Positions 1-64,000 of a DNA stretch of 64,000 nt are shown here, in pieces. The stretch's first letter is position 1, and each line of letters opens with the position of its first letter. The translations under genes and the position numbers were made by a program. The notes under the pieces are model-generated. The model saw nothing but the letters and a program-made list of their open reading frames with translations. It had not been told where the DNA came from and made no database searches. The DNA is from Christiangramia forsetii KT0803 (GTDB lineage: Bacteria; Bacteroidota; Bacteroidia; Flavobacteriales; Flavobacteriaceae), in assembly GCF_000060345.1 (NCBI RefSeq), contig NC_008571.1:124001-188000 (forward strand), read 5' to 3'.

Positions 1-363
1 CGCCTGTTCCCGAAGCTTCTCCAGGCTATGTTTCTTCGGAGAAAGAATGGTAAGTTTTACTTCTTCCGGATTTGCATCACCAAGAATTTTCAGCTCGGTC
101 ACGTCAACCTCTACACGTTGCTGACTTCCCTGACTTTCCTTTAAAGTGCCTTTTACAGAAATCGCAGCACCTACATTTATTCTTTTAATAAGATCTTCAT
201 CGGTATTTTCAAAATCGATAACACACTGAAGGTTTTTTATAGTTGAACCATCGTTAATTGCGATAAATCGATTGCTTCTAAAAGAGCGTACCCAACCTTT
301 AACATGGTGTTCCTGTAAAAACTGATCGCTTTCCAGTATTTCAGCGATTTTTGCTTGTATCAT
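1..363 (-). CDS. asnS: Asparaginyl-tRNA synthetase, N-terminal part (cut by window edge)
   Basis: This reading frame starts at an ATG complementary to 361-363 and runs off the left edge, giving the first 121 residues. The translation begins MIQAKIAEILES and contains KGWVRSFRSNRFIAINDGS, the OB-fold anticodon-binding domain of bacterial AsnRS, which recognises tRNA-Asn before the class II catalytic domain attaches asparagine. The catalytic domain lies outside the window. A Bacteroidota-type promoter sits just upstream at 385-415, which supports this start. The family match is by recognition of the N-terminal pattern; AspRS has a similar fold, but the sequence around RSNRFIAINDGS is AsnRS-like. 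Confidence 0.9.
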   Translation of the reverse strand, partial: MIQAKIAEILESDQFLQEHHVKGWVRSFRSNRFIAINDGSTIKNLQCVIDFENTDEDLIKRINVGAAISVKGTLKESQGSQQRVEVDVTELKILGDANPEEVKLTILSPKKHSLEKLREQA

Positions 364-384
364 TTAGTTGAAATTTAGAAAAAA

Positions 385-415
385 CAAATATAGTTTTTCG
401 CCTGAAGCTTAGCAA
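385..415 (-). promoter_or_regulatory. Putative asnS promoter
   Basis: On the minus strand TATATTTG (385-392) matches the Bacteroidota -7 consensus TAnnTTTG. A TTG lies at 413-415 with a 20-bp spacer. The -7 element is 21 bp upstream of the asnS ATG. Confidence 0.55.
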
Positions 416-447
416 GCAGGCTGTTTTTAATAATGAATTCAAAACCT

Positions 448-2862
448 TTAATTCTTTGGCTTCTCAGAGTTATAGTTATTCTCATCCTCATCGGTTTCGA
501 TGATCTTCATTGCCGGTTCCTTTAATACCTCTTTATTAGCAATACTTTTTTCTAAAGAAAGCAGTAAAGAAGGTAACAGAAGTAAATTGGCAAGCATGGC
601 AAATAACAACGTAGCGGAAACTAAGCCTCCGAGAGCCACTGTTCCGCCAAAGCTGCTAATCATAAATACTGAAAACCCAAAAAACAATACTATAGAGGTA
701 TAGAACATGCTAACCCCTGTTTCTCTCAGAGCTCCGTAAACAGATCGTTTTATTTTCCAGTTATTGGCTTTTAGCTCCTGTCTGTATTTCGCCAGGAAAT
801 GTATTGTGTCATCTACGGAAATCCCAAAGGCGATACTAAATACCAGAATAGTAGATGGTTTTATCGGGACGCCCAGGAATCCCATCACGCCGGCTGTTAC
901 CAATAAGGGTAAAAGGTTTGGCACCAGGGAAATGATGATCATTCTAAAACTTCTAAACATCCACGCCATTAGACCTGCAATTAGTATGATGGCTAAGCCA
1001 AGGGAGATGATAAGGTTTCTAACCAGATAATTTGTCCCTTTCTGAAATAGTAAAGCTTTACCGGTTATAGAAATATTATACCTTTCTTCTGGAAAAATCT
1101 TTTTGATCTGTGGTAAAAGGTCATTCTCAATTTCTTCCATTTTCTCGGTCCCCACGTCTTTCATAAAGGTGGTTATTCTGGCATATTGGCCAGTGGAATC
1201 TATATAAGATTGCATAATCCCTTCATTGGAAGAAAGACTTTTGGCGTATGGCATAATAAAATTACGCTCCTGAGAAGAGGGGAGTTGATAATATTTTGGA
1301 TTACCATTATAATAAGCCTGTTTAGAATACTTCACCAGTCGGTTTATTGAAAGTGGCTTTGAAAGTTCTGGAATATTCTGAATAAAATTCTCCAGTTCCT
1401 CCATTCGTTTTAGGTTGGAAAGCTTTAAAACACCTTTCGGTCTTTTTGTGTCGATAAATATTTCCAAAGGCATCACGCCGTCAAACTCTCTTTCAAAGAA
1501 TTTCACATCCTGGAAGAATTGAGTGTTCTGTGGCATATCTTCAAGAATACTTCCTGAAACTTTTATAGTGTAAATACCAACAATACTTAAGGCAAGTAAT
1601 GATACAGAGCAGATATAGATCGCGATTCTATGATGGCGAACCATATTCTCCATCCAGTTTACAAAACCACCGATCCATCTTTTTGTCAAGTGCTTTAAGT
1701 GTCTATCCTTCGGAGGTTTTAAATAGCTGTAGATAACCGGGATTATCAATAAACTAAGAATGAAAATTGCCAGAATATTGATGGAAGCCACCACACCAAA
1801 TTCACGTAATAGTTTACTATCGGTTAAAATAAAGGTTGCGAAACCCGATGCGGTAGTCACATTGGTCATTAAAGTGGCATTACCAACTTTAGTGATCACC
1901 CGTTGTAATGACTTCGCCTGATTTCCGTGATTTTTTATTTCCTGCTGATATTTATTGATCAGGAAAATACAGTTAGGAATACCAATTACAATAATCAGTG
2001 GAGGGATAAGTGCTGTAAGAATAGTGATCTCATAATGTAAAAGACCAATTACCCCGAAGGCCCACATCACCCCGATACATACCGTAAGCATAGAAATGAT
2101 GGTAGCTCTGATAGATCTAAAGAAGAAAAAGAAGATCAGGGAGGTCACAATTAAAGCTGCGACGATAAAAAGCCCAATTTCGTCTACTATATTTTGAGCA
2201 TTCAACGTTCTTATATAGGGCATTCCGGAAACCCGGACATCGATCTCATGTTTTTCTTCAAATTCCTGAATTAAGGGTTCCAGTTCTTCCAGAACAAAGA
2301 TCTTCCTGGCCTTCGTGTTTACCAGTTCTTTATTGAGGTAAAGTGCAGACTGGATGGTGTTGGAATGTGAACTATAAACCAGGTTCTCATAAAACGGAAG
2401 TTCAGTAAACAGCTTATTTTCAAAATTATTAAGTTCAAGGCTGTCTGGTTCTTCACTTTCCAGTACGGGAACCATTTCAAATCTCTTGGGATCTTCAAAT
2501 TTCTTCAGTTCCTGAAGGTCTGCCGGGGAAATGATATGATCAACTTCGGGATATTTGGTAAGTTTAGAGATAAGCTCATTCCAGGCTTTAAACTTTTCAG
2601 GAGTAAACAGGGCAGAATCCTGGACGCCTAACAGAATTAGATTTCCTTCTTCACCAAACTTATCCAGAAAATCATTGTAATTAATGTTTACTTCATGATC
2701 ATCGGGCATAAGGTTAGCTTCCGTAAAAGAAAACTGCATATTCTTCCATTGGGTAGAAAGCAGGAATGTAGATACCCCAATAAGGATAATGATTATGATC
2801 CTGTTTCTTAAAATAAGGCTGGCTATGGAGTTCCAGAATCCAAAGCTAAAGATCTTTTGCAT
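448..2862 (-). CDS. RND-superfamily (MMPL-type) exporter
   Basis: This 804-residue membrane protein has the two-fold repeat of hydrophobic RND transporters (COG1033/MMPL group). Each half has one transmembrane helix (about residues 15-40 and 410-435), a large extracytoplasmic loop, then a block of about five helices (about 225-385 and 620-775). The second block carries the SVDDTIHF signature and the first the related IGIPNCIFLINKY, both typical of this family, where acidic residues help drive proton-coupled export. The substrate cannot be read from sequence; lipids, hopanoids or pigments are exported by relatives. No adaptor or outer-membrane channel gene is adjacent, so it probably acts alone in the inner membrane. 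A promoter with a perfect -7 box lies at 2881-2888. Confidence 0.85.
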   Translation of the reverse strand: MQKIFSFGFWNSIASLILRNRIIIIILIGVSTFLLSTQWKNMQFSFTEANLMPDDHEVNINYNDFLDKFGEEGNLILLGVQDSALFTPEKFKAWNELISKLTKYPEVDHIISPADLQELKKFEDPKRFEMVPVLESEEPDSLELNNFENKLFTELPFYENLVYSSHSNTIQSALYLNKELVNTKARKIFVLEELEPLIQEFEEKHEIDVRVSGMPYIRTLNAQNIVDEIGLFIVAALIVTSLIFFFFFRSIRATIISMLTVCIGVMWAFGVIGLLHYEITILTALIPPLIIVIGIPNCIFLINKYQQEIKNHGNQAKSLQRVITKVGNATLMTNVTTASGFATFILTDSKLLREFGVVASINILAIFILSLLIIPVIYSYLKPPKDRHLKHLTKRWIGGFVNWMENMVRHHRIAIYICSVSLLALSIVGIYTIKVSGSILEDMPQNTQFFQDVKFFEREFDGVMPLEIFIDTKRPKGVLKLSNLKRMEELENFIQNIPELSKPLSINRLVKYSKQAYYNGNPKYYQLPSSQERNFIMPYAKSLSSNEGIMQSYIDSTGQYARITTFMKDVGTEKMEEIENDLLPQIKKIFPEERYNISITGKALLFQKGTNYLVRNLIISLGLAIILIAGLMAWMFRSFRMIIISLVPNLLPLLVTAGVMGFLGVPIKPSTILVFSIAFGISVDDTIHFLAKYRQELKANNWKIKRSVYGALRETGVSMFYTSIVLFFGFSVFMISSFGGTVALGGLVSATLLFAMLANLLLLPSLLLSLEKSIANKEVLKEPAMKIIETDEDENNYNSEKPKN

Positions 2863-2880
2863 GGCTTCTTTTTAGCGCCG

Positions 2881-2888
2881 CAAAGGTA
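2881..2888 (-). promoter_or_regulatory. -7 element for the RND exporter gene
   Basis: The minus strand reads TACCTTTG, a full match to TAnnTTTG, 18 bp before the start codon. No clear -33 TTG is present at the usual spacing. Confidence 0.45.
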
Positions 2889-2938
2889 GAAAAAGCTCCG
2901 TTAATTAGTTTGTAATTAATAGATTAATCTTCCCAATA

Positions 2939-5398
2939 TTAAAGCTGTAGTTGCAAAGTGAATTTGAAAGAGAAATTTTCTTTAAATGTAGGTAGGTGGT
3001 AGGCCCCGTATCTATAAGCTGCACTAAGTCCAAAGCCTCCTAAAAGTTTATTTAGTTCTAATCCGGCTTCAGAATATCCATGTTCTAAAGTGTTGAAGGA
3101 AACATTTTGATGTTTTTCGGGATCTTCAAAATCTCCAATGGCGTGTCTTGAAATAAAAACCAGTTCAGGCTGAAAGCTTTCGGAAATTCTAAACGGCCTC
3201 AATTGGTGACGGGCATGGAGCATTGCCTGGCTGGTACTATAAAATTCATTGAAATACATAGTTTCAAAACTATTTCTCCCGGCTACTGAAAATCGTCTGA
3301 AAATACTTTCTCTATTTGGATTATTGGGATATGAATGAAATGCATGTGTAAGGGGGATATTCCCGAAAGCATAATTTCCTTCGAGAATAAATTCTGTCCT
3401 GGAGTTATCCAATCTTTTAATTTCATGTTCAGCTTTTAAGCCAAGCCGGGTAAAATTGAAATCTCCTCCAAGTGTTGAAAAAGATTGCTCTATCTGTCCT
3501 GTAAATTGAGGAAAGTTCTTTTCCAGGATGATATTCTCTTCAGGAGTATTTAGAAATTTGGAAAATGGTCTCCATAGAAAAGAAAAGGTCGCAGTAGTAA
3601 GATCATAATCCCTAAATATTTCAGAATTTTCCAGGTAACTATAATCTTTTATTTGCCAGATATCTTCTTTCGATAATCTTAATTCGGTATCTAATTTAGG
3701 AGTGATCCTATGTTCGAGTCCGGCGGAATATCTGCGATAATTATAAAAGAAGTTAATATTTACAAATCTTGGTTCGAGAATAGAAAAAGTATTCTGCCCT
3801 TTTAGATAGTCAAAAGTCCCTACTTCCCGAATGTCTCTGGAAAAATTAAAATTTAGATGTGTGCCATTTTTTTTGTTGAGATAGATCTGGGTTCCAATGC
3901 CATATTTTAAAACTTCATCTTTAAATCCGTAGGTGGTATATCCATTGATATTAAATTTATTTGAAACTCGATCATTAGTTCTACCGCCAAAACCGAGTCT
4001 TATCCCTTCATAATTATTGAACTTAAAGATTTTACTCAGGTCTAAATTCCAAAAGCCAATAGGGTATGATCCCGATGCTAATGCTTTTTTTATTTCGATC
4101 TTTCTTTCAACATTGCCTGCGGCTATCAGGCTGTCTACTTTTTGTTTAGTAGCTTCATCACGCGATGAGAAGTCTACTTTCCTATTTTTTTGCCAAAAAC
4201 TACTATCTCTAGTAATGGCTTCATCTAGCACATTGATGTGCGCCTCAGATTTTTTAACCTCTGGAGTGAAATCAAGATTTATATTATAGTTTGTGGTGCT
4301 GGAATTTAAATAAATGTCTCCGGAAGTTTCCTTTGATCCAAAAATGCTACTGAGTAAGCCTCCTCCTTTTTGAACGGAACCTACAGAAATAGTCCCGCCA
4401 AATACAGAAATCTCTTTTCCTCCGGCTCCCGGTCTAATTTTCGTTGTCTGGTTTGAGGGAAACCATAGATCTTTTTCCGGGTGATATTTGTAGTTATGGG
4501 TAACTTCCAGCCGAATTGCTCCTAATAGTTGCGCTGTAGCTTTTTGAATTGCCAGACTTTCGGTATCGAGATAAAGAATACCTTCAAGCCCTGCTACGAT
4601 CTTTTCACGTTTAGGTTTAAAATAGACCATGTATGCCGGTCTTTCTGAAGCAATAGTGTCTAATATTTTATAATCGTAGTTACGGAGCGCATTATTTGCC
4701 AGTGGCCCTGCATATTGAGTCTCATATAATTCGTAATCTTTTTTATAAAGCGAGAAAGGATTTACTTCCATAGCAAGCACGTTATAAACCGGTTTATCGA
4801 AACCTGCTGTTTCAATCCCAATTACATCTTCCCTTCTTCCATTCTGGGAAGAATAGGAATGCTCTGAAACTTTTTCTGAAAGATAACCTCTACCTTCGTT
4901 TATAATAGTTTCAATAGCTGCGGAAGTAGAGTCGGCCTGCATCGAAATTCCATTGAACTCATTATCTATTATAAATTTTGAGTACGAAGTATAATTATAA
5001 CCCTGCAATAATTTTTCAGGATCGTTAGAATCTCGTCTCTTAATAGCTCTTTTAATAAGTTCTTCGGCAGGACTGGGTTTGTTAGAGATTAAGACCGTTT
5101 CAAGTTTTTCATACTTTGGGGTCATCCCTATTTGCAGATATTTTGTATCCTTATTTATTTCAATATTTATAGTTTCAAAGCCTACATAAGAAATTGTAAT
5201 ATTTTCATTTTCCTGTGAAAGAGTAATTTTGAAACTACCATCAATATTGGTAAGTATTTGTGTATTTTCTTTAGACTGAATTTTGGCATAGGCCAAAGCT
5301 TGTCGGGTCTCTTTATTTATAACTCTTCCAGGAACCGTTTTTTGTCCAAAGAGGCAGAAGCCACTAAAGAAGAAAAATAAAAAAAGAGAGTAGCGCAT
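2939..5398 (-). CDS. DUF5686 family outer-membrane protein with carboxypeptidase-regulatory-like domain
   Basis: The 819-residue product begins with a signal peptide (hydrophobic run ending at FCLFGQ, about residue 19). A CarboxypepD_reg-like beta-sandwich follows (about 20-105; VPGRVINKETRQALAYAKI to ISYVGFETINIEI), as in TonB-dependent receptor N-termini. The rest is a long beta-rich region ending in an aromatic, amphipathic C-terminus (FKFTLQLQL) typical of an outer-membrane barrel. This is the Bacteroidota-specific DUF5686 architecture; the biochemical role is unknown. No TonB box or plug domain is visible, so it is not an ordinary receptor. It follows frr but is separated from it by a strong terminator, so it is probably its own transcription unit. 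Confidence 0.8.
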   Translation of the reverse strand: MRYSLFLFFFFSGFCLFGQKTVPGRVINKETRQALAYAKIQSKENTQILTNIDGSFKITLSQENENITISYVGFETINIEINKDTKYLQIGMTPKYEKLETVLISNKPSPAEELIKRAIKRRDSNDPEKLLQGYNYTSYSKFIIDNEFNGISMQADSTSAAIETIINEGRGYLSEKVSEHSYSSQNGRREDVIGIETAGFDKPVYNVLAMEVNPFSLYKKDYELYETQYAGPLANNALRNYDYKILDTIASERPAYMVYFKPKREKIVAGLEGILYLDTESLAIQKATAQLLGAIRLEVTHNYKYHPEKDLWFPSNQTTKIRPGAGGKEISVFGGTISVGSVQKGGGLLSSIFGSKETSGDIYLNSSTTNYNINLDFTPEVKKSEAHINVLDEAITRDSSFWQKNRKVDFSSRDEATKQKVDSLIAAGNVERKIEIKKALASGSYPIGFWNLDLSKIFKFNNYEGIRLGFGGRTNDRVSNKFNINGYTTYGFKDEVLKYGIGTQIYLNKKNGTHLNFNFSRDIREVGTFDYLKGQNTFSILEPRFVNINFFYNYRRYSAGLEHRITPKLDTELRLSKEDIWQIKDYSYLENSEIFRDYDLTTATFSFLWRPFSKFLNTPEENIILEKNFPQFTGQIEQSFSTLGGDFNFTRLGLKAEHEIKRLDNSRTEFILEGNYAFGNIPLTHAFHSYPNNPNRESIFRRFSVAGRNSFETMYFNEFYSTSQAMLHARHQLRPFRISESFQPELVFISRHAIGDFEDPEKHQNVSFNTLEHGYSEAGLELNKLLGGFGLSAAYRYGAYHLPTFKENFSFKFTLQLQL

Positions 5399-5432
5399 GG
5401 GATTGCTTATTAAGAAAGCTTAAAATAAAAAA

Positions 5433-5473
5433 TGCCGGATCAAATCTGAGTTTTTTTCAGATTGAAACCGGCA
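5433..5473 (-). terminator. Terminator of the pyrH-frr operon
   Basis: Nested hairpin: outer arms TGCCGG (5433-5438) and CCGGCA (5468-5473), inner arms CAAATCTG and CAGATTG. In the minus direction it is followed by a T run (TTTTTT). It ends transcription after frr and before the DUF5686 gene. Confidence 0.8.
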
Positions 5474-5495
5474 TACTTATGAGTTGTAAAGATCA

Positions 5496-6047
5496 TTAAA
5501 CCGTCATAATCTCCGTTTCTTTCACTGTGAGAATCTTATCTATTCTTTCGATATAGGTATTGGTTAGTTCCTGAACTTCATCTTCAGAACTTTTAAGTAA
5601 GTCTTCAGAAATATCAGCTTTTTTTAGCTCCTGCATCGCCTGTTTTCTGTCATTTCTAACGCCAACTTTGGCATCTTCAGCCTCTGCTTTTGCCTGCTTA
5701 GAGAGCTGTTTCCTTCTTTCTTCAGTAAGTGGCGGAACGTTTATAATAACGCTCTCTCCATTATTCATAGGATTGAAGCCAAGATTTGCCAGCATAATTC
5801 CTCTTTCGATTTCAGTAATTAAACTTTTTTCAAAAGGTTGGATTGAAAGTGTTCTCGCATCCGGAGTATTTACATTGGCAACCTGTTGAAGCGGAGTTTG
5901 AGATCCATAATATTCAACCATTACACTACCAAGCATACTTGGACTGGCTTTTCCTGCACGTATATTTGAAAGTTGTTTTTTAAGATGCGTAATGGCTTTT
6001 TCCATTCCTTCCTTTGCTTCTTCTAAAATAAATTCAACTTCATCCAT
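5496..6047 (-). CDS. frr: Ribosome recycling factor
   Basis: RRF binds the post-termination ribosome and, with EF-G, splits it into subunits and releases mRNA and tRNA. The 183-residue length is standard. The sequence shows the family landmarks: LSNIRAGKASPSML in the three-helix bundle domain, VNTPDARTLSIQPFEK in the small beta domain, and the long returning helix with PPLTEERRKQLSKQAKAEAE. It begins 26 bp downstream of pyrH on the same strand, the widely conserved pyrH-frr operon. A strong terminator follows. Confidence 0.97.
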   Translation of the reverse strand: MDEVEFILEEAKEGMEKAITHLKKQLSNIRAGKASPSMLGSVMVEYYGSQTPLQQVANVNTPDARTLSIQPFEKSLITEIERGIMLANLGFNPMNNGESVIINVPPLTEERRKQLSKQAKAEAEDAKVGVRNDRKQAMQELKKADISEDLLKSSEDEVQELTNTYIERIDKILTVKETEIMTV

Positions 6048-6073
6048 TTCTAATATGATTTACAATTTGATGT

Positions 6074-6781
6074 TTATAAGTTCACTTTTGTTCCAACACG
6101 CTCTCCCGTTGCAACCTTTAAAAGGTTCCCCGGTTTATTCATGTCAAAAACTATAATTGGTAATTCGTTTTCCTGACTCAAGGTAAAGGCTGTTGTATCC
6201 ATAACTTTCAGGCCTTTTTTAATTACATCTTCAAATGTAATAAAATCGAATTTAGTTGCTTCTTTATTTTTTTCAGGATCTGAAGTGTAAATTCCATCTA
6301 CACGGGTACCTTTTAGAATAACATCAGCTTTAATTTCAATAGCTCTAAGAACAGCTGCAGAATCTGTTGTGAAATATGGATTTCCTGTTCCACCTCCAAA
6401 AATTACCACTCTTCCTTTTTCCAGATGTCTTATCGCTTTGCGACGAATAAATGGTTCTGCTACTTCATTAATTTTAATAGCAGATTGCAATCTGGTTTGA
6501 ATATTTGCATCTTCAAGGGCGCTTTGTAAAGCAAGTCCGTTTATTACGGTTGCGAGCATTCCCATATGATCACCCTGAACACGATCCATACCGCGACTTG
6601 CCCCGGCAACTCCTCTAAAAATGTTTCCTCCACCAATAACAATCGCTACCTCAACACCTTTATCTACTACAGATTTGATTTCTGCGGCATACTCTGCCAG
6701 TCGCTCGGGATCAATGCCATATTGGCGGTTTCCCATTAAAGCTTCTCCTGATAGTTTTAAAAGTATTCTTTCGTAGTGCAT
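6074..6781 (-). CDS. pyrH: UMP kinase
   Basis: This enzyme phosphorylates UMP to UDP with ATP in pyrimidine nucleotide synthesis and belongs to the amino-acid-kinase fold. The 235-residue protein shows LKLSGEAL near the start (phosphate binding), the glycine-rich GGGNIFRG at about 50-57, and the C-terminal nucleotide site including [19 protein letters not shown]. The protein is full length with a normal ATG start. It is the first gene of a two-gene unit with frr, and a -7 promoter element sits 22 bp upstream. Pyrimidine metabolism is also represented in the window by dihydroorotase at 14240-15583. Confidence 0.97.
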
Positions 6782-6803
6782 AGCTGCTTTTTAATAATCG
6801 TTG

Positions 6804-6811
6804 CAAATATA
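6804..6811 (-). promoter_or_regulatory. -7 element for pyrH-frr
   Basis: TATATTTG on the minus strand is a perfect TAnnTTTG match, 22 bp before the pyrH ATG. No convincing -33 element was seen. Confidence 0.45.
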
Positions 6812-6937
6812 GCTAATATCTGAATTTGTGAAATATAAAGCGACTATTTTGAAAATCATTCAGAGACTTTAATTATTTATTAACGTGAGCCGGCAACTAT
6901 TCAAGCTGTCATGCAAATGTAATGGCCGGATTTTTGA

Positions 6938-6945
6938 TATCTTTA
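6938..6945 (+). promoter_or_regulatory. Possible -7 element for the zinc metallopeptidase gene
   Basis: TATCTTTA matches 7 of 8 positions of TAnnTTTG, about 31 bp before the ATG at 6977. Confidence 0.35.
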
Positions 6946-6976
6946 AAGCTCAGAAAAACCGACAAAATTTAAAATC

Positions 6977-7669
6977 ATGTTAGGATATTATATAATTGCA
7001 GGACTTATTTTTCTAGTAAGTATGTTTGTGAGCAACAGGCTCAAGAGTAAATTTAAGAAATATTCGAAGGTTCATCTTCAAAATGGGATGAGCGGAAAAG
7101 AGATCGCAGAAAAAATGCTTCGTGATAATGGAATTACAGATGTTGAGGTAATTTCTACACCCGGAATGCTTTCAGATCATTATAACCCTTCGAAGAAAAC
7201 AGTAAATCTTAGTGAAGGGGTGTATTCTCAAAGAAATGCCGCAGCCGCAGCAGTGGCAGCACACGAATGTGGTCACGCTTTACAGCATGCGAAGGCTTAT
7301 AGTTGGTTGCAAATGAGAAGTAAATTGGTGCCGGTGGTAAGTGTAGCTTCTAAATTTTCGCAATGGGCCATTTTTGGAGGTCTAATTCTTATGTCCATGG
7401 TTGGGGTAGGAGTAGGTCAAACTGTGTTGCTTATTGGAATAATTATGTATGGAATGGGGACGCTATTCAGTTTTATCACCTTGCCTGTAGAATACGATGC
7501 GAGTAACAGGGCGCTGGCATGGCTGGAAACCGAGAATATGCTAACTTCTGCAGAGCATGATGCAGCTGAAGATTCTTTAAAATGGGCAGCCAGAACCTAT
7601 GTGGTTGCTGCGGTTGGTTCATTGGCAACCTTGCTTTACTTTGTAGGGATTTTTATGGGAAGGGATTAA
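6977..7669 (+). CDS. Membrane zinc metallopeptidase (Zn_peptidase_2 family)
   Basis: The 230-residue protein has an N-terminal membrane helix (about residues 3-19), a conserved region with SDHYNPSKKTVNLSEGVY, then AAHECGHALQHA carrying the HExxH zinc and catalytic motif (about 96-100). C-terminal hydrophobic segments follow at about 120-165 and 205-225. This is the layout of the small neutral membrane zinc peptidases related to YugP. The substrate is unknown; relatives are presumed to act in membrane-protein turnover. The third zinc ligand is probably the Glu in LPVEYDASNRAL, the usual family pattern. It stands alone, convergent with the Lrp gene across a double hairpin terminator. Confidence 0.88.
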   Translation: MLGYYIIAGLIFLVSMFVSNRLKSKFKKYSKVHLQNGMSGKEIAEKMLRDNGITDVEVISTPGMLSDHYNPSKKTVNLSEGVYSQRNAAAAAVAAHECGHALQHAKAYSWLQMRSKLVPVVSVASKFSQWAIFGGLILMSMVGVGVGQTVLLIGIIMYGMGTLFSFITLPVEYDASNRALAWLETENMLTSAEHDAAEDSLKWAARTYVVAAVGSLATLLYFVGIFMGRD

Positions 7670-7693
7670 TTTATTTACTTAATAATTAAATAG

Positions 7694-7778
7694 AAAAGGC
7701 TGTCTAAAAAGTACTTTTTTCGTCAAGCTGAACTTGTTTCAGGATGACGTTTTCACTACTTTTTAAACAGCTTTTTTT
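7694..7778. terminator. Bidirectional nested hairpin terminator built on an R1 repeat
   Basis: The outer arms, around GGCTGTCTAAAAAGTA (7698-7713) and TACTTTTTAAACAGCT (7757-7772), pair over about 17 of 19 positions and end in a T run. Inside lies an R1 unit (7721-7749): CGTCA...TGACG enclosing CTGAA...TTCAG. It separates the convergent peptidase and Lrp genes. Half-copies of the outer arm occur near 36285-36305 and 55457-55475. Confidence 0.7.
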
Positions 7779-7781
7779 TAT

Positions 7782-8252
7782 TTAGATCTTGATCTGTCTG
7801 TCGATCTGTTGATTTAGAGAAATAAAAGTTTCTGTTCTTGAAACCCCTTCTATCGCCTGAATATTCTTATTTAGAACATGCATTAAATGCTCATTATCGG
7901 TACAAAGGATCTTTAAAAATATAGACCAGTTCCCGGTGGTATAATGACATTCTATAACTTCGGGTATTTCACTCAGTTGTTTTACTGCCTGGGGATTACT
8001 AACGGCTTTATCAAGGTAAACGCCCACAAATGCCATCGTCTTATATCCTAGTAATCTAGCATCCAGCATCATCTTGGAGCCTTCAATTAATCCTGATTTC
8101 TCAAGTTTCCGTAAACGCTGATGCACAGCAGCCCCGGTGATTCCGATATTTTTAGCGATCTCTAAAATTGGTTTTTTAGCATCTTTCATAAGGAAATTGA
8201 GAATAGTTTTATCAATTCCATCCAGCTTAACATTATCATTAACTATCTTCAT
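7782..8252 (-). CDS. Lrp/AsnC family transcriptional regulator
   Basis: The 156-residue protein has an N-terminal winged helix-turn-helix (about 10-60; LDGIDKTILNFLMKDAKKPI, then GAAVHQRLRKLEKSGLI). A C-terminal RAM/AsnC ligand-binding domain follows (about 70-150; VGVYLDKAVSNPQAVKQLSEIPEV, TGNWSIFLKILC). Such proteins form octamers and sense amino acids. The gene lies 49 bp downstream of the saccharopine dehydrogenase gene on the same strand, so an amino-acid (possibly lysine) signal controlling that gene is a reasonable inference, but no operator was identified. Confidence 0.92.
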   Translation of the reverse strand: MKIVNDNVKLDGIDKTILNFLMKDAKKPILEIAKNIGITGAAVHQRLRKLEKSGLIEGSKMMLDARLLGYKTMAFVGVYLDKAVSNPQAVKQLSEIPEVIECHYTTGNWSIFLKILCTDNEHLMHVLNKNIQAIEGVSRTETFISLNQQIDRQIKI

Positions 8253-8301
8253 AGGATTTTTTTTGGTTGATAAGCTAAAATACGAAAAATGCTTTCCAAT
8301 T

Positions 8302-9675
8302 CTAATTGCCTACCTCTCCAAATGGGTTATATCCCAGGTATTCTGTTTCTTTCTCTTCAAATTTGATATTATATTCCTCAAGTTTACTTAGTAGAGGTTC
8401 ATAAACCTCTTTCCTAATAGGAAGTTGAACTCCGGGAGTTTTAATTTCATCATTCAAGATCATAATGGTAGCCATTGCCACCGGCAATCCCACAGTTTTT
8501 GCCATTGCAGTTTTAGATTGATCTTCTCCTTTGTGTACCATGGTAGAATCTATCTGTTTTCTCTCTCCATTTAATTCGTAACCGAACTTATGGTACATTA
8601 CGATCATGTCTTTATCATCATGAGATAATGACCACTTATCCATTAGTATTTTCTGAAGAGCCTGCGCCGGGGTAGCATTTTTGATCCCTATATTCTTATT
8701 AGGATTGAAAAGATCTAATTCAATCAATTTTTCCCACATAATATCATCTTGATCTATCTTTAGATTGTGACGAACTTTCAATTCCACAGAATCACTTGGT
8801 GAATACGGAAGGAAAGAGTTTATAAAATCACGATAACTCATATTTTCAGAATCTTCCATAGAGAAAGAATCATCGGTCATTCCCAATTGAACAAACATAT
8901 TCCAGGCACGGCTAAAACCAACCTTTCTAATAGTGCCCCTGTATAAAGTCAATACATCATCCAATCCATAAATACTTTGATATTTCAGGGAGTTTCTATT
9001 GGCGTAACCTTCAAATCTTCCATGGCCTTCGATCTCAAGAAATTCAGTTCTTCTGAACAATCTCTGGTAGGGAATATATTTATATTTGCCTTCCTGGATA
9101 AATTCGGCAACACCACCCTGACCTGCGACAACCACATTTCTTGGATTCCATGTAAATTTATAGTTCCATAGATTGTTGTCACTTTCAGGAGCAACCAGTC
9201 CGCCGGTAAAAGATTCAAACAATAAAATTTTACCGCCCTTGTCACGAATTCTATCAATCACTTGCATAGCACTCATATGGTCTATGCCGGGATCTACTCC
9301 AATCTCATTCATAAAAACAAGACCTTTAGCTTTTACTTCCTCATCAAGTTCTTGCATTTGATCACTTATATAGGAAGCGGTCACCATGTTTTTGCCAAAT
9401 TTCAGACAATCCTGGGCTACCTCAATATGAAATCTTGCCGGAAGCATGGAAATAATAATATCAGCTTTCTTAATTGCCGGCTCTCTACTTTCGGCTTTAA
9501 AAACATCAAGTTCGAAAGCTTCGCACTTTGGATGATTGTTGCAGGCTTTTTTTGCATTTTCAATATTGATATCTCCAATTCTTAAAAAAAGATCTTCTTT
9601 GTCGGCCTGTTCTAACAGGTAATTAATGAGAACAGAAGTAGATTTTCCCGCTCCCACAATTAAAATTTCTCGCAT
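8302..9675 (-). CDS. Saccharopine dehydrogenase family protein
   Basis: The 457-residue protein opens with a Rossmann motif, MREILIVGAGKSTSVLINYL, followed by DIISMLPARFH and NEIGVDPGIDHMSAMQVIDRI, typical of saccharopine dehydrogenase/reductase (NAD(P) domain about 1-125; catalytic domain after that). The glutamate-forming enzymes of this family cleave saccharopine to glutamate and 2-aminoadipate semialdehyde in lysine catabolism. The family also includes carboxynorspermidine dehydrogenases, which are shorter and differ in sequence, so the lysine role is likely but not proven. A separate lysine-ketoglutarate reductase gene is not visible nearby. It shares its strand and probably its control with the adjacent Lrp gene. 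Confidence 0.85.
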   Translation of the reverse strand: MREILIVGAGKSTSVLINYLLEQADKEDLFLRIGDINIENAKKACNNHPKCEAFELDVFKAESREPAIKKADIIISMLPARFHIEVAQDCLKFGKNMVTASYISDQMQELDEEVKAKGLVFMNEIGVDPGIDHMSAMQVIDRIRDKGGKILLFESFTGGLVAPESDNNLWNYKFTWNPRNVVVAGQGGVAEFIQEGKYKYIPYQRLFRRTEFLEIEGHGRFEGYANRNSLKYQSIYGLDDVLTLYRGTIRKVGFSRAWNMFVQLGMTDDSFSMEDSENMSYRDFINSFLPYSPSDSVELKVRHNLKIDQDDIMWEKLIELDLFNPNKNIGIKNATPAQALQKILMDKWSLSHDDKDMIVMYHKFGYELNGERKQIDSTMVHKGEDQSKTAMAKTVGLPVAMATIMILNDEIKTPGVQLPIRKEVYEPLLSKLEEYNIKFEEKETEYLGYNPFGEVGN

Positions 9676-9831
9676 AAATTAAGTTAGTTTTGTGTAGTTG
9701 GACGAATGTATTAAAACTTTGAGTCAAATAAAATTGAAAGTATGAAATGAGTATAATTCGGAATATGATATAAATACCGATAAATTTATGAGAATTGCAT
9801 ACTACCATTATAAAACAATACGTATCTACCT

Positions 9832-10221
9832 ATGAATAGAAAATTTTTAATTGCCGGAACAGTATTTGGGTCATTTGCCGTAATTCTTGGTGCTTTCGCT
9901 GCACATGGGTTAAAAGGATCTATTTCTCTTGAGTCTCTTAGGTCTTTTGAAACCGGAGTTAGATTTCAAATGTATCATGCTTTATTGTTACTAATTATAG
10001 GATCCTTAAAATCTTTGCAGGAAAGAGAATTAAACATCGTGTTTTATCTTATTTGTATTGGGATAATCCTTTTTTCAGGTTCTATCTATCTGTTGTCCAC
10101 CGGTTCTATGTTTGGTGTAGATTTTACTCCTTTTGCGTTATTGACTCCTTTAGGAGGAAGCCTTTTAATCATTGGCTGGATCATACTACTCCTGAAATTC
10201 ATAAAGTTAAAAAAGAAATAA
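9832..10221 (+). CDS. DUF423 family small membrane protein
   Basis: The 129-residue protein has four predicted membrane helices: about 5-25, 45-60, 67-87 and 95-120. It shows the family signature GAFAAHGLK near the N-terminus and VRFQMYHALLLL after the first loop. DUF423 (YgdD-like) proteins are conserved inner-membrane proteins of unknown function. It lies 77 bp before pckA on the same strand, but pckA has its own promoter. Confidence 0.88.
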   Translation: MNRKFLIAGTVFGSFAVILGAFAAHGLKGSISLESLRSFETGVRFQMYHALLLLIIGSLKSLQERELNIVFYLICIGIILFSGSIYLLSTGSMFGVDFTPFALLTPLGGSLLIIGWIILLLKFIKLKKK

Positions 10222-10258
10222 ATTGATTCTGTTTAGCGTTTTATCTACATAAGATTTT

Positions 10259-10266
10259 TACTTTTG
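10259..10266 (+). promoter_or_regulatory. -7 element for pckA
   Basis: TACTTTTG fully matches TAnnTTTG and lies 32 bp before the pckA ATG. The -33 region is weak (TTTAG). Confidence 0.45.
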
Positions 10267-10298
10267 TACGCCTAAACAAACAACAGAATTGATTTTTT

Positions 10299-11897
10299 AT
10301 GGTCGATAACACCCAAATTACGAAAACGATTTCGTTAGAGGATTACGGGATCAAAAATGCCACAGTACATTATCAGCTTTCTCCGGAAGAATTACACAAC
10401 AAAACTATAAAGCTTGGTCAGGGAGTTGAAAGCTCCTCTGGAGCTTTGGCTGTCAACACTGGTGAGTTTACAGGAAGATCGCCAAAAGACAGATTTATAG
10501 TAAAAGATGAGGTAACTAAAGATAAGGTATGGTGGGGAGATATTAATATTCCATTTGATACGAAAAAATTCGATAGTCTTTATAATAAGGTTGCCGAATA
10601 TCTTGGGGATAAAGATGTGTATGCAAGAGATGCTTATGCTTGTGCAGATGAGAAATACCGATTGAATATTAGGGTTTTAAACGAATATCCGTGGTCAAAC
10701 CTTTTTGCATTCAATATGTTTTTACGTCCTGAAAATCAAGAACTGGATAATTTTAAAGAAGATTGGTTGGTTCTGAATGCTCCAGGCTTTAAGGCCAATC
10801 CAGAAGTAGATGGTACAAGACAGGAAAATTTTGCTATTCTTAATTTTAGCAAAAAGATCGCTTTAATTGGTGGAACCGGCTATACCGGAGAGATTAAAAA
10901 AGGAATATTTTCTGCTTTAAATTTTGTGCTTCCCGTATACGAGAACACCTTACCTATGCATTGTTCAGCAAATGTTGGAGAAGATGGTGATACCGCAATT
11001 TTCTTCGGGCTGTCTGGAACAGGTAAAACTACGCTTTCTGCAGATCCTGAAAGAAAACTTATTGGAGATGACGAGCATGGGTGGACTAAAGAGAATACCA
11101 TTTTCAATTTTGAAGGTGGATGCTATGCTAAGGTGATCAATTTATCTGAAGAGAACGAACCTGATATTTATAAGGCGATTAAACCGGGAGCTATTCTTGA
11201 GAATGTTGCCCTGGATGCTAACGGTGATGTAGATTTCGAAGATGTAACCATTACTCAGAATACAAGGGTAAGTTATCCGATAAACCATATTAACAATATT
11301 CAAAAACCTTCAACAGGGGAGAATCCAAAAAATATTTTTTTCTTAACGGCAGATGCATTTGGAGTACTGCCTCCTATTAGTAAGCTTACACCAGGACAGG
11401 CTGCATATCACTTTATTAGTGGATATACTGCAAAGGTGGCTGGAACTGAGGCAGGAGTAGATGAGCCTGTACCAAGTTTTTCAGCTTGCTTTGGAGCACC
11501 TTTTATGCCGCTTCATCCTACAGAATATGCAGAAATGCTTAGTAAGAAAATGAAAGCTGCAGATGTAAATGTTTGGTTGGTTAATACAGGTTGGACAGGT
11601 GGTCCTTATGGTGTTGGAAGCAGAATGAAGCTTAAATATACCCGGGAAATGATTAGTTCTGCCTTAGAAGGGAAGCTGGAAAATGTGGACTATGAGAAGC
11701 ATAACATTTTCGGGCTGGAAATGCCAAAAACTTGTGAAGGGGTGCCTTCGGAAGTATTAAATCCCAGAAATACCTGGAAAGATCAGAATGCTTACGATCT
11801 TAAAGCAAAAGAGCTTTCAAATTTCTTCAGAAAGAACTTCAGGAAATTTGAAGAATATGCGAACGAAGAGATTATGAATGGAGCTCCAGTAGAGTAA
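10299..11897 (+). CDS. pckA: Phosphoenolpyruvate carboxykinase (ATP)
   Basis: PEP carboxykinase converts oxaloacetate and ATP to PEP, CO2 and ADP at the entry of gluconeogenesis. The 532-residue length fits the ATP-dependent family. Motifs include the substrate loop NTGEFTGRSPKDRFIV, the metal site with MHCSANVG, the P-loop GLSGTGKTTLS (near residue 245), the kinase-2 region LIGDDEHGW, and the adenine-binding TRVSYPINHI. It is a single-gene unit with its own -7 box and a perfect 15-bp terminator hairpin downstream. Its presence fits growth on amino acids or other gluconeogenic substrates. Confidence 0.97.
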   Translation: MVDNTQITKTISLEDYGIKNATVHYQLSPEELHNKTIKLGQGVESSSGALAVNTGEFTGRSPKDRFIVKDEVTKDKVWWGDINIPFDTKKFDSLYNKVAEYLGDKDVYARDAYACADEKYRLNIRVLNEYPWSNLFAFNMFLRPENQELDNFKEDWLVLNAPGFKANPEVDGTRQENFAILNFSKKIALIGGTGYTGEIKKGIFSALNFVLPVYENTLPMHCSANVGEDGDTAIFFGLSGTGKTTLSADPERKLIGDDEHGWTKENTIFNFEGGCYAKVINLSEENEPDIYKAIKPGAILENVALDANGDVDFEDVTITQNTRVSYPINHINNIQKPSTGENPKNIFFLTADAFGVLPPISKLTPGQAAYHFISGYTAKVAGTEAGVDEPVPSFSACFGAPFMPLHPTEYAEMLSKKMKAADVNVWLVNTGWTGGPYGVGSRMKLKYTREMISSALEGKLENVDYEKHNIFGLEMPKTCEGVPSEVLNPRNTWKDQNAYDLKAKELSNFFRKNFRKFEEYANEEIMNGAPVE

Positions 11898-11922
11898 TTT
11901 TAAGTTGTTAGATGTTGAAATG

Positions 11923-11956
11923 AAAAATCCGGTCAATATTAATTGACCGGATTTTT
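11923..11956. terminator. Bidirectional terminator between pckA and hemD
   Basis: Perfect 15-bp inverted repeat (11923-11937 with 11942-11956, core ATCCGGTCAAT) with a 4-base loop, and A and T tracts at the two ends. It serves both convergent genes. Confidence 0.9.
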
Positions 11957-11981
11957 TAATTTTATAAAAAGCTAAGTAAGA

Positions 11982-12728
11982 TTACTTTTTATTAGCCTCA
12001 CTGATGTATTTATTGATTGCCATGGTCATGCTTGGAGTCTCAGGCGTTGGAGCTTTAATGTTGCAAACAAGTCCATGCTCTTTAGCTGCCTTAATGGTAG
12101 TATTCCCAAAAACCGCAATACGGGTATCATTTTGTTTGAAATCTGGAAAGTTCTCAAAAAGCGATTTAATTCCACTAGGGCTGAAAAACACCAATATATC
12201 GTACGTAACATCTTTTAAGTGGGAAAGGTCGCTTACCACCGTTCTGTAAAAAACAGCTTTTTTCCATTCAACACCTAGTTTATTCAATGTCTTTGGTACA
12301 TCTGGCTTAAGCATATCTGAAGAAGGTAATAGAAATTTTTCATTCTTATACTTCTTGATCAAAGGAGCCAATTCAGCAAAGGTTCTTTTTCCAACGTAAA
12401 TCTTACGTTTTCGATAAACCACATATTTTTGCAGATAATAAGCTACCGCTTCACTCAAACAAAAATATTTTAACGAATCAGGTACTTTATAGCGCATTTC
12501 TTCAGCAATTCTAAAGAAGTGGTCTACAGCATTACGGCTGGTAAGTATAATAGCCGAGTAATCTGAAAGATCGATCTTTTGCTGTCTTACTTCTTTCGAA
12601 GGTACGCCTTCAACATGAATAAAGGGTATGAAATCAATTTTAACTTTTTGTTTCTCCTCTAGCTCAAAATAAGGTGAATTTTCGACCTTAGGTTCAGGCT
12701 GGGAAACCAAAATTGTTTTCACTTTCAT
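11982..12728 (-). CDS. hemD: Uroporphyrinogen-III synthase
   Basis: HemD cyclises hydroxymethylbilane to uroporphyrinogen III in haem and sirohaem synthesis. The 248-residue protein is poorly conserved in general, as the family is. It shows the landmarks of the two-domain fold: YSAIILTSRNAVDHFF in the first half, and FFSPSGIKSLFENFPDF followed by IAVFGNTTIKAAKEHGL near the end, which match the conserved C-terminal substrate region. Next on the same strand, upstream, is the DUF4271 gene, a pairing familiar from Flavobacteriaceae. The spacing is 24 bp, so the two are probably cotranscribed. Confidence 0.88.
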   Translation of the reverse strand: MKVKTILVSQPEPKVENSPYFELEEKQKVKIDFIPFIHVEGVPSKEVRQQKIDLSDYSAIILTSRNAVDHFFRIAEEMRYKVPDSLKYFCLSEAVAYYLQKYVVYRKRKIYVGKRTFAELAPLIKKYKNEKFLLPSSDMLKPDVPKTLNKLGVEWKKAVFYRTVVSDLSHLKDVTYDILVFFSPSGIKSLFENFPDFKQNDTRIAVFGNTTIKAAKEHGLVCNIKAPTPETPSMTMAINKYISEANKK

Positions 12729-12752
12729 ATATAAAACTTTATTAGATTCTAA

Positions 12753-13406
12753 TTAGTTTGTAATTAGCTTATACAAAATAATATAAGGGGCGATTTCAAG
12801 TGCGCAAAGGTACAAAATAAAATAGAACCAATTGGCGCTAAGTACATTTTGATTTTTTTTGAAGATAATAATAAGTGCAATAGTGTTAGCGATAATTGCT
12901 GAAACTCCTACCAGCCCTATAAGTAATGCGGTTGGATTAATAGTATAAATTAAAAGTAACGAGACCGATAACAGGAAAAGAGATATAAAGTTTCGGTAAC
13001 TAAATTTTTGAAAGAGATAGTAGTCTATCTTCTCATCGAGATCAAAAATATTCCCTATGATCTTCTCTACTCCGGCCTTAATGAGAATTAGACAAAAGTA
13101 CGCCGTAAAAATACGAATGTAGATAATTAAATCTGGGTCTGAAATATTGAAAAAATAGGTGTAGGCGATATATAGAAACACAGAAACGGCTAAAGCCTGT
13201 ATCAATAATAATAAAATGTTAAAAGGATGAAAAGCTTTATTCTCTTTTCCTTTAAAGGCTATAAATTTGCCGGAGTTCAGGAGGGATATAAATTCCTCGA
13301 ATCGTTGTGGGAATAATAATTTTGCAAGAACCAGAAGAACAAGACATGCCAGGAAAATAATGGTAATCCAATCCTGAAATTCATAAATTCTTTCTGTGGC
13401 CTGCAT
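12753..13406 (-). CDS. DUF4271 family membrane protein
   Basis: The 217-residue protein starts MQATERIYEFQDWITIIFLACLV if the ATG at 13406 is used. The frame stays open upstream to 13604, but that extension is low-complexity and overlaps the divergent mannosyltransferase gene. A perfect -7 box at 13421-13428 would start transcription just before 13406, so the short start is preferred. About six hydrophobic helices cover most of the protein. DUF4271 is Bacteroidota-specific and of unknown function. Its position directly upstream of hemD suggests cotranscription but does not prove a haem role. Confidence 0.83.
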   Translation of the reverse strand: MQATERIYEFQDWITIIFLACLVLLVLAKLLFPQRFEEFISLLNSGKFIAFKGKENKAFHPFNILLLLIQALAVSVFLYIAYTYFFNISDPDLIIYIRIFTAYFCLILIKAGVEKIIGNIFDLDEKIDYYLFQKFSYRNFISLFLLSVSLLLIYTINPTALLIGLVGVSAIIANTIALIIIFKKNQNVLSANWFYFILYLCALEIAPYIILYKLITN

Positions 13407-13420
13407 GAAATAAATTTTTA

Positions 13421-13428
13421 CAAATGTA
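13421..13428 (-). promoter_or_regulatory. -7 element for DUF4271-hemD
   Basis: TACATTTG on the minus strand matches TAnnTTTG perfectly. It lies 15 bp upstream of the ATG at 13406, which argues against the longer upstream extension. Confidence 0.5.
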
Positions 13429-13484
13429 AAATTTTGACCATTATTCCTGCGACTTAGTTTAAAGTTTTGAAGTTTTAATTTGCA

Positions 13485-13492
13485 TACATTTG
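13485..13492 (+). promoter_or_regulatory. -7 element for the mannosyltransferase-dihydroorotase operon
   Basis: TACATTTG fully matches TAnnTTTG. Expected initiation a few bases downstream leaves about a 10-base leader to the ATG at 13509, favouring it over the in-frame TTG at 13503. Confidence 0.5.
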
Positions 13493-13508
13493 TGCAAAAT
13501 ATTTGGGA

Positions 13509-14240
13509 ATGGTAAATGGGATAATTATTATACCCACCTTTAATGAAATTGAGAATATAGAACGCATTATAAGAAATGTGTTTTCTCAAAGACGCAAATT
13601 TCATATTCTGGTAGTAGATGATAATTCTCCCGATGGAACCGCAACCCGGGTAAGAACATTACAGGCTGAATTTCCTGAAAGATTGTTCCTTGAAGAGAGA
13701 GTTGGAAAGCAGGGGCTTGGTACCGCTTATATTCATGGATTTAAGTGGACCTTACAGAGAGATTATGAATATATCTTTGAAATGGATGCCGACTTTTCCC
13801 ATAATCCGAACGATCTCGTAAGATTATACAATGCCTGTAAAAGGGATGGAGCAGATGTTTCAATAGGTTCCCGGTATATTACAGGAGTGAATGTGATCAA
13901 CTGGCCCATGAACAGGGTCTTGATGTCCTGGCTGGCATCCAGGTATGTGAGATTTGTAACAGGAATGGACGTTCAGGATACTACGGCAGGGTTTGTATGT
14001 TATAAAAGAAAAGTGCTGGAAAGAATAAACCTTAATAAAATACAGTTTGTTGGTTATGCTTTTCAGATAGAGATGAAGTTCAAAGCTCATCTTCATAATT
14101 TTAAAATATTGGAAGTTCCGGTGATATTTACCGATAGAACCCGCGGAACTTCTAAAATGAGCGGCTCCATAATTTCTGAAGCCGTTTTTGGGGTAATTAA
14201 AATGAAGCTTAAAAGTCTGTTTAACAGGAAAAAAGTCTAA
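13509..14240 (+). CDS. Polyprenol monophosphomannose synthase (GT2 glycosyltransferase)
   Basis: The 243-residue GT2 enzyme begins MVNGIIIIPTFNEIENIERII and contains LVVDDNSPDGTATRV (nucleotide-sugar aspartates) and FEMDADFSHNPNDL (the DxD metal site). The SIGSRYITG and TAGFVCYKR motifs are characteristic of dolichol/polyprenol-phosphate mannose synthases. It should transfer mannose from GDP-mannose to a polyprenyl phosphate, supplying lipid-linked mannose for protein or envelope glycosylation. No C-terminal membrane domain is present, so it is the short soluble class. It overlaps the dihydroorotase gene by one base (TAATG), so they are translationally coupled. Confidence 0.9.
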   Translation: MVNGIIIIPTFNEIENIERIIRNVFSQRRKFHILVVDDNSPDGTATRVRTLQAEFPERLFLEERVGKQGLGTAYIHGFKWTLQRDYEYIFEMDADFSHNPNDLVRLYNACKRDGADVSIGSRYITGVNVINWPMNRVLMSWLASRYVRFVTGMDVQDTTAGFVCYKRKVLERINLNKIQFVGYAFQIEMKFKAHLHNFKILEVPVIFTDRTRGTSKMSGSIISEAVFGVIKMKLKSLFNRKKV

Positions 14241-15583
14241 TGAAGAAGGTTTTAATCAAGAACGCAAAGATTGTAAACGAAGGAAAAATTATTGATGGTG
14301 ACGTATTTATAGAAGACGGGATCATTTCTGAAATTTCTGAAAGTATTAGTGCTAAATCTCCCGATGTAAGCATTTTTGATGCTGAAGGGACGTATCTCTT
14401 ACCCGGTCTTATAGACGACCAGGTACATTTTAGAGAGCCAGGCCTTACCCATAAAGAATCTATTGAAACTGGTTCTAAAGCAGCTGTTGCTGGTGGAATC
14501 ACTTCATTTATAGAAATGCCGAATACTTTACCTCAAACTACCAATATGGAAGAATTAGAGGAAAAGTTTAAGATAGCTTCAGAAACCTCATACGCCAATT
14601 ACTCTTTCATGTTTGGCGGCACGAATGATAATCTTAGCGAAATTGAAAAAATAGACCCTAAGAATGTTGCTGCTTTAAAATTATTTCTTGGCTCATCTAC
14701 CGGAAATATGCTTGTAGATGACGAAAAGGTGCTGGAACAAATCTTTAAAAAATCACCGGTTCTAATTGCTGCTCATTGTGAAGATGAAGCAACTGTAAAG
14801 AAGAATTTAGAAGACTGTATAGAAAGATATGGCGATGATATTCCTATTGAGCTGCATCCAAAAATTAGAAGCGAAGAAGCATGTTATAAATCTTCATCCA
14901 GGGCAGTAGCATTGGCTAAAAAAACCGGGGCCAGGTTGCACGTTTTTCATGTTTCAACAGCCAAGGAGTTAAGTTTATTCAATAATAAGAAAGCTCTAAA
15001 AGATAAAAAGATCACTGCTGAGGTTTGCATCCATCATCTTTGGTTCAACGAATCAGATTACGCCAAAAAAGGAACTCTTATAAAGTGGAATCCTGCAGTG
15101 AAGACAAAAAAGGATCAGGAAGCTTTATTGGCTGGTTTACTGGATAATCATCTGGATGTGCTTGCAACAGATCATGCTCCTCATACAAAGGAGGAGAAGA
15201 AGAATGTATATACAAAAGCTCCAAGCGGAGGTCCTTTAGTTCAACATGCATTACCGGCTTTGCTTCAAATGCATCATCAGGGAAAAATATCTTTGGAGAA
15301 AATTGTAGAAAAAGCCTGTCACAATCCTGCAATTTTATTTCAGGTAGAGAAAAGAGGATTTATAAAGGAAGGTTATAAAGCAGATCTTGTGCTAGTAGAC
15401 CTTAACTCGCCATGGGCGGTGCAACCAGATAATATTTTCTCTAAATGTCAATGGTCGCCTTTTGAAGGGACTACTTTTAAATCCAGGATAACCCATACCT
15501 TTGTTAACGGAAGATTGGTTTATAAGAACTTCAAGCATACCTCATTTACTAAAAACGCCGAAAGATTAAGCTTTGATCGTTAA
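14240..15583 (+). CDS. pyrC: Dihydroorotase
   Basis: The enzyme closes carbamoyl-aspartate to dihydroorotate in pyrimidine synthesis. The 447-residue amidohydrolase shows the metal-site region LIDDQVHFREPGLTHKES, then ALKLFLGSSTGN, AAHCEDE, LHVFHVSTAKEL and ATDHAPHTKEEK. In most dihydroorotases the first motif is HxH; here residue 61 is Gln (QVH), a pattern I recall from other Bacteroidota enzymes. Its start overlaps the stop of the upstream mannosyltransferase, and its end overlaps the start of the DUF4296 gene by 11 bp. All three form one operon. Confidence 0.93.
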   Translation: MKKVLIKNAKIVNEGKIIDGDVFIEDGIISEISESISAKSPDVSIFDAEGTYLLPGLIDDQVHFREPGLTHKESIETGSKAAVAGGITSFIEMPNTLPQTTNMEELEEKFKIASETSYANYSFMFGGTNDNLSEIEKIDPKNVAALKLFLGSSTGNMLVDDEKVLEQIFKKSPVLIAAHCEDEATVKKNLEDCIERYGDDIPIELHPKIRSEEACYKSSSRAVALAKKTGARLHVFHVSTAKELSLFNNKKALKDKKITAEVCIHHLWFNESDYAKKGTLIKWNPAVKTKKDQEALLAGLLDNHLDVLATDHAPHTKEEKKNVYTKAPSGGPLVQHALPALLQMHHQGKISLEKIVEKACHNPAILFQVEKRGFIKEGYKADLVLVDLNSPWAVQPDNIFSKCQWSPFEGTTFKSRITHTFVNGRLVYKNFKHTSFTKNAERLSFDR

Positions 15584-16127
15584 TTTCAGAAATATCATTG
15601 TTTCATTTTTAACTTTGATCCTGCTAGGTTCCTGTCAGGATTTGAAAAAATCTGAGAAGCCGAAAGACCTTATTCCTGAAGCAAAAATGATCGATGTTCT
15701 TACTGAAATTTCCCTGCTTCATGCAGCAAGGAATTACAATAAGCAAAAGCTCGAAAATATTGGAGTAGATCCCGATACCTATGTTTACGAGAAGTTTGAC
15801 ATAGATAGTATGCAGTTTGAAAGAAGTAGTAATTGGTATTCAGAACAATATAACCAATATGAGGGAATCTATGATAGCGTAAAAGCCCGGTTGCAGATTA
15901 TGAAGACCAGGTTAGATTCTGTTAGGGATATAGAGATAGAAATTGAAGACAGTATAAAACAGGTGAAAAAAGACTCTATAAAAGCCTTGGATTCTTTAAA
16001 AGTTGACGATTCAAAAAAAGATTTTAAAGTAGATTCATTAAAACAGGAAAAATTTGAAGAGTCATTAAAAAATAGAAAAGATAGCTTAATAGCTCCGCCG
16101 GAATTAACCGAGGATGACTCTAATTAA
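15573..16127 (+). CDS. DUF4296 family lipoprotein
   Basis: The 184-residue protein starts at a TTG (no ATG is available) and overlaps the dihydroorotase gene by 11 bp. The N-terminus has a lipoprotein signal ending in LLGSC, predicting lipidation at about Cys 21. The DUF4296 domain follows (about 30-110; MIDVLTEISLLHAARNYNK, then KFDIDSMQFERSSNWYSEQY). The C-terminal 75 residues are highly charged, rich in Lys, Asp and Ser, and probably disordered or coiled. Function is unknown; the family is restricted to Bacteroidota. The stop codon overlaps that of the convergent epimerase gene by 4 bp. Confidence 0.82.
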   Translation: MIVNFRNIIVSFLTLILLGSCQDLKKSEKPKDLIPEAKMIDVLTEISLLHAARNYNKQKLENIGVDPDTYVYEKFDIDSMQFERSSNWYSEQYNQYEGIYDSVKARLQIMKTRLDSVRDIEIEIEDSIKQVKKDSIKALDSLKVDDSKKDFKVDSLKQEKFEESLKNRKDSLIAPPELTEDDSN

Positions 16128-17137
16128 GGCTTTTCATTAGTATAAAAACTTGAAGTTTCTTCTAAGACCTTGCTCATAGGAGTAAATTCAAAGTTCAGCT
16201 CTTGCTTTATTTTAGTATTATCAAAATAAGTTTTTTCGTAAAGTCCGTTAATAGAATCTCTGGTGATTTGTCTTTTTCCACCAAACCAGCTTCCTATTTT
16301 CTGAAAGATCCAGCCTAAAGTGATCATCCATTTTTTGAGCTGTTTGGTTGGTTCAGATTTTCCCATATAAGTTGCTGTTTCTTTAAAGACTGTTTCAAAA
16401 CTCAAATTTTCAGAAACTACTATAAATTGCTCATTTTTGATAGGTGATTTCATGAGGGCAATCATACTTTTTACTACATCTTGTACGCCAACAAATCCGG
16501 TGATTTTTGGAAAGTGATAACTTAAACCATTATCTATTTTACTAAATATTTTACCACTTCCAGAATTCCAGAATCCCGGGCCAATGATTACTCCGGGATT
16601 TATAATTACCGCATCTATTCCTTCCTGGGTGCTTCTCCAGACTTCAATTTCAGCACCGTATTTAGAAATCGCGTAGTCATTATGATTTTCCTCCGGATTC
16701 CATTTGGAAGTTTCATCGAGTTTTGAATTATTTTGATTAGATCCAATAGCGGCAATACTGCTTACATAACAAAGTTTCGAAATGTTATTGGCGATACAAA
16801 GATTTACAATATTGGCAGTTCCTTCAATATTGATCTTTCTCAGCTTTGCTTCCTTAGATGGATCAAAAGAAACTAGCGCTGCAGAGTGATATACCCGGGA
16901 AATGTCTTCAAAAGCCAGATTAAGAGAAGGAATATCATTAATATCTGCCGTCACCCATTCAATACGATTAAATAGCCTGTCGGCTTCAGCTTTATCAGAA
17001 TAATAGCCAAAAACCTTTCTTACCTGACCAATATCACTAGAAGGGCGAATTGTTGCCCTAAGCTTTTCATTTTTTGCAGCCAGCTCATATAAAAGATGGG
17101 AACCTACTAAACCTGTTCCTCCGGTTACCAGAATCAT
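16124..17137 (-). CDS. NAD-dependent epimerase/dehydratase (extended SDR)
   Basis: The 337-residue protein begins MILVTGGTGLVGSHLLYEL, the GxxGxxG dinucleotide motif of extended short-chain dehydrogenases. It continues with YHSAALVSFDP, CYVSSIAAIG and YAISKYGAE, the catalytic YxxxK. NPGVIIGPGFWNSGSGKIF follows the usual epimerase layout. The substrate cannot be assigned; closest in style are dihydroflavonol-reductase-like SDRs of Bacteroidota. A short hydrophobic stretch near residues 270-285 (WMITLGWIFQKIG) may associate with membrane. It converges on the DUF4296 gene and diverges from tyrS. Confidence 0.85.
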   Translation of the reverse strand: MILVTGGTGLVGSHLLYELAAKNEKLRATIRPSSDIGQVRKVFGYYSDKAEADRLFNRIEWVTADINDIPSLNLAFEDISRVYHSAALVSFDPSKEAKLRKINIEGTANIVNLCIANNISKLCYVSSIAAIGSNQNNSKLDETSKWNPEENHNDYAISKYGAEIEVWRSTQEGIDAVIINPGVIIGPGFWNSGSGKIFSKIDNGLSYHFPKITGFVGVQDVVKSMIALMKSPIKNEQFIVVSENLSFETVFKETATYMGKSEPTKQLKKWMITLGWIFQKIGSWFGGKRQITRDSINGLYEKTYFDNTKIKQELNFEFTPMSKVLEETSSFYTNEKP

Positions 17138-17182
17138 GTGGTAAATATAATTAAAGCACTTAGGAAAAATAAAGCTTTATGG

Positions 17183-17190
17183 TATCTTTA
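17183..17190 (+). promoter_or_regulatory. Possible -7 element for tyrS
   Basis: TATCTTTA matches 7 of 8 positions of TAnnTTTG, 28 bp before the tyrS ATG. Confidence 0.35.
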
Positions 17191-17218
17191 CGGCTGTTTT
17201 TATCTGAATAATTAGAAT

Positions 17219-18514
17219 ATGGAAAAGAATTTTGTTGAAGAATTAAACTGGCGTGGCATGTTACACGATTCTATGCCGGGAACAGAAGAACATCTATCTA
17301 AAGATATGAGATCAGCCTATGTTGGGATAGATCCTACGGCCGATTCACTACATATTGGTCATCTGGTAGGAGTTATGATGCTTAGGCATTTTCAACTTGC
17401 CGGTCATAAGCCTTATGCATTAGTAGGTGGAGCGACCGGAATGATTGGAGATCCGTCGGGAAAATCGGCTGAAAGAAATCTTCTGGATGAAGCTACGCTG
17501 CGACATAATCAAAATTCCCTGAAAGAACAGCTTTCGAGATTCCTGGATTTTGAATCAGATATACAAAACGCTGCTGTATTGGTTAATAATTATGACTGGA
17601 TGAAAGAATTCTCATTTCTTGATTTTATTAGAGATGTGGGAAAGCATATCACGGTTAATTATATGATGGCAAAGGATTCGGTTAAAAAGCGATTATCTTC
17701 AGAATCTGCGGAGGGAATGTCATTTACCGAGTTTACTTATCAAATGGTGCAGGGCTATGATTTTTTGCACCTTTTCAGAGAAAAAAACTGTACCCTTCAA
17801 ATGGGAGGAAGCGACCAGTGGGGGAATATTACTACGGGAACTGAGCTTATTCGAAGAATAGGAGATGGAAAAGGTTATGCGCTTACCTGCCCACTGATCA
17901 CCAAGGCCGATGGTACAAAATTTGGTAAAACAGAAGGTGGTAATATATGGCTGGATGCTAATAGAACCTCTCCTTACAAGTTTTATCAATACTGGTTGAA
18001 TACCAGTGATGAAGATGCTGAAAAATATATCAAGATATTTACTTTTTTAAGCAAAGGAGAAATTGAATCTTTAATCACGAAACACAGGGAAGCACCCCAC
18101 CAAAGAGAATTACAAAAGGTTCTTGGAAAAGAAGTGACTACGATGGTACATTCTGAAGCAGAATTCGAAAATGCTTTGGCGGCTTCTGAAGTTCTATTTG
18201 GAAAAAGCACGGCAGATGATTTCAGAAAACTAGATGAGGCTACCTTCTTAGATATTTTTGAAGGTGTGCCACAAGCCGAGGTATCAATGAGCGATATTGA
18301 AGAAGGACTGGATATGATAGCTGCACTTTCTGCAAAGACCAATTTTCTTAATTCTAATGGTGAAGCAAGAAGAGCATTAAAGGAAAATTCAGTTTCTGTG
18401 AACAAGGAAAAGGTGAAAGAAGACTATACGATCACTTCTTCAGACCTTATCAATAATAAATATGTGATTCTAAATAAAGGGAAAAAGAACACTTATATTA
18501 TTCACGCTAAATAA
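17219..18514 (+). CDS. tyrS: Tyrosyl-tRNA synthetase
   Basis: TyrRS activates tyrosine and loads it on tRNA-Tyr. The 431-residue class I enzyme shows the HIGH motif as HIGHL (residues 45-49) and the tyrosine-binding region YDFLHLF and [10 protein letters not shown]. The KMSKS loop appears as KFGKT in [15 protein letters not shown]. The last 65 residues form the S4-type RNA-binding domain ([24 protein letters not shown]). Length and motifs are those of the bacterial TyrRS family. It appears monocistronic. Confidence 0.97.
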
Positions 18515-18575
18515 AAAATAAAAGGAGTTTTAAACTGTATTACTGGTTTTTGCGTAAATATTTGCACAGAGCAAT

Positions 18576-18671
18576 ATGGATAATTCAAAAACCGAAAATA
18601 TAGTTAGCCTGATCATTATTGCCATTTCGATGGCAATAATTTTGTATCTCACCTTCTTTCATCCTCAATAA
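18576..18671 (+). CDS. Possible 31-residue single-helix membrane peptide
   Basis: The frame reads MDNSKTENIVSLI followed by a continuous hydrophobic stretch (about residues 9-27, including SMAIILYLTFF) and ends HPQ. One membrane helix with a short polar N-terminus is predicted. It lies 61 bp after tyrS on the same strand. No homology is recognised and chance cannot be excluded at this length. The ATG, composition and clean helix are the only support. Confidence 0.35.
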   Translation: MDNSKTENIVSLIIIAISMAIILYLTFFHPQ

Positions 18672-18702
18672 TATTGTATAAATAGCAGAGTGTTGTTAAA
18701 AA

Positions 18703-18734
18703 CGAAAGCCTTCAGAGAGTATCTGAAGGCTTCG
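18703..18734 (-). terminator. Hairpin downstream of the LuxE-like gene
   Basis: GCCTTCAGA (18708-18716) pairs with TCTGAAGGC (18722-18730), with CGAA/TTCG flanks. In the minus direction it is followed by TTTCGTTTTTAA, compatible with a terminator 130 bp past the gene end. On the plus strand no T run follows. Confidence 0.5.
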
Positions 18735-18862
18735 CAACTAACTAACCAATCTAATATGAAAAATTTCACTTAGCCTGTAGATTATCAATGATTTAGTGTC
18801 ATTATATTCTACACATGTTGTGTCGTAAAACTTTCTGAAACTTTACAAAAGGAGGCTCTTTT

Positions 18863-19861
18863 TTATAATAATAATAGGTTGCAACCTCTCACGTCACTGT
18901 TATCAAACCTTCCCAGAATTTCAATTTCATTATTTTTAATTCTTCCAAGATCCTGAGTAGCAATAAATGAGCATGAGTTGATGTTAGCAAGATCAATGAC
19001 ATTAATTCCTCCTGTTTTTCCTTCCGGTAGAAGTGATAAGGCGTCTTCGGGATCACGTATTAAGATATCCATCCAGCCAGGGCATTCAAAAACTCCCTTT
19101 CCTTTGGAATATGCCTGAGAAAGCAATTCAGTCATTCCATATTCGCTATGGATATTTTCTATTCCAAACCCCTTTTTTAAATGCTGGTGTAATTCTTCAC
19201 GTATCATTTCCTTACGACGTCCTTTCATGCCGCCGGTTTCCATGATAATGGTGTTTTTTAACCTAAACCTTCTTTTTTCAATAAGATCCAGAAGAGCAAA
19301 AGAAACACCTATTAAAAAGACTTTTTTTCCGCCTGAATCCAGCTGCTCTAGTTTTTCAGAAAGTGAATCAAGGTCATTCAAATAAAAACCACTTTCTTTA
19401 TTTCCTGAACTTTTAATAAGATGATCTGCCATATAGATTAATGAAGATCCTTGCCGTTCCAGATAAGAAGGCAATAGAGCGAGAAAAATATAATCGGAAG
19501 GCGCACCATAGAATTTGATGAAAGTTTTTAAGAAGCTTTTCTCATAAAGGCGAAGATCGGTAACATGATGTTTACTGGTTACAGTTCCGGTTGTTCCACT
19601 GCTTGAAAAAATTGTTTGAGGAGTTCTCGTATCACTTACAATATTTTTAGTTTTAAAGAATTCAATAGGCAGGAAAGGTATATCCTGAATTTTATTTACA
19701 ACTCCAGGTGTCTTATGTAAAAGTTTAGAAAACTGCCTGTAAATAGTATTATTATTGAACTGGTATTCAAATACCTCTAATGCCAGAGACTCAAACTCAT
19801 TTTTATCTGAGATCTCAAATATTCTTTTTTCGAGCATATGCAGAAGTGGAATTTTTATCAA
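18863..19861 (-). CDS. LuxE/PaaK-like acyl-protein synthetase or acyltransferase
   Basis: The 332-residue protein resembles the adenylate-forming LuxE acyl-protein synthetase group. IPFLPIEFFKTKNIVSD is followed by the nucleotide-binding loop IFSSSGTTGTVTSKH (about 100-115), then METGGMKGRR and HSEYGMTELLSQAYSKG, the conserved adenylation core. Relatives activate a carboxylate as acyl-AMP and transfer it to a carrier or cysteine; in Flavobacteriaceae the partner is unknown. An alternative start is Met 9 (position 19837). It lies 61 bp downstream of the short T9SS protein gene on the same strand and may be cotranscribed with it. Confidence 0.8.
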   Translation of the reverse strand: MIKIPLLHMLEKRIFEISDKNEFESLALEVFEYQFNNNTIYRQFSKLLHKTPGVVNKIQDIPFLPIEFFKTKNIVSDTRTPQTIFSSSGTTGTVTSKHHVTDLRLYEKSFLKTFIKFYGAPSDYIFLALLPSYLERQGSSLIYMADHLIKSSGNKESGFYLNDLDSLSEKLEQLDSGGKKVFLIGVSFALLDLIEKRRFRLKNTIIMETGGMKGRRKEMIREELHQHLKKGFGIENIHSEYGMTELLSQAYSKGKGVFECPGWMDILIRDPEDALSLLPEGKTGGINVIDLANINSCSFIATQDLGRIKNNEIEILGRFDNSDVRGCNLLLL

Positions 19862-19922
19862 AATTAAGGAATAAAAAAAGCCTCTGAAAAAGAAGCTCTG
19901 TAAAAAAGTAAGACGTTAAAAT

Positions 19923-20261
19923 TTATTTTACCACTAGTTTACGGGTAGCTTTCGCTTTTCCTTCTTGTATTTTTAAGATATAAATTCCGGGTGTTAATGT
20001 AGAAACATCCATTTCGCGTCCTCTTAAACGAGTTTTTTGAACAGGTTTTCCCAGTACATTGTAAATCTCAATGATCTTATCTTCATTTTTAGTAGAAGAA
20101 ATATAAACCTTTCCTCCGGTCACAGGGTTAGGATAAATAGAAAGACCATCGATAGGAATTTCAGTTCGCTGCGGAACACGATCAGATTCCTGAGCACTTA
20201 CCGGAGCGGCAATTATCAGGAAACAAATAAGAAAAAAGGAATATAGGTACTTTTTCTCCAT
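19923..20261 (-). CDS. Minimal T9SS type A sorting-domain protein
   Basis: The 112-residue product has a signal peptide (about 1-24, ending VSAQ), a short linker, and then a complete type A sorting domain (about 38-112). The domain runs from LSIYPNPVTGGKVYI through IIEIYNVLGKPVQKTRL and MDVSTLTPGIYILKI to the basic end ATRKLVVK. These domains direct cargo to the type IX secretion system and are normally removed at the surface, yet here almost no passenger remains. It may be a minimal secreted protein or a structural T9SS-related element. A perfect -7 box lies at 20283-20290. Confidence 0.85.
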   Translation of the reverse strand: MEKKYLYSFFLICFLIIAAPVSAQESDRVPQRTEIPIDGLSIYPNPVTGGKVYISSTKNEDKIIEIYNVLGKPVQKTRLRGREMDVSTLTPGIYILKIQEGKAKATRKLVVK

Positions 20262-20282
20262 TCTTTAGGATCGAGGTTTAAA

Positions 20283-20290
20283 CAAAACTA
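20283..20290 (-). promoter_or_regulatory. -7 element for the T9SS mini-protein gene
   Basis: TAGTTTTG on the minus strand fully matches TAnnTTTG, 21 bp before the ATG. Confidence 0.4.
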
Positions 20291-20340
20291 CAAATAAAAA
20301 TTCAAAAATCCTGCCATAATTTTTAATTGATAAAATAAAA

Positions 20341-20366
20341 AAAAGGCTTGCACGTTGCAAGCCCTT
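20341..20366 (-). terminator. Terminator after the beta-helix lipoprotein gene
   Basis: GGCTTGCA (20345-20352) pairs with TGCAAGCC (20356-20363) around a 3-base loop. In the minus direction the hairpin is followed by a run of eight Ts. Confidence 0.85.
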
Positions 20367-20416
20367 ATTTTTAGGTTAATTATTGATATTCAAATTATTA
20401 CAAGTACGCGGTATAA

Positions 20417-22396
20417 TTAATTTACCCAGTTAAACATGTTAACATCAACGGTAGCTTCAGCATTATACGCGGCTGTTTTATTTACAATAACTCCATCTAC
20501 TGTAATCCCGGAAAGATCTGTCCTGTTATCATCGGTAATGTCAATTATAGTTTCGTAACCGGTTAGAGAGAGCCCTTCAATTTCAGCTCCAGAAGTAGAT
20601 TTAAACTGTAATGCAGTTCCACCTTTTGTAGAAACGGCCGTAAAGTTGATAATCTTAGGCATGGCATTTCTCTTATCTGCTTCAATAGCAGTAGAGAAGT
20701 TTTCTATAGTATGGCTTACATAGGTATTTTCAATCGTGCCATTCCATCCTTCCGTCCAGTCTACCGCATCATCTTCATTATTTTCCAGATATACATTTTT
20801 TGCAGATACAGTTCCGCCAAAAAATTCAACTCCGTCATCGGCACCATTCATAATGGCAATATTTTCGATAGTAGTTCCAGATCCAACGGCGTAAAGGGAA
20901 AGGCCATTATACTGTGATTCAGAATTAATCGAAGCTCCGGCATCCTTTAAGATAAGGTAGTTGATAGATCCTGAGTTGTCATCATCTGTTTCACCTCCGT
21001 AAATAATTCCGCCTACTTCAGCTGTAGCATCTACGCCAGCATCAGTAGAAGCATTACCAGCGATCACAAGACCGCCCCAGCTTCCAGCTACACCAGAAGT
21101 AGAAGACATTACCACAGGGTTGCTTTCAGTTCCCTGAATGTCTATCATCCCGCCTCTTTGTACGACGATATAAATGCTAGTAGCATCAGTTTCGGCGTCA
21201 CTTCTAGCAGTAATCTGAGTTCCAGCAGGGATTGTTAGAGTTCCACCATCTTCAATAGATACGGTGCTGCTTATTACATATTGGTTATTAGCACTAAGAG
21301 TTAAATTACCTTCAATACTAGAAGGCAATACAGAAACCTGCCCTCTATTTGAGATCCAATCGAACATAGAGACATCTACCGTTGGATCTGCAGAGTAATC
21401 CAATGTTAGATCTGCAGTAGCACCATTTAATACAATTCCTGAAAGATCTGTTCTGGTTTCATCTGCGATATCTACAGCATTGTCATATCCAGAAAGAGAG
21501 AGGCCTGTAATTGTAGCACCAGAGGTCGCTTTAAATTGCAAAGCAGTTCCTCCGGTAGTAGATACAGCAGTAAAGTTGCTTATGATCGGATTTCCATTTT
21601 CTTTATCAGCTTCGATGGCAGTAGAAAAGTTCTGAATGGTATGCAGAACATATACGTTATCCAGAGACCCATTCCATCCTTCAGTCCAGTCCACGGCATC
21701 ATCTTCGTTGTTTTCAAGATAAAGATTAGTGGCAGAAACAGTACCACCAAAGAATTCTACTCCATCATCAGCACCATTTATTAAAGCTATGTTTTGAATA
21801 GATGTTTCTGAACCTACAGCGTAAAGGGATAGTCCGTTGAACTGGGATTCAGAATTAATAGAAGCTCCAGCATCAGAAAGAACCAGGTAGTTAATAGAAC
21901 CTGAATCATCTGAAGCATCTTCACCTCCATAAATAATTCCTCCTACTTCAGCAGTAGCGTTTCTTCCTGCGGCAGTGGGAGCGTTTCCGGCGATGATCAA
22001 ACCTCCCCAGGTTCCAGCTTGTCCATTAGAACGCATAATAACAGGAGCAGATGAAGTTCCCTGAATCTCTATCTGACCTCCTTTTTGAATTACTATATAA
22101 ACATTTGTTGCATCGCTCTCATCAGTATCGGTATCGGCTATAATTTCAGTTCCAGCAGGAATCGTTAAAGTAGCTCCCGACTCAACAGATAATATTCCTG
22201 TTAAGCTATAAGTTTCTGAAGAATCAAGCGTTCTATCTTCATCTACAGAACCGTTAAGCTTGGTGTCCCCCGATGGGATTGGTGGTTCATTGTCTGATGG
22301 GTCAATAGGCTCAATATTATTATCGCTACTACAGGATGTTGCCAGCATTCCCATAGTAATTGCAGACATTAACAGTAATTTTTTTAGGTTTTTCAT
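20417..22396 (-). CDS. Surface lipoprotein with duplicated beta-helix repeat unit
   Basis: The preferred start, MKNLKKLLLMS, gives 659 residues; an upstream in-frame Met would add seven. A lipoprotein signal ends at LATSC. After a Pro/Asp/Ser-rich linker the protein consists of two near-identical units of about 310 residues. Each has TIPAGTEI/TIPAGTQI, GGLIIAGNA/GGLVIAGNA, TAEVGGIIYGG, NGADDGVEFFGGTVSA, ENNEDDAVDWTEGWNG and GTALQFK. The repeated short strands suggest a right-handed beta-helix, and the acidic NNEDDAVDW segments could bind metal. It lies 57 bp downstream of the TonB-dependent receptor on the same strand, so it is probably the surface partner of that receptor. Ligand unknown. 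Confidence 0.8.
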   Translation of the reverse strand: MKNLKKLLLMSAITMGMLATSCSSDNNIEPIDPSDNEPPIPSGDTKLNGSVDEDRTLDSSETYSLTGILSVESGATLTIPAGTEIIADTDTDESDATNVYIVIQKGGQIEIQGTSSAPVIMRSNGQAGTWGGLIIAGNAPTAAGRNATAEVGGIIYGGEDASDDSGSINYLVLSDAGASINSESQFNGLSLYAVGSETSIQNIALINGADDGVEFFGGTVSATNLYLENNEDDAVDWTEGWNGSLDNVYVLHTIQNFSTAIEADKENGNPIISNFTAVSTTGGTALQFKATSGATITGLSLSGYDNAVDIADETRTDLSGIVLNGATADLTLDYSADPTVDVSMFDWISNRGQVSVLPSSIEGNLTLSANNQYVISSTVSIEDGGTLTIPAGTQITARSDAETDATSIYIVVQRGGMIDIQGTESNPVVMSSTSGVAGSWGGLVIAGNASTDAGVDATAEVGGIIYGGETDDDNSGSINYLILKDAGASINSESQYNGLSLYAVGSGTTIENIAIMNGADDGVEFFGGTVSAKNVYLENNEDDAVDWTEGWNGTIENTYVSHTIENFSTAIEADKRNAMPKIINFTAVSTKGGTALQFKSTSGAEIEGLSLTGYETIIDITDDNRTDLSGITVDGVIVNKTAAYNAEATVDVNMFNWVN

Positions 22397-22453
22397 AATC
22401 TCAATTTTAAAATTCAATGGTTTAATATTGGTTTGTGGTTTAATAATATTTGG

Positions 22454-25252
22454 TTAAAAACTATAGTTTACTCCTAGGCTTATTACAGCTCCACGATTAT
22501 AAGATCTTACTGTTTGATTGGATTCATCTATGTTTCCTGAAATTGGTCTTATCGCCTGGAACCTTTCAATCTCCGGGTTAAGTAAATTTTGACCTCTAAA
22601 CTGAAGCTCCCAACCGTCATTAAGTTCTTTAGACATGATAAGATCCAGGGTTACAAATCCTTTTTCAATGATCTCATCGTTATATTGAATATCAATCTGG
22701 TCCAGTCTCTGACTTTCAGGGTTTCCTAAAGCAAAAATTTTATCTGAAGCGTAAGCTCCTACAAGCGTTGCCTGGAAAGGTTTTTCAGTTTCTGTTGAAA
22801 CATTTACTGAAGCATTGAAGATCCAGTCTGAAGCTCCCTGAAGTCCTATTTCATCTTTCCTATTATAGCGGAAGGTTCTAATAAACTTCCCTGCATCGTC
22901 ATATACATCCTTAAGATCCTGAGAATGCCACATTCTAGTCACATTCCCTGATACTGAGAGGTCAAGACCTGCTTCGTTTTTATTTTCGATCACATCCATT
23001 CTGGCTTCTAGCTCCAATCCATAAATGTTAGCTTCTTCTCCTGCATTGAAATAGGAGAATACAGGAGCAGATCCCCTCTCTCTGGCTTTGTTGATGGGAT
23101 TATCAATTTTCTTATAGAATCCGGTTAATGAAATCAATTCTCCGGAGCTTGGGAAAATTTCATATTTAAGATCCAGGTTCGTATTTGTGGAAGCTTCCAG
23201 GTCTGGGTTACCCCTTGTAACCAGGCCTGTTTGGGAAACATATTCAAAAGGTGCAATTTCCTTAAATTCAGGAAAAGTAATCGTTCTACTTGCTGCCAGT
23301 CTAATGTTAGAATCTTTGCTAGGAGAGAATCTAAAATTGATACTTGGATAAATATTGTCGTATGATTTATACACGAAATTTGGAAGATTTGATGGGTAGT
23401 TGTTCACATCAAATATTACATTGATATCATCTTGTTGAATCCTAGCGCCAAGGTTTACATTCCATTTTGTATTCCCATAGTTGAAAAAAGTAAAACCCGC
23501 AATAGATTCCAGACTACCTTCGTAGATATCAGGGTTAAGTACATTAAAAGCAAGAGCTCCTGAGTTGAAGTTTTCAGTAGTGAATATCCCGCTAAGATTA
23601 TCAATAGAAGTAGGGTTTATAGTATTATAATCTCTTTCTTCGGTTCCAAAGAATCGAGAATAGAAATCCCTTTGCTTATTACGATAGTTCCCTCCAATTT
23701 TTACGAATAACTTCTTTTCAGTTTCATCCTCCTGAATAAAATTATATTGATTTTCTATTAATCCATTGAATTCGATATCATCAATCTGCTGCACAGATTT
23801 TCTTTGCTGATAAGCGTTTGTTTCACCAAGTAGAATTGGCTTTGTAGGATGAATGTTCACTTCGTTTCTAATACGGTTAGGCTCATCGGCATCTACCATA
23901 TTATAACCTGCAGCCCATTCAAGTTCATTTTTGCCATCCCATAGTTCATGGAAACCATGCAGCTGGTTTACCCATAACCTTGTTTGTTTGGTATTCTGGT
24001 CACGAACAAACTGGTTGAAACCATCTCCTCGATCACTTTCCTCAAAAACAACGCCTTCACCGTTTCTTCCTCCTTCAAAAACTTCATCTGAGACTTTATT
24101 GATGAATAAGCTGGTTGCTTTAATCCTGTTATTATCGTTTATCTCATAACCCAGATCTAAGAGAGCCGTGTTATTATCGGTCTTTTTGTAATTGGTAGCA
24201 TCGGTAAAACCATCTTCAAAATCGTTGTTACGATAGTTAGCGAAAGTTCCTTCATTATATTCAAAGGAAGAAGAATTTGAAGCGGTAAGTAAAATTCTGA
24301 AATCTCCAAATTCTTTACCGGCAGTAAGCGCATACCTCCTATTAATTGGAAGAACTGCTTCTCCCGGATCCCAATCCTGATTATTTAAAGAAAATCGTGT
24401 GGGGATGGCCTGATCGTAAAACCCGAAATAAACATCTTCCTGATTTGGAGAAACTTTAAAATCGCTAAACTGACCAATTGCGTTGGTGTTAGCGCCAAAT
24501 CTTACTCCAAGATCCAGTTCACTTTTCCCTCTAAGTTCTCGGGAGGTGATATCTATATTTCCTGAAGCCTGATCTGCTGAATTTTCAGATGAATAGTTCT
24601 TACTGATCCCTATATTCTGAATAACCCTTGTAGGGAATAATCCAAGGTCGATATTCTTACGTTCTACATCGTCTGAAGGAATTGGAAGTCCGTTTAAGGT
24701 AGTATATAAATAACGGTCACCTAAACCTCTAACAAAAATATCTCCGGAAGCTTCACTACTTGTAACTCCAGAAATCTTTGTAGTTGCTGTCGCGGCATCG
24801 GATACTCCTAATTTGGCTAATTCCTGAGCTCCGATGCTTTCTTTTATATCCACAGAGTTTTTCTGATCAATTAACAGGGCTACTTCAGAATCCCTTCGCA
24901 AAACAGTAGTGATTACAACTTCATCCAAAGCAGCTGCACTGGAACCAAGATCCGTATTTACTTCGGTTACTTTTCCGGCTTCAACAACTACAGCTGGTAC
25001 TTCTAATGTTTCATATCCTATAAAGCTGAATACAAGTGTATAGGTTCCGGGCTGTAACTTATCTAATAAATAAAGACCATCATAATCTGATGTGGTGCCC
25101 TTGGTAGATCCTTTTATTAATACGTTTGCAAACGGGAGAGGTTCTCCGCTCATTTCGCGGTCAGAAAGTTTTCCGGCGATAGATCCGGTGGTGTCCTGAG
25201 CCTGAATTACACTCACAATAAGTAGGAATGTTAGTAATAAAAAATTTTTCAT
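22454..25252 (-). CDS. TonB-dependent outer-membrane receptor
   Basis: The 932-residue protein has a signal peptide ending SVIQAQ (about residue 19). A CarboxypepD_reg-like domain follows (about 22-105; IAGKLSDREMSGEPLPFANVLIKG), then a plug domain (about 125-245; SVDIKESIGAQELAKLG, DIFVRGLGDRYLYTTLNGLPIPSDD). The rest is a 22-strand-type barrel ending in ISLGVNYSF, with an aromatic last residue. It takes up a ligand using TonB energy. It lacks a SusD gene; the neighbour downstream is a beta-helix lipoprotein instead. Divergently upstream lie PhoB/PhoR-like genes, with a run of 11-bp-spaced TGTTA elements between. I infer a role in uptake of phosphate-containing compounds; the sequence alone does not show the ligand. 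Confidence 0.92.
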   Translation of the reverse strand: MKNFLLLTFLLIVSVIQAQDTTGSIAGKLSDREMSGEPLPFANVLIKGSTKGTTSDYDGLYLLDKLQPGTYTLVFSFIGYETLEVPAVVVEAGKVTEVNTDLGSSAAALDEVVITTVLRRDSEVALLIDQKNSVDIKESIGAQELAKLGVSDAATATTKISGVTSSEASGDIFVRGLGDRYLYTTLNGLPIPSDDVERKNIDLGLFPTRVIQNIGISKNYSSENSADQASGNIDITSRELRGKSELDLGVRFGANTNAIGQFSDFKVSPNQEDVYFGFYDQAIPTRFSLNNQDWDPGEAVLPINRRYALTAGKEFGDFRILLTASNSSSFEYNEGTFANYRNNDFEDGFTDATNYKKTDNNTALLDLGYEINDNNRIKATSLFINKVSDEVFEGGRNGEGVVFEESDRGDGFNQFVRDQNTKQTRLWVNQLHGFHELWDGKNELEWAAGYNMVDADEPNRIRNEVNIHPTKPILLGETNAYQQRKSVQQIDDIEFNGLIENQYNFIQEDETEKKLFVKIGGNYRNKQRDFYSRFFGTEERDYNTINPTSIDNLSGIFTTENFNSGALAFNVLNPDIYEGSLESIAGFTFFNYGNTKWNVNLGARIQQDDINVIFDVNNYPSNLPNFVYKSYDNIYPSINFRFSPSKDSNIRLAASRTITFPEFKEIAPFEYVSQTGLVTRGNPDLEASTNTNLDLKYEIFPSSGELISLTGFYKKIDNPINKARERGSAPVFSYFNAGEEANIYGLELEARMDVIENKNEAGLDLSVSGNVTRMWHSQDLKDVYDDAGKFIRTFRYNRKDEIGLQGASDWIFNASVNVSTETEKPFQATLVGAYASDKIFALGNPESQRLDQIDIQYNDEIIEKGFVTLDLIMSKELNDGWELQFRGQNLLNPEIERFQAIRPISGNIDESNQTVRSYNRGAVISLGVNYSF

Positions 25253-25277
25253 TTTGCTTTGCTATAATATCTCGCTG

Positions 25278-25285
25278 CAAATTAA
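25278..25285 (-). promoter_or_regulatory. Possible -7 element for the TonB-dependent receptor gene
   Basis: TTAATTTG on the minus strand matches 7 of 8 of TAnnTTTG. The 11-bp repeat array ends 20 bp upstream and no -33 TTG is present. That is what an activator-dependent promoter would look like. Confidence 0.4.
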
Positions 25286-25305
25286 CGGCGAAGACCTTTG
25301 GCCGA

Positions 25306-25366
25306 TGTTATCTAAGGATTAATGGTTTGTCATTAAAGGGTTAGTTTAATGTTACTAATGTGTTAA
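25306..25366. promoter_or_regulatory. Pho-box-like array: six hexamers at exact 11-bp spacing
   Basis: On the plus strand the hexamers at 25306, 25317, 25328, 25339, 25350 and 25361 read TGTTAT, GATTAA, TGTCAT, GGTTAG, TGTTAC and TGTTAA. Read on the other strand, the best copies are TTAACA, GTAACA and ATGACA. Direct repeats at 11 bp are the known operator design of PhoB (CTGTCAT) and Bacillus PhoP (TTAACA). The array lies between the divergent receptor gene and the response-regulator gene, so the regulator is the obvious candidate to bind it. Confidence 0.65.
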
Positions 25367-25427
25367 GGCGTTTATAGTTCAAATTATTAGTTAATTTTAT
25401 GGGCTCTTAACCATATCTTAATTCGTT

Positions 25428-26111
25428 ATGAAGAAAAAAGACATTCAGATTTTATTAGTTGATGATGAGCCGGATATCCTGGAAATAGTGGGTTATAACC
25501 TTTCTTCAGAAGGTTATAGTGTTATTACTGCAGATAATGGTGCAGATGCTGTGAAAATTGCTAAGAAAAAGAAACCACATCTTATAATCCTTGATGTGAT
25601 GATGCCAGAGATGGATGGGATTGAAGCTTGTGAACAGATTAGAAAAATGCCAGATATGGAGGGCACTATTATTACCTTTCTTACTGCGCGTGGTGAAGAT
25701 TATTCCCAAATGGCAGGATTTGATGCCGGAGCCGATGACTACATTACAAAACCTATTAAGCCAAAAGTTTTGGTTAGTAAGGTGAAAGCTCTATTAAGAA
25801 GGTATCGGGAAGAAGACACGTCATCTAATATTGTGAAATTAGGTGATATTACCATTAATCGTGAAGAATATAAGATCGTGCAAAATGGGAATGAGATGGC
25901 GCTGCCTCGCAAAGAATTTGAGCTGCTCTCATTATTGGCTTCAAAACCCGGAAAGGTTTTCAAAAGAGAAGATATTCTTGATAATGTATGGGGGAATGAT
26001 ATTGTAGTAGGAGGCAGGACTATAGATGTTCATATTAGAAAACTCCGGGAAAAAATTGGCGACGATAAAATCAAAACTATCAAGGGAGTTGGTTATAAGT
26101 TTGTTGTTTAA
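25428..26111 (+). CDS. OmpR/PhoB-family response regulator (PhoB-like)
   Basis: The 227-residue protein has a receiver domain (about 5-120) with the acidic pair D12/D13, phospho-acceptor D56 in ILDVMMP, and K108 in ITKP. A winged-helix DNA-binding domain follows (about 133-227), with LPRKEFELLSLLASKPGKVFKR and VVGGRTIDVHIRKLREKIGDD ending GVGYKFVV. This is the PhoB/OmpR class. The stop codon shares its last base with the kinase ATG (TAATG), so the two are cotranslated. The adjacent 11-bp repeats support a PhoB-like identity. Targets other than the divergent receptor operon and possibly itself are not visible. Confidence 0.9.
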   Translation: MKKKDIQILLVDDEPDILEIVGYNLSSEGYSVITADNGADAVKIAKKKKPHLIILDVMMPEMDGIEACEQIRKMPDMEGTIITFLTARGEDYSQMAGFDAGADDYITKPIKPKVLVSKVKALLRRYREEDTSSNIVKLGDITINREEYKIVQNGNEMALPRKEFELLSLLASKPGKVFKREDILDNVWGNDIVVGGRTIDVHIRKLREKIGDDKIKTIKGVGYKFVV

Positions 26112-27190
26112 TGGCACAAAAATTCAAACGTTCATATAGATTTGCTCTTAGAACTGCCCTTTACATAAGTGTTTTTCTAAGTGTGATCATGGGGCTTTTT
26201 GCTTTTTTTGAGGTTCAATCTATATGGGTTTCACTATTTATTTTTGCCATTTTCTGTTACTTTTTTTCTTTTTTAATTATTCAATATAGAGTAGAGCGTT
26301 TTATTTATAGAAGAATAAAGAAGGTGTATGATAATGTCTCTTTGCTGGATTCAAAAACACTGAGTCCCAATCAAATCACTACAGATATGTCCAGTCTTAC
26401 CCGTGAGGTAAAGAAATTTGCTGAAGACAAAAAACTGGAGATTGAAACATTAAAGGTGAGGGAAGGATATCGAAAGGAGTTTATGGGAAATGTTTCTCAT
26501 GAGTTAAAAACACCCTTGTTCACTGTTCAGGGATATATTCTCACACTCCTGGATGGCGCTCATAAAGATAAAGTTATCAGAAAAAAATATTTAGCGAGAG
26601 CTAATAGAGGTGTTGAGAGACTTATTTATATTGTAAAAGACCTTGATATGATCACCAAACTTGAAACTGGCGATCTTCATTTGCGTTATGAAACTTTTGA
26701 TATTGTAGAGTTAATTCAGGCTTCATTTGATCTTCTTGAAATGAAAGCAGCTAAAAAGGAAATTACGCTAACTTTTGATTTTGATTATGAAGAGCCAATC
26801 TATGTGAGAGCCGATAGGGAAAGAATTCAGCAGGTACTTACCAATCTTATTGTTAATTCGGTTAAATATGGTAAGAAAGGCGGGACTACGGAGATTAGTA
26901 TCGAAAATCTAATTAAAAATAAAGTGATAGTGAGGTGTACCGATAATGGTGAAGGAATTGAGAATGAAAACATTCCTCGTTTATTCGAACGTTTCTATCG
27001 CGTTGATAAAAGCGGTTCCCGTAAAGAAGGAGGCTCTGGCCTTGGACTCTCCATTGTAAAACATATCCTTGAAGCTCATAAAGAGAAAATTTATGTTGAA
27101 AGTGTCTTTGGGGTTGGAAGCGAATTTTCATTCACGCTCGAAAAAAGAAAAAAGATCCCTGAAGACAGTGTGATTCCCGAAATCACTTAA
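26111..27190 (+). CDS. Sensor histidine kinase (PhoR-like partner)
   Basis: The 359-residue kinase has two N-terminal membrane helices (about 15-33 and 39-58) with almost no periplasmic loop. A HisKA domain follows with phospho-acceptor His 130 in VSHELKTPLFTVQGY, then the HATPase domain with LTNLIVNSVKYGKKG (N box), CTDNGEGIENENIPRLFERFYRV (G1/F) and GGSGLGLSIVKHIL (G2). The short loop argues against direct sensing of a periplasmic ligand and, as in PhoR, sensing may go through a transporter or the membrane. No PAS domain is visible. Its last 63 bp are antisense to the end of the convergent glycosyltransferase gene. Confidence 0.9.
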   Translation: MAQKFKRSYRFALRTALYISVFLSVIMGLFAFFEVQSIWVSLFIFAIFCYFFSFLIIQYRVERFIYRRIKKVYDNVSLLDSKTLSPNQITTDMSSLTREVKKFAEDKKLEIETLKVREGYRKEFMGNVSHELKTPLFTVQGYILTLLDGAHKDKVIRKKYLARANRGVERLIYIVKDLDMITKLETGDLHLRYETFDIVELIQASFDLLEMKAAKKEITLTFDFDYEEPIYVRADRERIQQVLTNLIVNSVKYGKKGGTTEISIENLIKNKVIVRCTDNGEGIENENIPRLFERFYRVDKSGSRKEGGSGLGLSIVKHILEAHKEKIYVESVFGVGSEFSFTLEKRKKIPEDSVIPEIT

Positions 27191-28189
27191 ACCTTTATAA
27201 TCTTCAATCCTTTTTAACTGAGTCAAATCAAATTTTTCCTGTTTGCAAAAAGGAGCAATCCCTAGTTTTTCAAGTCTTTTTGCCAGATATTCCTGTTCTT
27301 TTTGCCCCGGGGTAGGAATAAAAAATGCCTTTTTATGCAATTTAGCAAGATCCATCAGGGTAGTATAACCAGATCTGGAAATAATATATTTACTTGAATT
27401 TATAGCTTCTTCAAGAGCTTTTCCGTAGAGATAATTCTTGATTTCAATAGTTGTATCCGGTAAATTTAATTTCTCTTCTGAAATTACTCCGCGAATAAAA
27501 AGTATTCGGGCTTCATATTTTTTGAGTTTTTTCAGTAAAATAGATTCAAGGATGCTTCGCTGAGGTTCAGGACCGCTTAACAATACTAGAAAATCATATA
27601 ATTCAGGAGTTCTTCTTTTTTCCAGTCTGCTTAGTAGGCCAATATATTTTACATTCTTTGGCTTCATTTTGGGATGTCCTAAAATACCACTTAGGTTGCT
27701 TTCTTTCTCAACATCCGGTACCCAGCATTGATCAAATTTGCCAATATATTGCTGATGTATATAGCTGCTTAAAAACGAAGTGCTTCCACTAAGAACATTC
27801 AGCTGATGGGTGATAAATACATTTTTTTTCAGCTTTTTACTTCTTACACCAAAACGATTATCTGAAATAATCCCCTGAATATTATAGCTTTCAACTATTT
27901 TGCTGGTGAGTTCGTTTTCCTCTCTTATAGCCTTCAGGATCTTTGGGCTATCCTTGATCATTTTCCATTTAAGATATCTTCCATTTTTAGAGTACTGAAT
28001 ATTATAGGAAGGAAGTTCAATATGATTTAAACCTGGAAATTCCTTTTTTAAAAGTTCAAGAGCCTGCCCGTCTGAAGCTATAATGGGTTCAAAATCATTT
28101 AGCTGAAGCTCTTTTATTATTGGAATACACCGGGTAGCATGACCTAATCCCCAATTGAGTATGGCCACCAATATTCTCTTCTTTGACAT
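27128..28189 (-). CDS. GT-B-fold glycosyltransferase (TIGR00661/MJ1255-like)
   Basis: The 353-residue protein starts MSKKRILVAILNWGLGHATRCI, the glycine-rich start of GT-B glycosyltransferases related to MurG and UDP-sugar transferases. The C-terminal half has the donor-site pattern SSKYIISRSGYTTLMDLAKL followed by TPGQKEQEYLAKRLEKLG. Acceptor and donor are unknown. Two oddities: a perfect -7 box lies only 4 bp upstream of the ATG, which suggests a leaderless or very short-leader mRNA, and the 3' end overlaps the PhoR-like kinase gene by 63 bp in antisense. Confidence 0.83.
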   Translation of the reverse strand: MSKKRILVAILNWGLGHATRCIPIIKELQLNDFEPIIASDGQALELLKKEFPGLNHIELPSYNIQYSKNGRYLKWKMIKDSPKILKAIREENELTSKIVESYNIQGIISDNRFGVRSKKLKKNVFITHQLNVLSGSTSFLSSYIHQQYIGKFDQCWVPDVEKESNLSGILGHPKMKPKNVKYIGLLSRLEKRRTPELYDFLVLLSGPEPQRSILESILLKKLKKYEARILFIRGVISEEKLNLPDTTIEIKNYLYGKALEEAINSSKYIISRSGYTTLMDLAKLHKKAFFIPTPGQKEQEYLAKRLEKLGIAPFCKQEKFDLTQLKRIEDYKGLSDFGNHTVFRDLFSFFERE

Positions 28190-28193
28190 TTTA

Positions 28194-28201
28194 CAAATAT
28201 A
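28194..28201 (-). promoter_or_regulatory. -7 element very close to the glycosyltransferase start
   Basis: TATATTTG on the minus strand is a perfect TAnnTTTG match and ends 4 bp before the ATG complement at 28187-28189. If used, the message would be nearly leaderless. Confidence 0.4.
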
Positions 28202-28255
28202 ATCTTATAGACAGGTGGTTGATTTTCTTTAATTTTACCAAAATATCAATTTTTA

Positions 28256-28930
28256 GTGGGAAGTAAGAATAAACTCAGACGCTTTAAAGAAAACGAAAAA
28301 TTCGAAAATGTTATCCAGCCTTCCAGGGAAGAGCTTACAGATAATGTATTCGAACTAAAAGGAAAATGGAGCGAAAATTTTTTCAAAAATGATCATCCTA
28401 TCGTTCTTGAACTAGGTTGTGGAAAAGGCGAATATACGGTGGAATTAGCCAGGAAAAATCCCGATAAGAACTTTATAGGGATAGATATAAAAGGAGCCAG
28501 GTTCTGGCGTGGCGCAAAAACAGCTTTAGAAGAAGGTCTGGATAATGTAGCTTTTATTCGTACTCAAATTGAACTTATAGAGTATGTTTTTGCTACTAAC
28601 GAGGTTAGTGAGATATGGATCACTTTTCCCGATCCTCAGATAAAATATAAGCGAACAAAACACAGATTAACAAATACTGATTTTCTTCAACGATATAAAA
28701 ATGTTTTGAAGCAAGACGGGATTATGCATCTAAAGACAGATTCAGAATTCATGCATGGGTATACGTTAGGGCTTTTACATGGTGAAGGGCATGAAATTTT
28801 ATATGCTCATCACGATATTTATAAAAACGAATATTCTCCAAAAGAGGTGACCGGGATACAAACTTTCTACGAAAACCAGTATCTTGAAAATGGAAAACCA
28901 ATTACGTATATTCGATTCAAGATTAAATAA
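28256..28930 (+). CDS. trmB: tRNA (guanine-N7-)-methyltransferase
   Basis: TrmB makes m7G46 in tRNA using S-adenosylmethionine. The 224-residue protein starts with GTG (MGSKNKLRRFKENEKFENV) and has the SAM-binding VLELGCGKGEYTVELARKNP, then NFIGIDIKGARFWRGAKTA. The catalytic region EIWITFPDPQIKYKRTKHRLT and the end region KEVTGIQTFYE complete the family pattern. No ATG is available near the conserved N-terminus, so GTG is the likely start. It leads a run of three genes with 6-bp and 2-bp gaps. Confidence 0.95.
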   Translation: MGSKNKLRRFKENEKFENVIQPSREELTDNVFELKGKWSENFFKNDHPIVLELGCGKGEYTVELARKNPDKNFIGIDIKGARFWRGAKTALEEGLDNVAFIRTQIELIEYVFATNEVSEIWITFPDPQIKYKRTKHRLTNTDFLQRYKNVLKQDGIMHLKTDSEFMHGYTLGLLHGEGHEILYAHHDIYKNEYSPKEVTGIQTFYENQYLENGKPITYIRFKIK

Positions 28931-28936
28931 GGGCTA

Positions 28937-29563
28937 TTGGAAGAAACAAAACTTTTCCTAATTACTTACCTGGCTGCTTTTATTGGAGTAGTTCCACCCG
29001 GTTTGGTAAATATGACCGTTGCCAAAACCTGTGTTGAAAAAGGTAAGAAAAACGGACTCTATGTAGCCATAGGTGCAGGGATTGTTATTCTAATTCAAGC
29101 CTTTATAGCAGTACTACTGGCAAAATATATTTTTGATCATCCTTTCGTACGGAAGATGCTTTTAAGAGCAGGTTTAGTAGTATTCTGTATTCTGGCAGTT
29201 TATTTCTTCATCCAGGCAAGACATAAAAGAGGGATTAGGCATAATCGTCAAAAAGCCAATGCAAATAGTATTTTTAAAGGAATGCTCATTGCTGCCCTAA
29301 ACGTTTTTCCTATTCCTTATTTTGTAGCTATTGCCGGAGCCATGGATATTAGTGGAGGAGAGATGGAATACCCCTGGTCTTTAATTATTTCTTTTGCAGC
29401 AGCAGCCTGTTTGGGGAGTTTTACCTCCCTTTACCTTTATGTGGTCCTTTTTGATAAAATTGAAAAGAAGGCTGAATCGTTTGCGAAATATTCTAATTAT
29501 TTTATGGCCGGTTTAATGTTGGTGCTTATTGTAGTTGCGCTTATAAGAATATTCAATACATAG
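28937..29563 (+). CDS. LysE-family amino-acid exporter-like membrane protein
   Basis: The 208-residue protein starts at a TTG 6 bp after trmB and has five or six membrane helices: about 7-27, 40-62, 70-88, 115-135, 145-170 and 183-205. The N-terminal VVPPGLVNMTVAKTCVEKGKKNG is the LysE/RhtB-type PGP-like helix start. Such proteins export amino acids or related small molecules; the substrate is not predictable. It is tightly packed between trmB and the alkyltransferase-like gene, probably for translational coupling rather than shared function. Confidence 0.82.
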   Translation: MEETKLFLITYLAAFIGVVPPGLVNMTVAKTCVEKGKKNGLYVAIGAGIVILIQAFIAVLLAKYIFDHPFVRKMLLRAGLVVFCILAVYFFIQARHKRGIRHNRQKANANSIFKGMLIAALNVFPIPYFVAIAGAMDISGGEMEYPWSLIISFAAAACLGSFTSLYLYVVLFDKIEKKAESFAKYSNYFMAGLMLVLIVVALIRIFNT

Positions 29564-29565
29564 CT

Positions 29566-29907
29566 TTGAGTAATAATTCCGGATTTTTTGAGAGAGTTTA
29601 TGAAGTTTGCAGGCTTATTCCTGAGGGCAGGGTGACTTCCTACGGAGCGATCGCTAAATATCTGGGAGCTGCCAAAAGTGCAAGAATGGTGGGTTGGGCT
29701 ATGAATTCTTCTAAAAAACTAGAAGATGTTCCCGCTCATAGAGTGGTGAATAGAAAAGGCTTGCTTACAGGGAAAAGTCATTTTGGAGGAAGCAATGCCA
29801 TGCAACAGCTACTTGAAGAAGAAGGGGTAGAGGTAATAGAACTTCAGATCCTTAATTTCGAAAAGTATTTCTGGGATCCTATGAAAGAACTTTCCCGGGA
29901 TTTGTAG
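29566..29907 (+). CDS. Alkyltransferase-like protein (MGMT family, Cys replaced)
   Basis: The 113-residue protein corresponds to the DNA-binding domain of O6-alkylguanine-DNA alkyltransferase: GRVTSYGAIAKYLG, then KSARMVGWAMNSS (helix-turn-helix) and VPAHRVVNRKGLLTG. The catalytic PCHR is PAHR here (Ala 57), so it cannot accept an alkyl group. It fits the alkyltransferase-like (ATL) group, which binds O6-alkylguanine and, in studied members, hands lesions to nucleotide excision repair. The start is TTG, 2 bp after the LysE-type gene. Confidence is high for the family and moderate for the repair role. Confidence 0.87.
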   Translation: MSNNSGFFERVYEVCRLIPEGRVTSYGAIAKYLGAAKSARMVGWAMNSSKKLEDVPAHRVVNRKGLLTGKSHFGGSNAMQQLLEEEGVEVIELQILNFEKYFWDPMKELSRDL

Positions 29908-29987
29908 GTTTTTTCTAATTATAATTTCCAACTATTACCGCATAAATCTAAAATGGCTAAATTCTTCGTATTCTTAGCTTTTCCAAC

Positions 29988-29995
29988 TATATTTG
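29988..29995 (+). promoter_or_regulatory. -7 element for the Mrp-NifU-ferredoxin operon
   Basis: TATATTTG is a perfect TAnnTTTG match, 49 bp before the Mrp ATG. Confidence 0.45.
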
Positions 29996-30044
29996 CGTTT
30001 AGAATCAGTCTATATAAGCTAAAGAATCTGATTAAAATTCCTAT

Positions 30045-31181
30045 ATGAAATTAGACAGAAAAGAGATTTTAAAAGCACTGGAAACCATATCTGTAGCAGG
30101 TGAAGGAAATAATATGGTGGAGAGTGGTGCAGTTCAAAATGTAATGACTTTTGCAGATGAAGTGGTAGTAGATCTTGTACTTAGTACTCCTGCTCTTCAT
30201 ATCAAAAAGAGAGCGGAAGTGGATGTTATGAAAGCCATCCATGAGAAAGTGTACGAAAAAGCAAAAGTTAAAGTAAATATTAAAGTTCAGGCTCCGGAAA
30301 AAAAGCAGCCTGAGATCAAAGGAAAAGCTATTCCCGGGATTAAGAATATTATTGCGGTTGCTTCAGGAAAAGGGGGAGTAGGGAAATCTACGGTAACCTC
30401 AAATCTTGCGGTAACACTTGCTAAAATGGGGTTCAAAGTGGGAATCCTTGATGCAGATATTTATGGTCCTTCTACCCCCATGATGTTTGATGTGGAGGCT
30501 GAAAGACCTCTTTCGGTTAATGTGAACGGGAAATCCAAAATGAAGCCTGTTGAAAATTATGGTGTAAAGATCCTTTCTATAGGGTTCTTTACAAAACCAA
30601 ATCAGGCGGTGGTATGGAGAGGTCCTATGGCCGCCAAAGCACTTAACCAAATGATCTTTGATGCAGATTGGGGTGAGCTGGATTTCATGCTGGTAGACCT
30701 TCCTCCGGGAACAGGTGATATTCATCTTTCTATCATGCAATCACTACCTATTACGGGATCTGTGATCGTAAGTACTCCGCAAAATGTTGCCTTAGCCGAT
30801 GCAAAGAAAGGGGTGGCTATGTTTCAGCAGGAGAGTATTAACGTTCCTGTACTTGGTATCATAGAGAATATGGCCTATTTTACTCCGGAAGAACTACCGG
30901 AAAATAAATATTATATTTTCGGACAGGAAGGAGCTAAAAATCTTGCAAAAGATTTAAAAGTACCTTTCCTCGGAGAAATTCCTTTAGTTCAAAGCCTGAG
31001 AGAATCGGGAGATATTGGCAGACCTGCAGCGCTTCAAACAGCAACTCCATTGGAAAAAGCTTTTGAAGATATTACCAGAAATATGGTGCAGGAAACCGTA
31101 AATAGAAACAAAGATCTGCCTCCAACAGAAGCTATAAAGATTACCACTATGGCAGGATGCAGTGCTGTTAATAAAAAATAG
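30045..31181 (+). CDS. apbC: Mrp/NBP35 (ApbC) family Fe-S cluster carrier ATPase
   Basis: The 378-residue protein has an N-terminal MIP18/DUF59-like domain (about 1-85), then the deviant Walker A VASGKGGVGKSTVTSNLAVTL (about 107-127). DADIYGPSTP, MLVDLPPGTGD and the central VSTPQNVALADAKKG complete the P-loop core. Family members hold and transfer [4Fe-4S] clusters. The usual central CxxC is not evident: the region reads IENMAYFTPEELPENKYYIFG. Cysteines are scarce, so cluster binding may depend on other residues. The next gene, a NifU-domain scaffold, starts on the base after the stop codon. Confidence 0.92.
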   Translation: MKLDRKEILKALETISVAGEGNNMVESGAVQNVMTFADEVVVDLVLSTPALHIKKRAEVDVMKAIHEKVYEKAKVKVNIKVQAPEKKQPEIKGKAIPGIKNIIAVASGKGGVGKSTVTSNLAVTLAKMGFKVGILDADIYGPSTPMMFDVEAERPLSVNVNGKSKMKPVENYGVKILSIGFFTKPNQAVVWRGPMAAKALNQMIFDADWGELDFMLVDLPPGTGDIHLSIMQSLPITGSVIVSTPQNVALADAKKGVAMFQQESINVPVLGIIENMAYFTPEELPENKYYIFGQEGAKNLAKDLKVPFLGEIPLVQSLRESGDIGRPAALQTATPLEKAFEDITRNMVQETVNRNKDLPPTEAIKITTMAGCSAVNKK

Positions 31182-31424
31182 ATGACGAGCGAAGAAGTTA
31201 AAATGAATGTTGAAAAGGCTTTGGCCGAGATTCGTCCATTTCTGGAAAGTGATGGAGGGAATATTTCCCTGGTTTCCATTGAAGATGATCGCCTGGTAAA
31301 AGTGCAATTAGAAGGTGCCTGCGTTGGTTGTACAGTAAACCAAATGACGCTGAAGAGTGGAGTGGAAATGACTATAAAAAAATATGTACCTCAAATTGAA
31401 AAGGTAGTAAATATTGAAAGATAG
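31182..31424 (+). CDS. NifU C-terminal-domain Fe-S scaffold
   Basis: The 80-residue protein is a stand-alone NifU/Nfu domain. RPFLESDGGNISLVSIEDD is followed by the cluster motif CVGC (Cys 47 and Cys 50) in LEGACVGCTVNQMTLKSGVE. Dimers hold a [4Fe-4S] cluster at the paired CxxC and deliver it to target proteins. The gene begins on the base after the Mrp stop, so the two proteins are probably made together. Downstream lie the ferredoxin reductase and ferredoxin genes, likely clients or partners. Confidence 0.95.
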   Translation: MTSEEVKMNVEKALAEIRPFLESDGGNISLVSIEDDRLVKVQLEGACVGCTVNQMTLKSGVEMTIKKYVPQIEKVVNIER

Positions 31425-31450
31425 TACCAGCCTTTTAATTGAATTCAAAC

Positions 31451-32512
31451 ATGATTAAAACCGATATACTTATCATTGGTGCCGGACCCACCGGTCTTTT
31501 TGCTGTTTTTGAAGCAGGTTTATTAAAATTGAAGTGCCATTTGATAGATGCTCTTCCGCAACCGGGAGGCCAGTGTTCTGAAATTTATCCAAAGAAGCCC
31601 ATTTATGATATTCCCGGATTCCCTGAAGTATTAGCCGGGGATCTGGTAGATAATCTTATGGAACAAATAAAACCGTTCGAACCCGGATTTACATTGGGAG
31701 AACGAGCAGAAACCATAGATAAGCAGGAAGATGGGAGTTTTATTGTAACAACCAGTCAGGGAGCCAAACATCATGCGCCGGTTGTTGTAATCGCTGGAGG
31801 TTTGGGTAGTTTCGAGCCTAGAAAACCACCTATTCCATCTATTAAAGAATATGAAAATAAAGGGGTTGCCTATATTATTCGGGATCCTGAAGTTTATAGA
31901 GATAAAAAAGTGGTGATTGCGGGAGGTGGAGATTCAGCATTAGACTGGAGTATTTTCCTTGCTGATGTCGCTTCTGAAGTTTCTCTGGTGCATAGAAGAA
32001 AAGATTTTCGTGGAGCTTTAGATTCCGTAGAAAAAGTTGAAGAGCTTTCAAAAATTGGAAAGATTAATTTGATTACTGATGCTGAGGTAGTAGATCTTAA
32101 AGGAGAAAATGAATTAGATTCAGTACTTATCAGGCATAGAGATCAGGCACGTGGAGAAGAATTAAAAGATACAGATCATTTTATTCCACTATTCGGACTT
32201 TCACCAAAACTTGGGCCTATCGCAAACTGGGGGCTGGAAATTGAAAAGAACGCTATCAAAGTAGATAATGCATACGATTATCAAACCAATATTCCCGGGA
32301 TATATGCTATTGGAGATGTGAATACGTATAAAGGAAAGCTAAAGCTTATTCTTTGTGGTTTTCATGAAGCGGCGATCATGTGTCAGAGTGCATATCAACG
32401 CATAAATCCGGATAAGAAATATGTGATGAAATATACCACCGTAAGCGGAGTAAGCGGATTTGACGGAAGTAAGAAAGAAGCTAAGAAAGAAGTTGTTAAA
32501 AGTATAAATTAA
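31451..32512 (+). CDS. Ferredoxin-NADP reductase, thioredoxin-reductase-like type
   Basis: The flavoprotein (353 residues from ATG 31451; an in-frame TTG at 31439 would add four) has the FAD motif ILIIGAGPTGLFAVFEAG and CHLIDALPQPGGQCSEIYP. The NADPH motif VVIAGGGDSALDW and the C-terminal IPGIYAIGDVNTYKG complete the pattern. The CxxC redox pair of true thioredoxin reductases is missing, which points to the TrxR-like ferredoxin-NADP+ reductases known from Bacillus and Chlorobium. It would reduce the ferredoxin encoded next. It ends 82 bp before that gene, with an R1 repeat between. Confidence 0.87.
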   Translation: MIKTDILIIGAGPTGLFAVFEAGLLKLKCHLIDALPQPGGQCSEIYPKKPIYDIPGFPEVLAGDLVDNLMEQIKPFEPGFTLGERAETIDKQEDGSFIVTTSQGAKHHAPVVVIAGGLGSFEPRKPPIPSIKEYENKGVAYIIRDPEVYRDKKVVIAGGGDSALDWSIFLADVASEVSLVHRRKDFRGALDSVEKVEELSKIGKINLITDAEVVDLKGENELDSVLIRHRDQARGEELKDTDHFIPLFGLSPKLGPIANWGLEIEKNAIKVDNAYDYQTNIPGIYAIGDVNTYKGKLKLILCGFHEAAIMCQSAYQRINPDKKYVMKYTTVSGVSGFDGSKKEAKKEVVKSIN

Positions 32513-32514
32513 AA

Positions 32515-32580
32515 TTTCGTCATCCTGAACTTGTTTCAGGATCTAAGGAGTAGCTGAATCGAGTTCCGCTTGACGAATTG
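32515..32580. repeat. R1 palindromic repeat between reductase and ferredoxin genes
   Basis: CGTCATCCTGAACTTGTTTC starts at 32518, with an inner palindrome TCCTGAA...TTCAGGA. The end of the element, TTGACGAA (32570s), pairs with TTTCGTCA at 32515. It is the same family as at 7721, 36204, 47716 and 51271. Confidence 0.7.
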
Positions 32581-32594
32581 ATATTGTTGATAAG

Positions 32595-32930
32595 ATGTCT
32601 GACGTAAAAATTACCATTATAGACCGCGAAGGGGAAGCTCATACTATAGATGCTCCAACCGATATGAATATGAACCTTATGGAAGTGATTCGCTCTTATG
32701 AGCTGGCTCCTGAAGGTACTATAGGAATTTGTGGAGGTATGGCCATGTGCGCTTCCTGCCAGTGCTATATGCTTAATTTTGAACATATGCTCCCTGAAAT
32801 GAGTATTGAAGAGGAAGATATGTTAGATCAGGCGTTTCTTGTGGAAGATAATAGTCGCTTAAGTTGCCAGATTCCTATTACTGAAGGTTTAGATGGACTG
32901 GAAGTAAAGATCGCCCCATCTTCAGAATAA
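32595..32930 (+). CDS. [2Fe-2S] ferredoxin (adrenodoxin-like)
   Basis: The 111-residue protein has the plant/adrenodoxin beta-grasp pattern with cluster ligands Cys 46, Cys 52 and Cys 55 in GICGGMAMCASCQCYML, and Cys 91 in SRLSCQIPI. The spacing C-x5-C-x2-C and a distant fourth Cys is that of vertebrate-type ferredoxins. Cys 57 is an extra. It is the likely electron partner of the reductase gene just upstream. Which oxygenase or biosynthetic enzyme it serves is not shown here. Confidence 0.92.
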   Translation: MSDVKITIIDREGEAHTIDAPTDMNMNLMEVIRSYELAPEGTIGICGGMAMCASCQCYMLNFEHMLPEMSIEEEDMLDQAFLVEDNSRLSCQIPITEGLDGLEVKIAPSSE

Positions 32931-32984
32931 ATTTTATTTAAAGTTCAAGATTCAGGACTCGCAGTTAAAAACCTGAATTGCTTT

Positions 32985-33127
32985 GTCATTTCGAAGAAGC
33001 GCAGCGACTGAGAAATCTCTTTATATTGGAAAATCTGATATAGATCTCTCCCTGAGGTCGAGATGACAGAACATTAAATCAAGAATTTAATAATCGAAAG
33101 TCACTGCGAGTAAAGCGAAGCAGTCTC
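32985..33127. repeat. R2 repeats (inverted pair plus fragment)
   Basis: A left unit GTCATTTCGAAG...GAGAAATCTC begins at 32985. It is mirrored by AGATCTCTCCCTGAGGTCG with ATGAC, ending near 33067. A third fragment (GTCACTGCGAG...GAAGCAGTCTC) lies at 33100-33127. These fill the 199-bp gap between the ferredoxin and DUF3050 genes. Confidence 0.7.
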
Positions 33128-33129
33128 AT

Positions 33130-33915
33130 TTACGCATATTGATGTTGTGTTTTAGCTTCAATTTCAGCTTCAATTCCATCCCAAAGTTCTATTCTGCTTT
33201 CAAGTGACTTTTCAGCTGTCTGCTTCACTTCTTCCCATTTTCGCTTATTATCTCCGCATAGATCTTCTACCATTTTAAAGGCCATTGGTCCATGCTCATC
33301 ACCATCTAATTCAATATGGCGATCAAAATAATATTTGAACAGACTTAAATCATCCTCAGGAAAATTCTTCTGGACTTTTTCGATAATTGCGGTGAACATA
33401 CCCGGGATCAATCCCTCTCTGCCAAAGGTAAATGCAGAGGCGATTTTGTGCGATTCTCTACTATATACAACTTCAAACGTATGTTTAAGAAATTGTTTAA
33501 TACTGATAGGGAGGTTGCTTGTTGCGATAACCAGAAATATATCGGTTCCATGGGTTACCTGCATTAAAAAGTCCCCAATTTTACCCTTATTAGCTCCGGC
33601 GGCTTCCATTGCATCCAGGTACATTTCAAAATGGCTTTGCCTTTCGACATGAATATTGATATCGGTTTCTTCAGCAAGAACAATTTCATTGATAAGATAC
33701 CTGGTTTCAGGATCTCCAACAGGTAACCATGGGTTTGTGGTTTTGGTAAGGATCTCCTGTAGAGCTGTCAACAAGGACATGAAATCCCATACTGCAAAAA
33801 CATGATGCTCCATAAATATCTGAAGCTGTTCTGGAGTATTGATCTTCTTATATAAAGTATGATTTATTAACTGGTTAGTTAGAGGTTTTAAACTTTCGTT
33901 TATCTCTTTAATCAT
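33130..33915 (-). CDS. DUF3050 family protein (haem-oxygenase-like fold inferred)
   Basis: The 261-residue protein is all-helical in appearance, with HHVFAVWDFMSLLTALQ, LINEIVLAEETDIN and FEVVYSRESHKIASAFTFGREGLIP. These features fit DUF3050, which I associate with the haem-oxygenase/TenA-like helical fold, where paired His and Glu residues bind a metal pair. The repeated H, E and D residues (HHVF, EETD, YFDRHIELDGDEHGP) are compatible with a di-metal oxygenase. No substrate is known to me. A perfect -7 box lies at 33935-33942. Confidence 0.82.
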   Translation of the reverse strand: MIKEINESLKPLTNQLINHTLYKKINTPEQLQIFMEHHVFAVWDFMSLLTALQEILTKTTNPWLPVGDPETRYLINEIVLAEETDINIHVERQSHFEMYLDAMEAAGANKGKIGDFLMQVTHGTDIFLVIATSNLPISIKQFLKHTFEVVYSRESHKIASAFTFGREGLIPGMFTAIIEKVQKNFPEDDLSLFKYYFDRHIELDGDEHGPMAFKMVEDLCGDNKRKWEEVKQTAEKSLESRIELWDGIEAEIEAKTQHQYA

Positions 33916-33934
33916 AATTCTTTAAAATTTTCTG

Positions 33935-33942
33935 CAAAGGTA
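33935..33942 (-). promoter_or_regulatory. -7 element for the DUF3050 gene
   Basis: TACCTTTG on the minus strand fully matches TAnnTTTG, 19 bp before the ATG. Confidence 0.45.
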
Positions 33943-34029
33943 AAAGCTGAAGCACTATTTAGAAAATCTTAGAGGGTTTTTATAGCTTGTTTAACGCAGA
34001 AGATCAGCCATTTCAATTAAATTAAAAAA

Positions 34030-34209
34030 ATGGTTGTTGAAGAGGTTAAGAACGTATACGTAATCGTATTTTATTCGAATAAGTCTAAAGACTATTTGAG
34101 GGTAGATGGGATTGTGGCTAAAAAACCGAAACCTTTAAAGGTAAAATGCTGTGAAAAATATAAAAAGGGCAAACGTTGTAAGCGTTGCCCTTGTTTTGAT
34201 CTGATTTAA
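34030..34209 (+). CDS. 59-residue cysteine-rich basic protein
   Basis: The frame runs from ATG 34030 to TAA 34209. A beta-like N-terminal half (NVYVIVFYSNKSKDYLRVDG) is followed by a basic tail KVKCCEKYKKGKRCKRCPC with five cysteines (40, 41, 50, 53 and 55). The C-x2-C-x-C spacing suggests a small zinc or Fe-S knuckle. Such CC...KRCKRCP small proteins seem familiar from other Flavobacteriaceae, but I cannot name the family. The last third of the gene doubles as a bidirectional hairpin terminator, so either the frame or the hairpin could be the primary feature. Confidence 0.5.
   Translation: MVVEEVKNVYVIVFYSNKSKDYLRVDGIVAKKPKPLKVKCCEKYKKGKRCKRCPCFDLI
34165..34192. terminator. Bidirectional terminator overlapping the end of the Cys-rich gene
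   Basis: AAGGGCAAaCG (34165-34175) pairs with CGTTGCCCTT (34183-34192). A T run follows in the minus direction (TTTTTATATTTTT) and TTGTTTT in the plus direction. It lies inside the codons for GKRCKRCP and just past the end of the SRPBCC gene at 34212. Confidence 0.75.
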
Positions 34210-34211
34210 AT

Positions 34212-34649
34212 CTAGCACTTTTTCTCGCAGACTTCCTTTAATTTCTGAAGTGCTTTAGGCCATGTATTATCGAAGTATTCTATCCAGTCGTCTTCCGTAT
34301 CTATTTCTACTTTTAATAAGGCAGAGCCGCTTGTATTTTCCAGATAGTAATTCTCGTAAAGATCATTGTCAAAGGAAGTTTCCTTGCCTTTCTCCAGCAT
34401 TCCCAGATGTTTTATGCTTATGAATTTGTTAGGTTCAAGCTTTTCGATCAGGCTATACATTCCGCCTTTATTTCCATCTTCAGTTTCACCTAGAAATAAA
34501 ATCTTACTGCCTTCTTCCCATGAACCTTCATAATGCGAGGTTGGATTAAATTCAGCTGTCCATTCCCGGTAATGCTCTTTATCCAGCATTATTGAAAATA
34601 CTTCTTCTTTGGAGCAGTTGATCTCTATTTCATAATGAACTTTTTTCAT
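34212..34649 (-). CDS. SRPBCC (START/AHSA1-like) domain protein
   Basis: The 145-residue protein is one helix-grip domain. It begins VHYEIEINCSKEEVFSIMLDKEHYREWTAEFN, followed by EGSWEEGSKILFLGE and ends with WPKALQKLKEVCEKKC. AHSA1-like SRPBCC proteins bind hydrophobic ligands or act as co-chaperone-like stress proteins. No ligand is predictable. The C-terminal CEKKC is close to the stop. It may share a message with the small membrane-protein gene upstream on the same strand (34715-34885). Confidence 0.85.
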   Translation of the reverse strand: MKKVHYEIEINCSKEEVFSIMLDKEHYREWTAEFNPTSHYEGSWEEGSKILFLGETEDGNKGGMYSLIEKLEPNKFISIKHLGMLEKGKETSFDNDLYENYYLENTSGSALLKVEIDTEDDWIEYFDNTWPKALQKLKEVCEKKC

Positions 34650-34714
34650 AATTCTTAAATAATCTTTGACTAATAGAAGGATGTCGTGAATATTACGATT
34701 TTCAGATCGCGTAT

Positions 34715-34885
34715 TTAATTTAAGATATGATAAATAATTTCACCTAAACTTTTTCCTGCAGAATAGATCATTATTGCACTTAAAAGCAAAAGGACTATTT
34801 TAAATGACAGTCTATACTTTCCGCGATCAAGATATCTTAAAATTTCCGTTTTCATATTTTGGATCGATAAAGCCGTGGTCTTCAT
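34715..34885 (-). CDS. Small membrane protein, 56 residues
   Basis: The frame begins MKTTALSIQNMKTEILRYLD and has one hydrophobic helix at about 28-42 (FKIVLLLLSAIMIYSAG), ending GEIIYHILN. Positively charged residues precede the helix, which predicts an N-in membrane protein. An internal Met 11 is an alternative start. No family is recognised. It occupies an otherwise empty gap between the acyl-CoA dehydrogenase and SRPBCC genes on their strand. Confidence 0.4.
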   Translation of the reverse strand: MKTTALSIQNMKTEILRYLDRGKYRLSFKIVLLLLSAIMIYSAGKSLGEIIYHILN

Positions 34886-34920
34886 AATTATATATATAAT
34901 GCCCTTAATTCAGAAATGTC

Positions 34921-36096
34921 TTAAAAGGCTGCGTGTCCCGTAATATCCATACCGGTTATCAATAAATGTATATCATGAGTTCCCTCATAAGTGATCACAC
35001 TTTCAAGATTCATCATATGTCTCATAATACTGTATTCTCCAGATATTCCCATGCCACCTAGAACCTGTCTTGCCTCTCTGGCAATTTTAATCGCCATTTC
35101 CACATTATTTCTCTTAGCCATGGAAATTTGTGCAGAAGTTGCTTTTCCTTCATTTCTGAGCGTCCCTAATCGCCACGCCATTAACTGGGCTTTGGTGATT
35201 TCTGTGATCATCTCTGCCAGTTTTTTCTGCTGAAGTTGTTTTGAAGCGATGGGCACTCCAAATTGTTCTCTTTCTTTGGCGTATCTTAAGGCAGTGTCAT
35301 AGCAATCCATAGCGGCACCAATAGCTCCCCAGGCGATTCCGTACCTGGCAGAGTCTAAACAACCTAATGGAGCTCCTAAACCAGATTTATTCGGCATCAG
35401 GTTTTCTTTCGGAACTTTTACATTGTCAAATATCAATTCTCCCGTGGCACTTGCACGAAGTGACCATTTATTGTGCGTTTCAGGAGTTGTAAATCCTTCC
35501 ATTCCACGTTCCACGATCAAACCATGTATGCGTCCATCTTCATTTTTTGCCCAAACAACCGCAATGTCAGCAAAAGGAGAATTAGAAATCCACATTTTAG
35601 CTCCATTCAATAAATAATGATCTCCATTATCTTTAAAATTGGTCGTCATCCCACCGGGGTTAGATCCATGATCTGGTTCTGTCAGGCCAAAGCATCCAAT
35701 CATTTCTCCAGAAGCCAGTTTTGGCAGGAATTTTTTCTTTTGCTCTTCCGTTCCGTATTTAAAGATAGGATACATGACCAAGGAAGATTGAACCGAAGCG
35801 GTAGATCGAATTCCACTATCTCCCCGTTCAATTTCCTGCATGATCAAACCGTAAGAAATTTGATCTAATCCCGCGCCGCCATACTCTTCAGGAATATATG
35901 GTCCAAAAGCACCAATTTCAGCAAGACCATTGATTAACTGTTTGGGAAATTCAGCTTTTTGGGCTGCTTCTTCAATAATTGGTGAAACTTCACGCTTTAC
36001 AAATTCCCGGGTCGCGTCGCGAACCATTTTATGTTCATCGGTTAGTAATGCGTCAATATTGTAATAATCAGGTGCCTGAAATTGATCTGGTTTCAT
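34921..36096 (-). CDS. gcdH: Glutaryl-CoA dehydrogenase
   Basis: This acyl-CoA dehydrogenase (391 residues from the ATG at 36096) converts glutaryl-CoA to crotonyl-CoA with CO2 release. The assignment rests on motifs close to known GCDHs: ERGDSGIRSTASVQSSLVM, IGCFGLTEPDHGSNPGGM, WSLRASATGEL, SARYGIAWG, and the catalytic-Glu region TYEGTHDIHLLITGMDITG. The conserved Arg after DSG is the glutarate-binding position. An upstream in-frame ATG at 36117 lies within the -7 box, so it is rejected. A lysine or tryptophan breakdown route is implied; no partner genes are adjacent. Confidence 0.9.
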   Translation of the reverse strand: MKPDQFQAPDYYNIDALLTDEHKMVRDATREFVKREVSPIIEEAAQKAEFPKQLINGLAEIGAFGPYIPEEYGGAGLDQISYGLIMQEIERGDSGIRSTASVQSSLVMYPIFKYGTEEQKKKFLPKLASGEMIGCFGLTEPDHGSNPGGMTTNFKDNGDHYLLNGAKMWISNSPFADIAVVWAKNEDGRIHGLIVERGMEGFTTPETHNKWSLRASATGELIFDNVKVPKENLMPNKSGLGAPLGCLDSARYGIAWGAIGAAMDCYDTALRYAKEREQFGVPIASKQLQQKKLAEMITEITKAQLMAWRLGTLRNEGKATSAQISMAKRNNVEMAIKIAREARQVLGGMGISGEYSIMRHMMNLESVITYEGTHDIHLLITGMDITGHAAF

Positions 36097-36114
36097 TTTG
36101 TGTAGTGTTTCCAA

Positions 36115-36145
36115 CAAATGTAACCAAGTCTTTTGTGAGAAGCAA
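36115..36145 (-). promoter_or_regulatory. Promoter of the glutaryl-CoA dehydrogenase gene
   Basis: On the minus strand TTG (36143-36145), a 20-bp spacer, then TACATTTG (36115-36122), a perfect -7 box. It decides the start codon at 36096. Confidence 0.6.
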
Positions 36146-36203
36146 TCTTATTTTTAATGATTAAACCTTTAGGGTTTTGAAAACCTTCTAGGTTTATCTT
36201 GAA

Positions 36204-36310
36204 CGTCATGCTGAACTTATTTCAGTTTCTAACTATTATTGATTGTCAAATTGTTAAGATCCTGAAATGAATTCAGGATGACGTATTTCTAACTTTTGAG
36301 ACAGCTTACA
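36204..36310. repeat. Paired inverted R1 repeats
   Basis: A unit CGTCATGCTGAACTTATTTC at 36204 faces an inverted unit CCTGAAATGAATTCAGGATG with ACG, ending at 36283. An ACTTTTGAGACAGCTT tail (up to about 36308) matches one outer arm of the terminator at 7694-7778. It fills most of the 249-bp gap before the methyltransferase gene. Confidence 0.65.
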
Positions 36311-36345
36311 CTTAGACGATAGATTTTTAAAATTGAAGAGGTAGA

Positions 36346-37068
36346 TTAAAGTTTCAGATAGAAATCCTGGACTAATTCCTTAAATTCTTCGGTATAATGA
36401 TGTCTTGATATTTCTAAAGTAAGCTCATCGATCACCGTCTCAGATTTCTGAAAATTAAAACTGATAAGACTTCTTTTAATAGGAGAATTTGCTGTGCCTT
36501 TTACTCTGGTTATTTTATTTGGAAACAAATTATGAGAACTGGTAATTTCGAGTGCTTTCCTTTCTTCTGAAAAAGGAATGATCAGATCTAAATGCCCATT
36601 TTCTGAAAGTAGGTGGGAAGCTCCTTGTATCAATTCTGTTAAAGGTAGTGCGTCTGCAAATCTTGCCTGATCCCGATATTCATCGCCTGTTTTATAATTT
36701 TCAGAATAAAAAGGAGGATTCGAAATGATGAGGTCATATTTTTCTTCATCCTGCATTTCCTCTACAAATTCATCAAATGCTGCATGATAACAGAAAAGTC
36801 GATCTCCCCAATCGCTATTTTCAAAATTTTCAACCGACTGTTCATAGGCATTCTCTTCAATTTCTAAGGCGTCGATAAGCTCCGCATCAGATCTTTGAGC
36901 CAGCATTAAAGCAATTAATCCTGTTCCGGTTCCAATATCAAGAATACTATCAGGAAAATGTTCAAGAGAAGCCCATGCACCGAGAAGCACTCCATCGGTA
37001 CCAATTTTCATCGCACAACGATCCTGGTCTATGCTGAATTGTTTGAATTTAAAGGGTTGATTGGACAT
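36346..37068 (-). CDS. trmN6: tRNA1(Val) (adenine(37)-N6)-methyltransferase
   Basis: The 240-residue class I methyltransferase (YfiC group) should methylate A37 of tRNA-Val. Motifs: FKFKQFSIDQDRCAMKIGTDGVLLGAWA at the N-terminus, the SAM motif ILDIGTGTGLIALMLAQRS (about 43-61), and the N6-adenine catalytic motif NPPFY in DLIISNPPFYSENYK. Length and motif order fit the family. It is isolated between repeat-rich intergenic segments with no clear promoter seen. Confidence 0.9.
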   Translation of the reverse strand: MSNQPFKFKQFSIDQDRCAMKIGTDGVLLGAWASLEHFPDSILDIGTGTGLIALMLAQRSDAELIDALEIEENAYEQSVENFENSDWGDRLFCYHAAFDEFVEEMQDEEKYDLIISNPPFYSENYKTGDEYRDQARFADALPLTELIQGASHLLSENGHLDLIIPFSEERKALEITSSHNLFPNKITRVKGTANSPIKRSLISFNFQKSETVIDELTLEISRHHYTEEFKELVQDFYLKL

Positions 37069-37469
37069 ATTTTTTATGAATCAATGAAACAATAAAATAA
37101 TAAGATTTCTCAGTCGCTTTGCTCTTTCGAAATGACCACAAATTAGCATTGTCATCTCGACCAGTGGGAGAGATCTCCATTTGAGTCAGAATTTCTTAGC
37201 AAGAGATTCTTCAGTGCGCTATCGCAGAATGACAGTTGATGGTCGTTGAGAGCGTAGTACAGCAATCTGATAATGATACCGCTCCGCTATGCTCGCAGTG
37301 AAATGACAGCTGATTGTCATTCCGACCATAGGGAGAGATCTCTATGAAGTTCAGAATTTGTTTGAGATTTCTCAGTCGCTTCGCTTCTTCGAAATGACAG
37401 ATTCTTAGAGACAAAAAAAGAGGTTTTAAATGAATAAAACCTCTTTTAAAAATATATTTTCAATATAGA
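37069..37469. repeat. R2 repeat cluster and tsf terminator (401-bp gene-free segment)
   Basis: At least four R2 units fill 37103-37400: AGATTTCTCAGTCGCTTTGC...TCGAAATGAC (37103), GTCATCTCGACCAGTGGG (37151), GTCATTCCGACCATAGGG (about 37317) and AGATTTCTCAGTCGCTTCGC (about 37367). Degenerate copies lie between. The terminator of tsf follows at 37416. No gene is supported here. Confidence 0.7.
37416..37447 (-). terminator. Terminator of tsf
   Basis: A 13-bp perfect stem AAAAGAGGTTTTA (37416-37428) / TAAAACCTCTTTT (37435-37447) with a 6-base loop, followed in the minus direction by a T run. Confidence 0.85.
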
Positions 37470-38294
37470 TTATCCTAAAGCTACTCTTTCAAAAGCAACA
37501 ACTTCAAGAGCACCGTCTACAGTTTTCACGTAGTCTGCAACGCTTTGCTTGTTATCTTTGATATACGCCTGGTGCACCAAAGTGTTATCTTTAAAGAAAC
37601 GTTGAAGTTTTCCCTGAGCGATTTTGTCAAGCATATTCTCTGGCTTTCCTTCTTCTCTCAAAGTATCTTTAGCGATCTCGATCTCTTTATCTATAGTTCC
37701 CTGATCAACACCTTCTTCGTTAAGAGCAACCGGATTCATCGCAGCAGCCTGCATAGAAACATTCTTAGCAGCTTCTTCAGCTCCGTCTACACTCTTAGAA
37801 AGGCCTGTTAAAACAGCAATTTTGTTACCTGCGTGGATATAAGATCCAACAAAAGGAGCTTCCAGAGTTCTAAAAGCACCGATTTCAATTTTCTCACCGA
37901 TAACTCCAGTTTGTTCTGTTAGCTTATCTTCTACAGAAATTCCTTTATAATCTGCTTTAAGGAACTCTTCTTTCGAAGAATAATTAAGAGCTATCTCAGC
38001 GAAATTATTTGCCATTTTGATAAAGTCATCATTTTTAGCAACAAAGTCTGTCTCACAGTTCAAAGAAATGATCACACCTTTAGTGTTGTCTCCATTTACC
38101 TGTGCAATTGCAGCTCCTTCAGAAGAATCTCTGTCGGCTCTCTTTGCAGCAACTTTCTGGCCTTTTTTACGTAGCAATTCAATTGCTCCGTCAAAATCAC
38201 CTTCAGCTTCCACTAATGCTTTCTTGCAGTCCATCATTCCTGCACCGGTAGCTTTTCTTAATTTATTTACTTCAGCGGCGGTTATCTTAGCCAT
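37470..38294 (-). CDS. tsf: Translation elongation factor Ts
   Basis: EF-Ts is the nucleotide exchange factor that recycles EF-Tu. The 274-residue protein has the N-terminal UBA-like domain with VNKLRKATGAGMMDCKKALVEAEGD, then VISLNCETDFVAKNDDF in the core. Two dimerisation repeats follow with SYIHAGNKIAVLTGL, and VADYVKTVDGALEVVAFERVALG near the C-terminus. All are family hallmarks. It lies downstream of rpsB as in most bacteria, but the 90-bp gap contains a strong hairpin. Confidence 0.97.
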   Translation of the reverse strand: MAKITAAEVNKLRKATGAGMMDCKKALVEAEGDFDGAIELLRKKGQKVAAKRADRDSSEGAAIAQVNGDNTKGVIISLNCETDFVAKNDDFIKMANNFAEIALNYSSKEEFLKADYKGISVEDKLTEQTGVIGEKIEIGAFRTLEAPFVGSYIHAGNKIAVLTGLSKSVDGAEEAAKNVSMQAAAMNPVALNEEGVDQGTIDKEIEIAKDTLREEGKPENMLDKIAQGKLQRFFKDNTLVHQAYIKDNKQSVADYVKTVDGALEVVAFERVALG

Positions 38295-38315
38295 AATATT
38301 GTTCTTTTATTTAAA

Positions 38316-38363
38316 AAAAGTCGTTTAGAAACTAACTATAAAGAAAGAAACTAAACGACTTTT
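38316..38363 (-). terminator. Hairpin/attenuator between rpsB and tsf
   Basis: A 13-bp perfect stem AAAAGTCGTTTAG (38316-38328) / CTAAACGACTTTT (38351-38363) with a 22-base loop. In the minus direction a run of seven Ts follows. It looks like an intrinsic terminator inside the usual rpsB-tsf operon. Confidence 0.75.
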
Positions 38364-38384
38364 AGATTTTATGAAAACGTTATT

Positions 38385-39284
38385 TTATTCTTCTTCGTTA
38401 GATGCTTTTGCTTTGTCTAAAGTTTCACTTTTAGATTCAAGCTTTACATCATTCTTAGCTTCTTTCATTGCTTTTTTATCTTCAGCATCTTTTGAAGGAA
38501 CTTCAGCTTTCTTCTCCTTTTTTTCTTTTGGAGCTTTGTCTGACTTCTCTTCTTTAGAAGCTTTCTCTTCTTTCTTCTTAGTAGACTTTTCAGACTTTCT
38601 TTCAGAAAGACCTTCTACGATAGAATCTGCAACGTAAGAAACAACTTTGCTAATAGATTTAGAAGCATCATCGTTAGATGGAATTAGATAATCAACCTCA
38701 CGTGGATCTGAGTTGGTATCTACCATCGCAAAAATTGGAATGTTTAATTTGTGTGCTTCTTTGATCGCGATGTGCTCACGTGTAGTATCTACAACGAAAA
38801 GCGCAGCTGGAAGTCTTGACATGTCTGAAATAGAACCTAAGTTCTTTTCTAGCTTAGCTCTAAGACGATCTACCTGTAAACGCTCTTTTTTTGAAAGAGA
38901 GTTAAAAGTTCCGTCTTTCTTCATTCTATCAATAGAAGCCATTTTCTTAACAGCTTTACGAATAGTAACAAAGTTGGTAAGCATACCACCAGGCCAACGC
39001 TCAGTGATATAAGGCATATTTGCCTTTTCAGCTTGTTCAGCAACGATCTCTTTCGCTTGTTTCTTTGTAGCTACGAAAAGGATCTTTCTTCCGCTTGCTG
39101 CGATCTTTGCAAGAGCATCACCTGCTTCCTGCATTTTAGCAGCACTTTTATATAAGTTGATGATGTGGATTCCGTTACGCTCCATATAGATATATGGGGC
39201 CATATTTGGGTTCCAACGTCTGGTTAAGTGTCCAAAATGAACACCAGCATCAAGTAATTCTTTTACATCTACTTTGTTTGCCAT
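38385..39284 (-). CDS. rpsB: 30S ribosomal protein S2 with long Lys/Glu tail
   Basis: S2 binds the back of the 30S subunit with S1. The first 225 residues are a normal S2: LLDAGVHFGHLTRRWNP, RKILFVATKKQAKEIV, ITERWPGGMLTNF, ALFVVDTTREHIAIKEA and IPIFAMVDTNSDPREVDYLIP. The last 74 residues (after GLSERKSEK) are almost only Lys, Glu, Ala, Ser and Asp, and probably disordered. The 299-residue length exceeds the usual 230-260. The tail is in frame with the domain and shows no frameshift sign. It may help RNA or S1 binding, by inference. Confidence 0.96.
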   Translation of the reverse strand: MANKVDVKELLDAGVHFGHLTRRWNPNMAPYIYMERNGIHIINLYKSAAKMQEAGDALAKIAASGRKILFVATKKQAKEIVAEQAEKANMPYITERWPGGMLTNFVTIRKAVKKMASIDRMKKDGTFNSLSKKERLQVDRLRAKLEKNLGSISDMSRLPAALFVVDTTREHIAIKEAHKLNIPIFAMVDTNSDPREVDYLIPSNDDASKSISKVVSYVADSIVEGLSERKSEKSTKKKEEKASKEEKSDKAPKEKKEKKAEVPSKDAEDKKAMKEAKNDVKLESKSETLDKAKASNEEE

Positions 39285-39450
39285 TTTTGTAATAGTTTAC
39301 GTTCTGTTGAGATAGCAACATCCAGGTGGCTACATTTAAGTACGGCCCTGAGTGTTTAGATGCTAAACTAACTTCTGCCCGGCATGAACAGAATAACAAC
39401 AAAAAATTAATTTTTTAATGAACTCCCCGGAAAATATTCCGGTAATAATA
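39285..39450 (-). promoter_or_regulatory. Long rpsB leader with hairpins
   Basis: The 166-bp segment between rpsI and rpsB has a CCGGAA-AATA-TTCCGG hairpin (39427-39442) just after rpsI. Another, GTTTAG-ATG-CTAAAC, lies near 39355. No clear -7 box was found. It may hold an rpsI terminator and an S2-responsive leader; the latter is speculation. Confidence 0.3.
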
Positions 39451-39837
39451 TTAACGTTTAGAGAACTGGAATTTCTTACGGGCTTTCTTCTGACCGTATT
39501 TCTTACGTTCTACCATACGTGGATCCCTTGTAAGAAGACCTTCTGGCTTAAGAGCACCATGGTTTTCTTCGTCTAGCGCTACCATAGCTCTGGAAAGTGC
39601 AAGACGGATCGCTTCAGCCTGTCCAGTGATACCTCCACCGTAAACGTTGATTTTAACGTCGAAGTTTCCTTCATTTTCGGTAAGCATCATTGGCTGGTTT
39701 ACTTTGTATAAAAGTGTACCAGTAGTGAAGTAATCTTTAAGGTCTTTCTTGTTTACGGTAATGTTTCCTTTTCCTTCTGAAACATATACACGGGCCACAG
39801 CTGTTTTTCTACGGCCAATTTTGTGAATTACCTCCAT
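39451..39837 (-). CDS. rpsI: 30S ribosomal protein S9
   Basis: S9 has a long C-terminal tail that reaches the P-site tRNA. The 128-residue protein shows IGRRKTAVARVYVSEGKGNITVN, GGGITGQAEAIRLALSRAMV and the basic end RDPRMVERKKYGQKKARKKFQFSKR, with the canonical terminal SKR. The length is normal. The start codon overlaps the last base of the rplM stop codon, the usual rplM-rpsI pair. A hairpin follows at 39427-39442. Confidence 0.98.
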   Translation of the reverse strand: MEVIHKIGRRKTAVARVYVSEGKGNITVNKKDLKDYFTTGTLLYKVNQPMMLTENEGNFDVKINVYGGGITGQAEAIRLALSRAMVALDEENHGALKPEGLLTRDPRMVERKKYGQKKARKKFQFSKR

Positions 39838-40292
39838 TACTTAACGTCGTTTAAGTTAATAGTTTTAGGTTTTTGAGCTTCGTGATCATGTTCAGATCCT
39901 ACATAAACCTTTAAATTTCTGAATAAGTCTGCTCCAAGTTTGTTCTTAGGAAGCATTCCTTTAATTGCCTTTTCGACAAGTCTCTCAGGACTTTTTTCGA
40001 ATAGCTCGGCAGCTGTTAGACTTTTTTGTCCACCTGGAAAACCTGTGTGACGGATGTACTCTTTCGCGTCCCATTTTTTTCCTGTCAAGTTGATTCCCTG
40101 CGCATTCAATACAATAACATTGTCTCCGCAATCAACATGTGGGGTGAAGTTAGGCTTGTGCTTTCCTCTAAGTAGGTATGCTACTCTTGAGGCAAGACGA
40201 CCTAAATTTTGTCCTTCAGCATCTACCACAACCCATTCTTTGGTTCTGGTGGCTTTGTTAGCCGATACTGTTTTGTAACTTAATGTGTCCAC
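39837..40292 (-). CDS. rplM: 50S ribosomal protein L13
   Basis: L13 is an early-assembling large-subunit protein. The 151-residue sequence shows [62 protein letters not shown] and [34 protein letters not shown], all canonical. It is the first gene of the rplM-rpsI operon. The promoter, with both consensus elements at a 19-bp spacer, lies 73 bp upstream, leaving a leader of about 65 bases with a small hairpin. Confidence 0.98.
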
Positions 40293-40335
40293 ACCAATTG
40301 ATTTTACTAATTATTAAACATTCCGATCCCATTTA

Positions 40336-40352
40336 CCCGAATCTCAATCGGG
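40336..40352 (-). promoter_or_regulatory. Leader hairpin of rplM-rpsI mRNA
   Basis: CCCGA (40336-40340) pairs with TCGGG (40348-40352) around a 7-base loop in the rplM 5' leader, between promoter and start codon. It could be a regulatory structure; evidence is only the inverted repeat. Confidence 0.3.
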
Positions 40353-40364
40353 AAAACAGGGGTG

Positions 40365-40395
40365 CAAATGTACAATTATAAATTCTAATAGCAAA
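40365..40395 (-). promoter_or_regulatory. rplM-rpsI promoter
   Basis: On the minus strand TTTG (40392-40395), exactly 19 bp, then TACATTTG (40365-40372). Both elements of the Bacteroidota sigma-A promoter match, one of the two best in the window. Confidence 0.75.
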
Positions 40396-40614
40396 TACCG
40401 AAAAGATTATTTTATTTGCTTTGAAATGCTTGATTCTCAATGCAATCTAATCATGAAAAATCTTTGTAAGAAATCTTAGCATTATTACCATATTATGTAG
40501 GCTTATTACATAATAGTGATAGGTGTTCAAGTCTTAGGGGTCGATAAAACACATCAAAAATCGATTAACGTCAATATTAATGTTAAAAAAGTCATAAAAA
40601 AATTAAGAGTTCTT
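40396..40614. other. AT-rich divergent spacer between rplM and a lipoprotein gene
   Basis: Together with the rplM leader and promoter and the lipoprotein promoter at 40615-40622, this makes up the 348-bp gap 40293-40640. Between the two promoters I see only AT-rich sequence, with TATTATGTAGGCTTATTACATAATA near 40491 as a weak palindrome. No gene is supported. Confidence 0.5.
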
Positions 40615-40622
40615 TATGTTTG
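40615..40622 (+). promoter_or_regulatory. -7 element for the lipoprotein gene at 40641
   Basis: TATGTTTG fully matches TAnnTTTG, 18 bp before the ATG. No -33 TTG at the usual spacing. Confidence 0.45.
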
Positions 40623-40640
40623 CCTTGAATTAAATGCCCT

Positions 40641-41216
40641 ATGAAAATGAATAACCTATTTAAAATTAAAACTCTGGCAGTTTTGTTCCTGTTTGTCGCA
40701 GTTTTTTCAAGCTGTAGTAAAGAAGAAGTCTCAGATCAATCTCAATTGAAAGTTAGTAACGCCACTGCAGTTACTACCAATGATATGATTGGATACTGGA
40801 AACTTTCAGGAATGATTGCGGACACTGCCGTAAATTTGAACCAGGATGAGATCTCCAGCAGAAATCTTTTAAACGAAACTGATTGTTTTAACACAATGAG
40901 TATAACATTTGACCAGGATGGTACGTTTGTAACTAATAACGCCCAGATGACTTTTGAAGCTGAAACTTCAAATGATCAGTTTTTATGTCTTACGGATAGA
41001 ATGGATAATGGTAAATGGCAAGTGGAAGAAAATAAATTGATCCTTTCAATGATCATTAATGGCGAAACTTATACTCATGAAAAGGCTATTAATTTAGATA
41101 GTAATAAGTTTTCTTTTGATGTGACAAAGATCGAATCTAATCAATATGTGAATGATCCTGGAAATACTCAGGCTTCACCAATAAGAATTTTAGAGCTGGA
41201 GTATACTAAATCATAG
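40641..41216 (+). CDS. Lipocalin-like lipoprotein of unknown function
   Basis: The 191-residue product has a lipoprotein signal peptide ending VAVFSSC (Cys about 25). The beta-rich remainder includes DMIGYWKLSGMIADTAVN, CFNTMSITFDQDGTFVTNN, MDNGKWQVEENKLILSM and a final strand ILELEYTKS. The pattern W-x-L-x-G near the start and CxxxxxxTFxxDGT in the middle is that of lipocalin-like lipoproteins of Bacteroidota, but I cannot assign a named family with certainty. It is followed by a perfect terminator, so it is monocistronic. Confidence 0.75.
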   Translation: MKMNNLFKIKTLAVLFLFVAVFSSCSKEEVSDQSQLKVSNATAVTTNDMIGYWKLSGMIADTAVNLNQDEISSRNLLNETDCFNTMSITFDQDGTFVTNNAQMTFEAETSNDQFLCLTDRMDNGKWQVEENKLILSMIINGETYTHEKAINLDSNKFSFDVTKIESNQYVNDPGNTQASPIRILELEYTKS

Positions 41217-41252
41217 TGAGCCTGCTCTAATTGTAGTTTTAGTGTTAGTTGG

Positions 41253-41286
41253 AAAAACCTCACAAATTGATATTTGTGAGGTTTTT
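41253..41286 (+). terminator. Terminator of the lipocalin-like lipoprotein gene
   Basis: A perfect 15-bp stem, 41253-41267 with 41272-41286 (core ACCTCACAAAT), a 4-base loop and a T run. Confidence 0.92.
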
Positions 41287-41359
41287 TGTTTATAGGCTAT
41301 AGTGTAACATCTTCAAATTTGTAGCGTCTTTATATAGAACCATCAATCAATATCCACCC

Positions 41360-44008
41360 ATGAATTTCATCAAATCAGTATTTCTTGTATTTATTTTCTC
41401 TTTTTTTCAGCTGCATTCCCAAACTTCAGCAAATAAAAAACCTGAGCTGGAGGTGAGTTTTGCTAAAAGAACTTACAGCACAACCTCGGTTAAGAATTTA
41501 GATCCCATTAAAATTGACGGGCTTATTGAAGATTCGGCTTGGAATTCGGTGGATTGGACTTCAAATTTTATTGAATGGGAGCCAGATAATAGTACACCTC
41601 CAAGTCAGCAAACAAAAATGAAGATTGTTTATGATGAAAAGAATCTTTATGTCGCTTTTCGCTGCTATGAATCTAATCCTGAAAATATAGTTCAACGAAT
41701 GGGCAGAAGGGATGACTTTCCCGGAGACTGGATTGAACTAAATATTGATAGTTATAATGATGATCGAACCGCATTTTCGTTTACAACTTCTGTGAGTGGT
41801 GTAAAGGGGGATGAATTTGTATCAAATAATGGTAATAACTGGGATAGTAGCTGGAATCCTATCTGGTACGTAAAAACAAATATAGACGATGAGGGCTGGA
41901 CCGCTGAACTAAGAATCCCTCTTAGTCAGCTTAGGTTTAGTAATGCAAAAGACCAGGTTTGGGGAATTCAAGCTACCAGAAGATATTTTAGTAAAGAAGA
42001 ACGATCTACCTGGCAACCTATTCCGGCAAATCCCGCCGGCTGGGTAAGTTCCTTTGGTGAACTTAGGGGGTTAAAAGATTTAGAGCCTCAAAAGCAATTG
42101 GAGATTCAGCCTTATTCAGTAACAAAATATAAAACCTATGAAGAGGAACCAGGTAATCCTTACAGAGATGGGAAAGACGGAGAATTGACTGCGGGTCTGG
42201 ATGCGAAAATTGGAATCACCAACGACCTTACTTTAGACCTTACTATTAATCCTGATTTTGGACAGGTAGATGCCGATCCGGGTGCTGTTTCTCTTGATGG
42301 ATTCGAGATTTTCTTTCAGGAGAGAAGACCATTCTTTGTAGAAAACAAGAACATTTTTGATTATAGATTCGGGAATTCGCAGGACAATCTTTTCTTTTCC
42401 AGAAGGATTGGGAGATCGCCACAGGGCAGAGCAGTGGGGCCGGGTGTAGTATATGCTGATACGCCAAATAACACTACAATACTTGGCGCTGCAAAATTTA
42501 GCGGAAAAACCGAAAATGGATGGACAATAGGTATTCTGGAATCTGTAACCGCCAAAGAATATGCTGATGTAACCAATGAGAATGGAGAAGAAAGTGAAGT
42601 TCTTGTAGAGCCTTTGACCAACTATCTCGTTGGTCGGGTTCAAAAAGATTTTAACGACAGGAATAGTTATATAGGGACTATGTTTACTGCTACTCATAGA
42701 AATATTGAGGAAGATTTAGGTTTTTTACATACTCAGGCACTATCTGGAGGCCTGGATTTTAAACACAACTGGAAAGAAAGAACATTCTACTTTGAAGGAA
42801 ATGCTGTTTTAAGCCATGTTCGGGGTAGTGAGGAAGCGATTCTGAATACTCAAAATTCTATTGTGCATTTATTTCAGAGAGTGGATGCAGATCATGTAGA
42901 ATTAGATCCTAATAAAACATCCCTTACAGGAACCGGTGGTAGATTTGAAATTGGAAAAGGTGGCGGCGGGAAATGGCGTTATAATGCCGGTGGTAAATGG
43001 ATCTCCCCGGAATTGGAGACCAATGATATTGGATTTTTACGTCAGGCAGATGACATACGTCAATACATAGGAGTGAGAAGGCTTTTTAATGAGTCTACCA
43101 ATTGGTTTAGAAGGGCCAGTATAGGTGTTGAGCAATCCAGTGCTTTTGATTTTGAAGGAAATTATAACCGGATGCAATATGAACTAGGAGCATTTATCAA
43201 TTATAAAAATAACTGGTGGAGTGAAGGTGGAGCTGCTCATAAACCCAGAATTTTTGTCAACTCGTTTTTAAGGGGAGGTCCGCGATGGAGGTTTAATGAA
43301 GAGAATTTCTGGTATCTTTTTTCGGGAACCGATCAGAGGAAAAAGCTAAGTTTCAGGCTTGGATATGTTCATTCACAGGCCAAACAGGATGCCTTTAGTC
43401 TAAGGAGGTATGTGGTTGGAACAAAATACCAGCCTTTAAATTCCCTGAATCTTTCTTTAGATCTGGAGTATGAGGAGAATCCCAGCAAAACACAATATAT
43501 AGCAGAAAGATCATTTAGCAATTCTGCCCGTTATATATTAGGGGACATAGATCAGGAGACATTAAGCGCTACATTGAGGGTGAATTACAGTATTAATCCC
43601 AATCTGTCTATTCAATATTACGGGCAGCCATTTATATTTAAAGCAGATTATTCAAATTTAAACTACGTGTTAGATCCTACTGCAAAAGATTTGAATAAAA
43701 GGGTTTCGTGGTATGATAGCGATCAAATTTCTTTTGAAAACGATTCTTATTTGATTGATGAAAACAGGGATGCTGTGACAGATTACACTATTAACAATCC
43801 AGATTTTGCTTTTGTGCAATTCCGGTCGAATCTCGTAGCTCGTTGGGAATATATTCCCGGATCTGAAATTTTCTTCGTGTGGTCGCAAGGAGTGACCGGT
43901 TTGGGTGATGTGAACAATAAATTCAGTGCGATCGTAGATAATCAACTTTTAAGACAACGACCACAGAATACCTTTTTAATAAAAGCGACCTATAGATTTA
44001 TATTATAA
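41360..44008 (+). CDS. DUF5916 protein with N-terminal CBM9-like domain
   Basis: The 882-residue protein has a signal peptide (ending QLHSQ, about residue 21). A carbohydrate-binding family 9-like beta-sandwich follows (about 45-240), with PIKIDGLIEDSAWNSVDWTSNFIEWEPDN, DEKNLYVAFRCYESNPENI and WTAELRIPLSQLRF. A DUF5916 region comes next (about 255-882), with LTINPDFGQVDADPGAVSLDGFEIFFQERRPFFVEN and a beta-barrel-like C-terminus ending TYRFIL. This is probably an outer-membrane protein; whether the CBM9-like domain binds sugar is unknown. No TonB or SusD-type partner is adjacent. Confidence 0.85.
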   Translation: MNFIKSVFLVFIFSFFQLHSQTSANKKPELEVSFAKRTYSTTSVKNLDPIKIDGLIEDSAWNSVDWTSNFIEWEPDNSTPPSQQTKMKIVYDEKNLYVAFRCYESNPENIVQRMGRRDDFPGDWIELNIDSYNDDRTAFSFTTSVSGVKGDEFVSNNGNNWDSSWNPIWYVKTNIDDEGWTAELRIPLSQLRFSNAKDQVWGIQATRRYFSKEERSTWQPIPANPAGWVSSFGELRGLKDLEPQKQLEIQPYSVTKYKTYEEEPGNPYRDGKDGELTAGLDAKIGITNDLTLDLTINPDFGQVDADPGAVSLDGFEIFFQERRPFFVENKNIFDYRFGNSQDNLFFSRRIGRSPQGRAVGPGVVYADTPNNTTILGAAKFSGKTENGWTIGILESVTAKEYADVTNENGEESEVLVEPLTNYLVGRVQKDFNDRNSYIGTMFTATHRNIEEDLGFLHTQALSGGLDFKHNWKERTFYFEGNAVLSHVRGSEEAILNTQNSIVHLFQRVDADHVELDPNKTSLTGTGGRFEIGKGGGGKWRYNAGGKWISPELETNDIGFLRQADDIRQYIGVRRLFNESTNWFRRASIGVEQSSAFDFEGNYNRMQYELGAFINYKNNWWSEGGAAHKPRIFVNSFLRGGPRWRFNEENFWYLFSGTDQRKKLSFRLGYVHSQAKQDAFSLRRYVVGTKYQPLNSLNLSLDLEYEENPSKTQYIAERSFSNSARYILGDIDQETLSATLRVNYSINPNLSIQYYGQPFIFKADYSNLNYVLDPTAKDLNKRVSWYDSDQISFENDSYLIDENRDAVTDYTINNPDFAFVQFRSNLVARWEYIPGSEIFFVWSQGVTGLGDVNNKFSAIVDNQLLRQRPQNTFLIKATYRFIL

Positions 44009-44027
44009 TTGCGGTAAGAAGTTTGCT

Positions 44028-44540
44028 TTACTTTATTCTAACACCTTTGCTCGTAAATGATAAGCCTTGTTGTCCCGAAGTGGAGATCATCACTCCTTCA
44101 AAAAGTGGTTCTGGTGAGTACTCATTAGTTGACCATTCAAAAATGAAGTTGGCACCCGTTCCTCCAGCGATATCGGTTTCATCAACTACGATCTCTACAG
44201 TCTCCAGTGGGGCGATATAAATGGGATGATCAAAATAAATTCGTATAGGTTTTCCTTCCGTATTAAAATATTCAGCTTTATCAATATAAATGGTATCATT
44301 TATATCAACATTTCTCATGCTTACCGTTGAAGTAAGATTATGCGTTCTATGTTCTGTCTGGCTATATATTTCTGAATAAACTGAAAGGTATGAAGTGCCT
44401 TTTTTTAAAGAATCTGTAACAGAATTTTCTACACCTCTGGCTTCCCAATCTACAGGATTGTATGAGCTGATCGTTTTCTCATCCTCACAAGATGTGATGA
44501 GTCCGGCAAAAAATATGATTAAAATTCCCTTTTTTATCAT
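44028..44540 (-). CDS. Hypothetical lipoprotein, beta-sandwich-like
   Basis: With the start MIKKGILIIFFAGLITSC (ATG complement ending 44540) the product has 170 residues and a clear lipoprotein signal with Cys 18. The frame stays open 14 codons upstream into polA, but those codons are not needed. The mature part has alternating strands (LTSTVSMRNVDINDTIYIDKAEYFN, YIAPLETVEIVVDETDI, GANFIFEWS), which suggest an immunoglobulin-like or beta-sandwich fold. No family is recognised. It lies 7 bp after polA on the same strand, and its end faces the DUF5916 gene 19 bp away. Confidence 0.7.
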   Translation of the reverse strand: MIKKGILIIFFAGLITSCEDEKTISSYNPVDWEARGVENSVTDSLKKGTSYLSVYSEIYSQTEHRTHNLTSTVSMRNVDINDTIYIDKAEYFNTEGKPIRIYFDHPIYIAPLETVEIVVDETDIAGGTGANFIFEWSTNEYSPEPLFEGVMISTSGQQGLSFTSKGVRIK

Positions 44541-44547
44541 GATATGA

Positions 44548-47376
44548 TTAATGCGCTTCCAGCCAGTTTTTGCCAACCCCAAGATCTACATCTAAAGGAA
44601 CTTCCAGTTTATAAGCGTTCTCCATTTCAGATTTTATCATTTTCTGAACTTTTTCCAATTCATCTTTATGAGCATCAAATACCAGTTCATCATGTACCTG
44701 AAGTAGCATTTTAGTTTTATAATTTTCTTCCTTCAGTTTTTTATGAATATTGATCATCGCCAGTTTGATGATATCGGCAGCACTTCCCTGAATAGGAGCA
44801 TTCACGGCGTTGCGTTCAGCTGCACCTCTCACAATGGCATTTCTGGAATTAATATCTTTTAAATAGCGACGTCTTCCCAAAACGGTAGATACGTGACCGT
44901 TTTCCCTGGCAAATTCCACCTGATCTGCAATGAAATTACTAAGTTTTGGATATGTTTTATAATAAGTATCGATGAGTTCTTTCGATTCACTTCTGGAAAG
45001 TGACGTTTGATTGCTTAGTCCAAAAGCGGAAACTCCATAAATGATCCCGAAATTTACAGTTTTCGCATTGCTTCTTTGCTCTCGGGTCACTTCTTCCAAC
45101 GGCACGTTGAAAACCTTTGCAGCAGTAGATGCATGAATATCTTCTCCATCCTTAAACGCTTGGATCATATTCTCTTCATTACTCAAAGCGGCAATGATCC
45201 TTAGTTCTATCTGGGAATAATCGGCAGCAAGCAGCACATAATTCTCATCCCTGGGCACAAATGCTTTTCTAACCTGTTTTCCTCTTTCTGTTCTAATAGG
45301 GATATTCTGAAGGTTTGGATTGTTTGAACTCAATCTTCCCGTTGCTGCAGTGGTTTGTACATAATCTGTATGTACTCTACCCGTTGTTCTCTCTACCTGA
45401 TTCGGGAGTGCATCTACATAAGTATTCTGAAGTTTAACAAGTCCGCGGTAATCCAGAACATGTTGAACAATATCATTTTCTTCAGCTAAACTTGAAAGTA
45501 CATCTTCACTGGTGGAATATTGCCCGGTCTTGGTTTTCTTGGGTTTTTTAGATAATTCCATTTTCTCAAACAGAATGATTCCCAGCTGTTTTGGGGAACT
45601 AATTAAAAATTCTTCACCTGCAGCTTCATAAATTTTGGTCTCGAGATCTTTAATGTCTGAAGCCAGCGCTTCAGATAATGACTTTAAATATTCTTCATCC
45701 AGTTTAATTCCTTCCAGTTCCATATCGGCAAGAACTTCTACTAGCGGAATTTCAATCTCATTAAAAAGTTTCCTGGTTTCAGCTTCCTCCAGTTCTTTTT
45801 CAAAAAGGTTTTTAAGCTGAAAAGTGATATCGGCATCTTCAACGGCATACTCGGTTTGTTTATCCAATGCCACATCTCTCATGCTACCCTGATTTTTACC
45901 TTTTTTACCGATCAATTCTGAAATGGGCTGCGGAGTATAATTAAGGTATGTTTCCGCCAGCACATCCATATTATGACGCATATCCGGATTAATAAGATAA
46001 TGCGCGATCATGGTATCAAATAATGCACCTTTTACGTCGATCTTATATTTGTCCAGAACTTTAATATCATATTTCAGGTTTTGGCCGATCTTTTCAATTT
46101 TATCGTTTTCAAAGAAATTTCTGAGTTCTTCTATGAGTTTTTGGGCTTCTTTTTTTTCTTCAGGAAACGGCAAATAAAAACCTTTTCCGGCTTCCCAGGA
46201 GAAAGCAATTCCTACCAATTCAGCATCCAGAGTATTCAAACTGGTTGTTTCTGTATCGAAACAAACGCTCTTTTGTTTCAGAAGTTTTTCAATAAAGATC
46301 TTTCTAGCCATTTCAGTATTCAATGACTGATAGAAATGTGGCGTATCTGAAAGATTAGTTCTGGAAGAAGTTCTCTCAATCTCTTCGCCATCTCCACCAA
46401 ATAAGGAGAATTGTCCCGCTCCGGCAGTTGCCTGCGCATTCTTTTTAGCTGAAGGTGAATTCGAGACCTGGGTTTGTTTTGTTTCTTCTTCTCCGCTAAA
46501 TAATTTTATAAACTGATCTTTTAATCTTCTGAATTCTAATTCTTCAAATATCTCCTGAACTTTATCCCCGTCGGGCATGGAAAGTTCGTAATCCTCTGCA
46601 TGAAATTTCACATCACAATCAATGAAGATCGTCGCCAGTTTTTTAGATAAACGCCCTAATTCAGCATTTTCGATCACCTTCTCCTTCATTTTCCCTTTCA
46701 GGTCATCGGTATTTTCAAGTAGGGCTTCCATACTGCCGTATTTCTTGAGGAATTTTTTGGCAGTTTTTTCACCCACTCCCGGAAGTCCCGGAATATTATC
46801 TACAGAATCTCCCATCATTCCAAGGAAATCGATTACCTGCTCGGGTCTTTCTACTTCAAATTTCTTCTGAACTTCGGGAATTCCCCAAATCTCTATTCCG
46901 TTACCCATTCTTGCAGGGCGATACATAAAGATATTTTCAGAAACCAATTGTGCAAAATCCTTATCAGGAGTAACCATATAAACCTTATAATTCTCCTTTT
47001 CGGCCTGTTTGGCCAGAGTTCCAATAATATCATCGGCCTCCATTCCGGCGCATTCTACCACGGGAATATGCATCGCTTTTAAAATATCCTGAATAATTGG
47101 AATAGCCTCTCGAATAGGTTCCGGGGTTTCATCCCTGTTCGCTTTATATTCAGCAAACATTTCCGTTCTTTCCTTGCTACCGTCTTTATCGAAACATACT
47201 GCCAGATGATCGGGTTTTTCTCTTCTTATCACATCAAAAAGAGAATTGGTAAAACCCATGATCGCGGAGGTATTGAATCCCTTGGAATTGATCCTCGGGT
47301 TCTTGATAAAAGCGTAATATCCGCGGAAAATTAGAGCGTATGCGTCGAGTAAAAAAAGGCGTTTTTGATCGGCCAT
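44548..47376 (-). CDS. polA: DNA polymerase I
   Basis: The 942-residue enzyme fills gaps and removes RNA primers. The 5'-3' exonuclease domain spans about 1-300 (LFLLDAYALIFRGYYAFIKN, ADDIIGTLAKQA, TPDKDFAQLVSEN, GVGEKTAKKFLKKYG). The 3'-5' exonuclease domain (about 345-545) keeps its acidic residues in VCFDTETTSL, IGQNLKYDIKVL and YAVEDADIT, so proofreading is probably active. The polymerase domain follows with LLAADYSQIELRIIAALS, RSNAKTVNFGIIYGVSAFGL and LLQVHDELVFDA. Length and motifs are standard. A lipoprotein gene follows 7 bp downstream. Confidence 0.97.
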   Translation of the reverse strand: MADQKRLFLLDAYALIFRGYYAFIKNPRINSKGFNTSAIMGFTNSLFDVIRREKPDHLAVCFDKDGSKERTEMFAEYKANRDETPEPIREAIPIIQDILKAMHIPVVECAGMEADDIIGTLAKQAEKENYKVYMVTPDKDFAQLVSENIFMYRPARMGNGIEIWGIPEVQKKFEVERPEQVIDFLGMMGDSVDNIPGLPGVGEKTAKKFLKKYGSMEALLENTDDLKGKMKEKVIENAELGRLSKKLATIFIDCDVKFHAEDYELSMPDGDKVQEIFEELEFRRLKDQFIKLFSGEEETKQTQVSNSPSAKKNAQATAGAGQFSLFGGDGEEIERTSSRTNLSDTPHFYQSLNTEMARKIFIEKLLKQKSVCFDTETTSLNTLDAELVGIAFSWEAGKGFYLPFPEEKKEAQKLIEELRNFFENDKIEKIGQNLKYDIKVLDKYKIDVKGALFDTMIAHYLINPDMRHNMDVLAETYLNYTPQPISELIGKKGKNQGSMRDVALDKQTEYAVEDADITFQLKNLFEKELEEAETRKLFNEIEIPLVEVLADMELEGIKLDEEYLKSLSEALASDIKDLETKIYEAAGEEFLISSPKQLGIILFEKMELSKKPKKTKTGQYSTSEDVLSSLAEENDIVQHVLDYRGLVKLQNTYVDALPNQVERTTGRVHTDYVQTTAATGRLSSNNPNLQNIPIRTERGKQVRKAFVPRDENYVLLAADYSQIELRIIAALSNEENMIQAFKDGEDIHASTAAKVFNVPLEEVTREQRSNAKTVNFGIIYGVSAFGLSNQTSLSRSESKELIDTYYKTYPKLSNFIADQVEFARENGHVSTVLGRRRYLKDINSRNAIVRGAAERNAVNAPIQGSAADIIKLAMINIHKKLKEENYKTKMLLQVHDELVFDAHKDELEKVQKMIKSEMENAYKLEVPLDVDLGVGKNWLEAH

Positions 47377-47836
47377 TGAGATTGTTTAAATATAAAGTTG
47401 AGATTATTTCAAAACTACAAAGATTAAGTCAGTCTTCCTTATGAAAGGATTCAATTATGAATATTTAATGTCACATTGAACAGCTTGTCCTGAGCATTGT
47501 CGAAGGACAGTCCAAATGTGAATTTTAATACCAATAAATTCAGACATTAAATATTAATATCTGCCACGAATGCACTAATAATTTATATAGAAATAATCAG
47601 ATATTTATTTCGCGCTTTTAATTTCTGGACTAGGCTTCGACTGCGCTCAGCCTGACATCGAAATGCCAGGGGATTAATTAGTGCATTCGTGGCAAAAAAA
47701 AGAATAGTATTTGGTCGTCACCCTGAATTTATTTCAGGGTCTCAGATTGCTTTGTCAATTCCAATTATTATTAGATTCTGAAACAAGTTCAGAATGACGC
47801 TTATGATGTTGAGATATTTTGCGGATATTACAGCAA
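47377..47836. repeat. Repeat-filled intergenic segment between polA and the asparaginase gene
   Basis: Contents in order: a hairpin TGTCCT...AGGACA within TCACATT...AATGTGA (about 47470-47515); an 18-bp perfect inverted repeat TGCCACGAATGCACTAAT (47562-47579 and 47677-47694) enclosing CTTCGACTGCGCTCAGCCTG (about 47637); and a pair of inverted R1 units, CGTCACCCTGAATTTATTTC (from 47716) and TCTGAAACAAGTTCAGAATG (ending 47799). No coding sequence is supported. Confidence 0.7.
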
Positions 47837-48814
47837 TTATTCATTTAAATAAGAAGCACTCAAATTGTCAGTGCTCTCTCCTTTATGAAATTTCGCATAA
47901 CTAAATCCTTTATGAATACAATAAGACCCGATCTCTCCCTGCTTATTTAAGGCAACATACGCCACTTGAAAATCTTTATAATTGGGAGCTGTTCTAATAG
48001 TTCTCATCACCGCTTCCTTGCAGGCTTCCTGAGGAGACATTCCATTTCGCATGAGTTCTACTATTAAAAAACTACCTACACTTTTCATAATGGCTTCACC
48101 CATCCCGGTTCCAACGGCACCTCCAACTTCATTATCAAGGAATAGTCCGGCACCAATTAGAGGGGAATCTCCAACACGACCGTTTATCTTGTATGATAAA
48201 CCTGAAGTGGTACAAGCGGCGGCAATGTCACCTTTCTTGTCCAGGCAGAGCATGCCAATAGTATCATGATTTTCTATATTGATAATAGGCTTGTATTCTT
48301 TATGTTCCAGCCACTCTTTCCAGGCTTTTTCTGAATCTTCGGTAAGCAGATTTTTCTTTTGGAATCCCTGCTGAATGGCAAACTGCAAAGCTCCTTCCCC
48401 GGCCAGCATTACATGTGGAGTTTCTTCCATGACCTTTCTGGCTACAGAAACCGGGTGCTCAATTTCTTTAAGGTAAACTACAGCGCCGGCATCTCCATCG
48501 GGAGACATAATACAGGCATCTACGGTTACATTTCCGTCCCTGTCTGGTGCACCACCATTTCCAACCGTGGTATTTTTTAAATTAGCTTCTTCAACCATCA
48601 CTCCTTTTTCTACGGAATCAAGGGCAGATTTGCCATTTTCTAACATTTTTCCCGCCATTTTTGTGGCATTCTGAAAATTCCAGGTGGCAACGGCCACCGG
48701 ATATTGTTGAGTCATATTTAATTCGTTTAATATAGTTTTGGAAAATAGCGAAGGAGTTGCACTTAAGCCAGCTCCGGCAATCCCCGTATTCTTTATAAAA
48801 TTTCTGCGTTTCAT
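47837..48814 (-). CDS. N4-(beta-N-acetylglucosaminyl)-L-asparaginase (glycosylasparaginase)
   Basis: This Ntn hydrolase cleaves the GlcNAc-Asn bond of glycoproteins. The 325-residue precursor has a twin-arginine-like start (MKRRNFIKNTGIAGAGLS), so periplasmic export by Tat is likely. The autocleavage site is HDTIGMLCLDKKG, where Thr 185 becomes the new N-terminal nucleophile. GNGGAPDRDGNVTVDACIM, ACTTSGLSYKINGRVGDSPLIGAG and GGAVGTGMGEAIMKS form the substrate and Thr-stabilising regions. It fits degradation of N-glycans or glycopeptides; no other glycan enzymes are next to it. Confidence 0.93.
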   Translation of the reverse strand: MKRRNFIKNTGIAGAGLSATPSLFSKTILNELNMTQQYPVAVATWNFQNATKMAGKMLENGKSALDSVEKGVMVEEANLKNTTVGNGGAPDRDGNVTVDACIMSPDGDAGAVVYLKEIEHPVSVARKVMEETPHVMLAGEGALQFAIQQGFQKKNLLTEDSEKAWKEWLEHKEYKPIINIENHDTIGMLCLDKKGDIAAACTTSGLSYKINGRVGDSPLIGAGLFLDNEVGGAVGTGMGEAIMKSVGSFLIVELMRNGMSPQEACKEAVMRTIRTAPNYKDFQVAYVALNKQGEIGSYCIHKGFSYAKFHKGESTDNLSASYLNE

Positions 48815-48944
48815 TTTTATAATGATTGCATAAATATAATATTTTGGATATTCTGGAACTAAATCTCAAACCTTTATTGATATTCCATTGGAAACGATCA
48901 ACTTAAATTATCGTTAATTCAATATTCATAGATTCTATAAAACT

Positions 48945-48952
48945 TATCTTCG
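48945..48952 (+). promoter_or_regulatory. Possible -7 element for the metallophosphoesterase gene
   Basis: TATCTTCG matches 7 of 8 of TAnnTTTG, 16 bp before the ATG at 48969 and only 7 bp before the in-frame TTG at 48960. This favours the ATG. Confidence 0.3.
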
Positions 48953-48968
48953 CGAAAAATTGTTATTA

Positions 48969-50192
48969 ATGCGTTGGATTATTCTCGCAGCGATCTATCT
49001 GGTTGTTGATATTTATGCTTATCAGGCCTTAAGGGTTTTTACTAAAAACATTTGGGTTGCGGTGATTTATTTCATCATTTCAGCAATTGTAATTGGAAAT
49101 TTATTCTATCAATTCAATCAACCGGCACCTAATGATGGTTTCGGAGGAGGACGTGGTTATGCTATAGGAATCTTTCTGGCTTTCTTTGTCGGAAAAATCG
49201 TGCTGTCTTTTGTAATGTTGGGAGAGGATGTTGTGCGTATTCCGATTGCTGGAATTCAGAAGTTTTTCGGTTCTTCACAGAGTTTTGACATGCCCTCTAG
49301 AAGAAAATTTATTAGCACCATTGCGATAGGTTTGGCGGCCATTCCTTTTGCAGGTCTACTCTACGGAATGTATAAAGGAAAGTACAATTTTCGTGTTTTA
49401 CGATATACGCTATATTTCGAAGATCTGCCAGAAGCTTTTGATGGTTATAAAATTAGTCAGATTAGTGATGTGCACAGCGGAAGTTTTGATAATAAAGAGA
49501 AAATTCGATACGGTGTAGATCTTTTGAAAGAACAAGCCAGTGATCTCGTGGTTTTCACCGGGGATCTGGTGAACAATAAAGCTTCAGAAATGGATGGCTG
49601 GAAAGAGTTGTTTTCTGAAGTAAAAGCAACAGATGGCGTTTATTCTATTCTAGGAAACCATGATTATGGAGACTACCATAATTGGGAAAGCGCTGCTGCC
49701 AAGAAAAAAAATCTTGATAAGTTGAAGCAGACACATGGTGAAATGGGCTGGAACCTTTTGCTCAATGAAAACCGTTTTATTGAAAAAGATGGTCAGCGTA
49801 TCGCGTTGGTGGGAGTAGAGAATTGGGGAGCAGGTTTTAAGCAGGTAGGGGATCTTGAGAAAGCTGGACAGGGTGTTGATGAAAAGGATTTCAAGGTTTT
49901 ATTGAGCCATGATCCTTCGCACTGGGAGCAGGAAGTTAAGATGCATCCTAAAAAATATCATTTAACCATGAGTGGGCATACACACGGAATGCAATTCGGG
50001 ATTGAGATCCCTGGTTGGTTCAAGTGGAGCCCTGTTCAGTACAGATATAAGCATTGGGCTGGGATCTATGAAGAAGCAGGAAGATATATTAATGTAAATA
50101 GAGGCTTCGGCTTTCTTGCTTATCCCGGGCGTATTGGAATCTGGCCGGAGATTAGTGTTATCGAATTGAAAAAAGGTTCGAAACCCGCATAA
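48969..50192 (+). CDS. Membrane metallophosphoesterase (YkuE-like)
   Basis: The 407-residue protein (an in-frame TTG three codons upstream is possible) has about four N-terminal membrane helices (about 3-20, 27-45, 65-87, 112-130). A calcineurin-type phosphoesterase domain follows with all metal motifs: ISQISDVHSG, VVFTGDLVNNKA, GNHDYGDYHN, LLSHDPSHWE and SGHTHGMQFG. Relatives of the YkuE/YaeI group hydrolyse phosphoesters of lipids such as UDP-diacylglucosamine; the substrate here is unknown. It heads a run with the thioredoxin-like gene 75 bp later. Confidence 0.88.
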   Translation: MRWIILAAIYLVVDIYAYQALRVFTKNIWVAVIYFIISAIVIGNLFYQFNQPAPNDGFGGGRGYAIGIFLAFFVGKIVLSFVMLGEDVVRIPIAGIQKFFGSSQSFDMPSRRKFISTIAIGLAAIPFAGLLYGMYKGKYNFRVLRYTLYFEDLPEAFDGYKISQISDVHSGSFDNKEKIRYGVDLLKEQASDLVVFTGDLVNNKASEMDGWKELFSEVKATDGVYSILGNHDYGDYHNWESAAAKKKNLDKLKQTHGEMGWNLLLNENRFIEKDGQRIALVGVENWGAGFKQVGDLEKAGQGVDEKDFKVLLSHDPSHWEQEVKMHPKKYHLTMSGHTHGMQFGIEIPGWFKWSPVQYRYKHWAGIYEEAGRYINVNRGFGFLAYPGRIGIWPEISVIELKKGSKPA

Positions 50193-50206
50193 TTACAAGA
50201 ATTTCC

Positions 50207-50214
50207 TATATTTG
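50207..50214 (+). promoter_or_regulatory. -7 element for the thioredoxin-like gene
   Basis: TATATTTG fully matches TAnnTTTG, 53 bp before the ATG at 50268. Confidence 0.4.
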
Positions 50215-50267
50215 ATTAAAGCTGGTATAAGTGGTGGAAACCATGAGCTAAAAATAAATCCTGAATT

Positions 50268-50564
50268 ATGTCAAAATTTGGTGAATTAGTAGACTTAAAT
50301 ATTCCTGTTCTTTTGGATTTTTATACCGAATGGAACGATGCTTCTGTAGCTATGCATCCTGTGTTGAGAGATGTCGCTGCGGCATTGGGAGACAAGGCGA
50401 AAGTGATTAAAATTGATGTGGATAAAAATTCCCAGTTGGCTGAAGCGCTGCGTGTAAAAGGGCTTCCTACACTAATGATCTATAAGTCTGGTGAGATGAA
50501 GTGGCGACATAGTGGCGAGCAGGATGCCAATACACTTATTGGTTTGCTTAAAGAACATCTTTGA
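50268..50564 (+). CDS. Thioredoxin-fold protein lacking the redox cysteines
   Basis: The 98-residue protein has the whole thioredoxin scaffold: IPVLLDFYTEW, KVIKIDVDKNSQLAEALRVKGLPTLMIYKSGE with the conserved cis-Pro, and a C-terminal helix. However, the WCGPC active site reads WNDAS (Trp 22-Ser 26), and the protein has no Cys at all. It cannot do thiol-disulphide exchange and may act as a chaperone-like or binding module. It overlaps the end of the convergent deacetylase gene by 17 bp. I recall similar cysteine-less forms in other Flavobacteriaceae, so it is probably not a pseudogene. Confidence 0.87.
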   Translation: MSKFGELVDLNIPVLLDFYTEWNDASVAMHPVLRDVAAALGDKAKVIKIDVDKNSQLAEALRVKGLPTLMIYKSGEMKWRHSGEQDANTLIGLLKEHL

Positions 50565-51240
50565 GACTTCTGAATTCCAGTCCTTTTTCTGAATAATAAG
50601 CTAATATTCTTGGAAGTGTTTCCTTGAGATTTCTGAAAGCTTTTTTACTGTCGTGCAAAACTATGATACTTCCCGCTGTACCATTTTTGATAACATTATT
50701 AAAACATTTTTCTGCAGAAAAATCCTGATCATAATCTCCGCTGATCACATCCCACATTACAATTTTAAATCCCTGTTTATTTAGCTGTTTAGCCTGTGAG
50801 TTTTTGATCTTACCGTAAGGAGGCCGAAATAGTTTGTAGGTAGGAGTTCTTAATTCGGAGTTCTTAGTTCGAGGTTTGTTATTTTTAGCTTGATTTCCAG
50901 ATTCTATCATTATCTCCTCAGCCTGCCAGGTATTCTCTATATATTCAGAATTTGAAATTTTCCAGCCGTTGAGGTGATTATAAGTATGATTTCCTATAAA
51001 ATGCTCTTCGTTAGAGATCCTTCGGAAAATATCCGGATGTTTTTTTACATTATCGCCAATACAAAAGAAAGTGGCTTTTGCATTATATTTTACAAGTTGG
51101 TCCAGTACCCACGGAGTAACTTCTGGAATTGGCCCATCATCAAATGTTAGATAAATAGAATGTTTATCATTAATTTTTGAAACCCTTTGCGGGTATAAAA
51201 ACTTCAGAATTGACGGGTATTTTGGACGGAAAAGTTTCAT
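50548..51240 (-). CDS. Polysaccharide deacetylase (NodB/CE4)
   Basis: The preferred start MKLFRPKYPSILKFLYPQ gives 230 residues; a longer frame upstream translates an R1 repeat and is rejected. CE4 motifs: IYLTFDDGPIPEVTP (motif 1, catalytic and metal Asp), FIGNHTYNHLNGW (motif 2, metal His pair), LFRPPYGKI (motif 3) and IVLHDSKKAF (motif 5). The enzyme would deacetylate peptidoglycan or another GlcNAc polymer. No signal peptide is obvious. Between motifs 2 and 3 a hydrophilic insertion NQAKNNKPRTKNSELRTP is encoded partly by a 14-bp tandem repeat. It converges with the thioredoxin-like gene. Confidence 0.87.
   Translation of the reverse strand: MKLFRPKYPSILKFLYPQRVSKINDKHSIYLTFDDGPIPEVTPWVLDQLVKYNAKATFFCIGDNVKKHPDIFRRISNEEHFIGNHTYNHLNGWKISNSEYIENTWQAEEIMIESGNQAKNNKPRTKNSELRTPTYKLFRPPYGKIKNSQAKQLNKQGFKIVMWDVISGDYDQDFSAEKCFNNVIKNGTAGSIIVLHDSKKAFRNLKETLPRILAYYSEKGLEFRSLKDVL
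50844..50871. repeat. 14-bp tandem repeat inside the deacetylase gene
   Basis: GAGTTCTTAATTCG (50844-50857) and GAGTTCTTAGTTCG (50858-50871) are adjacent copies differing at one base. They encode part of the hydrophilic insertion PRTKNSELRT between catalytic motifs 2 and 3. Confidence 0.8.
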
Positions 51241-51763
51241 TCCTATGTTTTTCCTTTGGTTACAATGAAGACCCTGAAACAAGTTCAGGGTGACGATAGA
51301 ATGATTAATTATTAATGTCGTGCTGAACTCGTTTCAGCATCTCCTGAAAATCAATCAACTTCCAACCTCCAATTTCTGAAGTCTAAAGTTTACCAGATGC
51401 CTTCGACTGCGCTCAGGCTGCCAACTGCCTTTGATTGCACCATGTTTTACACCTTGAATTGGTTTCATGACCTTAATTGGAGCTGAAGCAATTCTCGAGA
51501 TTATCGCTCTATTGAATGTGTCATCTCCAGCAAAGGAAGAGATTTCATTTTAGTTGGTGTTATACGAGAGATTTCTCCTCCGCTGCACTTTGTCGAAATG
51601 ACCACTGAATTTTTGAATTATTTCAGTAATTATTTGCGAACTCTTGCTCTGTCTATTTTGTCATCTCGACCATAGGGAGAGATCTCAATTTGAATTTTTA
51701 ATATCATACTAGAGATTTCTCCTCCGCTACGCTCCGTCGAAATGACAGCTAACTAACTTCCAT
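51241..51763. repeat. R1 and R2 repeat field upstream of the deacetylase gene
   Basis: This 523-bp gene-free segment holds R1 units at 51271-51295 (ACCCTGAAACAAGTTCAGGG) and 51317-51342 (GTCGTGCTGAACTCGTTTC). CTTCGACTGCGCTCAGGCTG lies near 51401. R2 units are at about 51519, 51568-51602 (GAGATTTCTCCTCCGCTGC), 51659-51686 (GTCATCTCGACCATAGGG) and 51712-51748 (GATTTCTCCTCCGCTACGC). No promoter or gene is clear. Confidence 0.7.
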
Positions 51764-54700
51764 TTATTTTTCAACCGAATCCAATCTCATTGAATCAACA
51801 GAAGATTCAACCGGTACGGCGCCATCAAGCGCTTCCAGGATTTCTTCCTGAGGAGATTGGGCCTCAGCGTCTATCTCTTCATCTTCCTGATAGAAATGTC
51901 TAAACATTTTCAAATAGTTATTAAATTCTTCCGCTTTTTTCTGAGCAGTTTCCCTGTCGGCATAAACCATCATCATGTCCACTAGTCCGCGATATCTTTC
52001 CATGTCTGTAATGATCTCATCGGCATACATATATTGCCTATCAACATCCCAATTGCTATAAAAAGATAGGTTTTCCTGATATTTTTCAGCAACTTTCTCC
52101 CATATCTCACGAGCTTTTTGAGGTTTATTTACCTCATAGTATCCTGTGATAAAAGGTTCGAGTAAAGTATAATATTCATAATGTTCAACCGGCATATTTT
52201 TCATTCCAAGATCAAGAATTTCTTCCGCATGAATGGTATCGCCTTCATTTAAAAGATTTTCAGTTAATCTAGCAAGATTACTTCGGTAAGTAATAGAATT
52301 CTTACGGGTTTCAGGATCGTGATAAATATCATCAGATCCCATATTACCCCAATCCCAGTTTTTGACAATATTGTACATTTTTTCAGTATTCACTCTTCCC
52401 ATATCAAATGGGTTTCGCGGATTCAGAGGAGTGCGTATTGGTACCAATTTATAGGTAACACCTTCTAATTGCAGATAATCTTTCATCCACAGGTAGTCTT
52501 CATCTCCAAAGCTTCCGCCGGTAAAATAGATAGGTCTTTCCCAGTTGTTATTTGCCAGAATATCCAACATTAGGAGTCGGTTCTTATAAAGTATCTGGTC
52601 TCCAATAGTTATATCTATATGGTCTACAATTTCATCAGCTTCAGATCTATCTACGATATTATTCTGAAGTACGTTTTGCTTATCCACAGGGATTCTAACA
52701 TATCTGGAAGGGAAAGTGTTGATGAAGGTTCCGCTTTGCAGCTCTGCCTGGGTACGCGGATCTTCATTTTCAATATAGTTCATCCAGGTGCCGATAGGAA
52801 TGGTATCCTGGGTAACCTCTCTTAAGAAAATAGCATCGTTCTTTCCGTTATAAAACTCATTGTCCAGTTGAGATGGAATCGCGTCGCTTTCAAAAGCTTT
52901 GCGTTTCATCTGGTCTATATACCAGTCTGTAGCCAGAAGGCTGGTATTGATAATTCGAACATCTGTCCGGTATTTCTCAACCTGCTGAACATACCAGAGC
53001 GCAAAGGTATCATTGTCGCCAATAGTAAATAAAATTCCATTTTCGTCTACAGAATCCAGGTACATGCGGGCCATGGTTTGTGCGGTATCTCTACCTGATC
53101 TATCATGATCGTCCCAGTTTTCTGAAGCCAGTAAAGTAGGAACACACAATAAACTGATAATTACGACTGCAGGAGCAAGAATTTTTGGACTAATAGACTT
53201 TCGAAATTTGTCAAAAATAGCATAGACTCCAAAGCCTATCCAGATAGCGAAAACATAAAAAGAACCCACTAAAGCATAATCTCTTTCCCGAGGTTCAAAT
53301 GGACGTTCATTCAGGTATATTTTTAAGGCAATTCCGGTGAACAGGAAGAACACCATAAGGACCCAGAAATTCTTTTTATCTCTTTTAAGGTGAAAAACCA
53401 ATCCAATTAAGCCTAGTAGAAGAGGCAAGAAAAAATAAGTGTTTCGGGCTTTGTTATTTTTTACGTCTGAAGGCAGTTCATCCTGTGAACCAATATGCAT
53501 TTCGTCAATAAAATCGATACCACTGAGCCAATTACCATGTAAATCATTATATTTTCCCTGGATGTCATCCTGGCGCCCGGTAAAATTCCACATAAAATAG
53601 CGCCAGTACATATAACCCACCTGATATTCCAGCAGGTAGCCAATATTTTCTGCGAATCCAGGTTTTTCAACTTCCAGGTAATCGCTCATTTGTCTCAGGA
53701 AGTTATGATAATCCTCCATATCACGTTCCCCACGTGAAAATTGATTTTTAAAGTCGTTTACGGCCTGAAGAAGTCTCTCCTCACCCTGGTATTCAGATTT
53801 GATCTTGAAATCCAGCGGTCCGGTGAATTCCATATAATTTGTTGCATGCTCAGTACTCCACATTCTGGGGAGTATGGCTTTATGATCATCGTCGAGATTT
53901 TGCTTGGCATTTTTATAATCATTTACAATGACGTACTTACCAAGTTCCTCATCTTTCTCATACTTGGGCTTAGCGTCTTCATAGGGATTTTCAGTATCTA
54001 AACCGGAATACATTTCAGACCACTGCGGACCATAAAAAAGATGAGTTTCACCATATTGCTCACGGTTGTAGTAAGCTAATAACTCCCGGGCGTTATCAGG
54101 ACTGTTTTCATTAATTACCGTTGGAGCATTACTTCTTATTGGAAGCATTACCCAACTAGAGAATCCTACCAGTACAAAGAGGATGCATAATAACAGGGTA
54201 TTGTATTTGTAAAAGTTCTTTTTTCTTGTATAATTTATTCCGAAATAAAATACTGCAATAATTACCAATAAGGCAACGATCGTCCCGGTATTAAAGGGCA
54301 TTCCCAGACTGTTGGTGAAAAATAATTCTGAAGCAGAAAAGAAGGTAAGTGTGTAAGGTAGAAGAAGTTTGAAAATAAACATCAAGACTGCTACCACCAC
54401 CACATTTGCGATAATGAAATTCTTAACGGTAACCTTTTTATAATTTTTAAAGAAATACAGAAAACCTATAGCAGGGAGGGTTAAAAGACCCATAAAATGA
54501 ACTCCAAAAGAAAGTCCTATCACTAATGAAATTAATATGATCCAGCGATTTCCACGAGGCGTGAACATATCCCGTTCCCATAACAGACCCAGGTAAAACA
54601 TGACCGACATAAAGCATGCGGCCATGGCATAAACTTCAGCTTCCACCGCATTGAACCAGAAACTATCGGTAAAAGTAAAGGCTAGAGACCCTACTAAAGC

Positions 54701-55072
54701 ACTACCAAGAACAGCTATTTTTTTTGAGGAGGTTAATTTAGCAACCGGTCCCGCAACTTTAAGTACCAGTAAGCTTATAGACCAGAACATGAACATAATG
54801 GCAACTGCACTGGCAAAACCAGACATGAAATTCACCATAAGAGCCACCTTCGTATTATCCGGGGCAAAAGTGGAGAAAAAAGCACCCATCATTTGATAAA
54901 AAGGAGCACCCGGTGGATGTCCTACTTCCAGATTAGCAGAAGTTGCAATGTATTCACCGGCATCCCAGAAACTTGCCGTAGGTTCCAAAGTAAGAGTGTA
55001 CGTGGTTAAGGCGATTAAAAATACCAGCCAACCTAAAATTTTGTTCCACTTACCAAAGTTAAAATCTGTCAT
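51764..55072 (-). CDS. DUF2723 multi-spanning membrane protein, glycosyltransferase-C-like
   Basis: The 1102-residue protein has about a dozen membrane helices in the first 650 residues, beginning ILGWLVFLIALTTYTLTLEPTASFWDAGEYIATSANLEVGHPPGAPFYQM. The acidic WDAGEYI and PPGAP in the first extracytoplasmic loop are the DUF2723 signature and resemble the DxD region of GT-C glycosyltransferases. A soluble domain follows (about 660-1102) with ILFTIGDNDTFALWYVQQVE and YFTGGSFGDEDY. The C-terminal part looks helical, TPR-like. It is probably a lipid-linked-sugar transferase, perhaps a protein O-mannosyltransferase; the polyprenol-phosphate mannose synthase at 13509 could supply it. That link is inference. 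Confidence 0.86.
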   Translation of the reverse strand: MTDFNFGKWNKILGWLVFLIALTTYTLTLEPTASFWDAGEYIATSANLEVGHPPGAPFYQMMGAFFSTFAPDNTKVALMVNFMSGFASAVAIMFMFWSISLLVLKVAGPVAKLTSSKKIAVLGSALVGSLAFTFTDSFWFNAVEAEVYAMAACFMSVMFYLGLLWERDMFTPRGNRWIILISLVIGLSFGVHFMGLLTLPAIGFLYFFKNYKKVTVKNFIIANVVVVAVLMFIFKLLLPYTLTFFSASELFFTNSLGMPFNTGTIVALLVIIAVFYFGINYTRKKNFYKYNTLLLCILFVLVGFSSWVMLPIRSNAPTVINENSPDNARELLAYYNREQYGETHLFYGPQWSEMYSGLDTENPYEDAKPKYEKDEELGKYVIVNDYKNAKQNLDDDHKAILPRMWSTEHATNYMEFTGPLDFKIKSEYQGEERLLQAVNDFKNQFSRGERDMEDYHNFLRQMSDYLEVEKPGFAENIGYLLEYQVGYMYWRYFMWNFTGRQDDIQGKYNDLHGNWLSGIDFIDEMHIGSQDELPSDVKNNKARNTYFFLPLLLGLIGLVFHLKRDKKNFWVLMVFFLFTGIALKIYLNERPFEPRERDYALVGSFYVFAIWIGFGVYAIFDKFRKSISPKILAPAVVIISLLCVPTLLASENWDDHDRSGRDTAQTMARMYLDSVDENGILFTIGDNDTFALWYVQQVEKYRTDVRIINTSLLATDWYIDQMKRKAFESDAIPSQLDNEFYNGKNDAIFLREVTQDTIPIGTWMNYIENEDPRTQAELQSGTFINTFPSRYVRIPVDKQNVLQNNIVDRSEADEIVDHIDITIGDQILYKNRLLMLDILANNNWERPIYFTGGSFGDEDYLWMKDYLQLEGVTYKLVPIRTPLNPRNPFDMGRVNTEKMYNIVKNWDWGNMGSDDIYHDPETRKNSITYRSNLARLTENLLNEGDTIHAEEILDLGMKNMPVEHYEYYTLLEPFITGYYEVNKPQKAREIWEKVAEKYQENLSFYSNWDVDRQYMYADEIITDMERYRGLVDMMMVYADRETAQKKAEEFNNYLKMFRHFYQEDEEIDAEAQSPQEEILEALDGAVPVESSVDSMRLDSVEK

Positions 55073-55226
55073 AAATACTCGTGTAGTTGTACTAAAGTGG
55101 CGAATTTAATAATAAAATGCTGAATGCTTTAAAAACGAAAGATAAAAGCATTTATTTTGGAAAATGCTGAGAATGAAGAGAAAGAGTGAGGGATGATATT
55201 TTTTCAGTAAAATTTCAATAAAAAGT

Positions 55227-55256
55227 TTGTGTAGAATAAACTTTGTTTTAAATTTG
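55227..55256 (+). promoter_or_regulatory. tRNA-Gln promoter
   Basis: TTG (55227-55229), exactly 19 bp, then TAAATTTG (55249-55256), both matching the Bacteroidota consensus. The -7 box ends 17 bp before the tRNA. Confidence 0.75.
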
Positions 55257-55273
55257 CATCCGCATTTAAGCAT

Positions 55274-55346
55274 TGGCCTATGGTGTAACTGGCAACACGT
55301 CTGGTTTTGGTCCAGAAGAGTCTAGGTTCGAGCCCTAGTAGGCCAA
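55274..55346 (+). tRNA. tRNA-Gln (anticodon TTG)
   Basis: The 73-base gene folds as a cloverleaf: acceptor TGGCCTA with TAGGCCA, discriminator A (55346); anticodon stem TCTGG/CCAGA with loop TTTTGGT, giving anticodon TTG, which reads CAA and CAG; T-arm CTAGG-TTCGAGC-CCTAG. CCA is not encoded, as the following bases are ACA. A consensus promoter lies upstream and a strong terminator downstream, so it is a single-tRNA transcription unit. Confidence 0.95.
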
Positions 55347-55355
55347 CAAAAGTGC

Positions 55356-55386
55356 AAAAAGCCTGAACGAAAGTTCAGGCTTTTTT
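55356..55386 (+). terminator. Terminator of tRNA-Gln
   Basis: GCCTGAAC (55361-55368) pairs with GTTCAGGC (55373-55380) around GAAA, extended by A/T runs on both sides, with TTTTTTATTTT following. Confidence 0.92.
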
Positions 55387-55955
55387 ATTTTGAAATCTTT
55401 CGGAAGAGAGGCCTCTCCCGTGATTGTCGAGAGAAACCCTAGTAGACTAACAAGATGTAAGAAGCTGTCTAAAAATTGTCAACCTGAATGAAATGAAGAA
55501 TTTAGAAAAAACTTAAACATCCAATTTCAAGTAAATTAAGATCTTTTGACTTCGCTCAAATTGACATTACTTTTACTTTCTAGAAAGCCTCTTTTTATTT
55601 TTTAGCTAATTACGCAGAGCGAGAAGTTTATCCTGAGTGCAATAGAAGATATCTTTAGTAGGTCATTAACAGGATGGGCTTTTTTAGATTATAGTTGGAT
55701 TTATTCGGCATTTGTGAAATTCAATTTTACTTCAAAAGAATCAACTTGGACGATTTGATTCAAGCTTTGAAAATAATATTCCGGTAAATTGTGTGATGTG
55801 AGATATAGCCTTTGAATATTTTATTTTATAAGATTTTAAGGAATGCATGGATAATTTTGAGTCGGGAAGATTAAAACCGGTATTTTTGCTGGAAATTCGT
55901 GATGTTTTTAAAATTATGAAGGAATGTTTCGTCTGAATTTTTTGGGAATTACTAT
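55387..55955. other. Gene-free segment downstream of tRNA-Gln
   Basis: This contains a 12-bp perfect palindrome GAGAGGCCTCTC (55406-55417) and a degenerate copy of the tRNA 3' end, CCCTAGTAGACTAACAA (55437-55453, 15 of 17 matching). A half of the 7694-type terminator repeat (GCTGTCTAAAAA, about 55459) and a GACTTCGCTCAAATTGACA repeat fragment (about 55547) follow. The remaining 350 bp are AT-rich without a supported gene. Confidence 0.6.
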
Positions 55956-56972
55956 ATGAAGATACTCGTTACTGGAGCTGCAGGTTTTATTGGTTTTCAT
56001 TTATGTGAAAAGCTAGTTAAGGAAAATCATGAAGTTATAGGGCTTGATAATATTAATGATTACTACAGTCAGGATTTAAAACTTGCCAGGTTAAAGGAAC
56101 TTGGAATAAAAAGTAAAGAGTCCAATAAGTTCAATTCTAAATGCCTAAGTACAATCTATCCTAACTTTTCTTTTTTCAGAATGAATCTGGAAGATCGAGA
56201 TAGTTTACCTGAATTGTTTAAAAAAGAAAATTTTGATATTGTTTGTAATCTCGCAGCACAGGCAGGCGTAAGGTATAGCTTGGAAAACCCGGAAGCTTAT
56301 ATAGATAGTAATCTTGTTGGATTTGCCAATATTATAGAATGTTGCAGAAATCATCATATCAAACATTTAATATATGCTAGTAGTTCTAGTGTGTACGGTC
56401 AAAATAAAAAGATTCCTTTTTCAACTGATGATAGGGTAGATGAGCCTATTAGTCTCTATGCGGCTACAAAAAGGAGCAATGAGATTATGGCATATACCTA
56501 TAGTCACTTATATAAGCTCCCTACTACTGGTTTAAGATTTTTCACGGTCTATGGACCCTGGGGTAGGCCAGATATGGCTATGTTTTTGTTTGCAGATGCT
56601 ATAACTAATGGAAAAGTATTAAAAGTGTTTAATGAAGGAAACCTGGAACGTGATTTTACTTTTGTTGATGATATTGTTAATGGAGTAATGGCTGTTGTAA
56701 ATAGAGTTCCTTCTGAAAAAGATTCGAAATATAATCTGTTTAATATAGGAAACAGCAAGCCAATAAATCTATTGAATTTTATTAAAGAAATAGAAGATCA
56801 GCTGGGTTTATCTGCAGAGAAACAATTGATGCCAATGCAACCAGGTGATGTAGATAAAACCTGGGCTGATTCAAAACCTCTGATGGAAAATTTTGACTAT
56901 CAACCCTCGATTGAAATAAAAGAAGGCGTTCAAAAATATTTACAGTGGTTTAAAATGTACTATAATTCATAA
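55956..56972 (+). CDS. NAD-dependent UDP-glucuronate/UDP-glucose 4-epimerase-like protein
   Basis: The 338-residue extended SDR starts MKILVTGAAGFIGFHLCEKLVKE (NAD motif GxxGxxG). It has LDNINDYYSQDLKLARLKEL and ASSSSVYGQNKKIPFS, then the catalytic YAATKRSNE (YxxxK), then RFFTVYGPWGRPDMAMFLFAD and RDFTFVDDIVNGV. The DNINDYY and GRPDMA patterns are those of UDP-glucuronate 4-epimerases, which make UDP-galacturonate for envelope polysaccharides. It is alone rather than in a capsule cluster, just after the tRNA-Gln region, so acquisition by transfer is possible. Confidence 0.88.
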   Translation: MKILVTGAAGFIGFHLCEKLVKENHEVIGLDNINDYYSQDLKLARLKELGIKSKESNKFNSKCLSTIYPNFSFFRMNLEDRDSLPELFKKENFDIVCNLAAQAGVRYSLENPEAYIDSNLVGFANIIECCRNHHIKHLIYASSSSVYGQNKKIPFSTDDRVDEPISLYAATKRSNEIMAYTYSHLYKLPTTGLRFFTVYGPWGRPDMAMFLFADAITNGKVLKVFNEGNLERDFTFVDDIVNGVMAVVNRVPSEKDSKYNLFNIGNSKPINLLNFIKEIEDQLGLSAEKQLMPMQPGDVDKTWADSKPLMENFDYQPSIEIKEGVQKYLQWFKMYYNS

Positions 56973-57019
56973 TAAAGGATTAAGAGTTATACTGATATTC
57001 TCAATTAGAGTAATTTATC

Positions 57020-57027
57020 TATATTTG
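57020..57027 (+). promoter_or_regulatory. -7 element for the CHASE-PAS kinase gene
   Basis: TATATTTG fully matches TAnnTTTG, 53 bp before the ATG at 57081. Confidence 0.4.
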
Positions 57028-57080
57028 AATTCCCGAATTTCAAATCCTCCCTTAAAATACTAGCCTGATACCTTAAGTTA

Positions 57081-59432
57081 ATGGCAAACAAACATCAAGA
57101 CCCTACAAACTCAAAAGTGAAGAGTAGACCTCTATTTATAGGTGTTCTTGCTTTTGTACTACTTCTTTTGGCAGGAGTTTTTATGCTCTGGCAGCGATAT
57201 CAGATCCTTATTGATGATCGTCAAACTGAAATGTCAGGAGTCATCGATCTCGTTGAGCAAAATATAGACCAGTCTCTAAAATATAGTTATTCTGCAGCTC
57301 TCTCCTTGGCTCTACAAATAGACGAAGAAGGTGAGATTGCTAATTTTGATGAAGTAGCCTCACAATTAGTAGATAATAATCCTAATATAGATGCTGTAGA
57401 AATTGTTCCTGATGGAATAATTACAAAAGTTTATCCTTACGAAGCGAACAAGGAAGCTGTCGATTATAATATTTTAAAAGATAGTACTCGAAATAAAGAA
57501 GCGTTTAAAGCTATAGAGAGTAAACGAATGTTCTTTGCGGGTCCCTTTAAATTAAAACAGGGAGGGATGGCCATTGTTGGAAGATTACCTGTTTTTATCC
57601 ACAGTGATTTTTGGGGTTTTGTAGCGGTAATCATACATTTTGATAACCTTATAGACCAGTCCGGTATTAAAGAGCTTGCAGGAGATGATTATCGGTTTCA
57701 GTTGTCTAAGGTAAATCCCCTGACTCAGAAGGAGGAATTCTTTTTGGTTGAAAATTCAGATCTTCATAATTCTTACTCGGAAGAAATAGTTCTGCCAGAT
57801 GGTGACTGGAAAATATATATTATTCCCATCGATCCAAATAAACCTTTTTCAGAAGTAATTCCTATTGGAATATTAATCTTTATTATTTCGGGAGCAGTTG
57901 GTTGGACCATCTATAATGCGATGAAACAGCCGGTCAGGCTACAGGAGTTGGTGAGAGAACAGGCTGGAGAATTGGCGAAAAGTGAACTTCATTTCAGAAC
58001 AATTTTTAATCAGGCGGCTATTGGAATGGCGCGGGTAAATTCTAAAACAGGAATGATCCTTGAGTCGAACAAAAGATTTCAGGATTTACTGGGATATTCT
58101 GAAGAGGAACTTAAGTTGAAAGACTATAAGATTATATCACATCCTAAAGATCTTTCAGAAAACACCAGGTTGATGGAAGATCTAAGTCGCAACGAAATAA
58201 GACAATATAGTCTTGAGAAAAGGCTACAGAGAAAAGATGGGGAATATATATGGGTAAGAATAAATGTGTCCCCGCTCTGGGAAGTCGGCGAAGAGGTTAC
58301 ATCACATATAGCCCTGGTAGAAGATATTTCTGCCAGAATATTGGCGAAGCAAAAACTAGTGGACAATGAAAATCGCTTCAGATCCCTCGTTGAAAATTCA
58401 AATGAAATTATTTTGATCGTTGACGATTTGAATAAAGTTAAATATTATTCTCCGTCCCTTGCTAAGATTTCTAAATATGAACAAATAGATTTTTCGGTAA
58501 ACGGAGTTCTGTATTATGTCCATCCTAAAGATCAGGATCTATTAAGGGCTAAGGTTGACGAGGCTTATCAAAAACCCGGAAAGCCAATTACCGATATTGT
58601 TTTACGCGTTAAAGATGCAGAAGGTCAATGGTTTTGGGTGAATGCCACGCTTACTAATATGTTAAGCACAGATAATGTAAACGGATTTGTCGTAAATCTC
58701 AGAGATATCACCGGGAAGAAAGAAGCAGAACTCAATTTGGTGAAATCATATGAACTGGTAATGGAGCAGAATAAAAGACTGCTTAATTTCGCATATATCG
58801 TATCGCATAATTTAAGATCTCACTCAAGTAATATGTCGTCGATATTAGAGTTATATGACGATGAAGAGTCTCAGGATGAGAAAGATTCTTATATAGAACT
58901 TCTACATAAAGTTTCAAAAAATCTGGATCAATCACTACATGATCTTAATGAAGTAGTATCGATAAATACAAATTTTGACATTAAAGCTGAATCTATTAAT
59001 GTATCTGAATTTATAGATCAGGCTATTGATATATTAAGTTTACAAATTAAATCCAAGAATGCTAAAATTGTAAAAGAAGTACCTGCAAATATGCAAGTAT
59101 CATTTAATGCGGCCTATATGGATAGCGTATTGCTTAATTTTCTTACTAATGCTTTGCGTTATGCTCATCCAGAAAGATCTCCAATTATTAAGTTACAGGG
59201 ATATAGAGAGCATGAGAGCTGGGTATTGGAAGTTGAGGATAATGGTATAGGAATTGACCTCGAGAAGCATGGAGAGAAGGTTTTTGGTCTTTATAAAACT
59301 TTTACTGAAAGAAAGGATGCAAGAGGGGTTGGTCTATTTATTACTAAAAACCAGATTAACGCTATGGGTGGAATGGTAAGCGTAGCGAGTAAGCCGGAAG
59401 TAGGAACTACGTTTAAAGTAACCTTTAAATGA
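57081..59432 (+). CDS. CHASE-PAS-PAS sensor histidine kinase
   Basis: The 783-residue kinase has a membrane helix at about 19-40, a periplasmic CHASE-like domain (about 60-250; NIDAVEIVPDGIITKVYPYEANKEAV) and a second helix (about 260-282). Two PAS/PAC units follow (about 305-425 and 435-555). The phospho-acceptor region is FAYIVSHNLRSHSSNM. A HATPase domain ends it (NFLTNALRYAHPERSP, VEDNGIGIDLEKHGEKVFGLYKTF, RGVGLFITKNQI). The SHNLR box replaces SHELR, as in many Bacteroidota PAS kinases. It overlaps its response regulator by 4 bp (ATGA). The signal is unknown; CHASE domains bind small molecules outside the membrane. Confidence 0.9.
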   Translation: MANKHQDPTNSKVKSRPLFIGVLAFVLLLLAGVFMLWQRYQILIDDRQTEMSGVIDLVEQNIDQSLKYSYSAALSLALQIDEEGEIANFDEVASQLVDNNPNIDAVEIVPDGIITKVYPYEANKEAVDYNILKDSTRNKEAFKAIESKRMFFAGPFKLKQGGMAIVGRLPVFIHSDFWGFVAVIIHFDNLIDQSGIKELAGDDYRFQLSKVNPLTQKEEFFLVENSDLHNSYSEEIVLPDGDWKIYIIPIDPNKPFSEVIPIGILIFIISGAVGWTIYNAMKQPVRLQELVREQAGELAKSELHFRTIFNQAAIGMARVNSKTGMILESNKRFQDLLGYSEEELKLKDYKIISHPKDLSENTRLMEDLSRNEIRQYSLEKRLQRKDGEYIWVRINVSPLWEVGEEVTSHIALVEDISARILAKQKLVDNENRFRSLVENSNEIILIVDDLNKVKYYSPSLAKISKYEQIDFSVNGVLYYVHPKDQDLLRAKVDEAYQKPGKPITDIVLRVKDAEGQWFWVNATLTNMLSTDNVNGFVVNLRDITGKKEAELNLVKSYELVMEQNKRLLNFAYIVSHNLRSHSSNMSSILELYDDEESQDEKDSYIELLHKVSKNLDQSLHDLNEVVSINTNFDIKAESINVSEFIDQAIDILSLQIKSKNAKIVKEVPANMQVSFNAAYMDSVLLNFLTNALRYAHPERSPIIKLQGYREHESWVLEVEDNGIGIDLEKHGEKVFGLYKTFTERKDARGVGLFITKNQINAMGGMVSVASKPEVGTTFKVTFK

Positions 59433-59812
59433 GAAATGCTATTTGTGTGATTGATGATGACGAGATCTACCAAAAGATTATCAAAAAATTAATTTCCCGG
59501 GCTAATGTATTTGAGGAAGCATATTTCTATGCAAGTGGCAAAGAGGCCATCGATGATTTTTTGGATCTAAAAACCAATTTACCATCAATTATTCTTTTAG
59601 ATATCAATATGCCAATTATGGATGGATGGCAATTTCTAGATCGTTTAGAGAAATTATATCCTTTATTATATGAGAACACAAAAGTATTTATTGTAACCTC
59701 TTCAATAGCTTATTCTGACAAGGAAAAAATGATGGAGTTTCCAGGGGTATCTGGATTTTTATCCAAACCTCTGAATATTGAAAAATTAAAAGAAATAGGG
59801 AGTAGGCAATAA
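59429..59812 (+). CDS. Single-domain response regulator (CheY-like)
   Basis: The 127-residue protein is only a receiver domain: acidic triplet VIDDDEIY (Asp 9-11), phospho-acceptor Asp 58 in ILLDINMPIMDGW, Thr/Ser 90-91 and Lys 113 in FLSKPL. There is no output domain, so it must act by protein-protein contact or as part of a phosphorelay. Its ATG overlaps the stop of the CHASE-PAS kinase (ATGA), which makes them a sure pair. A hairpin follows at 59814-59838. Confidence 0.92.
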   Translation: MRNAICVIDDDEIYQKIIKKLISRANVFEEAYFYASGKEAIDDFLDLKTNLPSIILLDINMPIMDGWQFLDRLEKLYPLLYENTKVFIVTSSIAYSDKEKMMEFPGVSGFLSKPLNIEKLKEIGSRQ

Positions 59813-59813
59813 A

Positions 59814-59838
59814 AAGCTCGGTGTAGGGACCGGAGCTT
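59814..59838 (+). terminator. Weak hairpin after the response regulator
   Basis: AAGCTC (59814-59819) pairs with GAGCTT (59833-59838), with GGT/ACC inside. No T run follows, so termination here is doubtful. Confidence 0.35.
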
Positions 59839-59858
59839 AAACTTGTAGCGTAGATATA

Positions 59859-60188
59859 TTATGCAGCTGTAGTAACATTGTAATGGTTCAGTATATCCTG
59901 ATAGAAAAAGATACTTTTTTCATCTTTCTTTAGACAAGATTTTAGAAACCTTTCAATATCCTGACATTCAAAAGTTATGTTAGTATATTTTTTATGTCCA
60001 ACTGGCAATTGTAACTCAACCGTCGCATCACTATAATTAATATTCACATGCTTAGCTTCAAAATATTTTTTGATAATAGCACGATGCATAATCTGAAAAT
60101 TGAAATTTTCCTGATCTTTATTGACTATGCTGTAAGAGATAAGATTTTTGACCTCATCAAAAATCTCCGGGGGAGTAATATTATTCAT
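59859..60188 (-). CDS. Hypothetical protein, 109 residues
   Basis: The protein begins MNNITPPEIFDEVKNLISYSIV, contains ATVELQLPVGHKKYTNITFECQDIERFLKSC, and ends DILNHYNVTTAA. The mix of N-terminal helix and C-terminal strands suggests a small soluble domain. There is no signal peptide, membrane helix or known motif, and I do not recognise the family. It lies convergent to the response regulator (46 bp between stops), so a functional link is only positional. Coding likelihood is supported by normal composition and ATG start. Confidence 0.6.
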   Translation of the reverse strand: MNNITPPEIFDEVKNLISYSIVNKDQENFNFQIMHRAIIKKYFEAKHVNINYSDATVELQLPVGHKKYTNITFECQDIERFLKSCLKKDEKSIFFYQDILNHYNVTTAA

Positions 60189-60322
60189 GATTAAGTTTTT
60201 TCTAAATTTTCGACGCTGCTAAATTACTACTAGAGAGGCTAAAAGCTGTTAAAAAAACTGTAATACTTCTCTCGTTAATAGTATTTTAACTCTATAGGAG
60301 GATTCTTAAGGATATTTTTGGT

Positions 60323-60940
60323 TCAGAGGTCCAATAATAACGGTGAATGCATAAGACGATGCCGTTCATCTAGAATTGATAAGTTGAAAAAGTGTATTGA
60401 AGATTGCTTCATAGCACCTGCTGCATGGTGAATATGACCAAACAGGTGGTATTTTGGATATACAACTTCTAAAATTTGCTTTAACTCTTCACAGCCTAAT
60501 TTTATTCCACTACTTATTTCATCTAATATTCCATAGGGCGGGGTGTGGGTAATGAGAATATCTGTCTCCTTTGGTATAAGATTCCAGTGATTCCTAATTG
60601 GTGTTCCTCTTTCTTTGTTGAAAGCCCAATTTTCCATACCAGGGGTAACTGGTGATCCCCAAAACTGAAATCCATTTATTTCAACTCCTCTATCAATTAG
60701 TAAGTTGATATTTTCAGGAACTTTTCCAATTTGTTCTGGCTTTTCAAAATAGAAATCATGATTTCCGGGAACCAGGATTTTGTGTTTGTGTGGTTGGGAT
60801 GAAAACCACTCTAAAAAATTAGCAGTTTCATTTCGTGTTCCACCATCGGTACAATCTCCGGCATGAATCAATAAATCTCCATCTGGAATTGCAATGTCAT
60901 GGTGAAAATTATGAGTATCAGAAAGGCAAACAAGCCTCAT
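60323..60940 (-). CDS. Calcineurin-like metallophosphoesterase (MPPED-like)
   Basis: The 205-residue cytoplasmic protein shows metal motifs LVCLSDTHNFHHDI, LLIHAGDCTDGG, ILVPGNHDFYFEK, ILITHTPPYGILDE and HLFGHIHHAAGAM, in the order of class III metallophosphoesterases. The short length and DTHNFH/HTPP pattern resemble the MPPED1/2 (239AB) group, which hydrolyses 2',3'-cyclic nucleotides. The physiological substrate is not shown. No partner gene is evident. Confidence 0.9.
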   Translation of the reverse strand: MRLVCLSDTHNFHHDIAIPDGDLLIHAGDCTDGGTRNETANFLEWFSSQPHKHKILVPGNHDFYFEKPEQIGKVPENINLLIDRGVEINGFQFWGSPVTPGMENWAFNKERGTPIRNHWNLIPKETDILITHTPPYGILDEISSGIKLGCEELKQILEVVYPKYHLFGHIHHAAGAMKQSSIHFFNLSILDERHRLMHSPLLLDL

Positions 60941-60978
60941 ATTTTTTGATTAAGGTGAAAGGCAAAATAAGTAATAAA

Positions 60979-61009
60979 AAAAATCCGTTGAAACTATCAG
61001 CGGATTTTT
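60979..61009 (-). terminator. Terminator after the 70-residue membrane protein gene
   Basis: AAAAATCCG (60979-60987) pairs with CGGATTTTT (61001-61009), with inner TGA/TCA pairs and a 5-base loop; in the minus direction a run of Ts follows. Confidence 0.8.
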
Positions 61010-61032
61010 CGTTATATCTTTAAAACTACTTT

Positions 61033-61245
61033 CTATTCTTTTTCATCAGCCTGAATTTCCATCAGTACTTTATCGTTAGGCAGTATTTTGTTGATCGTTT
61101 TTAGCATTGCAAATGCAATAATTGCAGCGGTAACAGCAAAAAACAGGAATTTGATCAATAGACTTTCACTAATAACAAGGCTATAGAAGCCAAGGAAAAT
61201 CTCAGTGATTACAAACAAAACCTTTATACCAACCTTTAAAAACAT
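61033..61245 (-). CDS. Small membrane protein, 70 residues
   Basis: Two hydrophobic helices are predicted (about 5-25, VLFVITEIFLGFYSLVI, and 30-50, IKFLFFAVTAAIIAFAML), followed by a charged tail KILPNDKVLMEIQADEKE. No family is recognised. A perfect -7 box at 61266-61273 and a terminator at 60979-61009 bracket it as a single-gene unit, which supports it being real. Confidence 0.62.
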   Translation of the reverse strand: MFLKVGIKVLFVITEIFLGFYSLVISESLLIKFLFFAVTAAIIAFAMLKTINKILPNDKVLMEIQADEKE

Positions 61246-61265
61246 TTATTCTTTTTGATTTGTTA

Positions 61266-61273
61266 CAAATATA
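61266..61273 (-). promoter_or_regulatory. -7 element for the 70-residue membrane protein gene
   Basis: TATATTTG on the minus strand fully matches TAnnTTTG, 20 bp before the start codon. Confidence 0.45.
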
Positions 61274-61427
61274 GTATTCAATTACCATACCACTGAAGTG
61301 AAAAATAAAGTTTGACGAAAATTTAACTTTGGTAACATCTATATTACAATCTTTTAAGTTAAATAATCTTAAACGAAGTTTTTGGTAACCTCTGAATTGT
61401 AAATTGGTTTGCAAATTGAATATAAAA

Positions 61428-62951
61428 TTGAAAAAAACTAAAAAATTAGCTCTGGGTGTTTTTATTGGGGTTGGAGTGCTTGCTCTAACTCTATTATTTC
61501 TTAATAATTATCTTGAGAATAAAATCACGAAGAGTATAGAGGAGAATCTGGTAAAGGTTAATGGAACTTTTGATAAAGTTGATGTGAAATTACTCGACCG
61601 AAGAGCAGAAGTTGTTAATCCTTCTTTTATAATTAAAGGAAAAACATTAAAAGTAGATGGGATTTTACTGGATGATATCCAGCTCTGGGATTATATAATC
61701 AATAAAGACATTATAGTTGGAAATCTGAATATCGCCAATCCTGTGGTTAAAGTGTTCAATTTTCAAAAAGAAGAGAAGGATTCGTCTACTTCAAAAAAAT
61801 CAGCAAATTTTAAAAATAAGGTGCTTATTAAAAATTTAAGTATTGATGGAGGAAGTTTTCAGATTTTCGAGAAGGATAGTACAGAGCACAGACTATTCAC
61901 AAAAATTAAGGATATTAAAATGGAGCAGGTAAGAATTAATTCCGAAACCTTAAAGGAAACAGTTCCTTTTAATTATGATCTTATTCTTTTAAATGCAGAT
62001 AGTATATTTTATGATCTTAATGACCAGCATAAACTGGCTGCAGGGAGTTTTGAAATAGATAATAATAAGGTCCTGGTACAAAACCTTCAAATCATCCCCA
62101 AATTTTCCAAAGCTGGCCATCAAAAAACAATAAATATTGAAAAGGATCGGTACGACCTAAAAATTGATTCTCTTTCTATGGATAGTTTTAACTGGACTAT
62201 GCAAAATGACTCTTTAAAAATTCATAATTCGTTTACCAGAATTTCCGGAGTTAACTTTGATATTTACAGGGATAAACTTCAGCCGGATGATACGAGCATA
62301 AAACCACTTTATGGTAAGATGATTAGAGAAATGCCTATACTGGTTAACTTAGATAGTGTTGAGGTTGAAAATACCTATTTAAGATATGAGGAGAGAATGC
62401 ATGCAGAGAGAGAAAGTGGTGTTGTGGATTTCTCAAACCTTAATGCTCGAATTAAGAATATAACCAATATGGGATTAGATCGGGAAGATTTTCCGAAAAC
62501 AGTATTGATAGCTACCGCTAATTTTATGAAACAGGCTCCTTTAAAAGTGAATATGGAATTTGATATTAGTAACAGGAATGACAACTTTCATATTACCGGA
62601 AATATGGGGCAGCTTGCTGCAGAACAGATGAATAAATTTATGAAACCAGCTATGAATGTTGAAGCGTCAGGGGATATTTTAGATATGTATTTCAATTTTT
62701 ACGGGAATCATACCAAGGCTAGCGGCGATATGAGATTAGAGTATAATGATTTTAAGGTTGAAGTGCTTCAGAAAGATGGTAGTAAGAAAAATAAATTTGT
62801 GTCGGCTTTGGCAAATCTTATTGTAAAAAATAAAGCGATTAATGAAAAAGCAAATTATAAAGAGATCAGTTTTACCAGGGATAAGACGAAATCTTTCTGG
62901 AACTACTTATGGAATTTATTAAAAAACGGGGCTTTAAAATCCTTTCTTTAA
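61428..62951 (+). CDS. AsmA/DUF748-like envelope protein
   Basis: The start is uncertain; no ATG occurs before the conserved-looking N-terminus. A TTG at 61428 gives LKKTKKLALGVFIG (507 residues), and in-frame TTGs at 61404 and 61416 are alternatives. One N-terminal membrane helix (LALGVFIGVGVLALTLLFL) anchors a long beta-rich region. The N-terminal part has LEVV-type blocks (RRAEVVNPSFIIKGKTLKVDGILLDDIQLW) and a mid-region VNLDSVEVENTYLRYEER. The C-terminus ends SFWNYLWNLLKNGALKSFL, as in AsmA-like/DUF748 proteins that bridge the envelope and move lipids. Assignment is by architecture. It converges on the universal stress protein gene with a 4-bp overlap. Confidence 0.7.
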   Translation: MKKTKKLALGVFIGVGVLALTLLFLNNYLENKITKSIEENLVKVNGTFDKVDVKLLDRRAEVVNPSFIIKGKTLKVDGILLDDIQLWDYIINKDIIVGNLNIANPVVKVFNFQKEEKDSSTSKKSANFKNKVLIKNLSIDGGSFQIFEKDSTEHRLFTKIKDIKMEQVRINSETLKETVPFNYDLILLNADSIFYDLNDQHKLAAGSFEIDNNKVLVQNLQIIPKFSKAGHQKTINIEKDRYDLKIDSLSMDSFNWTMQNDSLKIHNSFTRISGVNFDIYRDKLQPDDTSIKPLYGKMIREMPILVNLDSVEVENTYLRYEERMHAERESGVVDFSNLNARIKNITNMGLDREDFPKTVLIATANFMKQAPLKVNMEFDISNRNDNFHITGNMGQLAAEQMNKFMKPAMNVEASGDILDMYFNFYGNHTKASGDMRLEYNDFKVEVLQKDGSKKNKFVSALANLIVKNKAINEKANYKEISFTRDKTKSFWNYLWNLLKNGALKSFL

Positions 62952-63775
62952 ATTTTAAACGTTACAACTGGTCGGTTGGCATGGTTTACAAGGTCTTCAC
63001 TAATACTTCCGTTGAAAAAATGAGCAATTCCTTTTCTGCCGTGAGTGCCTATTCCTAAAAGTCCGGTGTCTAATTTTTGGGCAAAACTAAGAATCCCTTT
63101 TTCAACACTTATATCGTTATAGATATGAATTTCAAAATTTTTTGAATTTGAGTCTCCGGCAAATTCATTGATTCGCTGGTTAGCTTCCTCGCTTGTCATA
63201 AAATCGTTCGGGGTATTTACAAAAAGAAGGTGAAGTTTAGCATCTATCATTTTTGCAAATTTCATGGCTTTTTCTAAAATATGCTTGTGATGATGGTTAG
63301 CGTCTGTGGCAAAGACAAAGTTTTTGATTTTGAAATCAGGAATTTCATTTTTAATAACCAATACGGGAATTTCTGAATGTCTTACAACTTTTTCAGTATT
63401 GGAGCCAATAAACATTTCCTGAAAACCGCTTGCTCCATGTGATCCCATTACGATCAAATCACATTTTTTTTCTTTGCTTATCTCCATAATTCCATCAAAT
63501 GCACGATGAAACTCTACTGTTTCGTGAACTTTAATGCCTTTTAAATAAGGCTCTTTCATGATCTTTGAAAATCGTTGGTGCGCTAACTTCATAAAGAAAA
63601 TAGCCTCCGGGATATTTCGGCTCCCGCTGCCCAAGGGATCTATAAGCTGCAGCGGAAGTTCCAGCATGTGGAGCAAGAATATTTCCCCGTTAAATTTCCG
63701 GGCTAATTGAGCGGCCACTTTAAGGGCCTTTTCAGCCTGGTCACTAAAGTCTGTTGGAACAAGTATATTTTTCAT
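62948..63775 (-). CDS. Universal stress protein, two UspA domains
   Basis: The 275-residue protein holds two USP domains: about 1-145 (MKNILVPTDFSDQAEKALKVA, DLIVMGSHGASGFQEMFIGSNTEKVVRHSEIPVLVI) and about 150-275 (FVFATDANHHHKHILEKAMKFA, GLLGIGTHGRKGIAHFFNGSISEDLVNHANRPVVTF). Both keep the ATP-binding G-x2-G-x9-G(S/N) loop, GSHGASG with GSNTEKV and GTHGRKG with GSISEDL. Such tandem proteins respond to energy or redox stress. It stands alone with no promoter recognised. Confidence 0.93.
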   Translation of the reverse strand: MKNILVPTDFSDQAEKALKVAAQLARKFNGEIFLLHMLELPLQLIDPLGSGSRNIPEAIFFMKLAHQRFSKIMKEPYLKGIKVHETVEFHRAFDGIMEISKEKKCDLIVMGSHGASGFQEMFIGSNTEKVVRHSEIPVLVIKNEIPDFKIKNFVFATDANHHHKHILEKAMKFAKMIDAKLHLLFVNTPNDFMTSEEANQRINEFAGDSNSKNFEIHIYNDISVEKGILSFAQKLDTGLLGIGTHGRKGIAHFFNGSISEDLVNHANRPVVTFKI

Positions 63776-63956
63776 GATTTCAGGTAAAGACTTAAATTAA
63801 AGCTCTATTAAATTTACAAAGATTATTTCATCTGTTCCTGGTTATTTGTTTTTTTATGGTCAGATGTGATTCGCTATTAAAAAGGATTACCAAAAGAGAA
63901 AATCTGTTTTAGCCCATTTCATTTATTTCTACGTTTTTATACTTGAAAAATATTGC

Positions 63957-63964
63957 TATATTTG
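63957..63964 (+). promoter_or_regulatory. -7 element for a gene beyond the right edge
   Basis: TATATTTG fully matches TAnnTTTG, 36 bp before the window end. No start codon of the downstream gene is visible, so its identity is unknown. The rest of 63776-63956 shows nothing recognisable. Confidence 0.45.
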
Positions 63965-64000
63965 CAGCGTTGAAACTAAAAAAGTACAGCGAGGGGACAT

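Follow-up and report, generated by a model that had tools for sequence, protein, structure and literature searches.

Phased TGTTA-type boxes beside a PhoB-type regulator gene of Christiangramia forsetii, a probable Pho box of the Bacteroidia

Bacteroidia have a major part in recycling organic matter, be it in the sea, in soil or in the gut. Two phosphate operators from elsewhere provide the reference for the array described here: the Pho box of E. coli, with 11-bp direct repeats in place of the upstream promoter element and TGTCA on the coding strand, and the PhoP box of Bacillus subtilis, with TTAACA repeats on an 11-bp step.

Closer to the present locus is the phoBR cluster of F. johnsoniae, where phosphate (Pi) depletion is reported to raise a receptor gene by 8.02 and the next lipoprotein gene by 9.91 log2 units, the glycosyltransferase gene by 5.42 and phoB by 3.06, with the changes of PhoR (0.76) and of the OprP gene (-1.3) not significant (PMC8115612). 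The main text of that paper gives no operator, and the term 'pho box' does not occur in it. In R. anatipestifer, DAP-seq of PhoP gave 583 peaks and a motif, likened to that of ArcA, in which TTTAACA is most conserved; EMSA showed PhoP binding at the moxR promoter as well as at its own, with unphosphorylated PhoP binding about as well as phosphorylated PhoP at two promoters (PMC9603813, 2022). According to the same account, moxR is down by 2.03 log2 units in the phoP mutant and 50 direct targets are changed, 34 up and 16 down. In a phoPR double mutant pstS is up 8-fold (PMC5399024). Pho boxes have also been predicted in the plcP clusters of marine bacteria, with flavobacteria among the groups studied (PMC4796936). 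A preliminary description of the array had held that no well-characterised Pho box is known for marine Flavobacteriaceae; with the TTTAACA motif of R. anatipestifer PhoP in print (PMC9603813), that statement is only partly true. The letters of the box are partly published. Apart from the R. anatipestifer motif, the published accounts consulted contain no promoter rule for the phosphate response of Bacteroidetes, and none with 11-bp phasing.

The array and its neighbouring genes

The window, which is the whole 64,000-nucleotide stretch of C. forsetii KT0803 DNA that was analysed, contains the following features around the array.

20417-22396, leftwards: protein after the receptor, with no family in Pfam or NCBIfam
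22454-25252, leftwards: TonB-dependent receptor (PF00593, PF07715, PF13715; domain match to Fjoh_0545), probable main target of the array
25277-25281, leftwards: GCAAA, which is TTTGC on the coding strand, core of the receptor -7 element (conservation, fixed distance to the boxes)
25306-25366, leftwards: array of six TGTTA-type boxes (direct reading, shuffles, conserved phase)
25428-26111, rightwards: PhoB/OmpR-type response regulator (PF00072, PF00486), probable array-binding protein
26111-27190, rightwards: PhoR-type histidine kinase (PF00512, PF02518)
27128-28189, leftwards: glycosyltransferase (PF04101, PF13528), convergent with the kinase gene

The six hexamers read TGTTAT (25306), GATTAA (25317), TGTCAT (25328), GGTTAG (25339), TGTTAC (25350) and TGTTAA (25361), letter for letter as in the preliminary description, with the TGTTA-type words on the rightwards strand and TAACA-type words on the coding strand of the receptor. 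Scored as six TGTTA words on an 11-bp step, the array reaches 26 of 30, and no other step between 7 and 15 bp exceeds 20 within the 175-bp spacer that holds it. None of 20,000 dinucleotide shuffles of the spacer scored 26 (maximum 23), and 25306 is the single place in the 64-kb window, on either strand, that scores at least 26. The claim of an 11-bp array therefore stands, and the boxes are direct repeats on the step that PhoB- and PhoP-type Pho boxes have. An origin by chance in A+T-rich DNA between genes, or by decay of a tandem repeat, would agree with the A+T-richness of the spacer, with the presence of exact TGTTA in just three of the six words, and with the five exact bare TGTTA pairs found in this genome; such an origin is contradicted by the shuffles and by the fixed-phase conservation at orthologous and non-orthologous promoters described below, and is hardly credible.

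The flanking genes are as first claimed, with the TonB receptor transcribed leftwards and the PhoB/OmpR-type regulator and histidine kinase rightwards. The best NCBIfam models for the regulator are TIGR02154 (PhoB) and NF053854 (Bacteroides PhoB), and because both score below their cut-offs (220.1 against 296.2 bits and 210.8 against 270 bits, respectively) it is named 'PhoB-type'. The kinase is similarly below the cut-offs of the NCBIfam PnpS and PhoR models, and these scores are a counterpoint to reading the array as a Pho box. The genome, 3.80 Mb in one contig, has a single copy of the regulator, the next relative being 35% identical, and the closest named regulator locus is that of Christiangramia oceanisediminis (92% over the regulator).

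By gene order and Pfam families the region matches Fjoh_0541-0549 of F. johnsoniae, which includes a PF04101 glycosyltransferase, PhoR, PhoB, a TonB receptor with PF13715 and a protein without a family (PMC8115612). The glycosyltransferase of the window has the same Pfam family as Fjoh_0541, and the family-less protein, judging from its position, is presumably the counterpart of the 'FII' lipoprotein Fjoh_0546; a relative of it (31% over 378 aa) sits after a box in locus L317. The two clusters differ in the OprP gene, which lies between PhoR and the glycosyltransferase in F. johnsoniae, whereas the OprP-like gene of the window genome is beside a PiT gene at about 3.35 Mb. Beyond the receptor and the family-less protein, the leftwards strand of the window also carries a gene for a 112-aa protein that is mostly a type IX secretion sorting domain (19923-20261; PF18962) and, past the receptor operon, a LuxE-family acyl-protein synthetase-like gene (18863-19861; PF04443).

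Conservation at orthologous regulator loci

Eighty regulator loci were retained. The Flavobacteriaceae set of 48 sequences consists of the window and 47 of the 48 loci L011-L058, with L057 dropped as its upstream sequence is missing; the 32 other loci come from Bacteroidota at a greater distance and from a few flavobacterial genomes that are unplaced. Over the 250 bp that precede the regulator gene, TGTTA words with at most one mismatch were counted and compared with shuffles. The 48 Flavobacteriaceae sequences contain 106 pairs at 11 bp against 18.9 in shuffles (z 21.7), with further peaks at the longer spacings of 22, 33 and 44 bp (z 10.4, 10.3 and 8.5) and an extra one at 19 bp (z 6.2). The 32 other loci have 23 pairs at 11 bp against 5.4 (z 8.3), together with a lesser peak at 21 bp (z 4.3). 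Some loci, such as L027, L033, L044 and L055, have no array in the alignment.

A register-finding alignment shows a conserved GCAAA, present in 21 of the 27 divergent-receptor promoters, to which the distance of the boxes is constant. Counted from GCAAA in these 27 promoters, NGTTA starts at +29 in 19, at +73 in 18, at +40 in 12, at +62 in 11, at +92 in 11 and at +51 in none, with an expected count of at most 0.08 at each offset. The phasing of the hexamers, for which conservation at orthologous loci had been set as a check, is thus preserved both as a spacing and as fixed offsets from GCAAA, and the -7 element assigned to the receptor gene proves to be real and conserved, with its core GCAAA at 25277-25281. 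The units of the array are at +29, +40, +51, +62, +73 and +84 in the window, those at +51 and +84 being without conservation, and the TGTTA starts fall 18+11k bases from GCAA (TTGC on the coding strand) of the -7 element. The boxes accordingly have the fixed placement by the core promoter, replacing the upstream element, that is seen in PhoB- and PhoP-type Pho boxes. With NGTTA at +29/+40 and +62/+73 and none at +51, the counts support a conserved core of two dimer sites in the receptor promoter, separated by a weak position; of the 'up to three dimer sites' proposed earlier, two strong dimers remain and three equal ones do not.

A second pair of words is seen on the phoB side of the spacer (L022-L049), where 15 of the 24 loci with GCAAA in register have two TTAA words, at +10 and +21 when counted from the last conserved box; the two are 11 bp apart, with a reading direction opposite to that of the array. 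This inverted pair is perhaps phoB's own box, and it partly accounts for the 19-bp peak; the window does not have it. The pair would suit a reading in which the regulator binds but serves mainly in autoregulation or repression of phoB, the receptor not being activated, as would the rise of pstS in the R. anatipestifer double mutant (PMC5399024) and the 34 of 50 changed direct targets that go up in its phoP mutant (PMC9603813). Against it are the phasing of the boxes to the receptor -7 core, the absence of the inverted pair from the window, and the increase of the counterpart receptor of F. johnsoniae by 8 log2 units in phosphate depletion (PMC8115612), and we consider this reading very unlikely.

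The phased promoter before other genes

The whole C. forsetii genome contains a single exact match to the pattern GCAA-N25-TGTTA-N6-TGTTA and none at one mismatch. The exact match precedes a gene for a PiT-family phosphate transporter (PF01384), whose neighbours are an OprO/P-type porin (PF07396) and a GDPD phosphodiesterase gene (PF03009). In this genome the OprP-like gene has a box pair of its own, which lies 47 bases from the gene start and contains a single mismatch; at +18, ACAA replaces GCAA. There are two PiT copies (L142:1937-4180, leftwards, and L203:1179-3449, rightwards), which are 65% identical over 473 aa; a box was looked for at the second copy (246678) and none was found, and the promoter rule indicates which of the two is likely phosphate-regulated.

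At up to two mismatches the same genome yields 45 matches, 44 of them at two, against 30 for the reversed control, and weak sites are therefore untrustworthy. All 45 were inspected: they include the PiT, receptor and moxR sites, the last (G000:C1:3570460-3570504) with two mismatches, as well as seven intergenic matches with a suitably placed reading frame and without any clear tie to phosphate; all others are within reading frames or lack a target. Bare TGTTA pairs were tried as a genome-wide signal and rejected, as 258 matches at up to one mismatch compare with 385 in the reversed control and the pair alone thus predicts no targets.

Among 60 genomes of the family, the exact pattern has 26 matches in 24 genomes against two for the reversed control. 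Judged by their coordinates, 21 of these are directly upstream of PiT; the other five comprise two in the receptor/phoB spacer, one near a related receptor, one intergenic and one inside a reading frame. One exact family-level site (L218) is near a gene for a 167-aa small secreted-looking protein (starting MKKNILVVALIFTTVLSAQ), on the far side of that protein, and a target in the usual orientation is absent there.

PiT and OprP promoters were also sampled by gene rather than by motif, taking the best 30 loci of each from the 60 genomes (58 with a PiT match, 41 with an OprP match). A perfect pair lies within 220 bp at 16 of the 30 PiT loci, a pair with at most one mismatch at 20, and a pair phased to GCAA at 14; the corresponding counts for the 30 OprP loci are 4, 24 and 21, and TGTT is found at both +18 and +29 in 15 of them. 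Offsets from GCAAA peak at +29 (16 loci) and +40 (14) for PiT and at +18 (19) for OprP, and shuffles never exceed two at any offset. Promoters of moxR have NGTTA at +29 and +40 in 23 of 25 cases (L362-L391; five of 30 loci were dropped, the start not being found). The 18+11k placement is based on three gene groups with shuffle controls, and moxR is counted without one.

The PhoX family (PF05787), which served also as a control, was considered for membership of the regulon and rejected. Matches came from 30 of 120 genomes, and of the 30 loci sampled 27 have usable upstream sequence; none of the 27 promoters has a perfect pair, and counts at every offset from GCAAA are at most one, with no peak. 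L235 alone among these loci has GCAA with a one-mismatch pair at +29. As PF05787 is broad, a true PhoX subset could behave differently.

A related pattern, GCAAA-N24-TGTTA-N7-GTTA, was run on 198 genomes of the class; it has 58 matches, spread over 42 of them, whereas the control has 10. Five of the 58 have no reading frame in place and three of the other 53 are inside one; Pfam was scanned for 50 of the 53 targets, three being skipped as near duplicates. Nineteen of these 50 are phosphate transport, PhoU-like or PhoB-like genes, namely five PiT, seven DUF47 (PhoU_div), two OprO/P porins, one Na/Pi cotransporter, two PstS-like proteins (PF12849) and two PhoB-like regulators. Further targets are five TonB receptors, three MoxR, two metallophosphoesterases and one exo/endonuclease-phosphatase, and 20 of the 50 have no evident phosphate link. 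DUF47 genes sampled by family have a perfect TGTTA-N6-TGTTA within 260 bp in 13 of 22 cases (shuffled mean 0.03; eight of 30 loci were dropped, the start not being found), with the -7 phase clear in just five of the 22, at +29. Two genomes of one genus (L331 and L348) share a conserved 76-aa reading frame after a boxed promoter; one of the two was scanned and has no Pfam match.

The boxes thus recur before phosphate-acquisition genes, as in other Pho boxes. The preliminary description had expected them upstream of alkaline phosphatase, pstSCAB and phoU genes, and this holds in part: PiT, OprO/P, DUF47/PhoU-like, PstS-like and phoB-like genes have them, but alkaline phosphatase, for which PhoX was the one family sampled, has no consistent box. 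In the C. forsetii genome neither PhoU (PF01895) nor DUF47 (PF01865) was found, and there is consequently no phoU upstream region to check for boxes; PhoU has a match in 10 of the 60 family genomes and none in 50. The PhoU component of E. coli-type PstSCAB-PhoU-PhoR signalling is accordingly missing from this genome, and PstSCAB is reported as absent from plant-associated Bacteroidetes (PMC8115612). An hhalign comparison of the PiT C-terminus gave no match to PhoU or DUF47, in a test insensitive enough to leave DUF47 and PhoU unlinked as well. The route by which PhoR senses phosphate without PhoU is a question that these genomes raise.

The recurrence of the boxes also bears on which protein binds them. 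Direct repeats on an 11-bp step are a general OmpR-family site, and another response regulator of this family might bind the boxes and control both phoB and the receptor from outside. Three other regulators of the genome (L002-L004) match the present one over nearly full length with 31-35% identity, and the motif of R. anatipestifer PhoP was itself likened to that of ArcA (PMC9603813). Control from outside is nonetheless unlikely: from genus to genus the boxes keep their place next to the gene of this regulator, they precede phosphate genes, and R. anatipestifer PhoP binds such a motif in its own promoter (PMC9603813).

Proposed mechanism and comparison with known systems

The array is very probably a Pho box, the operator for the adjoining PhoB-type regulator, acting when phosphate is scarce. 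The earlier suggestion that these boxes could define a Pho box gains support from their conserved phasing and their recurrence before phosphate genes, and we infer the regulator as the binding protein, phosphate as the signal and activation as the effect. Under phosphate scarcity the kinase would phosphorylate the regulator, which would then bind as head-to-tail dimers on the 11-bp repeats, along one face of the helix. The bound dimers would adjoin a TTTGC-type -7 element without a usable -33 element and recruit RNA polymerase to the receptor promoter. Because the boxes are fixed at 18+11k from the -7 core, the regulator probably stands in for the -33 contact, and the phase would keep the dimers on the same helix face relative to the start site. 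The array is also upstream of phoB, and autoregulation is probable. Several observations sit less easily with this picture: the below-cut-off scores of regulator and kinase, the unboxed PhoX-family promoters, the 8-fold rise of pstS in the R. anatipestifer phoPR mutant (PMC5399024), the binding of unphosphorylated PhoP there (PMC9603813), the uninduced OprP gene of the F. johnsoniae cluster (PMC8115612), the 20 class-level targets unconnected to phosphate on present evidence, and the scarcity of a clear -7 phase among DUF47 genes.

The rule 'GCAA, 18+11k bases, TGTTA' makes strong members of the regulon readable from sequence and flags new candidate phosphorus-scavenging proteins. We regard as evenly balanced a broader proposal, in which one ancestral operator (TGTTAA on an 11-bp step, with an 18+11k lock to the Bacteroidetes -7 element and an orientation opposite to that of the E. 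coli box) would control the phosphate regulon throughout the Bacteroidia; most Flavobacteriaceae being PhoU-less, PhoR would read phosphate otherwise there, and moxR-bat, among the conserved targets, would tie phosphate to the envelope or oxidative-stress machinery.

The array resembles the E. coli PhoB Pho box in its 11-bp direct repeats, in its upstream-element position and in the likeness of TGTTA to TGTCA. It departs from the strict E. coli form in that TGTTA is on the non-coding strand of its targets, the receptor, PiT and OprP genes, and in that the -7 element is of Bacteroidetes type. With the Bacillus subtilis PhoP box it has in common the letters, the 11-bp step and the coding-strand orientation, but it belongs to another phylum and promoter type, with up to six boxes in the window and a -7 phase rule. 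Pho boxes have likewise been predicted for marine heterotrophs, and the text consulted in PMC4796936 gives no flavobacterial motif. The 11-bp tandem phase, the fixed -7 distance and the PiT, OprP and DUF47 targets are not mentioned in the text consulted on R. anatipestifer PhoP (PMC9603813). The likeness to that system lies in motif and targets: its TTTAACA is the reverse complement of TGTTAAA, and moxR, which R. anatipestifer PhoP binds, is boxed in the promoters of Flavobacteriaceae.
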